DNA of 45,442 bases from Nitrospinales bacterium (GCA_023248535.1 JAHFEJ010000018.1:1-45442); one strand, 5' to 3'. Counted from the stretch's first letter, positions 1-45,442 are shown. Program-made: numbers and translations. The notes: generated by a model from the sequence alone, not told the origin.

Positions 1-7166: not shown

Positions 7167-9656
7167 GTGAAAAAGCATCTATTGCTGTTGTTGATAAGCG
7201 CGGTACTGTCCGCCTGCGGGTCGGATCCTATCCGGCCCTCAATTCCATCCGCTCCCACCGGAGTGACCGCCACCGCAGGGAACGGACAGGTGATCGTCAG
7301 TTGGACCGCCGTTACGGGGGCGACGTCTTATAACATCTACTACGGCACGGCGGCGGGCGTTACAACCGCCAGCACTAAAATAACAGGTGCAACATCACCC
7401 AAGACCATTACCGGCCTCACCAATAATACGACTTATTACTTTGTGCTGACGGCGCTGAACGAAAGCGGGGAAAGCACACTGTCAAGCGAGGTACCCTCCT
7501 CTCAACCCACAACACTTACCACCCCCGCCGGGCTGTCCGCGACCCCCGGGGACGGCCAAGTGACCCTCACCTGGACCGCCGTTACCGGCGCGACATCCTA
7601 TAACGTCTACTACGGCACCGCGGCGGGCGTTACAACCGCCAGCACAAAGGTAGCCAGCACCGCATCACCCTGCACCATTACCGGCCTTACGAATACAACG
7701 ACCTATTATTTCGCGGTGACGGCGACCGAATTCACGGTGGCGAGCAGCGTGGGGAGCGAAACCGCGCTATCAAGCAAAGTATCTTCCACTCCACAGCTTC
7801 CGGGCGGTTATGCCCCGGCCACGGGCGCGGCGATTAACATAACCAATACCTACGCCACGCTGGTGGGCAGCTTCACCAACCCCGCATCCACCACCACCGA
7901 GTCGCGCTTTGAATGGGGAACGACGACCGCCTATGGCACCAACACCGCCAGCCTGGTTTATTCCGATCCGGGCAACATAGCCCCCTCGATAGGCATTACC
8001 GGCCTCACGGCGGGAACCACGTATCACTACCGGTTCGGCATCAAGACCTCAGACGGCTCATGGTGGTACGGTGACGACAAGACGTTTACCACCACCACGT
8101 TGACGGCCAAATCGACCATCGTCAGCGGCCTGAGGTATCCCGGCCAGTTTACCGTCGCCGCCACCGGCGTGTACTGGACGGAAGGGATCGGCTCGTTTAA
8201 CCTCTACTACAACACGGTGACAGGCGTCACCACCGCCCACAATCCAGTGACCAATGTAACCTCCGGCAAAATCGTCAGCGGGCTGACCAACGGCTTGACG
8301 TACTTCTTCAAAGCTGCCGCGGTGGACAACGGAGTTGCAGGAACGCTCTCCTCGGAAGTCTCCGCCTCCCTGACCGCCGCAGTGCCCGGGGGTGGCCAGT
8401 TGGCCGCGCCGACCAACGTTAACGTCACCGCCAGCGATGCATCGGTAACGGTAAGCTGGACAGCCGTTGCCGGCGCCGCATCATACAACATCTATTACGA
8501 CACCGTGACCCCTGTTTCAACCCTCAGCCTATATAACAAAATTGGCGCGGTATCCGGTGGCGGCGTATACATTTTATCTCCCGGAGCGGGCGGCGCCCCG
8601 CTCGCCAACTTGACCAAGTATTACTTCCGCGTGGCGGCGGTGAGCGCCGGTGCGGTCGTGGGAGCCTTGTCCGCCGAAGTCGGCGTTACGCCGCACGTCG
8701 CCGCTCTGGCCACCCCCTACTGGCTTGGCATCACGGCCGGAAACACGCAAGTGACATTGACCTGGACGGCCGAAACGGGCGTTGTGAAGTCAGCCCCGCT
8801 CGCCGGCGGCGCAGCCACAACGCTGGCATCCGGGCTAAGCCATCCCTTCGGCATAGCGGTTAATGCCACCAATGTGTTCTGGGCGGAGCAGAACAGCACA
8901 TCCACCGGCCGCGGAGCCGTGAGAACCGTTCTTATTGGCGGCACCTGTGTGGGCGCTGTCGGCATCGCCGGCACGACCTGCACCACGCTCAACACCACCC
9001 CATTGAACAATCCCCAGTACATCGCACTGGACGCCACGAATGTATACTTCACGGAACTGGGAACTTTTGACACCGTGAGCGGTATGCGGCTGAGCGATGG
9101 AACTATAAATAAAGTGCCCCTCGCCGGGGGCGCGGTCACGCAACTTGCCACGGGGCTTAACGGTCCGCAAACCATTGCGGTTGATGCCACGAACATCTAC
9201 TGGGCGGAAAACGCCAACGCGGTGGCCGGGGCGGGCTTCGTCAAGAAAGCGTTGCTCGCCAACAGCAGCATCGCGGCGCTGGTAAGCCAGTTAAGCGGTT
9301 CACAGAATATCACCTTGGATTCCACCGATGTCTACTACTGGTCGGCGTATGGCGCCTTATCGAAAGTCGCCATCGGCGGAGGAAACGCGGTGGAGGTGAC
9401 CAGCGGCATGAGCGGAACCCAGCCGCTGGCTATCGATACCGCCAACGTCTATTGGACGGAAAACACCAATGGCGGAACCGTGAAGAAACTCAATAAATCC
9501 ACCAGAAACGTTTCGATCATCGTGGGCCTCGACTGCACATGGTGCACCGCGCTTGGCATCGCGCAGGATGCCACGTACGTTTATTGGATGGAAGGGGATA
9601 CCTTCGACGGCACCAAGTGGACCGGCGTTGGCGCCATCAAGAAGGTGGCGAAATAA
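7167..9656 (+). CDS. Lipoprotein of fibronectin type III and beta-propeller repeats (chimeric)
   Basis: This 829-residue predicted surface or periplasmic lipoprotein starts at GTG 7167, chosen because it gives a short signal (KKHLLLLLISAVLSAC) with lipobox LSAC and Cys at residue 17, and a G-rich ribosome site precedes it. A TATAAT box at 7135-7140 may be its -10. Two near-identical Fn3 repeats come first (SYNIYYGTAAGVTTASTK in each), then a divergent Fn3-like domain (RFEWGTTTAYG). Next are a propeller fragment (GVYWTEG near 8170) fused to half an Fn3, another Fn3, half an Fn3 fused back to propeller at about 8775, and then five or so blades with the YWTE/VFWAE/IYWAE signature. Such propellers usually bind ligands or partners. 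The function is unknown. The domain boundaries are broken in a way that suggests internal recombination. Confidence 0.85.
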   Translation: MKKHLLLLLISAVLSACGSDPIRPSIPSAPTGVTATAGNGQVIVSWTAVTGATSYNIYYGTAAGVTTASTKITGATSPKTITGLTNNTTYYFVLTALNESGESTLSSEVPSSQPTTLTTPAGLSATPGDGQVTLTWTAVTGATSYNVYYGTAAGVTTASTKVASTASPCTITGLTNTTTYYFAVTATEFTVASSVGSETALSSKVSSTPQLPGGYAPATGAAINITNTYATLVGSFTNPASTTTESRFEWGTTTAYGTNTASLVYSDPGNIAPSIGITGLTAGTTYHYRFGIKTSDGSWWYGDDKTFTTTTLTAKSTIVSGLRYPGQFTVAATGVYWTEGIGSFNLYYNTVTGVTTAHNPVTNVTSGKIVSGLTNGLTYFFKAAAVDNGVAGTLSSEVSASLTAAVPGGGQLAAPTNVNVTASDASVTVSWTAVAGAASYNIYYDTVTPVSTLSLYNKIGAVSGGGVYILSPGAGGAPLANLTKYYFRVAAVSAGAVVGALSAEVGVTPHVAALATPYWLGITAGNTQVTLTWTAETGVVKSAPLAGGAATTLASGLSHPFGIAVNATNVFWAEQNSTSTGRGAVRTVLIGGTCVGAVGIAGTTCTTLNTTPLNNPQYIALDATNVYFTELGTFDTVSGMRLSDGTINKVPLAGGAVTQLATGLNGPQTIAVDATNIYWAENANAVAGAGFVKKALLANSSIAALVSQLSGSQNITLDSTDVYYWSAYGALSKVAIGGGNAVEVTSGMSGTQPLAIDTANVYWTENTNGGTVKKLNKSTRNVSIIVGLDCTWCTALGIAQDATYVYWMEGDTFDGTKWTGVGAIKKVAK

Positions 9657-9699
9657 CAGGGGAGAAAAAGCTTCCTTCTCCGGTACGGAAAGACAAGAG

Positions 9700-10145
9700 C
9701 GGGAGGGCATATGCCCTTCCCCGACTTCCGGGTGGATACACAATTCGGGAGGCGCGGAAAAGGATGTTTCAATCCGCGCCGGATGTGGCCTATAGGCCAT
9801 CTTGTGTACGTTGGCGCAACGCGCCAAGAAATGGATCATGCCTTTGGCATGATGTACCCAATGAATTGGGTACCCACCGAGCTTCCCGGTAGCGGCGGAA
9901 CTCTTGCCGCCGCTTGGCGCGCCAGCGCCAAACCATTCTCTGTCATGCCGGTCTTGAACCGGCACCCAGAAACATTATCAAAACTTCTCCCATCGGCCCC
10001 TTGGGCCGGTGTACCCATTAAAATGGGTACCCACCGAGTTTCCCGGTAGGGTAGGTACACAATTTATTGTGTACATTGGCGCAACGCGCCAATAAAGGGG
10101 TCATGCCTTGAGGCATGATGTACCCATTAAAATGGGTACCCACCA
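9700..10145. repeat. Mosaic of short and nested palindromes (block 2), partly duplicated in tandem
   Basis: The 507 bases between the Fn3 lipoprotein and the minus-strand oxidase operon hold no gene I can support but about a dozen palindromes. Examples are AGGGCAT/ATGCCCT (9704-9717), GGCGCGGA/TCCGCGCC (9751-9780), TGGCCTATAGGCCA (9786-9799), TTGGCGCAACGCGCCAA (9811-9827 and 10076-10092), TCATGCC/GGCATGA (9836-9852, 10101-10118), GTACCCAAT/ATTGGGTAC (9854-9873), GCGGCGG/CCGCCGC (9892-9913), TTGGCGC/GCGCCAA (9914-9931), GCCGGT/ACCGGC (9947-9963), CGGCCC/GGGCCG (9994-10008), GTACCCATT/AATGGGTAC (10011-10030, 10120-10139) and GTACACAAT/ATTGTGTAC (10055-10074). The series TTGGCGC, TCATGCC, GTACCCA, CCACC occurs twice about 265 bases apart. 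TACACAA (9737) and TTGTGTA (9802) enclose an inner module shared with block 1. Confidence 0.87.
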
Positions 10146-10163
10146 AGAACAAGGGAGGGTCGG

Positions 10164-10679
10164 CTATTCAAACACCAGGAAATCGGGCTTCTTGAAGTTG
10201 ATCGCCACAACATCGCGCGGCCCGAAATTGATCTCCCGCGAAATGTTGAAGGCATATCCGCCAGCCGCCCCTTTTTCCCCCGCCTCCACGGTCACGGTAT
10301 GCCGTCCCACGGGAAGCATGTGCTGCTCCAGCACGAAAATGGAGGTGTCGTGCCGCCAGCCGGAAGCCTGTATTTCCTTTTCCGTCAACACTCGTCCGTC
10401 CACCGTGATCCGCAGAGCCAACGGGTGGCGTTCCCGGCTGCCGCATTCGGCCTTGGCGTTTTGCATATGGCGTGGCCGGTTGTCCCGTCCGGCCAAATAG
10501 CTCTTCATTTCCGATTCGGGACATTCATGAATACGGGGGGTGGTGTGTTTGAAAGAAACGGCCAGTTGGGCCGTATCGTCCTTGTGAAAGCAGTACGCCG
10601 GCCGCGAAGTGATGAATCCCACAAAAGCCGCAACAGCGGCCAGCACAATCCATCCTCCGGGCGGTATCAGCGTTTTCAT
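10164..10679 (-). CDS. Unknown membrane-anchored periplasmic protein of the oxidase operon
   Basis: I do not recognise this 171-residue protein. One N-terminal hydrophobic helix (about residues 9-26) is followed by a probably periplasmic domain with two Cys (HECPE near 52 and AECGS near 79) and a beta-rich C-terminal half (ALRITVDGRVL, GRHTVTVEAGEKG). That half looks like an immunoglobulin-like fold, though this is inferred from pattern only. Its ATG overlaps the cytochrome b stop by ATGA, so it is the last gene of the oxidase operon and probably translationally coupled. Position suggests an assembly or accessory role. The unknown last gene of norSY-senC-type clusters (orf1) is a possible counterpart, but I cannot show homology. 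Confidence 0.8.
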   Translation of the reverse strand: MKTLIPPGGWIVLAAVAAFVGFITSRPAYCFHKDDTAQLAVSFKHTTPRIHECPESEMKSYLAGRDNRPRHMQNAKAECGSRERHPLALRITVDGRVLTEKEIQASGWRHDTSIFVLEQHMLPVGRHTVTVEAGEKGAAGGYAFNISREINFGPRDVVAINFKKPDFLVFE

Positions 10680-11644
10680 TCCCTCCCCCCTTCCTCGGGC
10701 CGCACGACGGCGGCCGCCTCATTCGGCATCAGCCACGGGAATGTCGCCATCGCCCCAAATATTGCGGCAGTGCCGCTCCAAAGCAATACCGGGGAAATCG
10801 CGTAGGCATTGGCCAAGGGAAATACCGACATGTATAGCCAGTCGATATTTACGGCACCGGTGAGGTGCCGCAGGTCGGCGGGGGGGCCGCTGACCGCCGG
10901 AACAAAAACCGACAGCGCCAGCAGCGTCACGGTCATCGCCCATACAAGCGGGCCATACGGCCACACGCGCGGCCGCGACTGCCGCAAATTATGCACCCAC
11001 AAAATGATGATCAGGCCGCACGGAATGACCAGATGCAAGTAGGAAAGAAGAAAGAAGAACAGTTGGTTCATCGTTCCGCCGGGAACAAAATTGCGCGCGA
11101 ACGGCTCCATCGCCAACGGCAAAGCATCAAACCATTTGGCGAATTCGTGGGCCGCCATCAACCCCCGGTCATCCCAGACCATCACATAGCCTGAGGTTCC
11201 CTCAAACCAGATGAGCGGAAAAACCACCAGCCCGGTCATCCAGGCCAGCCACCGGTGGCGCCGGACGCGGCCGGAGAAAAAGACATGGTAAACGTGCATG
11301 GCGGTAACCAGCATCAACCCTCCCGATGCGTACCGGTGGAGCGAACGCATAATACCGCCAACCCACCGCTGCCCCTCGGTGAGTTCCTTCACCGTGCGGT
11401 AGGCGCCATCCGGGGTCATCTCATAGAAGAGATAAATATATGCGCCGCTAACTACCAGCGTCCAAAAGAAAAACCAGAGAAGGCCGCCAAGCTGGTGCAT
11501 CGGGTTGTACGGGTGATCGAACAGCCTGTCGAATAACCGCCCTACCGTGCGCAACAGCCAGTGGCCGGGACGGAGTGCGGCTGGTAATTGGTAGGGATCG
11601 GTGGAGGGCCGGATTTCGGGTGCGTTGGGTGCTTCGGTTGCCAT
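10676..11644 (-). CDS. Cytochrome b (b6-like), oxidase-operon type
   Basis: This 322-residue polytopic protein belongs to the cytochrome b/b6 family. Helix B carries two heme ligands in SLHRYASGG...AMHVYHVFF, and helix D carries the second pair in SYLHLVIPCG...LWVHNLR. The aromatic-rich helices and the GTSGYVMVWDD loop also fit. After the four-helix core there are two or three more helices. No Rieske protein or cytochrome c1 gene is beside it, so it is not an ordinary bc1 operon. It sits 4 bases after the Sco gene and overlaps the next gene by ATGA. I infer that it delivers electrons, possibly from quinol, to the neighbouring CuA/heme-copper enzyme, or forms a complex with it. Confidence 0.88.
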   Translation of the reverse strand: MATEAPNAPEIRPSTDPYQLPAALRPGHWLLRTVGRLFDRLFDHPYNPMHQLGGLLWFFFWTLVVSGAYIYLFYEMTPDGAYRTVKELTEGQRWVGGIMRSLHRYASGGLMLVTAMHVYHVFFSGRVRRHRWLAWMTGLVVFPLIWFEGTSGYVMVWDDRGLMAAHEFAKWFDALPLAMEPFARNFVPGGTMNQLFFFLLSYLHLVIPCGLIIILWVHNLRQSRPRVWPYGPLVWAMTVTLLALSVFVPAVSGPPADLRHLTGAVNIDWLYMSVFPLANAYAISPVLLWSGTAAIFGAMATFPWLMPNEAAAVVRPEEGGRE

Positions 11645-11648
11645 GATT

Positions 11649-12476
11649 TTACTGCCTCGATTGACGGGTAAGATAAAAAATGAAATACGCGGCGGTGGCG
11701 AGCGCCAACACCGATTGAATACCGGTTACAACTATAAAGAGGAAATTCGGACTGTACGCATCCTTTTCCGGATCATACCTGGAACAGTAGAGCATAAACT
11801 TGTCGAACAGTATCGACATCCTCGCGCCCAGCGTACGCCCCTCCTGCACCGCCGCCACAGCCCCCGTGACGGACGCGGCGTCGAAAGTGGTGCCGTAAAA
11901 ATGCCGCTCGACCTTGCCGGTGGGGCCGATTAACGTAAGCCGGTTCATATGTTGCGGGGTAGCGCTCCCCTTCTGGTAATCGAACCCGATGTCGTCCGCC
12001 AGTTGCGCCAGCACCTTTGGAGTGAGCGCCACGAAACGCCATTCAACCCCCGGCACGGCGAAGTCGGCGGCATACCCGGCCCGCCGTTTGGCGGTGTCGA
12101 TCTCAGGCGTGAGCGTCACGGAGAGCGCCGCGGTGGTCTTCCGCAGCGCGGGAGGGAGCTTGGTCAAGATGTCTTGCACCGAATGCGCGATCATGGGACA
12201 GGCTTCGGGGCAATCAGCAAAAAAAAAGGTTAACAAGACCGATTTCCCCCGGAACCCGTAGAGCGGAACAGGAAGCTCCCGCTCGTCAATCAGTGGATAG
12301 TTTTTGAGAACCCGGCCAATGGCCCGCTCCGAGCGATCCACCGCGGCCGGAGCGGCTAATGCCGGCGGGGGTATTAATCCCGCCAGCAACACCGCGAAAA
12401 AAAGGGGGGGGAACAGCGCGGCGCAAAGAGTTTGCCGGAAACCCTTCACCCCCCACGGTTGTGCAAGTTCGCTCAA
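11649..12476 (-). CDS. SCO1/SenC family copper chaperone with C-terminal membrane helix
   Basis: Sco proteins deliver copper to, or act as thiol reductase for, the CuA centre of subunit II. The Cu site is present: CxxxC in DCPEACPM and the distal His in PQHMNRLTLIG. A signal sequence precedes it and a membrane helix closes the protein (FLFIVVTGIQSVLALATAAY). The start is uncertain. An ATG at 12536 is in frame but overlaps the 41-residue gene by 64 bases. I prefer TTG at 12476, which overlaps that gene's stop as TTGA; a GTG at 12449 is a third option. Sco next to a CoxB/CoxA pair matches both ordinary oxidase operons and the norSY-senC clusters of ammonia oxidisers (family knowledge). Confidence 0.9.
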   Translation of the reverse strand: MSELAQPWGVKGFRQTLCAALFPPLFFAVLLAGLIPPPALAAPAAVDRSERAIGRVLKNYPLIDERELPVPLYGFRGKSVLLTFFFADCPEACPMIAHSVQDILTKLPPALRKTTAALSVTLTPEIDTAKRRAGYAADFAVPGVEWRFVALTPKVLAQLADDIGFDYQKGSATPQHMNRLTLIGPTGKVERHFYGTTFDAASVTGAVAAVQEGRTLGARMSILFDKFMLYCSRYDPEKDAYSPNFLFIVVTGIQSVLALATAAYFIFYLTRQSRQ

Positions 12477-12598
12477 CCGACATTCCAAACGCCGATAAGC
12501 TCTTTCCAGTTCAGGAGATAGAACGCGACAAGACAAGCGAAAAAGAAATAGATCAACGCGTTCGTCCCTAACGGCCTGTGCTCTTCTTTAAGACTCAT
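12473..12598 (-). CDS. 41-residue single-helix membrane protein between subunit I and Sco
   Basis: This small gene is easily missed. It starts at ATG 12598, 8 bases after the subunit I stop, with an excellent Shine-Dalgarno (GAGGTGA) that overlaps that stop, and ends at 12473 touching the Sco start. The product begins MSLKEEHRPLGTNAL, then has one membrane helix (IYFFFACLVAFYLLNW) and ends KELIGVWNVG. Small single-helix subunits are common in heme-copper enzymes: CcoQ in cbb3 oxidases and the 34-residue subunit IIa of Thermus ba3. I infer a structural subunit of this complex. Coupling on both sides makes a chance open frame unlikely. Confidence 0.8.
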   Translation of the reverse strand: MSLKEEHRPLGTNALIYFFFACLVAFYLLNWKELIGVWNVG

Positions 12599-12606
12599 GC
12601 TTCACC

Positions 12607-14118
12607 TCAACGATTGATCTTTTTGCCAATGGCCACCGTGGAAACGGCGACCAGTATATACATGGCGCCCCCCACAATGGCCACCAAACCGCCCACAGCC
12701 ATAACGGCCAACGCGAGGTCGGCCGTCGGGCCATACGCGACGGGGAACGGCGCTTCAGCCCCGGTGATATCCCAGTCCCGGCGCGGAATGCCGAATCCGC
12801 CCACGAACATCATCGCGGTCGAGAAGACGAACATGCCGGTGCCGAAGACATACGGCTGAAGCTTGGCTATGCCCGGGAACATCACTTCGCGGCGGAAGAT
12901 CAGCGGCAGCACATAGTAGGTGATGCCCATGAACGCCATCGAGGTACCGATAACCACCGTGGCATGGAAATGCCCCGGCACCCGCAGGGTGTTGTGGACG
13001 ATGATGTTGAGCTGCTCGGTGCCGTAGATAACGCCGGTGATGCCGCCCAGGAAGCCGAATCCGACCACCGAGAACACCAGCGACGAAAAGCCGGGATCGC
13101 CCCAGGGCGCCCGCTTGAGCCATTCGAACAACCCTTTGGTGTAGCCTTTCTTGCGCTGCGCCACTTCAACGGCCGCCGGAACGGAGAAGGCGTGCATCAT
13201 GCTGGCCAACACGGCGAGGTGCATGAAGTAGCCGGTATTCCATTCCTTGTGCGCGGTGGAAATGCCCGGATCGACCAACAGGTGGTGTTCGCTGGCGATC
13301 ATGATGAACAGGATGTAGAGCGTGAACGCGGAGCGCGAGAACTTCTCGCTCACCGGCACGGAGCCGACGGTAAGCGTGCCGAGCAGGTACCAGCACGAGA
13401 TCATCGCGGCTACGTTGATCTGCTGCGTGGAGTGCCCGAATGCCCAGAACAGGAGCCGGTAGACTTCCGGATCCATCATCGGGATCACCCCCAAGGCCCA
13501 GAGCCAGGTGGGAATGAAGACGATGGCCCCATGCGCGAGGGTAAGCAACGCGATGATGGCGGCGGCAATAGCGCCGAACGTCACCAACGGAACCGACCCG
13601 ACATAGGTCTTTTCATGGCGCGCGGCGCCCAAAGTTGCGAAAAACACGCAGACGCCGAGGATGGCCCCCACGGCGAAGAGAATGATGCCGAAGTAATACA
13701 TGTGATGCGCCTTCAACGGCACATACGAGGTGAACATGACGTCGGCCTGGCCCACCAGAATCGTCACCGCCGTGATAGCCGCGCCGACCACCATGAGGCC
13801 GTATTGCCCCCATGCGAGATACGGCACTGAAAGCCGCGTGTTGAGCAAAATAGCGGAGGCGAAATAGAGCACCGCCATTTCAAAAAAGACTATCCACGCC
13901 ACCAACATGGCAATGCCGTGCAGCGTGAGAAGGCGGTAAAAGAAATCGGCCGGCAGCAGGTGCACCGCCTGCCAGCGCGTGAGAAGCAACAACAACGCCA
14001 ACAGCCCGCCGACCAGCAAAAAGACTATGCTGGTGACCGCATTGAACATAATCAGCGTTTCCGCGTTACGTTCAACCTTGAGGCCGGTGACAGGACAAGT
14101 CCTGAATACAGCTTCCAT
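12607..14118 (-). CDS. Heme-copper oxidase superfamily subunit I, possibly NO reductase (sNOR-like)
   Basis: A 503-residue protein with about 12 membrane helices. Metal ligands are present: low-spin heme His in LLTLHGIAM (about residue 66), CuB His in FGHSTQQIN (about 229), the CuB His pair in ASEHHLLVD (about 278), and the helix X pair in GHFHATV (about 383-385). The catalytic Tyr of A- and B-type oxygen reductases, four residues after the first CuB His (GHPxVY), is replaced by Gln. The cbb3 Tyr position, six residues before the HH pair, is Ile. Loss of this Tyr is typical of NO-reducing relatives. Together with CuA subunit II and SenC this matches the sNOR arrangement. Some divergent oxygen reductase is the alternative. 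The family is certain; the substrate is inferred. Confidence 0.92.
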   Translation of the reverse strand: MEAVFRTCPVTGLKVERNAETLIMFNAVTSIVFLLVGGLLALLLLLTRWQAVHLLPADFFYRLLTLHGIAMLVAWIVFFEMAVLYFASAILLNTRLSVPYLAWGQYGLMVVGAAITAVTILVGQADVMFTSYVPLKAHHMYYFGIILFAVGAILGVCVFFATLGAARHEKTYVGSVPLVTFGAIAAAIIALLTLAHGAIVFIPTWLWALGVIPMMDPEVYRLLFWAFGHSTQQINVAAMISCWYLLGTLTVGSVPVSEKFSRSAFTLYILFIMIASEHHLLVDPGISTAHKEWNTGYFMHLAVLASMMHAFSVPAAVEVAQRKKGYTKGLFEWLKRAPWGDPGFSSLVFSVVGFGFLGGITGVIYGTEQLNIIVHNTLRVPGHFHATVVIGTSMAFMGITYYVLPLIFRREVMFPGIAKLQPYVFGTGMFVFSTAMMFVGGFGIPRRDWDITGAEAPFPVAYGPTADLALAVMAVGGLVAIVGGAMYILVAVSTVAIGKKINR

Positions 14119-14130
14119 TTCCTATCCCCC

Positions 14131-14676
14131 TTAATCCACGTAAATACGGCCGACCATCGTGTGGTGGCCGATTCCGCAAAATTCGTTGCAGACGATGTTA
14201 AAAACGCCCGAGGTCGTCGGGGTTACTTTCAGCACGTAATCGTACCCGGGCACCGCCTCGAAATTCATGTTGATCGGCTGCACCGAGAAGCCGTGCAAGA
14301 CGTCGATGGATGAAAGGTGTATGCGGTATTCCGAACCCTTCTTCAATTTCAGAACGGGGCTCCATTTGAACTGCTGCCCGCGCACAAACACATCGCCCGG
14401 CGGCGGCGCAACGACATCAATGCCCCCCTCCTGCTTGATGGCGCCCGCCTCGTCCTTCACCCCATACTGCTGGATGAAACGGTCGGTGGCGGCATCAAAC
14501 GTATCCGGCTTGATTTTGTAGTATTCGCTGCCCGGGTTCTGTTTCTGAGTCACATGCCAATAAGGCATGGCCAGCGTCAACACGATACTGGTGGTAAGAG
14601 CGATGGCGAGCCAGACCTTTTCATCTTTGTCCAGCGGATCGCGCCACCAATGTTTTTCAGGAATAAAAATGCTCAT
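14131..14676 (-). CDS. CuA-containing subunit II of the heme-copper enzyme
   Basis: This 181-residue protein has one N-terminal membrane helix (about residues 23-42, VWLAIALTTSIVLTLAM) and a periplasmic cupredoxin domain. All CuA ligands are visible: His in DVLHGFSV, then the C-terminal VCNEFCGIGHHTMVG with two Cys, Glu, His and Met. This is the entry point for electrons from cytochrome c or another donor. A single helix rather than two resembles ba3/B-type and sNOR subunits. It ends 12 bases before subunit I starts. An insertion between helix and CuA domain (KPDTFDAATDRFIQQYGVKD) is not part of the minimal fold. Confidence 0.93.
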   Translation of the reverse strand: MSIFIPEKHWWRDPLDKDEKVWLAIALTTSIVLTLAMPYWHVTQKQNPGSEYYKIKPDTFDAATDRFIQQYGVKDEAGAIKQEGGIDVVAPPPGDVFVRGQQFKWSPVLKLKKGSEYRIHLSSIDVLHGFSVQPINMNFEAVPGYDYVLKVTPTTSGVFNIVCNEFCGIGHHTMVGRIYVD

Positions 14677-14711
14677 CGGCTATCCTCCCCTCTAAGCTAG
14701 TTAATTACGGA

Positions 14712-14957
14712 TTATTGCGCCGCTGGCGGCGTTACTGCCGGTGCTGCCGCCGGTGCTGCCGCCGGTGCTGCTGTTGACGTTAACCCCTCCAGCGGCGATT
14801 TCCCCACCGAAGCGAGCTCCATCACACCCCAAGTGGTGTAGGAAATAAACAGTATCGCGGCGGCAAGGAAAAACAGCAGCCACCAGTCATCCATGAAGAC
14901 CTGCCAGTACGAAACGTTATCGCTCGAACCCGAACCTTGAGACTTTTCATTAGCCAT
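14712..14957 (-). CDS. Small Ala/Pro-tailed membrane protein, first gene of the oxidase operon
   Basis: An 81-residue protein with a polar N-terminus (MANEKSQGSGSSDNVSYWQ), one membrane helix (WWLLFFLAAAILFISYTTWG) and a low-complexity tail of AAPAAAP repeats encoded by imperfect 12-base repeats. I chose ATG 14957, with AAGGGGTGA about 10 bases upstream, over a GTG 12 bases earlier. It lies 35 bases before subunit II. I recognise no family. Position and form suggest a small accessory subunit or anchor of the complex. Confidence 0.78.
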   Translation of the reverse strand: MANEKSQGSGSSDNVSYWQVFMDDWWLLFFLAAAILFISYTTWGVMELASVGKSPLEGLTSTAAPAAAPAAAPAVTPPAAQ

Positions 14958-15082
14958 TTTGCAAATCACCCCTTTCTGCCCATTTTGGGCGTACAGAAAC
15001 CTCTAGCCCTATTTGGGTAATATTAATTCGCCAAGGGAAATCGGGCTATGACTTTTATCCATGCTTTTTTCATGGATTTTAG

Positions 15083-15111
15083 ATTATAATGTTGCGTTAA
15101 AATGGTGAAAG
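15083..15111 (-). promoter_or_regulatory. Probable sigma-70 promoter of the oxidase operon
   Basis: On the minus strand CTTTCA (15111-15106) and a perfect TATAAT (15088-15083) are separated by 17 bases. This predicts a leader of about 115 bases before the first gene of the operon. The 290-base AT-rich gap around it holds no gene. Confidence 0.5.
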
Positions 15112-15175
15112 CCTTGATTATATACGCCCACGAAAAAAATCACCGTTTTTATTGTGCATTGTGACCACTTAAATC

Positions 15176-15190
15176 GTTCACATGTTGAAC
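15176..15190. promoter_or_regulatory. Inverted repeat, possible operator upstream of the oxidase operon promoter
   Basis: GTTCA-N5-TGAAC lies about 65 bases upstream of the predicted -35, a position suited to an activator. It does not match the FNR/NNR consensus (TTGAT-N4-ATCAA). Regulator unknown. Confidence 0.3.
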
Positions 15191-15250
15191 ATTTAGCATA
15201 TTCCAAGGAACGTAATTTCTTCACAATTGATGCCCGTTACTTGAGCGGCT

Positions 15251-16288
15251 TCAGGCCAAATTCAGGAAGCAAAGCATTGCCGTCACCCTGCGGAAAGCCT
15301 CCTTAGGGGTTACATCCTCCATACATTCGAGTTTGCGTTTGCAGGCGCGGGAAAAGCAGGGGATGCAATTCCGTTTCCCCTGCAGGATATCAACCGGGCC
15401 GCGGCTGACCGGGCCTGTCTTTTGGGGGGATGTCGGCCCGAAGACCGCCACTATGGGGCGGTCGAAAGCGGCGGCAATATGCATCGGACCGCTATCCACC
15501 GTCACCATCAACGCGCAGCGGGCCAACAGCGCCGATGTTTCCGTGAGGCCCATCCCGCCAGCCAGGTTGTACATCCCTTCCCGCCCTCCAATGATCCGCT
15601 TAATCAGCGGGCCATCCGCCTCCGAACCGGTGAAGAGCACCGGCAAGCCGCTTTTGCCGCGGACATCCCCGGCGAGGGCGTGCCAGTGGGCGGCGGGCCA
15701 CATTTTTGTCTTCCAGCGCGCCCCCACATGAAACACCACAAAGGGACCGCGAATGCCAAGTCCATCCAGCAGGGCATCCACCTGCGCGGCCGCGAGGGCG
15801 GGGATATCGAATGTGAAATCGGGACGGGGGGGCGGCACGATGGCGAGCAGCGACAGGGCACGGAACAGTACCGCCACCGCGTGGGGCTGTTTGCCCGGAT
15901 CCACGGTGTGGCTGTAAAGCCAGCGGCTCCCTTCGCGCGCGTTGGAAAATCCGGCGCGGACTTTGGCGCCGGAAAGCGCGGTGACCAGCCCGCTGCGGAG
16001 CAACCCCTGCAGGTCGAAGCAGATGTCGTATTTCTCGCGCCGGATCCAGTTCATAAGCGTGGCGATCTCCCCCCATGTGCGCGGGCGGTACCACTCCTTC
16101 CCCCATGCGGCGCGGCGGAAATGCCAAACCCGCCGGACGCCGCGGACGTTTTTCACCAACCCGGCATAGGCGTCGTTCACCATCCAATCCACCTGGGCAT
16201 CCGGCATGGCCTCGTTGAGCCGGTTCACGAACGCGATGGCATGCACCACATCGCCTATCGAGCTGAGTTTCACGATCAGTATCTTCAT
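15251..16288 (-). CDS. Glycosyltransferase family 9, heptosyltransferase-like
   Basis: This 345-residue cytoplasmic enzyme is of the WaaC/RfaC type, which adds heptose to the lipopolysaccharide inner core. The family start MKILIVKLSSIGDVVHA is clear, followed by FDLQGLLRSGL, the donor-binding region VVFHVGARWKTKMWP, and the C-terminal DSGPMHIAAAFDRPIVAVFGPTSPQKTGP. The tail carries the CIPCFSRACKRKLECM cysteine cluster seen in many GT9 members. Its ATG overlaps the stop of the preceding gene (ATGA). The exact sugar cannot be told from sequence. It supports an LPS-bearing outer membrane. Confidence 0.92.
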   Translation of the reverse strand: MKILIVKLSSIGDVVHAIAFVNRLNEAMPDAQVDWMVNDAYAGLVKNVRGVRRVWHFRRAAWGKEWYRPRTWGEIATLMNWIRREKYDICFDLQGLLRSGLVTALSGAKVRAGFSNAREGSRWLYSHTVDPGKQPHAVAVLFRALSLLAIVPPPRPDFTFDIPALAAAQVDALLDGLGIRGPFVVFHVGARWKTKMWPAAHWHALAGDVRGKSGLPVLFTGSEADGPLIKRIIGGREGMYNLAGGMGLTETSALLARCALMVTVDSGPMHIAAAFDRPIVAVFGPTSPQKTGPVSRGPVDILQGKRNCIPCFSRACKRKLECMEDVTPKEAFRRVTAMLCFLNLA

Positions 16289-17352
16289 CGGCGGCCTTCC
16301 GTTCTGCGCAGTTTCAGTTCCGCCTCGCCCTTGAGCCAGGGATCGAGGCCGCGGGCCGCCAGCGCTTTCTTAAAAAACAGCGCGGCGGCGGGACGGTCGC
16401 CGCTTTTTTCCCGCAGCGAGCCACGCACATAATATAACAGCGGCTCCCATAATTCGCGCGCCGCGGGATCGACATCGGGCAGCCGTTCATACAGGCGGAT
16501 GACCGCGGCCTCTTCATTCGCGGCATCCCCCAGCGCGTGATACGCAAGAAGGCGGTCGAATTCCGCCGCCGCGGTGCCCGGCAGTTCCCGTTCGAGGGTG
16601 GCGATCCATTCCAGCGCTTTATGGGGATTTCCTTCGTGCAGCGCATACGTGCGCGCCAGGAAATCGGCCACCTCCACGCGGGAAAGCATCGCGGCGGCAA
16701 ACGCCTTTTCAGCGAGCGCCAGCCCTTCCTCCTTGGTGCCGCTCAAACCGAGCATCCCCACAAGCCATCGCAACGGGGAGGGAAGCCGCCCCACATAATA
16801 TTTGTATATCGCCGGGCCGATCATCGCGTCCCCCTGGGCGGGATAGAGCGCATAGAGGCGGTCGAAAAGGGCCGCGCTCTTTTTTCCGTGTGACATGGCG
16901 GCAAAGTAATCGCCGCCATAGGCGTGCATCCGGGCAAGGAATGCATGCGCCCCCGCTTTATAAAAAAGCGCCTCGAAATCGTCCGGCCTTTTCGACAATA
17001 CCGCGTTGCACAGGACGATCACCTCCTCCAGACCGCTTTCAAACGCCGCGGTGTCGCGCGCCTTTTTTCTGGGAGGGGTGGTCACGCCATACTGCGAGGC
17101 CATAATGCGCCAGCGGGCATCCGATTCGGTCACGCCCCAGCCGATGGCGGCTACATAGAACCGCCCCGCCGGTGAAGAAGGATGCGATGCCGCAAGGCGG
17201 CTGAAAACCTCTTTTGCCGCCTCGAACCGGAGACGGTAGGCATGATCCAGCCCTTTCAATATCTCATCCTTGCCGGTGAATACCGCCTCACCGGCGGACG
17301 CCTGGCAAGAGGCAGCCAGGCAAAACAGGAGAACCAACAAAATGCGCGGCAT
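16285..17352 (-). CDS. Exported helical-repeat (TPR-like) protein of unknown function
   Basis: A 355-residue protein with a signal peptide (MPRILLVLLFCLAASCQASA; Cys16 could alternatively make it a lipoprotein). The rest is almost entirely alpha-helical, in TPR-like pairs: AYRLRFEAAKEVFSRLAASHP, FEALFYKAGAHAFLA, LEWIATLERELPGTAAAEFDRL, and AAALFFKKALAARGLDPW. The central segment LPSPLRWLVGMLGL is a recurring feature, as I recall, of exported TPR proteins in deltaproteobacteria-like genomes. It sits between the glutaredoxin-like gene and the heptosyltransferase, overlapping the latter by four bases. A periplasmic scaffold role is likely; nothing more specific is supported. Confidence 0.85.
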   Translation of the reverse strand: MPRILLVLLFCLAASCQASAGEAVFTGKDEILKGLDHAYRLRFEAAKEVFSRLAASHPSSPAGRFYVAAIGWGVTESDARWRIMASQYGVTTPPRKKARDTAAFESGLEEVIVLCNAVLSKRPDDFEALFYKAGAHAFLARMHAYGGDYFAAMSHGKKSAALFDRLYALYPAQGDAMIGPAIYKYYVGRLPSPLRWLVGMLGLSGTKEEGLALAEKAFAAAMLSRVEVADFLARTYALHEGNPHKALEWIATLERELPGTAAAEFDRLLAYHALGDAANEEAAVIRLYERLPDVDPAARELWEPLLYYVRGSLREKSGDRPAAALFFKKALAARGLDPWLKGEAELKLRRTEGRR

Positions 17353-17355
17353 CGG

Positions 17356-17616
17356 TCAGCGGCGCCCCAGACGGCGTTTCAGCTTTGCCACCAGTTCTTC
17401 CGCCGTTATCCGGTGTTTTGCGATGCAGGCCCCGTCATGGAAGAGAAGGGGGATGTCTAGCCCGTATTCGGTTTGTAACCGCGGATCGGCGGTGATATCA
17501 ACATAGGCGACGGAAAGGGGAATTTGACGGCCCGCCTCGGCGGCCGCCGCCGCCATCTCTTCGCATAGAGGGCAATCATCTTTGGAATAAAGGAGCAATT
17601 CCACCGGCTGTTGCAT
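17356..17616 (-). CDS. Glutaredoxin-like thioredoxin-fold protein (DUF836 type)
   Basis: An 86-residue protein with a thioredoxin fold: beta strand VELLLYSKDD, redox motif CPLC at residues 15-18, helix, strand VAYVDITADPRL, and the cis-Pro loop LDIPLLFHDGACI. It lacks a signal peptide, so it is cytoplasmic. Such proteins reduce disulfides or are of unknown target. It lies 3 bases before the exported TPR-like gene in an apparent operon. Confidence 0.88.
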   Translation of the reverse strand: MQQPVELLLYSKDDCPLCEEMAAAAAEAGRQIPLSVAYVDITADPRLQTEYGLDIPLLFHDGACIAKHRITAEELVAKLKRRLGRR

Positions 17617-17682
17617 TTTCCCGATCCCCTTTCGACGGGATACAGTTTACCACTTTCCAATAGCTGCCCTCTAAAAAGGCAA

Positions 17683-19818
17683 TCAGCGCGGCTCATACCG
17701 CCTGACAAGCCACTCTTCGTTGTGCCGCTCAAACATTAGCCGGTATTCCGCGTTTATGGAGGCGAAAAACGCATCTATGTTTTCCGTGGGAATTTCATGC
17801 GGCACAACCATCCAGCCGCCCTGCCGGTGCCTGCGGGCGAACCGTGAGATGTAAACCAGTTGCCGCTCCGGGGGTAAGAGCAAAAGCTCGGCGGCGGGAG
17901 CCATCGGGAGCCAGAACCGATACGGCTCGGCATTATCAACCTGCCCGTTCAACCCAACATCGGTTAACGATGGAGGAAGCATAAAGTTGACCACCACCAG
18001 CGGATCGCCTTTCTTATAATTAACCTCTTTCAGAATGTCCGTAAGCGGTTTCTTCGCTTTGGGCAACAGCCCATTAACGCGCGACTCATAATCCATCCGG
18101 AAGGTGTCGCGCAAAAACCCGGGCAGGTGCGGATTCCCCCAGGTAGCGGTAAGCAAGACCGCGCTTAAAGGGATCAACACCGCCTGCAATATCCGCCGCG
18201 GCTCCACCCTTTCCTTGAATGCCGCCAAAGCCGCAACCACGCAAGTGAAATGAAGTGGGGCCAAGTTGAGAATATTGTTTTCGGCGCTACGCCAGATAAA
18301 ATAACTGGCCGTGCTCCAAAAAAGTCCCATTATCCCGATGAGGGCGGGCCATGCCGCTGAACGATCCCTGAAAGCCGCGGCTGCGCAGACAGAAACGGCG
18401 GTAAAAACCAGCAAAAGCCCCCACACACCGCCACGCGGCTCTATGGGGATCGCGCCGAAGCCGCCTTTATACGTCATCGCATACTCGATGAACGCGTACC
18501 AGTCCGGCAAGCGGCCCAAGCCGAAGATGTAACAGACATTGACCGTTGCGAACAGGATGGCCAGCGGCGACAGTGACGACAGAAAGATCGTGGACGCCCT
18601 CCGCCACGCACCCGCATGTTCAGCCCCGTGACGCTGCTTAGCGATTTCCCATGACAGCCATAAGGATTGGGGAAGCCAAATACTAGTGCCGTATATTACG
18701 TTCTCGAAACTCCAAAAACATCCGGCGGCCCATAGGCAGGAACCGGCCCAAAAACGCACATTCCTTGCCTCTCCACCGCCATTCTCTGCGGTGATATTCC
18801 AGTAACTCCACCCCAGAAGAAGGTAGCAGAACAGAAACCTCATTCCCCCGGTGCTGGGGTAGGTATTCAAACCGGTAAGTTCCGGCGCGCCGCCCGGCAC
18901 CATGAACGCCACGGCGATGGTCAGCACCATTGCGGCCACCGCGCCCAACGCATCTGGCCGAAGCGCCCGTAACATGCCATACAGAATAAGGGCGCACACC
19001 ATCTGCAATGCCGACGCCGCAACATACAGGCAGAAATGCAGCGACTTGAACGGCAAAGCGGCTAGAAGAAGGATATCCAGAAATCCGTATTGGCTGGGCA
19101 CATCCCATAAAAGCCAGCCCCCTTGGCGCACCAAAGCGGCACTGCCCACATAAAATTCGTGGTGTTCGGTTATTTTAAAGGGAACCCGTAATGCAACCAG
19201 CGCCAATACAAACACCAAAGCCAATTCAACCAAAACCCGGGGTATATGGCGAGTTGATGCACCGGCCTGCCTGACCTCACCATGACGCCAATGCCAAATG
19301 GTGAAAGCCGCGGCAATGATTGTCCCGAAAAACTGATACGGCCCGCCGAAAAAGTGGCGGCCAAACGGCTCCCACCAGAGGAACCTTGACAACAGACCCC
19401 ATACCGCTAACAGAGCCGCCAAAGCAAATAAAGACCGGGCCGTATTTTTTCCGTCATGCGCCGCCCAACCCGTTGCGCCGCCGAGGACAAACCACTGCGC
19501 AAGCGCAAATGCGCTCAATACCGGAATATCCCCGCCGGGAATGACAACGATGCAAAACGCCAAAGCAACAAATGCAAGACTCCACCTGAAAACTTCCAGA
19601 ACCTGAAGCGTCTTCGCGTAACGGTAGAAGAAGTGGGCGGCATGAAGAAGCGGGGGGAAAACGCCGCCGATAAGCATATACTGGGTCCACTCGTAAGGTT
19701 CACCGTTGTGCGGCAGGAAAGCATGACCGAGACCAAGGACGGCGAGGGCCATTCCGAGAGCGGACATCAGGTTGAGATAGGCACTTCCCGGTTCATCGCT
19801 GTTTTGCGGCTTCCCCAT
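17683..19818 (-). CDS. Large polytopic membrane protein, possible GT-C-type glycosyltransferase
   Basis: A 711-residue protein with about 14-16 hydrophobic segments over residues 15-560 and a soluble C-terminal domain of about 150 residues. The loop after the mid helices contains EHHEFYVGSAALVRQGGWLLWDVPSQYGFLDILLL, with the long first-loop layout of GT-C enzymes; the SQYG-type motif occurs in uncharacterised membrane glycosyltransferases. No classical DxD is obvious. ATG 19818 is preferred to an adjacent GTG; the ribosome site is poor. It lies divergent from pilA, in a region with four possible membrane glycosyltransferases. A flippase- or ligase-like role in surface glycans is an inference. 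Confidence 0.75.
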   Translation of the reverse strand: MGKPQNSDEPGSAYLNLMSALGMALAVLGLGHAFLPHNGEPYEWTQYMLIGGVFPPLLHAAHFFYRYAKTLQVLEVFRWSLAFVALAFCIVVIPGGDIPVLSAFALAQWFVLGGATGWAAHDGKNTARSLFALAALLAVWGLLSRFLWWEPFGRHFFGGPYQFFGTIIAAAFTIWHWRHGEVRQAGASTRHIPRVLVELALVFVLALVALRVPFKITEHHEFYVGSAALVRQGGWLLWDVPSQYGFLDILLLAALPFKSLHFCLYVAASALQMVCALILYGMLRALRPDALGAVAAMVLTIAVAFMVPGGAPELTGLNTYPSTGGMRFLFCYLLLGWSYWNITAENGGGEARNVRFWAGSCLWAAGCFWSFENVIYGTSIWLPQSLWLSWEIAKQRHGAEHAGAWRRASTIFLSSLSPLAILFATVNVCYIFGLGRLPDWYAFIEYAMTYKGGFGAIPIEPRGGVWGLLLVFTAVSVCAAAAFRDRSAAWPALIGIMGLFWSTASYFIWRSAENNILNLAPLHFTCVVAALAAFKERVEPRRILQAVLIPLSAVLLTATWGNPHLPGFLRDTFRMDYESRVNGLLPKAKKPLTDILKEVNYKKGDPLVVVNFMLPPSLTDVGLNGQVDNAEPYRFWLPMAPAAELLLLPPERQLVYISRFARRHRQGGWMVVPHEIPTENIDAFFASINAEYRLMFERHNEEWLVRRYEPR

Positions 19819-20052
19819 CACGGAATGCTAAGCGAGGCGGCAAAACAACACAAGTTATTTAGCTCCCCCACCCCGCCAGCAACAATTATTGGCATGACAA
19901 TTTTTGTCATATCGGACAATTTTTGGGCCGGTTTAGGCTCCCTTTGTTCATGCAGGCGGCTCCAAGCCTGGGAGTATATCTATTCATTAATAAATTGATT
20001 TATATGGTAGTATATTGCCAATATAGAGCGTAATAACCGCAGATTTTCGTGT

Positions 20053-20068
20053 TGGCTTGAAACATGCA
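20053..20068 (+). promoter_or_regulatory. Sigma-54-type promoter of pilA
   Basis: TGGCTTGAAACATGCA matches the sigma-54 consensus TGGCACG-N4-TTGCA closely, with the invariant GG (20054-20055) and GC (20066-20067) at correct spacing. It predicts a start about 60 bases before the pilin ATG. Sigma-54 control by PilS/PilR is established for pilA in Pseudomonas, Myxococcus and Geobacter. The 318-base gap 19822-20139 holds no gene. Activator sites were not identified. Confidence 0.68.
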
Positions 20069-20139
20069 TTATCGAATGAGCAAGTATTAAACGGCGCGGA
20101 AAAACGCCAAAGTCAATTAACTTTTTTTGGAGGTTTAAC

Positions 20140-20511
20140 ATGTTCAAGAAAACCCTGAAGGGCGAAAAGGGCTTTACGCTCATCGAACTGCTGGTCGTCG
20201 TGGCGATCATCGGTATCCTTGTCGCGATAGCCATCCCGCAATTCGCCAACTACAAGAAACAGGCGAATGACAGCGCGGCCGAATCGGATGTGCGCAACCT
20301 GGCGTTGGCCATGGAATCGTACTACGCTTCCAATAACATATACACGACCGGCACAACCGAACTCTCCAACGCCGGCTTCAAGGCAACCAAAAACGTAACC
20401 ACCACTCCGGCGCTTGCGAACGCGACCGCCGCCACTTTCACCATTACCGGATCCCATTCCAACGGCACCAAGACCTTCACTTGGAATTCCGGCGCGGGCG
20501 GCTTGCAGTAA
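20140..20511 (+). CDS. pilA: Type IV major pilin
   Basis: This 123-residue prepilin has a short basic leader MFKKTLKGEKG, cleaved by PilD before Phe12. The mature protein begins FTLIELLVVVAIIGILVAIA with the conserved Glu5, the hydrophobic helix that builds the pilus core. The globular part is small and unusually rich in Thr, Ser, Asn and Ala (for example KNVTTTPALANATAATFTIT) and has no Cys pair, so the usual disulfide loop is absent. Ribosome site GGAGGT is excellent. A sigma-54-type promoter precedes it and a strong terminator follows, so it is transcribed alone. The abundant Thr/Ser and the adjacent GT-C genes suggest O-glycosylation. Confidence 0.96.
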   Translation: MFKKTLKGEKGFTLIELLVVVAIIGILVAIAIPQFANYKKQANDSAAESDVRNLALAMESYYASNNIYTTGTTELSNAGFKATKNVTTTPALANATAATFTITGSHSNGTKTFTWNSGAGGLQ

Positions 20512-20534
20512 GCTGCAAACCGTTTAGCACTTTT

Positions 20535-20569
20535 AAAGGCATGGGGCTTCGGCCCCATGCCTTTTTTTT
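20535..20569 (+). terminator. Rho-independent terminator of pilA
   Basis: Stem AAAGGCATGGGGC / GCCCCATGCCTTT with a TTCG loop, the arms meeting at about 20548-20551, followed by a run of eight T. It ends the monocistronic pilin transcript 24 bases after the stop. Confidence 0.93.
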
Positions 20570-20673
20570 ACCTGTACGCAAAAGGGGAGTCTCGCGGCTC
20601 CTTCATAGAGTAAGTATCCGCATAGGGGTTCTGGTATCATTTCTCCATAACCGACACTGGGAAAGGGCGACCA

Positions 20674-22530
20674 ATGCATTTTTTCCGCGCGCGCCGTACC
20701 CTCTTCTTTGTTCTGCTCTTGGCCGCCGTCCTGCTGGCGCTTAGTCCCGGCATCAACGCCAAAATGAGCTTTGATGCCCGCATGATGGTCTACGATAACC
20801 CCTTGGTAACTTCGTCCAACAACATCCTAAAACCGTTTTGGAGCGACTTCTGTGAAGGGTGCCGCATGGATGGGCAAATCAGCCTGACATCCGGCTTTTA
20901 CCGTCCGGTGGTGAACGCCGTGTACTGGCTGGAATACCGCTTCGCCGGAACCAACGACGCCATTTACAACTTCGACGAAATGCTGCTTCACTGGGTATGC
21001 GCATTAACGGTCTTTTTCCTCGCCGCGCGGCTGATGCCGGACAAGCCTTTGGCGCCCTTCATCGCCGCAACGCTCTTCGCCCTGCACCCCGCCAACGCCT
21101 ATGCCGCCACCCGCGACGTGCGGTCCGACCTGCTCTGCCTGCTTTTCTACCTCGGCGCGGTCATCGCCTACCTCCGCGCGTTTCCTCCCGCCGCGCCGCC
21201 GCGCAAACGGTTCATCCTCCTTTCCCTAACCTGCTTCCTCGGCGCAATACTGAGCAAAGAGATGGGGGTCACGCTCCCCGCTGTGCTGGTGATGCTCCAC
21301 TTCCGCCAACGCCATGCCGATGGGCGGCCCATGCGCGAATTGCTTTATACTCTCCCCTTCTGGCTCCTCTTCACGGCATATATGGCAATGCGCGCCCTTC
21401 TGCTCCCGCAAGGCGGGGCAAGCCCCTACCTGATGGCCTATACCTCCCCCGTGCTTTACATCAATGCCATAAAAAACTTCGCCATCTACCTCCTGCGCTA
21501 CATCCTGCCGCTGGGAGCCGGATACCCCACGCTATTGCCCAAAATGGTGAATTTCATCGACCCCACCTTCACCGATCCGCTGATCTACCTTTCCCTGGGG
21601 CTCCTCATTCTCATTACCGGCGCCGCCCTGTGGAACATACGGCGGCACCCCACAGCGGCGTTTTTGACCTTTTTCATGCTGGTCACCATGACGCCCCTGA
21701 CCATGGTCACCCGCATTTCCGATATTACCGACATCAATGTCCTCAAAACGCCGGAACGCTTCATGTACATCCCCTCCGTGCCGCTGCTGCTGCTGGCCTC
21801 GCTCTTGCTGCAAAACGCATACAGCAGCCTTCAAAAGGATGCCGCCAAAAAAGGGGCCGCCATCGCAGGTGTAGGCGCGGCGCTTTTCCTGGGATCCCAA
21901 TCCAACACACACACCGTCGCCATCAACAGCGACGTGGCAACCCTAAAAAACCTCTACCTGTTCCCGGAAGAGCGCCTCACACCCCGCATGCTTCTCATGC
22001 GGGAATGCCTTTACGTTCTTCGCGTCGCGCTTCCCCTGCGTAATTTTACCGAGGCGGAACAACGCCTTGTAAAAGTCCTGAAAAACAATCCATCCGCTCC
22101 CTTGCCATACATGGTGCTGGGAAATCTCTACATGCAAACGGAAGAATGGAACAAGATCACGCCGCTCATTTTGCAATGGAACCGCCTTGATGTAAGCGAT
22201 TTAGAACTGATCATGAAAAATAACCCGACAATCCTGAGCGACTACATGGGCGTCTACCGCCATTTCCCTTACCTGTTGGCCGCGGCGGCAACCCATAGAG
22301 GAGAGGCGCGGCAAGCCGCGGATTACCTCTGTTCCGCGTTGCAACGGGGATTTGACGAACAGGAAATTGTTTGGGGGCTTCGCGAAAATTACCTGCTGAA
22401 CGGCCCGCCCCAATGCCGCACCGCACAGAACGAAGCCCTCTGCCGCAAAAACGCGTCTATCCCCGATTTCGCCGAATGGCGGCAGCCGCTCGACCCAAAA
22501 CGCTGTAAAGAATGGAAAACCCTGTTTTGA
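20674..22530 (+). CDS. TMTC-like membrane O-glycosyltransferase with helical C-terminus (copy 1)
   Basis: A 618-residue protein. About ten membrane helices (residues 8-400) are followed by a helical TPR-like domain of about 190 residues. The first loop has FDARMMVYDNPLV and FYRPVVNAVYWLEYRF. Next is FALHPANAYAATRDVRSDLL, matching the HPxxxEAVxxxxGRxDLL pattern of eukaryotic TMTC protein O-mannosyltransferases and bacterial relatives. Only one Asp is seen in the first-loop DD position. These are GT-C enzymes that use lipid-linked sugars at the outer face of the membrane. Residues about 81-429 are encoded by DNA that appears identical to the next gene. It lies downstream of pilA, so pilin is a plausible acceptor (inference). 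Confidence 0.82.
   Translation: MHFFRARRTLFFVLLLAAVLLALSPGINAKMSFDARMMVYDNPLVTSSNNILKPFWSDFCEGCRMDGQISLTSGFYRPVVNAVYWLEYRFAGTNDAIYNFDEMLLHWVCALTVFFLAARLMPDKPLAPFIAATLFALHPANAYAATRDVRSDLLCLLFYLGAVIAYLRAFPPAAPPRKRFILLSLTCFLGAILSKEMGVTLPAVLVMLHFRQRHADGRPMRELLYTLPFWLLFTAYMAMRALLLPQGGASPYLMAYTSPVLYINAIKNFAIYLLRYILPLGAGYPTLLPKMVNFIDPTFTDPLIYLSLGLLILITGAALWNIRRHPTAAFLTFFMLVTMTPLTMVTRISDITDINVLKTPERFMYIPSVPLLLLASLLLQNAYSSLQKDAAKKGAAIAGVGAALFLGSQSNTHTVAINSDVATLKNLYLFPEERLTPRMLLMRECLYVLRVALPLRNFTEAEQRLVKVLKNNPSAPLPYMVLGNLYMQTEEWNKITPLILQWNRLDVSDLELIMKNNPTILSDYMGVYRHFPYLLAAAATHRGEARQAADYLCSALQRGFDEQEIVWGLRENYLLNGPPQCRTAQNEALCRKNASIPDFAEWRQPLDPKRCKEWKTLF
20914..21962 (+). repeat. 1,049-bp direct repeat, copy A (gene-conversion tract)
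   Basis: Identical by eye to 22767-23815, offset 1,853 bases, and identical in all overlapping frames. The left edge is sharp (GTGAACGCC against GTCAACGCC) and the right edge falls at a three-base indel. Flanking parts of the two genes are only distantly similar. Confidence 0.92.
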
Positions 22531-24380
22531 ACGCCGCACTGGTACGCCGCATTGCCTTCTTTATGCTGCTTCTTGTTGCGGCGCTGGTCACGTTCCGCCC
22601 CGGCATCAATGCCAGGATGACGGGAGACGCACACATGCTTATCTACAACAACCCCTTGGTCACCGCGCCCGATGGCATCCTGCACATTTTTCAAGGGGAT
22701 TTCTGTAATGGATGCAATGTAGACATGCCGATCAATATATCCACCGGCTTCTACCGGCCGCTGGTCAACGCCGTGTACTGGCTGGAATACCGCTTCGCCG
22801 GAACCAACGACGCCATTTACAACTTCGACGAAATGCTGCTTCACTGGGTATGCGCATTAACGGTCTTTTTCCTCGCCGCGCGGCTGATGCCGGACAAGCC
22901 TTTGGCGCCCTTCATCGCCGCAACGCTCTTCGCCCTGCACCCCGCCAACGCCTATGCCGCCACCCGCGACGTGCGGTCCGACCTGCTCTGCCTGCTTTTC
23001 TACCTCGGCGCGGTCATCGCCTACCTCCGCGCGTTTCCTCCCGCCGCGCCGCCGCGCAAACGGTTCATCCTCCTTTCCCTAACCTGCTTCCTCGGCGCAA
23101 TACTGAGCAAAGAGATGGGGGTCACGCTCCCCGCTGTGCTGGTGATGCTCCACTTCCGCCAACGCCATGCCGATGGGCGGCCCATGCGCGAATTGCTTTA
23201 TACTCTCCCCTTCTGGCTCCTCTTCACGGCATATATGGCAATGCGCGCCCTTCTGCTCCCGCAAGGCGGGGCAAGCCCCTACCTGATGGCCTATACCTCC
23301 CCCGTGCTTTACATCAATGCCATAAAAAACTTCGCCATCTACCTCCTGCGCTACATCCTGCCGCTGGGAGCCGGATACCCCACGCTATTGCCCAAAATGG
23401 TGAATTTCATCGACCCCACCTTCACCGATCCGCTGATCTACCTTTCCCTGGGGCTCCTCATTCTCATTACCGGCGCCGCCCTGTGGAACATACGGCGGCA
23501 CCCCACAGCGGCGTTTTTGACCTTTTTCATGCTGGTCACCATGACGCCCCTGACCATGGTCACCCGCATTTCCGATATTACCGACATCAATGTCCTCAAA
23601 ACGCCGGAACGCTTCATGTACATCCCCTCCGTGCCGCTGCTGCTGCTGGCCTCGCTCTTGCTGCAAAACGCATACAGCAGCCTTCAAAAGGATGCCGCCA
23701 AAAAAGGGGCCGCCATCGCAGGTGTAGGCGCGGCGCTTTTCCTGGGATCCCAATCCAACACACACACCGTCGCCATCAACAGCGACGTGGCAACCCTAAA
23801 AAACCTCTACCTGTTGGAAGAAAGACTTACGCCAAAAATGTTGGCCCTTCGAGAATGTTTTTATGTGCAGTTTGTAGACCTTCCCAAACACAATTACGCC
23901 GATGCGGAACAGAGGATGCGGGAGGTTTTGAAAAACAATCCGGCCATGCCGATGCCCTATGCCGAGTTGGGGTTTGTATACCTGGAGACGAGACGGTGGA
24001 GCCTGATTCCGCCCCTCGCGGCGCCATGGAACAACCTTAAACCTGAAGACATTTTGAACCTTCGGAAACAAAACCCGACCTTCCAGAACGAGTACCTTGG
24101 GGCCTATCACAACTTCCCCTTTCTGCTGGGAGCGGCGGCGGCGCACCGGGGAGAGGCACGCGAAGCGGTGGATCTTTTTTGCTCCGCTCTCCGGCGGGGA
24201 TTTAACCAAGAGCAGGTCATCAACGAATTGCGCGGAAACTATCTGCTGAACGGCCCTTCCCAATGCCGCGCGGCGCAAGATGAAGCGCTCTGTATCAAAA
24301 ACGCAGCTATTCCCGATTTCACCGGATGGCGGCAACCGCTTGATCCGAACCGGTGCGAGGAGTGGAAGAATCTCTTTTAG
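22512..24380 (+). CDS. TMTC-like membrane O-glycosyltransferase with helical C-terminus (copy 2)
   Basis: A 622-residue paralogue of the preceding gene with the same plan: first-loop GDAHMLIYNNPLV and FYRPLVNAVYWLEYRF, ten or so membrane helices, then a TPR-like tail. The first ~85 and last ~190 residues differ clearly from copy 1, while the core between is the same. The tail ends alike (DFTGWRQPLDPNRCEEWKNLF against DFAEWRQPLDPKRCKEWKTLF). The start is uncertain. ATG 22512 overlaps copy 1's stop by 19 bases, and TTG 22527 aligns better with copy 1. Translational coupling to copy 1 is likely. Different loop and tail domains on one core suggest differing acceptors or sugars (inference). Confidence 0.82.
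   Translation: MENPVLNAALVRRIAFFMLLLVAALVTFRPGINARMTGDAHMLIYNNPLVTAPDGILHIFQGDFCNGCNVDMPINISTGFYRPLVNAVYWLEYRFAGTNDAIYNFDEMLLHWVCALTVFFLAARLMPDKPLAPFIAATLFALHPANAYAATRDVRSDLLCLLFYLGAVIAYLRAFPPAAPPRKRFILLSLTCFLGAILSKEMGVTLPAVLVMLHFRQRHADGRPMRELLYTLPFWLLFTAYMAMRALLLPQGGASPYLMAYTSPVLYINAIKNFAIYLLRYILPLGAGYPTLLPKMVNFIDPTFTDPLIYLSLGLLILITGAALWNIRRHPTAAFLTFFMLVTMTPLTMVTRISDITDINVLKTPERFMYIPSVPLLLLASLLLQNAYSSLQKDAAKKGAAIAGVGAALFLGSQSNTHTVAINSDVATLKNLYLLEERLTPKMLALRECFYVQFVDLPKHNYADAEQRMREVLKNNPAMPMPYAELGFVYLETRRWSLIPPLAAPWNNLKPEDILNLRKQNPTFQNEYLGAYHNFPFLLGAAAAHRGEAREAVDLFCSALRRGFNQEQVINELRGNYLLNGPSQCRAAQDEALCIKNAAIPDFTGWRQPLDPNRCEEWKNLF
22767..23815 (+). repeat. 1,049-bp direct repeat, copy B (gene-conversion tract)
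   Basis: Partner of 20914-21962. No insertion-sequence ends or target duplications are visible, so homologous recombination between paralogues explains it better than transposition. Confidence 0.92.
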
Positions 24381-24448
24381 GCAGCCGGGCCAAGTTGGGG
24401 GCAGACGTTCCGCTTTTGAAACCTCCCCTTCCGTATTACCATACATTC

Positions 24449-26146
24449 ATGGAACATCGCGCCACAGATCGCATTTTCACAATCTTTCTAATTCCGCCGT
24501 TATCGGGCCTGCTCGCCTTTATCGCCGCCCTCATGTTCGGCTCACAGGCGGCGGGGCCGGTCGCCGTATGTGGCATGGCCTGCACACTTGGCGCGCTCGC
24601 CTTTTTCATTCTGAAGGGAAAACTATTCACGGGAATCCCCCGTTGGGGAACCGCCCTGTTCGCCATCGCCGCGCTGTTCCTTTTTTGGATATCATCGCTT
24701 CCCCCCTATTGGCGCGACGATCTCATCACCCACATGGCGCTGCCCCGGCTGGCATTGATCCGTACAACGTGGCCGTTTCCGCCGTTTCAGCCAGCCGCCT
24801 TCGCGCCCGACCTGCTGCTGCCGCTTAACCTTGCGTTCGTGGCGTATGGCATCGATTGGGGGGCATCGTACATTTCCGTTTTTTACATTTTGGCCACCGC
24901 CCTTTTCACGGCCCATTGGGCGGTGACGGAGACAGAAACGCGTTGGGGAATATTTGCCGGCGTTGCGGTGCTTACGCTTGGCATCATGTTCCGGCTTGCC
25001 ACTACCTCCTACTCCGATCCTGCGGTAATGTTTTTCAGCGCGGCTGGTTCGTTTTACTGGCATCAATGGCTCAAAACGCCCCGACGCTCCGAAGCGGTGA
25101 ATGGGGGGCTGGCTTTCGCGGCAGGCTCCGCGATCAAATACAACGCCGGCCTGTTGATGGCCTGTTTTCTGGCGGTGATGCTGATGGCGGCGTTGCGGCG
25201 TAAAGTAGTGCGGGATTGGGCTGTGGTGGCCTTCGCCGCCGCCGGCTTCACGCTGCTTTTCTGCGGGCCGTGGTGGGCTGCCGCGCATGCTGCCGGAGCA
25301 CCGGTGGCGGCTTTCCACAGCGGTTTTGAGGGAGCGCCGATCCGCGAGCGGGTGGCCCTCTGCGGCGAATCGGCCGGGTGGGCCGCCCTGGCGCCGTTGC
25401 GCCTTTTTGCCAGCGGCACGGAAGGGGGCAGTTGCGGATTCGATGGCCGTTTGAATATCTTTCTGCTGGTGGGTGGATTGCTCGCCCTGATGCACGGACC
25501 GGGGCGTACGGAAAAACGGCTGCTTTTCGCAGCCTTCGGCCTTTTCGTGCTATTTGCCGGATTGCTTATTTCACCGATGGCGCGCTACTTTCTCCCGCTT
25601 GTGCCGGGGCTTGCCTTTTTAACGGCATCCGCCGCCTCGGCCTTCGCGGCGAAGGGAAAGAAAACGGCGGCTATCGCGTTGGTCACGTTACTGGTTGTGT
25701 GGAATGCATGGGATTTCGCGGCCGCCGCGCGCCGGTTTGAAGGGTGGCCTTACCTTGCCGGCGGGGAATCGCGGGAAGAATTCGTTCGCCGCATCGTACC
25801 CGCCTACGCGGTGACGAAGTGGGCAAACGATCATCTGCCGCCGGATAGCCGTATCTACTTTGCCTTCACCGGCAACCGGGTCTATTACAGCCAGCGGGAA
25901 TACTACTACGACGGGTTTTGGGATGGCGTCACGCTGATGGCGCTTTTCACGCGTGGCAACAACGCTGCGGCAATAAAACAATCTCTCCGGGAAAAAGGGT
26001 TCACCCATCTGGTGTTAATGGAAAACGCCATGCGCCGCTTCGCCGAAGGGAATGGCGTCGTTCCGCTCTATGAGCAGTTTATCGCGGCAACGCCTCCATT
26101 ATATGCAATGGATGGCGCGATGATCCTGCCGCTGGCTGAACCGTAA
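24449..26146 (+). CDS. GT39-like (ArnT/PMT superfamily) membrane glycosyltransferase
   Basis: A 565-residue protein with about 12 membrane helices and a C-terminal soluble part of about 120 residues. The first periplasmic loop has YWRDDLITHMALPRLAL, the acidic pair plus His and the PxLAL pattern of GT39-like GT-C enzymes that transfer sugars from polyprenyl phosphate. SAIKYNAGL and the PMARYFLPLVPGLAFL region also fit. I chose ATG 24449 because longer starts overlap the upstream gene by up to 28 bases with unlikely sequence; no clear ribosome site is present. It continues the glycosyltransferase run after pilA and converges with dut. Confidence 0.83.
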   Translation: MEHRATDRIFTIFLIPPLSGLLAFIAALMFGSQAAGPVAVCGMACTLGALAFFILKGKLFTGIPRWGTALFAIAALFLFWISSLPPYWRDDLITHMALPRLALIRTTWPFPPFQPAAFAPDLLLPLNLAFVAYGIDWGASYISVFYILATALFTAHWAVTETETRWGIFAGVAVLTLGIMFRLATTSYSDPAVMFFSAAGSFYWHQWLKTPRRSEAVNGGLAFAAGSAIKYNAGLLMACFLAVMLMAALRRKVVRDWAVVAFAAAGFTLLFCGPWWAAAHAAGAPVAAFHSGFEGAPIRERVALCGESAGWAALAPLRLFASGTEGGSCGFDGRLNIFLLVGGLLALMHGPGRTEKRLLFAAFGLFVLFAGLLISPMARYFLPLVPGLAFLTASAASAFAAKGKKTAAIALVTLLVVWNAWDFAAAARRFEGWPYLAGGESREEFVRRIVPAYAVTKWANDHLPPDSRIYFAFTGNRVYYSQREYYYDGFWDGVTLMALFTRGNNAAAIKQSLREKGFTHLVLMENAMRRFAEGNGVVPLYEQFIAATPPLYAMDGAMILPLAEP

Positions 26147-26155
26147 GCCGTGAAA

Positions 26156-26581
26156 TCAGTTGTGGCCGGTGCTGCCGAAACCGCCGTGGGCGCGGGCGGT
26201 GTCGTCCAGCTCGGCGGCCTCCTCCACATTCCATGCGGGGGCTTTTAACGGCACTATCTGCGCTATCTTGCCACCAGCCTTGATGACGTGATCCGCCGTG
26301 CCGCCGTTGTGCATCACGATCTTCACCTCGCCGCGGTAGCCGGCGTCGATCACCCCGGCGGCGGTGTATATGCGGGCGGCGGCCATCGATGAGCGATCCT
26401 TCACAATCCCCCCCCAGCCGTCGGGAAACTTTAACGCGATGCCGGTGCGGACAATCGCCTGCCCTCCGGCGGGGATAACCGTTTCTTCCAGGCTGTACAG
26501 GTCGCACCCAAGGTCGCCGGGGTGCCCCACGGTGGGAAGCTTCGCGGCAGGATCGAGCTTTTTGACTTTTAGCGTGAACAT
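26156..26581 (-). CDS. dut: Deoxyuridine 5'-triphosphate nucleotidohydrolase
   Basis: This 141-residue trimeric dUTPase removes dUTP and supplies dUMP for dTMP synthesis. All five motifs are present: PGDLGCDLYS (1), KDRSSMAAA (2), AAGVIDAGYRGEVKI with catalytic Asp (3), GGKIAQIVPL (4) and HGGFGSTG (5, the flexible C-terminal arm). I chose the ATG giving MFTLKVKKLD; a TTG 36 bases upstream is less likely. The ribosome site is weak. It is divergent from the tRNA gene. Confidence 0.96.
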   Translation of the reverse strand: MFTLKVKKLDPAAKLPTVGHPGDLGCDLYSLEETVIPAGGQAIVRTGIALKFPDGWGGIVKDRSSMAAARIYTAAGVIDAGYRGEVKIVMHNGGTADHVIKAGGKIAQIVPLKAPAWNVEEAAELDDTARAHGGFGSTGHN

Positions 26582-26623
26582 GGCGGGTATTAAAACATTC
26601 TTTGGCGCGGGCGGCAACGCCGC

Positions 26624-26651
26624 TTTGCAAAATCCGAAATGCTGGTATAAT
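26624..26651 (+). promoter_or_regulatory. Promoter of the tRNA-Gly gene
   Basis: TTTGCA (26624-26629), a 16-base spacer and perfect TATAAT (26646-26651) end 16 bases before the mature tRNA. Confidence 0.65.
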
Positions 26652-26667
26652 GCGTCCTCTGGAAATT

Positions 26668-26742
26668 GCGGGAGTAACTCAACGGTAGAGTGTCAGCTTC
26701 CCAAGCTGAAGGTTGCGGGTTCGAATCCCGTCTCCCGCTCCA
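26668..26742 (+). tRNA. tRNA-Gly (anticodon CCC)
   Basis: Complete cloverleaf. Acceptor stem GCGGGAG/CTCCCGC, D-arm with CTCAACGGTAGAG, anticodon stem TCAGC/GCTGA with loop TTCCCAA giving anticodon CCC (reads GGG), and T-arm GCGGG-TTCGAAT-CCCGT. The 3' CCA is encoded. It stands alone with its own promoter. Confidence 0.96.
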
Positions 26743-26922
26743 AGAAAATCGCCCAACCACCTCAACGGCTGTTCAGGCCACACGCCCTAAAAATACGTAA
26801 CGGGATTCGAAGCGAGTGCGCGGCCCGACCGATGAGGGAGGGCAAGCCGACGTGATTTCTGTCCAGGCAGCGCACTTGGCCCCCGATGGGGCGAAACTAT
26901 TATGCACCCACCCGCCAGGCGG

Positions 26923-29550
26923 TCAGGGATTGAGCCAGGAGAGGGAATCTTCCAGCCCTTTTTGGCGGCGCTGGGCCTCTTCATAAGCGGCTTTGTCTTT
27001 TTCCACCACTTCTTCCGGCGCGTTCTTCATGAAGTTTTCATCGGAAAACTTCTTTTCAAACATCGCCATCTCTTTTTGCACTTTCGCCAGTTCGCGCTGG
27101 ATGCGCCCAATCTCTTTATCGAAATCGATGATGCCGGTCAGCGGCACGTATATCTCCGCGTCGGCCAGCACGCCGGTGGCGCTTTGCGGCGGACGGGCGG
27201 CGGCGGTATCGAATGTGATGCCGGCCGCTTTGGTGAGGCTTAAAAATGACTGCTCGTGCGCTTTCGCCTTTGCCTCGGTCTCGGCGTTGCGGCATTTCAC
27301 TATCGCGCGGAGTTCCACGCTGAAGGGTATCTGAAGCTCGGCCCGGATCGCCCGCACGCGGGATACCAAAGCCATCACCAGTTCCATCTCGGCCTCCGCC
27401 GCCGCGTCGACGCGCGCGGCGTCCGGCTTCGGATACGGGGCGATCATTACCGACTCGCCGTGACTGGGGAGCTTTTGGTAAATCTCTTCCGTCACAAACG
27501 GCATGATGGGGTGCAGAAGGCGGAGCATGTTGTCCAGCACATGCGTCAGCACCGCCACAGCCGCTTTGTCGCCCGCCACGAGGCGCGGCTTGGTCAACTC
27601 GATATACCAATCGCAGAATTCACCCCACGTGAAACGGTAGAGCGCGTTGGCAAGATCGTTGAACCGGTATTGCTCCAGCGCGGCGTCGGCCTCCGTGATG
27701 GTCTTTTGCAGGCGGCTTAAAATCCAGCGGTCGGCCACTTCCAGCTTCATCTTTGAGAGGTCGGCCTTGCCATCGTAATCGCCGCTATTCATCAACACGA
27801 AACGGCTGGCGTTCCAGAGCTTGTTCACGAAGTTGCGGTACCCTTCAATCCGCTTTTCGCTCATCCGCGCGTCGCGCCCCTGCGTTTCATTGGCGCAGAT
27901 GGTGAAGCGGAGCGCATCGGTGCCGTATTGCATCATCAGTTGCAGGGGGTCGACCACGTTCCCCTTACTCTTGCTCATCTTCTTCCCTTCCGCGTCGCGG
28001 ACGAGGGCGTGGATATAGACCGTGCTGAACGGCGGCTTGCCGGTGAATTTGATGCCCATCATGATCATGCGGGCCACCCAGAAGAAGATGATGTCCAGCC
28101 CCGTCACCAGCACGCTGGTGGGATAGAAGGTTTTCAACGCTTCGGTGTTATCCGGCCAGCCGAGGGTTGAAAACGGCCAGAGGCCAGAGGAGAACCAGGT
28201 GTCGAGCACGTCGGTTTCCTGCTTCAGCGTGATGCCGCCGCATTCGGCGCATTTCATCACGTCTTCGCGCGCCACGTTCACATGGCCACAATCTTCGCAG
28301 TACCACGCGGGGATGCGGTGCCCCCACCAGATCTGGCGGCTGATGCACCAGTCGCGGATGTTGCGCATCCACTCGAAATAGGTGTTTTCCCACGATTGCG
28401 GAACGAACTTGATGTCGCCGTTTTTCACCGCCGCCACCGCCGTTTCGGCCAGCGGCGCGGTTTTGACGAACCACTGCATCGAGAGGTTAGGCTCCACCAC
28501 CGTTTTGCAGCGGTAGCACTCGCCCACCGCGTTCTTGTGCGCGCGCGCTTCCACCAGAAAGCCCTGCTCCTTGAGGTCTTCCACAATCGCCTTGCGGCAT
28601 TCCTCGCGAGACATGCCCGCGTATTTTTCGGGACAGTTCTGCATCCTCGCATCGCGGCCGATCACCACGACGGCGGGGAGATTGTGCCGCTTGCCGATCT
28701 CGAAGTCGTTGGGATCGTGCGCCGGGGTTATCTTGAGGGCGCCGGTGCCGAAATCCGCCGCCACATAGCTGTCGGCGATAACCGGAATCTCGCGCCCCAC
28801 CAGCGGCAGGATAACCGCCTTGCCGATGAACCGTTTGTAACGTTCATCTTCGGGATTCACCGCGATGGCGGTATCCCCCAGCATCGTTTCGGGGCGGGTG
28901 GTGGCGATGGTGAGCGCGCCACTGCCATCCGCCAACGAATAGTTGATGTGGTAGAACTGGCTGTTCCGCTCGGCGTATTCCACTTCAAGGTCGGAAAGCG
29001 CCGTGTGGCAGCGGGGACACCAGTTGGTGATGTAGTTACTGCGGTAGATCAGCCCCTCTTCGTAAAGGCGGACGAACACTTCGCGCACCGCGCGGGAAAG
29101 CCCTTCGTCCATGGTGAAGCGCTGGCGGTCCCAATCGCACGAAGCCCCCAGTTCCTGGAGCTGGTTGATGATCTTGTGGCCGTACTCTTCTTTCCATTGC
29201 CAAACCCGCTCGATAAATTTCTCGCGGCCCAACTGGTGTCGGTCCAGCCCCTCTTTTTTCAGTTCGCGCTCCACCACGTTTTGGGTGGCGATGCCGGCGT
29301 GGTCGGTGCCGGGCATCCAGAGGGTGTTATAGCCGCTCATCCGGCGGTGGCGGATGAGGATATCCTGCAAGGTATTATCCAGCGCGTGCCCCACATGGAG
29401 CGAGCCGGTGACGTTTGGCGGGGGGATGACGATGCAGAAGGAGGGGCGGGTATCGCCGTCCTTCGCCTTGAAATAGCCTTTTTCCATCCAGTAGGCGTAC
29501 CAGCGTTTGCTGACTTCCGCCGGTTCGTACCGTGTGCCCAGTTCTTCCAT
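26923..29550 (-). CDS. valS: Valyl-tRNA synthetase
   Basis: An 875-residue class I synthetase of standard length. The HIGH motif is in PPPNVTGSLHVGHAL near residue 50. The CP1 editing domain has TTRPETMLGDTAIAVNPED and GTGALKITPAHDPNDFE. A zinc-finger-like CEDCGH...CAEC segment follows, then DVLDTWFSSGLWPFSTLGWP, KMSKS in KKMSKSKGN near residue 525, and the anticodon-binding helical domain. The C-terminal coiled coil (DFDKEIGRIQRELAKVQKEM) contacts tRNA-Val. I chose ATG 29550, preceded by GAGG, over a TTG nine bases upstream. Confidence 0.98.
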   Translation of the reverse strand: MEELGTRYEPAEVSKRWYAYWMEKGYFKAKDGDTRPSFCIVIPPPNVTGSLHVGHALDNTLQDILIRHRRMSGYNTLWMPGTDHAGIATQNVVERELKKEGLDRHQLGREKFIERVWQWKEEYGHKIINQLQELGASCDWDRQRFTMDEGLSRAVREVFVRLYEEGLIYRSNYITNWCPRCHTALSDLEVEYAERNSQFYHINYSLADGSGALTIATTRPETMLGDTAIAVNPEDERYKRFIGKAVILPLVGREIPVIADSYVAADFGTGALKITPAHDPNDFEIGKRHNLPAVVVIGRDARMQNCPEKYAGMSREECRKAIVEDLKEQGFLVEARAHKNAVGECYRCKTVVEPNLSMQWFVKTAPLAETAVAAVKNGDIKFVPQSWENTYFEWMRNIRDWCISRQIWWGHRIPAWYCEDCGHVNVAREDVMKCAECGGITLKQETDVLDTWFSSGLWPFSTLGWPDNTEALKTFYPTSVLVTGLDIIFFWVARMIMMGIKFTGKPPFSTVYIHALVRDAEGKKMSKSKGNVVDPLQLMMQYGTDALRFTICANETQGRDARMSEKRIEGYRNFVNKLWNASRFVLMNSGDYDGKADLSKMKLEVADRWILSRLQKTITEADAALEQYRFNDLANALYRFTWGEFCDWYIELTKPRLVAGDKAAVAVLTHVLDNMLRLLHPIMPFVTEEIYQKLPSHGESVMIAPYPKPDAARVDAAAEAEMELVMALVSRVRAIRAELQIPFSVELRAIVKCRNAETEAKAKAHEQSFLSLTKAAGITFDTAAARPPQSATGVLADAEIYVPLTGIIDFDKEIGRIQRELAKVQKEMAMFEKKFSDENFMKNAPEEVVEKDKAAYEEAQRRQKGLEDSLSWLNP

Positions 29551-29565
29551 GTTTTCCAACCTCGC

Positions 29566-29610
29566 AAATAAAAAAAGCCGCCCCGTTCAAGGGTGGCCGG
29601 TAATGGCGGC
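29566..29610 (-). terminator. Hairpin and T-run between the chemosensory operon and valS
   Basis: On the minus strand GCCGCC (29610-29605) pairs with GGCGGC (29582-29577), directly followed by TTTTTTT. The upstream arm lies just before the predicted start of the valS promoter, so the full hairpin would form only in transcripts read through from the chemosensory genes, keeping them apart from valS (inference). Confidence 0.45.
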
Positions 29611-29639
29611 ATTATATAGCCCGCCCTGCCGTGAATAAA
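29611..29639 (-). promoter_or_regulatory. Possible valS promoter
   Basis: On the minus strand TTTATT (29639-29634), a 17-base spacer and TATAAT (29616-29611). The -10 is perfect; the -35 is weak. The leader would be about 55 bases. Confidence 0.45.
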
Positions 29640-29675
29640 GCGGGATGGGAATTTTTCCCGCGTTAATGGCGGTGG

Positions 29676-31172
29676 TTAGTTTATCTCGCCTTTCTTGATG
29701 CGTTCAATGGCGATTTTTATCATGTGTTGGGCGATGCGGGGGGTTATCTGCACCGTGATCTTGTCGATGATCGACAGCATCCGGGGCATCGCCTTCTGAA
29801 AGCTGGCGGCAATCACCCTGGCGATCTCCTCGCGGAAGACTTTTTCCATCTGGGTATCGAGCGACTCTTTAAAACGGGTCTCGATGGCGCGGCGCATTTC
29901 TTCGCGAAACACTTCCTCCGCCCGCGCGGCGATGAACTCCTCCACCGCGCGCCCCACTGATTCGCGGAAGAGTCCCTCCAATTGTTCCGGCGGCAGACCG
30001 CTGGTCTCCGCGGCGATAATGCGCGGAGCGGAAATTTCCACTTCGCGCCGCACCGCCTCTTCCAACTCACGTTTGGGGGTATCCCACACGGTTGCGTTCT
30101 CCACGTCATCCGCCAAATCCAGCCCGCCATCGGCGCCGGGCGCGGCAGCTTTTTCGGATATGCCGGCCATTGCCGCCCGGTCCAGGGATGCGATGGCATC
30201 TTCCAACGCATCATCCCCACGTTGGGATTCCACTTTAGGCGCGGCGGGAATCGCATCGACGTTCAGCACGTCATCCAAAATATGCGCCGCATCGCCGGAT
30301 ACATCTTCCCGCGCGGTGGGCAGTTCCTCGCCGTGGGCTTCAGCAACCACATCCCCATCGTCGCCACCATATATTCCCCGCTCTTCAGCCGTCATCGGAA
30401 CGGCCTCTTCCACCGCTTCGCGGGCGATGGCCGCGTCCACTTCGTCGGTAGTGGGAAGCACATCATCCAGAGATACCCTCCCTTGCGGGGCGGCTGCCGC
30501 GGCCGGAGCGGGTTCTTCCCCCGCTTCCACGGCTTCGGCCTCGGCCTCATCCTCTTCCAGTATCTCCCCCTCTATCTCTTCATCAAGTTCATCCAGATCT
30601 TCCGCCAGATCATCAATGTCTTCGTCCATGACTTCCAGTTCTTCACCGGAATCCGGCTCACCGGCCGGCCCGCCCGGAGCGCGGGCGGTCAATTTGATCA
30701 CCGCCGGTTCAAATGTTTTTTCCCCATCTTCCGCCTCAGCGGCCGCAACGGGGGCCGGGGCTGCCTTATTTTTGCCCTTCCCCGGCTTCTGGGTGGATGT
30801 TCCCGTGGAGAGGGCCTGTTTTTTTATAAGCTCGATGAATTCGCCGCTCTTAAACGGCTTGGCGATATGCCCCACGGCGCCGGCGGCCACCCCCTGCGCG
30901 GGATCGTAGTTCTCCAGTTCTCCGGAAATGAGAATCACCGGAATCGCGGCGGTCGCGGCGGTTTTTTTAAGCTTTTTACACAACTGAAAACCGTCCAGCC
31001 CCGGCATGTACACATCGGCAACCACCACATCGGGCAACTCTTCCTGAGCGAGGGTAAGCGCTTTGTTGCCATCGCTGGCGCACAGAAGCTCGATGTTTTC
31101 GTTTTCCAGCGTAAGTTGGATCACCTTCTGCATGGTAACGGAATCATCGGCAAACAGAAGCTTAATGCTCAA
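29676..31172 (-). CDS. Long response regulator: receiver, acidic linker and helical C-terminal domain
   Basis: A 498-residue protein. The N-terminal receiver (1-120) has LLFADDS, phospho-acceptor Asp in VVADVYMPGLDG and Lys in AKPF. Residues about 125-350 are low-complexity and acidic (EDIDDLAEDLDELDEEIEGE), probably disordered. The last 110 residues form amphipathic helices with EEFIAARAEEVFREEMRRAI and IARVIAASFQKAMPRML. It is not a DNA-binding regulator. The layout recalls polar or motility regulators such as FrzS of Myxococcus, with receiver plus long linker plus helical tail, but I cannot claim homology. The start is TTG with GGGGTG before it. As the last gene of the chemosensory operon it may be the output regulator, because no free CheY is present. 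Confidence 0.85.
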   Translation of the reverse strand: MSIKLLFADDSVTMQKVIQLTLENENIELLCASDGNKALTLAQEELPDVVVADVYMPGLDGFQLCKKLKKTAATAAIPVILISGELENYDPAQGVAAGAVGHIAKPFKSGEFIELIKKQALSTGTSTQKPGKGKNKAAPAPVAAAEAEDGEKTFEPAVIKLTARAPGGPAGEPDSGEELEVMDEDIDDLAEDLDELDEEIEGEILEEDEAEAEAVEAGEEPAPAAAAAPQGRVSLDDVLPTTDEVDAAIAREAVEEAVPMTAEERGIYGGDDGDVVAEAHGEELPTAREDVSGDAAHILDDVLNVDAIPAAPKVESQRGDDALEDAIASLDRAAMAGISEKAAAPGADGGLDLADDVENATVWDTPKRELEEAVRREVEISAPRIIAAETSGLPPEQLEGLFRESVGRAVEEFIAARAEEVFREEMRRAIETRFKESLDTQMEKVFREEIARVIAASFQKAMPRMLSIIDKITVQITPRIAQHMIKIAIERIKKGEIN

Positions 31173-31264
31173 AAAACACCCCCGCCAGGTTCATCGGTAA
31201 AAGTATAACTGAACTTGACGGCATCCGTCATTTTTTTTGCCGATTTTCAACGCCCCTCCCGCCA

Positions 31265-32320
31265 TCAGCGCGTTGCGGCGTCGAGCATCGCCTGCGGGAT
31301 CTTGTCCAGGTGGAGCACCTGATCCACCGCCCCCAACTTGATGGCCTCCTTGGGCATGCCGAATACGACGCACGAAGCTTCGTCCTGCGCGATGTTGTAG
31401 CCGCCGGCCTTTTTCATTTCCAGCATCCCCGTGCTGCCGTCGTTCCCCATGCCCGTAAGCATCACGCCCACGGCGTTGGCGCCGGCGAATTTGGCGACCG
31501 ACTGGAACAGAACCTCGACGGACGGGCGGTGACGCATCACCTGGGGCCCGTCTTTCACTTCCACATAATATTTCGCGCCGGAACGGCGGAAGATCATCTG
31601 CTTGTTGCCGGGAGCGATCAGCGCGCGGCCGGGAAACACGGCATCGCCATCTTCGGCCTCCTTGACCTGTACCTGGCAGAGGCCATTCAACCGGTCTGAA
31701 AACGCTTTTGTGAATCCCTCCGGCATATGTTGCACGATGACCATGCCGGGGGTGGACGTGGGGAGCCGGACCAGGACTTCCTTAAGGGCCTCGGTGCCGC
31801 CGGTGGAAGAGCCGATGGCGATGATCTTATCGGTGGTCTTCAGCAACGATGTGGACGACTTTATGATCGAGGTATCAAGTTTACGGCTGATCTGCGTTGC
31901 GTAAACGCTCATTTTCGCCTTTGAGGCGGCCTTTACCTTGTCCACCACCTCCTGCTGTATCTCGCGCACTCCCACGCGCTGGTCGATGGGAGGCTTAGCG
32001 ACGATCTCAACCGCGCCGGCATCCAGGGCCGCAAGGGTGGTGGAGGCCCCCTTTTGGGTCATTGCGCTGACCATCACCACCGGCATCGGCTTGGCCGCCA
32101 TCAGCTTTTGCAGGAAGGTGATGCCGTCCATGCGGGGCATTTCCACATCCAGCGTGATCACATCCGGCTTGAGCTGTATTATCTTTTCGCGGGCCACAAA
32201 CGGATCGGGCGCCGTGCCAACCACTTCGATTTCCGGATCGCTGGAAAGAGCCTCTGAAAGGATGTTGCGGACAACAGCCGAATCGTCAACGATGAGGACT
32301 CTTATTTTACCATTCGCCAT
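31265..32320 (-). CDS. cheB: Chemotaxis protein-glutamate methylesterase/glutamine deamidase
   Basis: A 351-residue CheB. The receiver domain has VLIVDDSAVVR, phospho-acceptor Asp in TLDVEMPRMDG and Lys in AKPP. The linker follows, then the methylesterase domain with catalytic triad Ser in GSSTGG, His in QHMPEGF and Asp in TGMGNDG. It removes methyl groups from chemoreceptors and is activated by CheA. It pairs with cheR in the same cluster, so methylation-based adaptation is complete, but no receptor gene lies in view. Confidence 0.97.
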   Translation of the reverse strand: MANGKIRVLIVDDSAVVRNILSEALSSDPEIEVVGTAPDPFVAREKIIQLKPDVITLDVEMPRMDGITFLQKLMAAKPMPVVMVSAMTQKGASTTLAALDAGAVEIVAKPPIDQRVGVREIQQEVVDKVKAASKAKMSVYATQISRKLDTSIIKSSTSLLKTTDKIIAIGSSTGGTEALKEVLVRLPTSTPGMVIVQHMPEGFTKAFSDRLNGLCQVQVKEAEDGDAVFPGRALIAPGNKQMIFRRSGAKYYVEVKDGPQVMRHRPSVEVLFQSVAKFAGANAVGVMLTGMGNDGSTGMLEMKKAGGYNIAQDEASCVVFGMPKEAIKLGAVDQVLHLDKIPQAMLDAATR

Positions 32321-32333
32321 AGTTCCGCCTTAT

Positions 32334-33224
32334 TTAGTAATATCTATCCTTCATGTCGCAAAACCTGCCGGTATTAATCAACAGGATTGAATGCTTGTCC
32401 GCCTTGCCGATCCGCTCGATAAAATCCCCCTTCAGGGCGCCGAGCGCCGTTTCGGCCGGCACCATCATATTCTCCTCGAACGTGACAATGTCCTTGACGC
32501 TGTCCACCAGAACGCCGGTAACCATCCCCTCGTTTTCCAGGATGATGATGTTTTCGGCTTTGTTCCCCGCTCCGGTAAAACCAAGCTTGCGCTTTGCGTC
32601 GACCACCGGGATTACCATCCCCCGTAAATTCATGATACCGGCGACAAAATCCTTTGTATTCGGCACATGGGTGATATGCCGGCGGAGAATGATCTCACGC
32701 ACCGAGGTAATGACGAATCCGTACTCCTCGCGCCCCAACATGAACGTAAGATATGAACACCGCCCGCCAGCGGGTTTTTTATGATGCTCTTCGGCCCCGC
32801 CGCCCTCGCGCACCCCTTCATGATGCTCTTCATCGTGATGCTCGTCGTCCTGATCCGCCATTGCGGCCCGCGGCCCGTCCTTGCGCGCGGACGGCGCTCC
32901 GCCCGATCCGCCACGCGCCTTTTCAACAAGCCCCTTGATCCTGTCCAGGTCATCGAAGAGCTTATCCTTCACCTGCTGGCCCACCGCGGAACCGGTTTCC
33001 CGGATGTCAGAGAGTATCGATTCCATGTCGGTGGCAATGACATGTATCTCGGTAAGGCCCACGAGGCCGGCGTTCCCTTTCAGGCTGTGCGCGGCCCGGA
33101 AAAGCTCGTTCACCACTTCCTTGTTGGCGCCATCTTTTTCCAGCGCTATCAGGGATTGCTCGATAATCTCGACATGGGTATCGGCTTCGCTAAAAAAGGC
33201 GGCTAACGCCGCAGGTGATGCCAT
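32334..33224 (-). CDS. Hpt-CheW fusion with His/Glu-rich linker
   Basis: A 296-residue fusion. Residues 1-105 form an Hpt domain with phospho-acceptor His in RAAHSLKGNAGLVG (about 45). Residues about 125-155 are rich in His and acidic residues (DDEHHDEEHHEG, EEHHKK), perhaps metal-binding or just a flexible spacer. The rest is a CheW domain (CSYLTFMLGREEYGF, GIMNLRGMVIPVVD). CheW couples receptors to CheA. An Hpt on the same chain offers a second phosphorylation site inside the array (inference). Ribosome site GGAGG overlaps the upstream cheA stop. No kinase domain is present, so it is not a broken CheA in any simple sense. Confidence 0.9.
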   Translation of the reverse strand: MASPAALAAFFSEADTHVEIIEQSLIALEKDGANKEVVNELFRAAHSLKGNAGLVGLTEIHVIATDMESILSDIRETGSAVGQQVKDKLFDDLDRIKGLVEKARGGSGGAPSARKDGPRAAMADQDDEHHDEEHHEGVREGGGAEEHHKKPAGGRCSYLTFMLGREEYGFVITSVREIILRRHITHVPNTKDFVAGIMNLRGMVIPVVDAKRKLGFTGAGNKAENIIILENEGMVTGVLVDSVKDIVTFEENMMVPAETALGALKGDFIERIGKADKHSILLINTGRFCDMKDRYY

Positions 33225-33227
33225 ACG

Positions 33228-35273
33228 TCAAACCTCCAGCAATCCTTCGACGTTGATAACAAGGCCGATGGAGCCATCCCCCAGGATCGCCCCGCCGCGT
33301 ATACTGCGCACCTTGCGGAAAGGGCGGCCCAAATCCTTCAACACGACGTTTTGCTGCTCCACTATGGCGTCCGCCATAAGGCAACACCGCCGTCCCCCTT
33401 TTTCGATAAGGATGCCCACCGCATCGGTGACATCCGTGATATCCGTCTGAATCCGGTAATTCTTATACAACCGGACGAGGGGATACAGCGCACCGCGGAT
33501 ATTCACTATCTCCCGGTCGTCCTTCACGGTGAATACCTCTTCCCGATGCGGGCGGATCGATTCTTTGACGTCTTCCACCGGAAGGATGAAACGCGATTCC
33601 CCCACCATCACCACCAGGCCGTTAATGGTCACCAGCGTAGTTGTCATGGGAAGCGAAATATTAAAGGTGGTGCCGGCCCCCTCCACCGATTCGATTTCTA
33701 TTTTTCCTTTCACATCGGTCAGCGCGCTCTTCACCACGTCCATCCCGACCCCGCGCCCCGATATATCGGTTACTTTTTCGGCGGTGGAAAACCCGGGAGC
33801 GAAAATGAAGTCGAACACCTCGCGGTCGGGAAGCTGATCCCCGGCCTGCTGGGAGATCAAACCTCGGCTGACCGCTTTTTGCAGTATTTTTCCGCGCGGC
33901 AGGCCCGCGCCATCGTCTTTGAGCCTGATCATCAGGTTTTCGCCGATGATCTCAGCCGATATTTTTATCTGGCCGGTGCGCGGTTTGCCCGCCGCCTCAC
34001 GCCGGTCGGGCATCTCAACGCCGTGGTCGATGGCATTACGGGCCATGTGCACGATCGGGCTTTCCAGCTTTTCCAGAAGGCTTTTGTCCAGTTGGACATC
34101 GTCTCCCACGATCTCCACATTGGCGCTTTTTCCCAACAACGTGGCGGTATCGCGGACGATACGCGGCACTTTTTGAAACAACCCTTTGATGCTCACCTTG
34201 CGGACCTCGGACAAACCGCGTTGCAATTGATAGGTAAGCTCCGAGAAGGTGATATTGGAATTTTTGAATTCCTTGGAAATGGCGGATGCGCCGGGAATGG
34301 CGTCGAGCCGTTTTTCGAGATAATTAAGCGTTTCGGAAATAATGACCAGTTCGCCAATCTGGGCCATAAATTCGTCCACCCGCTCTTCTTCGATGCGCAT
34401 GGTCTTTTTGGGAGCCGCCTTTTTGGCCGCCTCTTCGGCCTGCTTTTTCTGGGCCTCCATCGCGTCGGTTAGCCCCTCGCGGCTGATAATCCCCTGGCGA
34501 ATGAGCGCATCCCCCAGCTTCTCCCCCTCATGCTTGTTCCGCAACGCCTCATCGATCTGGGCGGCGGATACCTTGCCGCTGGAAAGGAGTATCTCTCCCA
34601 GCTTTTCCACCTTAACCGGTTCCTCTTCCGCTTCGCCCTCTTCGGCGGCTTTTTTTACCGGTGTGGGCGCGGGAGGCGGCGCCACGGCGGCCGCTCCCTT
34701 TGAGGCGGCCAAGCCCCCTTCAACGGCCATCTTGCGCGCCTTGCCCAGGTAATAATCCAGCGAATCGAGCACATCGCCGGTCAATTGTTTCGTTTTTTTG
34801 TATTCATCCAGCAGTCCGTGCATAAGGTTCAGGCAGCCACCCGGCGTCTCTTCCTCTTTCTCGATCGCGCCGCCGCCAATGCGCCCCCCCAGCCCCTTGA
34901 TCCATACGTCTTCCTCTCCGGTGAGGACAAAGTTCATGTCGCCATCCACCACGCGCTGGAACATTGCCTTCAGGTAATCCGTTCCCTTCAGCAGGTTGTC
35001 GATGACGACAGGGGTTACGACGCGAACCCCTTTGCGCAGGTCATCAAGCAGGTTCTCAAGTATGTGCGCGAAGCTCTTGACGTGGTTGAGACCGAAAAAG
35101 GCCGAGCTTCCCTTGATGCTGTGCACCGGCCGGAAAATCGAATCAATGATCTTGAGGTCGCCGGGGGTTTGTTCCAGCGCGACAAACCTCTCGTCCAAAC
35201 CTGCAAGAGACTCGAAAACTTCCGCGAGGTACTCTTTAAATACCTCAGGATCCATCATCTCTTCTTCGGCCAT
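33228..35273 (-). CDS. cheA: CheA-type chemotaxis histidine kinase with MshEN-like insert (copy 1)
   Basis: A 681-residue CheA. P1 has the phospho-acceptor His51 in VHSIKGSSAFFG. At about 222-278, where P2 normally lies, are two tandem motifs: KLGEILLSSGKVSAAQIDEA, then KLGDALIRQGIISREGLTDA. They match the RLGxxLxxxGxxxxxxLxxxL repeat of MshEN c-di-GMP-binding domains. P3 dimerisation helices begin VDEFMAQIGELVI (about 305). The P4 kinase has ARNAIDHGVE, DDGAGLPRG and SGRGVGMDVV. The P5 CheW-like domain begins near 545. AGGGGA supports the start. Second cheA in the cluster, 3 bases before the Hpt-CheW gene. Confidence 0.95.
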   Translation of the reverse strand: MAEEEMMDPEVFKEYLAEVFESLAGLDERFVALEQTPGDLKIIDSIFRPVHSIKGSSAFFGLNHVKSFAHILENLLDDLRKGVRVVTPVVIDNLLKGTDYLKAMFQRVVDGDMNFVLTGEEDVWIKGLGGRIGGGAIEKEEETPGGCLNLMHGLLDEYKKTKQLTGDVLDSLDYYLGKARKMAVEGGLAASKGAAAVAPPPAPTPVKKAAEEGEAEEEPVKVEKLGEILLSSGKVSAAQIDEALRNKHEGEKLGDALIRQGIISREGLTDAMEAQKKQAEEAAKKAAPKKTMRIEEERVDEFMAQIGELVIISETLNYLEKRLDAIPGASAISKEFKNSNITFSELTYQLQRGLSEVRKVSIKGLFQKVPRIVRDTATLLGKSANVEIVGDDVQLDKSLLEKLESPIVHMARNAIDHGVEMPDRREAAGKPRTGQIKISAEIIGENLMIRLKDDGAGLPRGKILQKAVSRGLISQQAGDQLPDREVFDFIFAPGFSTAEKVTDISGRGVGMDVVKSALTDVKGKIEIESVEGAGTTFNISLPMTTTLVTINGLVVMVGESRFILPVEDVKESIRPHREEVFTVKDDREIVNIRGALYPLVRLYKNYRIQTDITDVTDAVGILIEKGGRRCCLMADAIVEQQNVVLKDLGRPFRKVRSIRGGAILGDGSIGLVINVEGLLEV

Positions 35274-35569
35274 CTATTCCCCTAATGAACCGCTAAAGCA
35301 ATACCCGTTAAGCCTTCAGCCTCAATAAGCATGATATATGCTCCCATCCAAATCATATTGCGGGGGTATTTTTAACCGCCACAACGATTGCAGCCCAAAA
35401 AAATGTTATCAATGGTTACACTGCCCGCTGTCATTATAGCGGCAATTATCGCATTGTATTACTTGATTTTCCCAAATGGAAGTTGAATTCCATTTAAAGC
35501 TTCCTTCATGGTGCGCACCAAGCCAACCTTAACAACCAACACTTTCCCAGCCATCAACTTTCCGCCATG
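35274..35569. other. Non-coding gap with two palindromes and a possible cheA promoter
   Basis: No gene seen. AAATGGAA/TTCCATTT with a 6-base loop lies at 35474-35495, and the perfect 12-base palindrome TGGTGCGCACCA at 35509-35520. On the minus strand TATAAT lies at 35438-35433 with only a weak -35, possibly serving the downstream cheA operon. The palindromes are upstream of it and could be operators, or the first could be a terminator-like hairpin after cheR. Confidence 0.45.
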
Positions 35570-36436
35570 TTATTTCTGGTAGATAGTCGGCTGAATATAT
35601 TTAAACCGCTGTTGAAGGCCAGTCAGGCTTTCCGAATGACCGATAAATAGGTATCCTTGCGGGGCCAAATGTTGGTAAAACTTGTTCACCAGTGCCTCTT
35701 GTGTCTGCTTGTCGAAGTAGATCATCACGTTTCGGCAGAATATAAAATCAAAATGATGCTTGAACGGAAACTGGGGAGACATAAGGTTAAACCGCTTGAA
35801 GGTTATCATTTTCCGCACTTCGGGAATGACCCGCACACAGGGACGCATGCCGAGGCGCTTGCCCTGCTTGGTGGTCAGCTCGGCAAATTCTTCCACGAAA
35901 TAGGCGTTCTGCATCGATTTGGGGACATCCTTCATCCGTTCGCGGTCGTACAACCCCTGTGCCGCGCGCCCCAACACCTCGGTGGAGAGGTCGGTTGCAA
36001 GCACCTTTACATCCCAGCTTGCCGCCCGCGCTCCCAGCATTTCCAGCATGGTGAAGACAAGCGTATACGGTTCTTCCCCGGTGGAACAGCCGGCGCTCCA
36101 GATGCGCCAGCTTTTAACCCCCGCCCGCTGCTTGCGCTCAATCCACTCCGGCAATATTTTCTTGAGATAGTTGAAGTGGTTGACCTCGCGGTAAAAGCTG
36201 GTCAGGTTAGTGCTGATATCATCCAGCAGCGGAACGAGCATGTTGCCGGTTCTATCCGCTTTTATCTGATCGAAATATTCGCGGTACGAGCGATATCCCT
36301 CCCGCTCCAGCCGCGACCGCAAACGAGTGCGCAACAGCTCTTTCTTCGATTCGTTGAGGGCAATCCCGCTTTGTTCATAGATCAGCCGGCGGAAATGTTC
36401 AAAATCGCTATTGGATAACACATCCAGCATCGCCAT
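35570..36436 (-). CDS. cheR: Chemotaxis protein methyltransferase
   Basis: A 288-residue CheR that methylates receptor glutamates with S-adenosylmethionine. The N-terminal helical domain includes IYEQSGIALNESKKELLRTR. The SAM-binding domain has WSAGCSTGEEPYTL and later FDFIFCRNVMIYFDKQTQ. The usual end, GYLFIGHSESLTGLQ, is intact. Start ATG 36436 has AAAGGG about 8 bases upstream. It follows the cheA-cheW pair but appears to have its own promoter. Confidence 0.97.
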   Translation of the reverse strand: MAMLDVLSNSDFEHFRRLIYEQSGIALNESKKELLRTRLRSRLEREGYRSYREYFDQIKADRTGNMLVPLLDDISTNLTSFYREVNHFNYLKKILPEWIERKQRAGVKSWRIWSAGCSTGEEPYTLVFTMLEMLGARAASWDVKVLATDLSTEVLGRAAQGLYDRERMKDVPKSMQNAYFVEEFAELTTKQGKRLGMRPCVRVIPEVRKMITFKRFNLMSPQFPFKHHFDFIFCRNVMIYFDKQTQEALVNKFYQHLAPQGYLFIGHSESLTGLQQRFKYIQPTIYQK

Positions 36437-36477
36437 GCCAAAGCCCTTTAACTATTAAGAAATTTGGTATCCGCGGC

Positions 36478-36486
36478 ATTATAACA
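36478..36486 (-). promoter_or_regulatory. Extended -10 promoter of cheR
   Basis: On the minus strand TGTTATAAT, a TG-n-TATAAT extended -10, lies about 40 bases before the cheR start. No clear -35. Confidence 0.45.
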
Positions 36487-36614
36487 GACAGGAAGAGAGA
36501 TAATCGGCGAAACCGGCGACGCGATATGTGTGGTACCCCAAAAGCCTCCCGTGTAGCGCGAAACACCCTATCGAACGGAGCCTTTTTCGCCACCCTGCCC
36601 CGGCCCCGTGACGC

Positions 36615-37115
36615 TTATGCCTCGACGGCGGTTACGGCCTCAAGCTCTTCGGATGAAAGGACTTTTTCAATGTCGAGCAGTATCTTGACCTTCCCCTTCA
36701 CTTTTCCCATGCCGAGGATGAAATCCGTCTTAATGGAACCGCCAAAGGTGGGGGCGGGATCTATGTCCTTTTCGGGGATGTCCAAAACTTCCGCGACGGT
36801 ATCAACCACGATGCCGAGCAGAAGCTCGTGAACGTTAACCACGATGATACAGGTCTCACGCGTGTATTCGATCGGAGCCATGCCGAATTTCATCCGGAGG
36901 TCGATGATAGGGATCACTTTGCCGCGAAGGTTAATGACCCCTTTGATGAACGGGGGCACCTGCGGCACTTCGGTGATTTCCATCACGCTTATGATTTCGC
37001 GCACCTTGAGGATTTCAAGGCCGTACTCTTCGTGCCCCAGAACGAAGGTCAGATACTTGCCTTCTTTGGCCTTCCCTTCTGCCACGTCGAATCTCGTTTC
37101 CACCGCCTGGCTCAT
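36615..37115 (-). CDS. cheW: Chemotaxis coupling protein CheW
   Basis: A 166-residue single CheW domain: KYLTFVLGHEEYGLEILKVR, the receptor/kinase interface PPFIKGVINLRGKVIPIIDL, then ETCIIVVNVHELLLGIVVD and the C-terminal FILGMGKVKGKVKILLDIEK. It links receptors to CheA. It lies about 100 bases downstream of the first cheA, probably on the same transcript. Confidence 0.96.
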   Translation of the reverse strand: MSQAVETRFDVAEGKAKEGKYLTFVLGHEEYGLEILKVREIISVMEITEVPQVPPFIKGVINLRGKVIPIIDLRMKFGMAPIEYTRETCIIVVNVHELLLGIVVDTVAEVLDIPEKDIDPAPTFGGSIKTDFILGMGKVKGKVKILLDIEKVLSSEELEAVTAVEA

Positions 37116-37212
37116 TCCCGTACCCTCCTATGGATGACCTGATCCAATATATGCCACTTCGCTAACCCGCAGATACATATTATTCCACCTCACCGCAAGA
37201 CGCAAGCCGGGC

Positions 37213-39480
37213 TTAGGCGTCAACCAGTTCAAACAGGCTGCTTATATCCAGGATAAGCCCGACCAAGCCATCCCCCAGGATGGAACTGCCCGAAAATCCC
37301 TTGATCCCCTGCAACCGCTTATCAAGATTCTTTACCACCACCTGCTGTTGCCCCAGCAGGTCATCCACCAGCAAGCCCCGCTTTTCCTTTTCGGTTCCCA
37401 CAATGATGACCAGGGCTTGATGGATGTCGGTCTTGGCGTCGGAGAGCCTGAATATCTGATTCAGCCGGATCAGCGGAATCAGTTCTCCGCGCACGTTGAG
37501 CATTTCGCCTGAAGCGGTAACGGTGGCAAGTTGCTCCGGCTTGGGCTGGATCGATTCGCTGATGGTGACGGTGGGAATGATGTAGCGCTCGTCCCCAACC
37601 TTCACTAGCATGCCGTCTACGATGGCCATGGTGAGGGGAAGCTTCACCAGAAAAGTGCTCCCCTTTCCTTTCGCCGTGGTGATGTCAACACGCCCCCCCA
37701 GGCCTTCCACATTTTTGCGGACCACATCCATTCCCACGCCGCGCCCGGAGAGGTCGGTGGCCACTTCGTGCGTGGAGAAACCCGGAAGGAAAATAAGGTC
37801 TTTGAGTTCATCATCGGTATATGCACGGTTAGGGTCGATGAGCCCCCGTTCGACCGCTTTTTTCCGTATCTTCTCAAGTTTCAGGCCGGCACCGTCGTCC
37901 TTGATCTCTATAACGACGTTGCCCCCTTTCTGGTATGCGCCGAGGGTGACGGTCCCTTCACCGGCTTTTCCGGCGATGCGCCGCTCTTCCTGCGATTCCA
38001 CGCCGTGATCCACCGCGTTGCGCAACAGATGCACCAGCGGATCGTTGAGCTGCTCGACGATGGTTTTGTCGATTTCGGTTTCTTCGCCATACACCGCGAA
38101 ATTCACGCCTTTGCCGGTCTTGCGCGAGAGATCGCGCACCAGACGGTTCATTTTCTGGAAGGTCTGCCTGAGGGGCACCATGCGCAACGACATAATGTGA
38201 TCCTGTATGCCGCCGGTGATCTTCGCCATCTCCGAGATGTCTTTCGATATCTTCTGGTTTTCATCTTTTTGAAGGACGCTGTTCTGCGAAATGATCGCCT
38301 GGGAGATCACCAACTCGCCCACCAGTTCCAGAAGCACGTTCAGCTTCTTGGTATCAACCTTGATGGCCGCCGCGACGGGCGCCTTATGGACCGCGGACTG
38401 GGTGGTGAGCGCCGCGCTCACCTCGGCCTTGGAGGTGACCCCCATGTCGACCAGGATTTCGCCCAAGGGCTTCGCCTTCTGCTCCAGGGCCTTTTTAAGC
38501 TGGTCGGGCGTAACTGAACGCTGTTCAAGCAATATCTCGCCCAGTTTCGGCGAAACCGGTTCCTCCTCATCCCCCCCCCCGCCAAAGAGTTTGTGGTCAA
38601 TCAATGTGAGCACCGGCTCGATAGCAAGCCTCTTAACGGTTCCGGTGTAATTCGGCAGGTTCTTTTTCCCCTCGTTCAGCGTTTCACCGATGGCGCCGAG
38701 GCCCTTTTCCAGCGTGTCGCGCACCACCATTACGATGTCGCTAAACTCGCGGTCCACCGTCATCTTCCCTTTGCGGGCGTTGTCTAAAAGGTTTTCGGCG
38801 TCATGGCAGAGCGTGTTGATTTCGTTCATCCCCAAAAAGCCGGCCGCCCCTTTGAGGGAATGGAAAACCCGGAAGAGCGAGTTGATGATATCCATGTTCT
38901 GCGGATTTTCTTCCAGGGCCATGACGTACTCTTCAATCTTGTTGATCATTTCGGTGGACTCTTCCAAAAAGCCCTCGAAGATCACCAAATCGTTTTCGTC
39001 TATGAGAACGATATTGCTTGACCCCACCTCCGCATGTTGCGGGGCGGCCTCCGGCACCGGCTTGCTTGCCGCAGTTGGGGTGGCAGAAACCACTACCGGC
39101 GGGGTTTTAGGCGTCACGCCAAATTTATCTTTGAGGAGGGCTAGCAGCGAAGCCGCGCGTCCGGCGAAGTTTGCGGCATCATAGGAAGAACCAAAGGCAT
39201 CGCGGGAGAGGTTAACCGCTTCGTCGATCTGCGCCACCACCACCGGGCCGGAATGCGGCTCCAACTGGTAAAGCAAAACCTTTTCCAGCACCTGGCCGAG
39301 TCCCTCGAAGATGATCCACATTTCTTTCGGCTCAAGCGGCGCAACGAGGGTTTTTACCGCATCGACTTGCTGGCTGATCCCCACCGTGGTGGAAAGGTCG
39401 GTTAGCTCGGCGTCCGCCATTGTGCAGGAAAGCGCGAGTTCATCGAGTTTTTCCAGTATCGCTTCCGTGTTTGAAGCCAT
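37213..39480 (-). CDS. cheA: CheA-type chemotaxis histidine kinase with MshEN-like insert (copy 2)
   Basis: A 755-residue CheA starting at ATG 39480, chosen over a longer frame because GGAGGGAGAA lies just upstream. The first ~165 residues form an extra helical domain I do not recognise. P1 has phospho-acceptor His in FHSLKGAAGFLG (about 206). At about 312-366 tandem KLGEILLEQRSVTPDQLKKA and PLGEILVDMGVTSKAEVSAA repeat the MshEN-like pattern of the other CheA, less perfectly. P3 (VLLELVGELVISQAI), P4 (LRNAVDHGVES, DDGAGLKLEK, SGRGVGMDVV) and P5 follow. It heads the cheA-cheW transcript with a strong promoter. Confidence 0.95.
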   Translation of the reverse strand: MASNTEAILEKLDELALSCTMADAELTDLSTTVGISQQVDAVKTLVAPLEPKEMWIIFEGLGQVLEKVLLYQLEPHSGPVVVAQIDEAVNLSRDAFGSSYDAANFAGRAASLLALLKDKFGVTPKTPPVVVSATPTAASKPVPEAAPQHAEVGSSNIVLIDENDLVIFEGFLEESTEMINKIEEYVMALEENPQNMDIINSLFRVFHSLKGAAGFLGMNEINTLCHDAENLLDNARKGKMTVDREFSDIVMVVRDTLEKGLGAIGETLNEGKKNLPNYTGTVKRLAIEPVLTLIDHKLFGGGGDEEEPVSPKLGEILLEQRSVTPDQLKKALEQKAKPLGEILVDMGVTSKAEVSAALTTQSAVHKAPVAAAIKVDTKKLNVLLELVGELVISQAIISQNSVLQKDENQKISKDISEMAKITGGIQDHIMSLRMVPLRQTFQKMNRLVRDLSRKTGKGVNFAVYGEETEIDKTIVEQLNDPLVHLLRNAVDHGVESQEERRIAGKAGEGTVTLGAYQKGGNVVIEIKDDGAGLKLEKIRKKAVERGLIDPNRAYTDDELKDLIFLPGFSTHEVATDLSGRGVGMDVVRKNVEGLGGRVDITTAKGKGSTFLVKLPLTMAIVDGMLVKVGDERYIIPTVTISESIQPKPEQLATVTASGEMLNVRGELIPLIRLNQIFRLSDAKTDIHQALVIIVGTEKEKRGLLVDDLLGQQQVVVKNLDKRLQGIKGFSGSSILGDGLVGLILDISSLFELVDA

Positions 39481-39547
39481 CGTTGCGGGTTCTCCCTCCA
39501 GCCTATCGGGCAAAACACTATGAATTACCACGCATTATTTCCTCACA

Positions 39548-39576
39548 ATTGTATGGTTTCGCAACAACAGTGTCAA
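39548..39576 (-). promoter_or_regulatory. Strong sigma-70 promoter of the cheA-cheW transcript
   Basis: On the minus strand a perfect TTGACA (39576-39571) and TACAAT (39553-39548) with a 17-base spacer, about 67 bases before the cheA start. Housekeeping rather than sigma-28 control is indicated. Confidence 0.75.
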
Positions 39577-39638
39577 CAGATACCCCGTACCCGCACCCCG
39601 CACATCCCAGGGAAAACCCGTATTACAATAGGGATGCA

Positions 39639-42371
39639 ATGAGCGACATAAGATATTACCGCTGTTCCATCTCCGAAACAGCCGCCGCGCTGCGAACCGA
39701 TCTCGAAAATGGATTGTCCGGAGAAGAGGCGGAACGGCGTCTGAAAAGCGGCGGATACAACCGGCTTGAAAAAACAAACAAGCGCTCCGTGGCGCGTATC
39801 GCGCTGGAGCAGCTGGCCGACCTGCTGGTCATTATCCTTATCGTGGCGGGGTTCATCTCCATCTATCTGGGAGTGTACCGCGACGCGCTGCTCATGTTCG
39901 GCATCGTGGCCGCAAACACCTGCATCCGTTTTTATCAGGAATATAAGTCGGAAAAGATACTCGAGTCCCTGGTGGCGTTGATGGTGCCCAACGCAAGGGT
40001 GGTGCGCGACGGTTCGGTGCTGGAGACCAGCGCGCTGCACCTGGTCCCCGGCGACATGGTTTTTTTAGAGGAGGGAGACGGCGTGCCGGCGGACATCCGC
40101 CTCACCGACAGCGAGAATTTCGCCACCAACGATTTCCTGCTCACCGGCGAAACAATGCCGCAGCCCAAAAGCCACGCGCTGGAGATCACCCGCGACGTGC
40201 CGGTGACCAACCAGGACAACTGTATTTTCAGCGGCGTGACGGTGGCGCGTGGCGTGGCCCGCGGCATCGTGTTTGCCACTGGCATGAACAGCGAAATCGG
40301 GCGCATCGCCGCCGGCACGGAAGAGATCAGCATGCTCCCCTCCCCCTTGCAGAAGGAAGTGACCGACCTTGCGCGCAAGCTCACCCGCATCACGCTTGTG
40401 GTGATGGCCGTCCTGTTCGCCGTGAAACTCGGTTTCCAGTCGCCGCTGCATGAGGCGTTGGTCTTCGCCATCGGCGTGGCGGCGGCCCTGGTGCCGGAAG
40501 GGATGCCGACCCAGATTTCCGTCGCCCTGGCGCTGGGGATGCGGCGGCTGGCACGGCGGAACGCGGTGGCCAAGAAACTTTCAGCCATAGAAACCATCGG
40601 GGCGGCCACCGTCATCGCCTCCGACAAAACCGGCACTATTACCCGCAACGAAATCACCATCAGCCATTGTCACTTCGGTGACCGGATTTTTTTCATTTCC
40701 GGCAACGGCTACGTCCCCATCGGCGAGATCGTGGATACCGCCGGAAAAAGCTATCACCGCGAAACCATTGGCGACCTGAAAGTCTTCTTCCTCGACGGCT
40801 ATCTCGCGTCCACCGGCACCGTCCACCCGCCCGACGCCGAACACCGCGTTTGGTATGCCGTTGGGGATCCCACCGACGCGGCCTTCGCCACGCTGGCCCA
40901 AAAGGCTGGATACGACCTTGACGAAGTGGACACCCTCTATCCCCGTATCGCTTTTTTTCCCTTCGACAACGAGCGGAAGAGGATGTCGGTGGTGCGCCAA
41001 CACAAGAAAAAGCGGATACTTTTTGTCAAAGGGGCGCCCGAAACCGTCCTGGATGCCTGCACGTCTTACACAACCGATGGCATTATGAAACCGCTGACGG
41101 ACACCGGCCGCGAACGGCTGCTGAACCTCGCCCGAAGCCATGCAATCCAGTCTTTGCGGGTGTTGGCGCTGGCATACCGGGATGTCCCCACGCGTGATGA
41201 ATATACGCGGGAAGAGACGGAAAACAACCTGACTTTTTCCGGCATGGTCATGATGCTGGATCCGTTGCACGATGGCGTGAAAGAAGCGGTTACCGCCGCC
41301 TACGCCGCCCATATGAAGGTAATGATGATAACCGGCGATAACGCCGCCACCGCGAAATCGGTGGCGCACGCCGTCGGCATGGTGGCGGACGGCCACCGCC
41401 TGCCGGAGGTCATCGACGGCGAAGAACTGGAACGGATGGATGACGCGGCGGCCGGCCGGATATTGCAGGCACGCTCGGTCATTTTTTCCCGCGTAACGCC
41501 CAAGGACAAGCTGCGCATCGTGGAACTCCTCAAGACGCGGGGAGAGGTGGTGGCGGTCACCGGGGACGGCGTGAACGACGCCCTCTCGCTCAAGCGGGCC
41601 GATATCGGCATCGCGATGGGGCTTAAGGGGAGCGAGGTGGCGCGCGAAGCGGCCGATCTGGTGTTGCTGGACGACAACTTTGCCACGATCATCGTCGCCA
41701 TCCGGGAAGGGCGCACGATCTACCGCAACCTCGAAAAAACCATAACTTCATCGCTCACTTCAAACTTTGGCGAGCTTGCCTGCGTGCTGCTCGGTTTCGC
41801 GGGAGGCTTTTGGGGAGTCCCCCAACCTCTGCTGGCGGTGCAGATTCTCGCGGTCGACCTTATCGGCGAAATGCTACCGCTCACCTTTCTCACCTACGAT
41901 CCGCCGGAGCCGGGGCTTATGACGCGTTCCCCGCGTTCGCTGCATCACCACATCATCAGCCGGGAAACGCTTCCGAACATCATCTTCTTCGGCTTCCTCA
42001 TGGGTCTTTTCGGGTTCGGCTCGTTCATGGGCGTCTACTACGGCCCCGCGCATGAAACGCTCCACTACGAACGGGCGCTGGCCGCCAGCTACATCACCAT
42101 CGTAATATGCCAATTCATGAATATCCTCTCGCGCCGCACAGACAGATCGGTTTTTGGCGCATACCTGTTCGCCAACGGCCACCTGTTGGCCGCCTTCTTC
42201 GCCTCGCTTCTCTTTGTGCTGGCGATTGTCTATGTGCCGTGGATCAACCCCTTTTTCCACACCGCCCCCCTTTCGCCGGCGGAGTGGCGTTACCCTCTGG
42301 CCGCGGCCGCCCTCTTCCTGCTGGCGCACGAGCTGCGCAAAGCGTTCCGCCCCTCCCCCGCCGCCGTTTGA
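39639..42371 (+). CDS. P2-type cation-transporting P-type ATPase
   Basis: A 910-residue membrane pump starting at ATG 39639, with AGGGAT before it; a longer frame begins inside the divergent cheA. The cation-ATPase N-terminal domain (SGEEAERRLKSGGYNRL) comes first, then LTGETMPQ of the A domain (about 168), helix 4 with VPEGMPTQIS (about 286), phosphorylated Asp329 in SDKTGTITRNE, KGAPETVLDAC, GDGVNDALSLKRADIGIAMG (about 642), and helix 6 AVDLIGEMLPLTFLTYDPPE. Helix 6 resembles the Na+,K+-ATPase (DLGTDMVPAISLAYE) more than SERCA (NLVTDGLPATAL). The ion could be Na+, K+, Ca2+ or Mg2+. No beta subunit is present. Confidence 0.92.
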   Translation: MSDIRYYRCSISETAAALRTDLENGLSGEEAERRLKSGGYNRLEKTNKRSVARIALEQLADLLVIILIVAGFISIYLGVYRDALLMFGIVAANTCIRFYQEYKSEKILESLVALMVPNARVVRDGSVLETSALHLVPGDMVFLEEGDGVPADIRLTDSENFATNDFLLTGETMPQPKSHALEITRDVPVTNQDNCIFSGVTVARGVARGIVFATGMNSEIGRIAAGTEEISMLPSPLQKEVTDLARKLTRITLVVMAVLFAVKLGFQSPLHEALVFAIGVAAALVPEGMPTQISVALALGMRRLARRNAVAKKLSAIETIGAATVIASDKTGTITRNEITISHCHFGDRIFFISGNGYVPIGEIVDTAGKSYHRETIGDLKVFFLDGYLASTGTVHPPDAEHRVWYAVGDPTDAAFATLAQKAGYDLDEVDTLYPRIAFFPFDNERKRMSVVRQHKKKRILFVKGAPETVLDACTSYTTDGIMKPLTDTGRERLLNLARSHAIQSLRVLALAYRDVPTRDEYTREETENNLTFSGMVMMLDPLHDGVKEAVTAAYAAHMKVMMITGDNAATAKSVAHAVGMVADGHRLPEVIDGEELERMDDAAAGRILQARSVIFSRVTPKDKLRIVELLKTRGEVVAVTGDGVNDALSLKRADIGIAMGLKGSEVAREAADLVLLDDNFATIIVAIREGRTIYRNLEKTITSSLTSNFGELACVLLGFAGGFWGVPQPLLAVQILAVDLIGEMLPLTFLTYDPPEPGLMTRSPRSLHHHIISRETLPNIIFFGFLMGLFGFGSFMGVYYGPAHETLHYERALAASYITIVICQFMNILSRRTDRSVFGAYLFANGHLLAAFFASLLFVLAIVYVPWINPFFHTAPLSPAEWRYPLAAAALFLLAHELRKAFRPSPAAV

Positions 42372-42466
42372 CGCATTGACTTTTATCAAAGCGCATTCAG
42401 GCGGTTTCCCCCTATAAATCATGTTAGAATAATAAGAGATCAACACGTTTCATTGCAGAGGTTTTT

Positions 42467-43921
42467 ATGGCCGGATCCGATAACAAGCAGGATATTTCCG
42501 AACTGACAAAACGGGAATACAAATACGGTTTCACCACCGACATTGAAGCGGATGTGCTCCCCAAGGGGCTGAACGAAGGGACCGTCCGCGCCATCTGGGC
42601 GAAGAAGAACGAGCCGGACTACATGCTGGAGTTCCGGCTGGGCGCGTACCGCCAGTGGCTCACCATGAAGCACCCGGAATGGGCGCACTTGCAAATCGAC
42701 CCGATAGATTTTCAGGACATCTCCTATTACTCCGCCCCGAAGAAAAAGGAAAAACTGCAAAACCTCGACGAGGTGCCGCCGGAAATCCTTCACACTTTCG
42801 AGAAGCTCGGCATTCCGCTGATGGAGCAGAAGCGGCTCTCCAACGTGGCGGTCGATGCGGTATTCGATTCGGTGAGCGTGGCGACCACCCACCAGAAAAA
42901 ACTGGCAAAACAGGGGATCATTTTCTGCTCCATCTCCGAGGCGCTGCACACGCACCCCGAACTGGTGAAAAAATATCTCGGCTCGGTGGTGCCGATCACC
43001 GACAATTTTTACGCCGCGCTCAACAGCGCCGTCTTCTCGGACGGCTCGTTCGTCTATATCCCGCCGGACACCAAATGCCCGATGGAACTTTCCACCTATT
43101 TCCGCATCAACACGGAGGAGACCGGCCAGTTCGAGCGGACGCTCATCATCTGCGACAAAAACAGCTCGGTCAGCTACATCGAGGGGTGCACCGCCCCGGC
43201 GTTCGACACCCGGCAGCTCCACGCCGCCATTGTGGAGCTGGTGGCGCTGGATAACGCCGACATCAAATACAGCACCGTGCAGAACTGGTTCGCCGGCGAC
43301 CCGGAGACCGGCAAAGGGGGCATCTACAACTTTGTGGTGAAGCGCGGCAAATGCCAAGGGGTGAACAGCAAAATAAGCTGGACGCAGATAGAAACCGGCT
43401 CGGCCATCACCTGGAAATATCCCAGCTGTGTACTGGTCGGCGACAACTCGCAAGGGGAGTTCTACTCCGTGGCGCTCACCACCGGCCACCAGCAGGCCGA
43501 TACCGGCACCAAAATGATCCATATCGGCAAAAACACCCGCTCCGTCATCATCTCGAAAGGGATATCGGCCGACGTGGCGAGCAACGCATACCGCGGCCTG
43601 GTGAGAATCGCCAGCGTGGCGGAGGGGGCCCGCAACTACACCCAATGCGACAGCATGCTGGTGGGGGACAAATGCTCGGCGCACACCTTCCCCTACATCG
43701 ATGTGGGAAACGAGAACGCGCAGGTGGAGCATGAAGCCTCCACCTCGAAGATCAGCGAAGAACAGCTTCTCTACTTCCAGCAGCGCGGCATCGGGAAGGA
43801 AGAGGCCATACGGACGATACTCAACGGATTTTGCAAAGACGTATTCAACCAACTGCCGATGGAGTTCGCGGTGGAGGCGCAAAAACTGCTCGCGCTGAAA
43901 CTGGAACACAGCGTCGGCTGA
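42467..43921 (+). CDS. sufB: Fe-S cluster assembly scaffold protein SufB
   Basis: A 484-residue SufB, the scaffold subunit of the SufBC2D complex on which Fe-S clusters form from SufS/SufE sulfur. Conserved segments include [61 protein letters not shown], and the C-terminal [20 protein letters not shown] with the proposed cluster-ligand Cys, then [23 protein letters not shown] precedes the ATG. It is first in the sufBCD operon. No SufR- or IscR-type regulator gene is beside it. Confidence 0.98.
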
Positions 43922-43935
43922 CGAACGGAGACCAC

Positions 43936-44682
43936 ATGCTTGAAATAAACGGGTTACGCGCGGGATACGGCGAAGCCGAAATCCTCAAGGGAATATCGCT
44001 TACCGTGAAGCCGGGGGAGATCCACGGCATCATGGGGCCGAACGGTCACGGCAAGAGCACGATGAGCAAGATACTGATCGGCCACCCCGCCTATGCCGTC
44101 ACCGGCGGCGGCGTCACCTTCAACGGCAAAAACCTGCTGGAGATGCCGCCGGAAAAGCGCGCGCTGGAGGGGATGTTTCTCGCCTACCAGTACCCGGTCG
44201 AGATTCCCGGCGTGAACAACGCCGAGTTCCTCCGTATGGCCTACAACGAAAAACGCAAACACGAAAAGCTGGAGCCGGTCGATCCGCTGGACTTTGACGA
44301 ACTGCTCAACGCGAAGATGAAGTTCCTCGGCATGGACAGCCGCTTCAAGGAGCGGAGCGTGAACGAAGGCTTCTCAGGCGGCGAAAAGAAAAAGAACGAA
44401 ATTCTCCAAATGGCGCTGCTGGAACCGAAGGTGGCGATACTGGACGAAATCGACAGCGGCCTCGACATCGACGCGCTGAAAGTGGTGGCAGAAGGGGTGA
44501 ACAAGCTGGCGGGGCCGGGCAACAGCCTGATGATCATCACCCACTATCCCCGCATATTGCAGTACATCAAGCCACACCATGTACATGTGCTGATCCGGGG
44601 GAAAATCGTCCGCTCCGGCGGCATGGACCTGGCTGAAGAGCTGGAGACGACCGGCTACGACAGCTACCTGAAAGAGAAATAA
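43936..44682 (+). CDS. sufC: Fe-S cluster assembly ATPase SufC
   Basis: A 248-residue ABC-type ATPase without membrane domain, which powers SufBCD. Walker A is GPNGHGKST (about 34), the Q-loop region FLAYQYPVEIPGV, the signature FSGGEKKKNEI, Walker B VAILDEIDSGLDIDAL and the H-loop ITHYPRIL. I chose ATG 43936 (GGAG upstream); a longer frame overlaps sufB by 90 bases with non-conserved sequence. Confidence 0.98.
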   Translation: MLEINGLRAGYGEAEILKGISLTVKPGEIHGIMGPNGHGKSTMSKILIGHPAYAVTGGGVTFNGKNLLEMPPEKRALEGMFLAYQYPVEIPGVNNAEFLRMAYNEKRKHEKLEPVDPLDFDELLNAKMKFLGMDSRFKERSVNEGFSGGEKKKNEILQMALLEPKVAILDEIDSGLDIDALKVVAEGVNKLAGPGNSLMIITHYPRILQYIKPHHVHVLIRGKIVRSGGMDLAEELETTGYDSYLKEK

Positions 44683-44683
44683 G

Positions 44684-45442
44684 ATGGCTCCCGGCGAACC
44701 GATTGTAAAGGATTCCCCTTTTTTCGCGGCGCTGGACCGCTTTGTCCAGAAAGCGGAGTTCCGCGCGGTCAACGAAGCATCGCTGGCGCGGATCATGGAG
44801 ATCGGCGGGCTGCCGGGCCGCAAGCATGAGATGTTCACCTTCGCCCATGTGCGGCCGCACATCGACATCCCGTTCCAGCCGAAGTTCGGCGTCGAGTCGC
44901 TCTCCTGCAACACGGTGCGGCGGCTGGTCTACCACGGCTGCGAGAAATCGTTCCTTGTCATCGCCGACGGGGTCTATTATCCGGGGCTTTCCGACATCAG
45001 CGCGGTACGCGAAGAACTGACCGTCCGCCCGCTGATTGACGCGATGGCGGACGTGGGGCCGCGCCTGCGCGAGGCCGCCGGTACGGTGAACGACATTACC
45101 ACGGCGATGCACGGCGCGTTCTGTTCCAGCGGCCTCGCAATCGGCGTCAAGGCGGGAACGAAACTCTCCGCGCCGCTGCAAGTTATCGTCTACTCCACCT
45201 CGGCCAACGAGCGGCTAAATGCAACATTCCCCGCCGTCACCCTCGACTTGGGCGAAGGGGCCAAGGCGGCTGTCATTGTAAAATCGGCCGGCGAGGCGGG
45301 AGCATACCTCTGCAACGCGCTTTTCGACCTGCGGCTCGGCATCGCCGCCACGCTCGACTGGGCCTTTATCCAGTCCGACAATCCGGCGGCGGTGCACCTG
45401 GCGACGATACGGATGACGGCGCAGAAATACGCGCGCTACAAC
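44684..45442 (+). CDS. sufD: Fe-S cluster assembly protein SufD (3' partial)
   Basis: An ATG one base after the sufC stop opens a frame that runs 253 codons to the window end. The product begins MAPGEPIVKDSPFFAALDRF and has GLPGRKHEMFTFAHV, the SufD pattern of an N-terminal helical domain (LPxxKxExWKYT in better-known members). It continues into the beta-helix with SSGLAIGVKAGTKLSAPLQV and LGEGAKAAVIVKSAGE. SufD is the paralogue of SufB and partner in the SufBC2D scaffold. The C-terminal third is outside the window. Confidence 0.92.
   Translation, partial: MAPGEPIVKDSPFFAALDRFVQKAEFRAVNEASLARIMEIGGLPGRKHEMFTFAHVRPHIDIPFQPKFGVESLSCNTVRRLVYHGCEKSFLVIADGVYYPGLSDISAVREELTVRPLIDAMADVGPRLREAAGTVNDITTAMHGAFCSSGLAIGVKAGTKLSAPLQVIVYSTSANERLNATFPAVTLDLGEGAKAAVIVKSAGEAGAYLCNALFDLRLGIAATLDWAFIQSDNPAAVHLATIRMTAQKYARYN

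Follow-up and report, generated by a model that had tools for sequence, protein, structure and literature searches.

A conserved heme-copper operon of a Nitrospinales bacterium that probably encodes an eNOR-type nitric oxide reductase, with a linked cytochrome b

Does a heme-copper operon whose catalytic subunit carries glutamine in place of the active-site tyrosine encode an oxygen reductase or a nitric oxide reductase, to which family would the enzyme belong, and what is the role of the diheme cytochrome b encoded with it? These questions are raised by a locus on contig JAHFEJ010000018.1 of a Nitrospinales bacterium (GCA_023248535.1; host genome of 2.87 Mb, with Nitrospinota as its nearest named relatives), analysed here as a stretch of 45,442 nucleotides (the window). 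Seven tightly packed genes run on the minus strand from 14969 to 10164, in the order p85, CuA subunit II, subunit I, p41, SCO, cytochrome b and exp171 (Table 1). The operon lies where the initial annotation had placed it, and all of its genes were recovered. From 5' to 3' along the operon, the first six genes are separated by 35, 12, 8, ~23 and 4 bp; cytochrome b and exp171, at its end, overlap by ATGA. A Pfam search of the operon proteins matched the families COX2, COX1, SCO1-SenC and Cytochrome_B and returned no match for p85, p41 or exp171. Upstream of p85, no FNR/DNR box was found, the pattern occurring at chance level in the window. Downstream of the operon, in the intergenic region 9650-10165, a 36-nt repeat that includes the palindrome GTACCCAWTRAAWTGGGTAC occurs three times, alongside other short repeats; the 36-nt repeat may belong to a wider repeat family of the host genome. 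Further along the window, the two genes of a tandem pair (20674-22530 and 22512-24380) have different ends around a core of 1049 bp (20914-21962 and 22767-23815) that is identical in both, which suggests a recent duplication, gene conversion or an assembly effect.

Table 1. Genes of the operon, with positions counted from the first nucleotide of the window
Gene product	Position	Strand	Description
p85/p81	ORF 14712-14969; 14712..14957 from ATG	-	single-TM small protein directly upstream of subunit II
Subunit II	14131..14676	-	one TM helix and periplasmic CuA cupredoxin domain; PF00116, E 3.8e-8
Subunit I	12607..14118	-	heme-copper catalytic subunit; PF00115, E 1.2e-61
p41	12473..12598	-	single-TM protein, detached C-terminal piece of subunit I
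SCO/SenC copper-insertion protein	11649..~12449	-	PF02630, E 6.7e-12
Diheme cytochrome b	10676..11644	-	b6/bc family, ~6 TM; PF00033, E 1.9e-15
exp171	10164..10679	-	exported 171-residue protein; one TM helix and beta-sandwich domain

Subunit I was compared column by column with heme-copper subunits of A, B, C and NOR-like type, drawn from relatives and from plasmids. All six histidine ligands of the hemes and CuB are present (67, 229, 278, 279, 383 and 385), column 233 holds Gln where every A and B row has Tyr, and column 272 holds Ile where the C-family rows have Tyr, in agreement with what had been read from the sequence initially. Judged by the aligned columns at the two known positions, the catalytic tyrosine is absent from subunit I at both: Gln233 occupies the place of the helix VI Tyr that is cross-linked to a CuB His in B-family oxygen reductases, and Ile272 that of the helix VII active-site Tyr of the C family (cbb3). 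Among 103 homologues, Gln232, Gln233 and the metal ligands are conserved at 0.99-1.00; because of this conservation, and because the gene set recurs at the testable loci, the residue pattern did not arise by chance.

The overall architecture of subunit I resembles that of ba3-type oxidases. The protein aligns with the Thermus thermophilus ba3 and Aquifex aeolicus oxidases (E ~1e-42), and its AlphaFold model (pLDDT 82.7, pTM 0.86) has as best PDB matches the A. aeolicus enzyme (7deg, TM 0.89) and T. thermophilus ba3 (TM 0.87). A PDB search for a solved relative likewise placed ba3-type oxidases on top, at ~26% identity. This match in fold and ligands, the retention of K-channel residues and CuA, the database names of relatives (cbb3- or ba3-type oxidase) and the slow O2 reduction of which some NORs are capable would all suit a B-family O2 reductase, degenerate or adapted to low oxygen, or a dual O2/NO enzyme. 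We regard such an enzyme as improbable here, given that both known active-site positions lack Tyr in the Gln-type sequences, that nir genes occur as neighbours and that the same genome encodes a separate A-type oxidase with the Tyr.

The phylogeny of subunit I, proposed as a check in the initial annotation, was run on 68 heme-copper subunits and rebuilt after removing the long rows of the first tree. The sampled Gln-type rows form one clade (bootstrap/SH-aLRT 100/99, recovered in 100% of 200 bootstrap trees), which is separate from the Tyr-bearing B-type subunits (100/99) and from the A and C families, and lies outside the oxygen-reductase clades. Heme-copper families have been distinguished by their active-site residue, which is Tyr in O2 reductases, Glu in cNOR and qNOR, Asn in sNOR and CuANOR, Asp in gNOR and Gln in eNOR (PMC8756737). 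The last of these, also designated 'ba3-a1', is one of four NOR families regarded as characterised (PMC11388526), and it has been reported to take the electrons for NO reduction from cytochrome c (PMC8879329); an enzyme of this type was noted earlier for the SCO gene in its operon and for the missing catalytic Tyr (PMC6431628). It has been reported or discussed in Chloroflexota and in the Thermus and Thermomicrobium groups (PMC8756737). The Gln clade recovered here includes Chloroflexota, Thermus and Thermomicrobium members, the eNOR references of R. marinus and A. maritima not being among its rows. On the basis of the diagnostic residue, the taxonomy and the clade, the operon probably encodes an eNOR-type NO reductase, a reading to which we give a probability of roughly 0.86.

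The layout around the active site is consistent with this assignment. A gene for a cupredoxin-type subunit II directly adjoins that of subunit I on its upstream side, and the full CuA ligand set of its product (H128, C163, E165, C167, H171 and M174) is conserved at 0.99-1.00 in 102 aligned sequences. Equally conserved in these 102 sequences (0.99-1.00) is Glu19 of subunit II, which we take to stand in the place of the ba3 K-channel-entrance Glu. When the K-channel positions that PMC3128077 gives for the B family are matched to subunit I, a correspondence made within this analysis, the second Tyr (Y244) and the Ser (S306) are kept, His309 occupies the Thr position and Gln233 replaces the active-site Tyr. 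Together with Glu19, the residues at positions 244, 306 and 309 point to one K-type channel, and the kept residues would permit energy coupling without demonstrating it.

The initial annotation had called the enzyme sNOR-type and compared the operon with norSY-senC. The shared order of CuA subunit II, subunit I and SCO stands, and sNOR is, like eNOR, a B-family-like NOR, but the likeness does not extend beyond that order. PMC8756737 lists a single proton channel for eNOR and no channel for sNOR, which also has Asn at the Tyr position, against the invariant Gln233 and the kept K-channel positions of the enzyme described here. Since Gln233 is the published mark of eNOR, we place the operon with eNOR and reject an sNOR identity, which we consider very improbable. 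The cNOR and qNOR families, recognized by an active-site Glu and by a heme c subunit (cNOR) or a single fused subunit (qNOR), were also rejected: subunit I has Gln rather than Glu, is accompanied by a CuA subunit II and is placed by the tree well away from the C/cNOR side.

The genomic context agrees with the reading as an NO reductase. The host genome encodes a full-length NirS (539 aa ORF, E 1.7e-125), and a COX1 scan of this genome found no cNOR or qNOR. At three loci of relatives (L035, L039 and L059), nirS lies ~1.3-1.5 kb upstream of the operon in divergent orientation, and nirK is placed likewise in a fourth (L068); nirS is also found near the operon copy on a Thermus plasmid. In total, 19 of the 85 loci, often with short flanks, have NirS or NirK encoded in the flank; on our own rough estimate, which takes one or two such genes per genome of ~3000 genes, ~1% would be expected. 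Within the class, NirS was detected in 11 of the 18 genomes that carry the Gln enzyme vs 1 of the 6 that lack it, a co-occurrence that is only suggestive. The preference for NO over O2 as substrate, already expressed in the initial annotation, is upheld by Gln233 in place of the Tyr, by the clade outside the Tyr-bearing oxidases and by this NirS/NirK context. In Defluviimonas, a hemerythrin-family gene (L116:15526-15930) follows the eNOR-cytochrome b-exp171 operon.

The genes surrounding subunits I and II had been described as new to this locus, which did not hold, as they are conserved across phyla at 33-35 of the 35 testable loci. This synteny count covered the 35 named loci with sufficient flanking DNA: p85, subunit II and p41 were present at 35/35, SCO at 34/35, and cytochrome b and exp171 at 33/35. 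The named relatives belong to Nitrospinota, Nitrospirota, Gemmatimonadota, Proteobacteria, Bdellovibrionota, Kiritimatiellota and others, and the synteny rejects the possibility that the small genes are a matter of chance or a local oddity. The first of them, p85, encodes 81 residues from the ATG at 14957, with a longer ORF from the GTG at 14969. It has one hydrophobic region, invariant W47 and G48 (numbered from that GTG) and homologues at 100 of 103 loci. In Thermus and Aquifex, the equivalent gene position is held by cbaD (PMC3128077), and p85 is the probable counterpart of the B-family subunit IIa (CbaD). Homology links the protein p41 to the C-terminal part of subunit I ORFs; as the two are fused at 56 loci, p41 can be recognized as the split-off C-terminal end of subunit I. 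It is a separate ORF at 45 loci, an arrangement seen in Nitrospinota and part of Nitrospirota. The start of SCO is uncertain, GTG 12449 being the most plausible in an ORF that is open to 12536, and the residues C79, C83 and H166 of the protein are conserved at 0.99-1.00.

The cytochrome b carries two heme His pairs, 103/117 and 204/218, both spaced as H-x13-H and kept in all or nearly all homologues. Its PDB sequence matches are cytochromes b6, and the host genome has further cytochromes b. A bc complex would join a PEWY-type cytochrome b to Rieske and cytochrome c1 partners; here, the diheme ligands are present, a DWFY-like motif stands at the PEWY place, with Asp268 in 58 of 61, and neither a Rieske nor a cytochrome c1 gene was found in the operon. 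The AlphaFold model of exp171 (pLDDT 91.7) combines a single TM helix with a beta sandwich, for which a fold search gave only weak matches to CBM20 and Ig-like beta sandwiches and a PDB sequence search gave none. The conserved Cys pair of exp171 is lost jointly at two loci (L062 and L113), which fits a disulfide better than a metal site. A function of exp171 as an electron carrier was rejected, since it has no heme motif and its Cys pair behaves as a disulfide. If the cytochrome b has six TM helices, the helix of exp171 would be the seventh and its domain would be periplasmic.

Exp171 and cytochrome b are encoded in one ORF at 12 loci and separately at 41. These natural fusions and the synteny at 33 of 35 loci indicate a conserved larger unit, as had been proposed for an enzyme with its own cytochrome b, and make it likely that cytochrome b and exp171 form part of one larger complex. 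No cytochrome b gene was found nearby in Thermus, in Thermomicrobium or at 2 of the 35 loci, which suggests that the cytochrome b module supplements the core and that the core reaction can do without it. In Gemmatimonadota, the cytochrome b gene is transcribed divergently.

A mechanism can be outlined for the eNOR-type enzyme. Electrons would enter at CuA, either from cytochrome c or from quinol via the two b hemes, and pass through the low-spin heme to the heme/CuB site, where 2 NO + 2 e- + 2 H+ would yield N2O + H2O. The protons would come from the cytoplasmic side by way of the K channel, so that the reaction could conserve energy. CuA would be loaded by SCO, p41 and p85 would add the helices still missing from subunits I and II, and the host's own NirS would supply the NO. 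Cytochrome b and exp171 may deliver electrons from quinol. A broader proposal, which at present we hold to be rather unlikely, is that eNOR in many Gram-negative phyla is a quinol:NO oxidoreductase of several subunits rather than a cytochrome c:NO reductase of two. A diheme cytochrome b, working without a Rieske protein and accompanied by a periplasmic beta-sandwich protein, would supply CuA with quinol electrons, and a single complex would couple NO reduction to energy conservation. Somewhat short of even odds, in our estimation, is an arrangement in which cytochrome c alone feeds the eNOR core, and cytochrome b and exp171 constitute a separate quinol-linked device encoded alongside; this would be compatible with the eNOR assignment. 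It would account for the reported use of cytochrome c by eNOR (PMC8879329), for the Thermus, Thermomicrobium and some other loci without cytochrome b, for the divergent cytochrome b gene of Gemmatimonadota and for the lack of an evident cofactor site in exp171, but it sits less easily with a linkage that is near-universal (33/35 loci) and spans many phyla.

Other heme-copper-like genes accompany the family. A homologue of subunit I without two of the three CuB His is encoded in the host genome (C13:11021-12160; L003:1480-2775), beside ctaA- and ctaB-like genes. Such homologues are ORFs of ~430-580 aa with the motifs WGGGHxLQ or WTPGHIQQ, and PAHYH; they group with the Gln clade in a quick tree and lie <10 kb from the eNOR operon at ~20 loci in several phyla (among them L043, L045, L063, L064, L081, L087, L103, L106 and L109). 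Also in the host genome, a short COX1-like N-terminal segment is fused to DUF1858 domains (C74; L174:1287-2264) and lies divergent from a CRP/FNR-like regulator.

Most biological N2O comes from NO reductases. As enzymes of this type are annotated as oxygen reductases, an NO-reducing capacity in Nitrospinota, Gemmatimonadota, Nitrospirota and other phyla can readily escape notice. Should the cytochrome b prove to be a true subunit, the electrons for NO reduction could come from quinol and the reaction could conserve energy, which, if true, would alter the way in which such partial denitrifiers are represented in models.

Among known systems, the quinol oxidase SoxABCD of Sulfolobus offers a functional likeness, as it unites heme-copper subunits and a diheme cytochrome b in one complex. 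The operon proteins gave weak matches to the SoxA, SoxB and SoxC models, far under the curated cut-offs, and SoxABCD differs in reducing O2 and in lacking CuA. With sNOR (norSY-senC), the operon has in common the order of the CuA subunit II, subunit I and SCO genes and nothing further, sNOR being set apart by its active-site Asn and by having no predicted proton channel. The ba3-type B-family O2 reductases share the fold (TM 0.87-0.89), the ligands and the IIa-II-I gene order, whereas the enzyme encoded here has no catalytic Tyr and belongs to a separate clade. With the eNOR characterised from Rhodothermus marinus (ba3-a1), the operon shares Gln at the Tyr position, a cupredoxin/CuA subunit II, B-family kinship, the K-channel residues, SCO in the operon and a spread over Chloroflexota, Proteobacteria and Thermus; it appears to differ from that enzyme in that p41 is split off subunit I and that cytochrome b and exp171 are attached.
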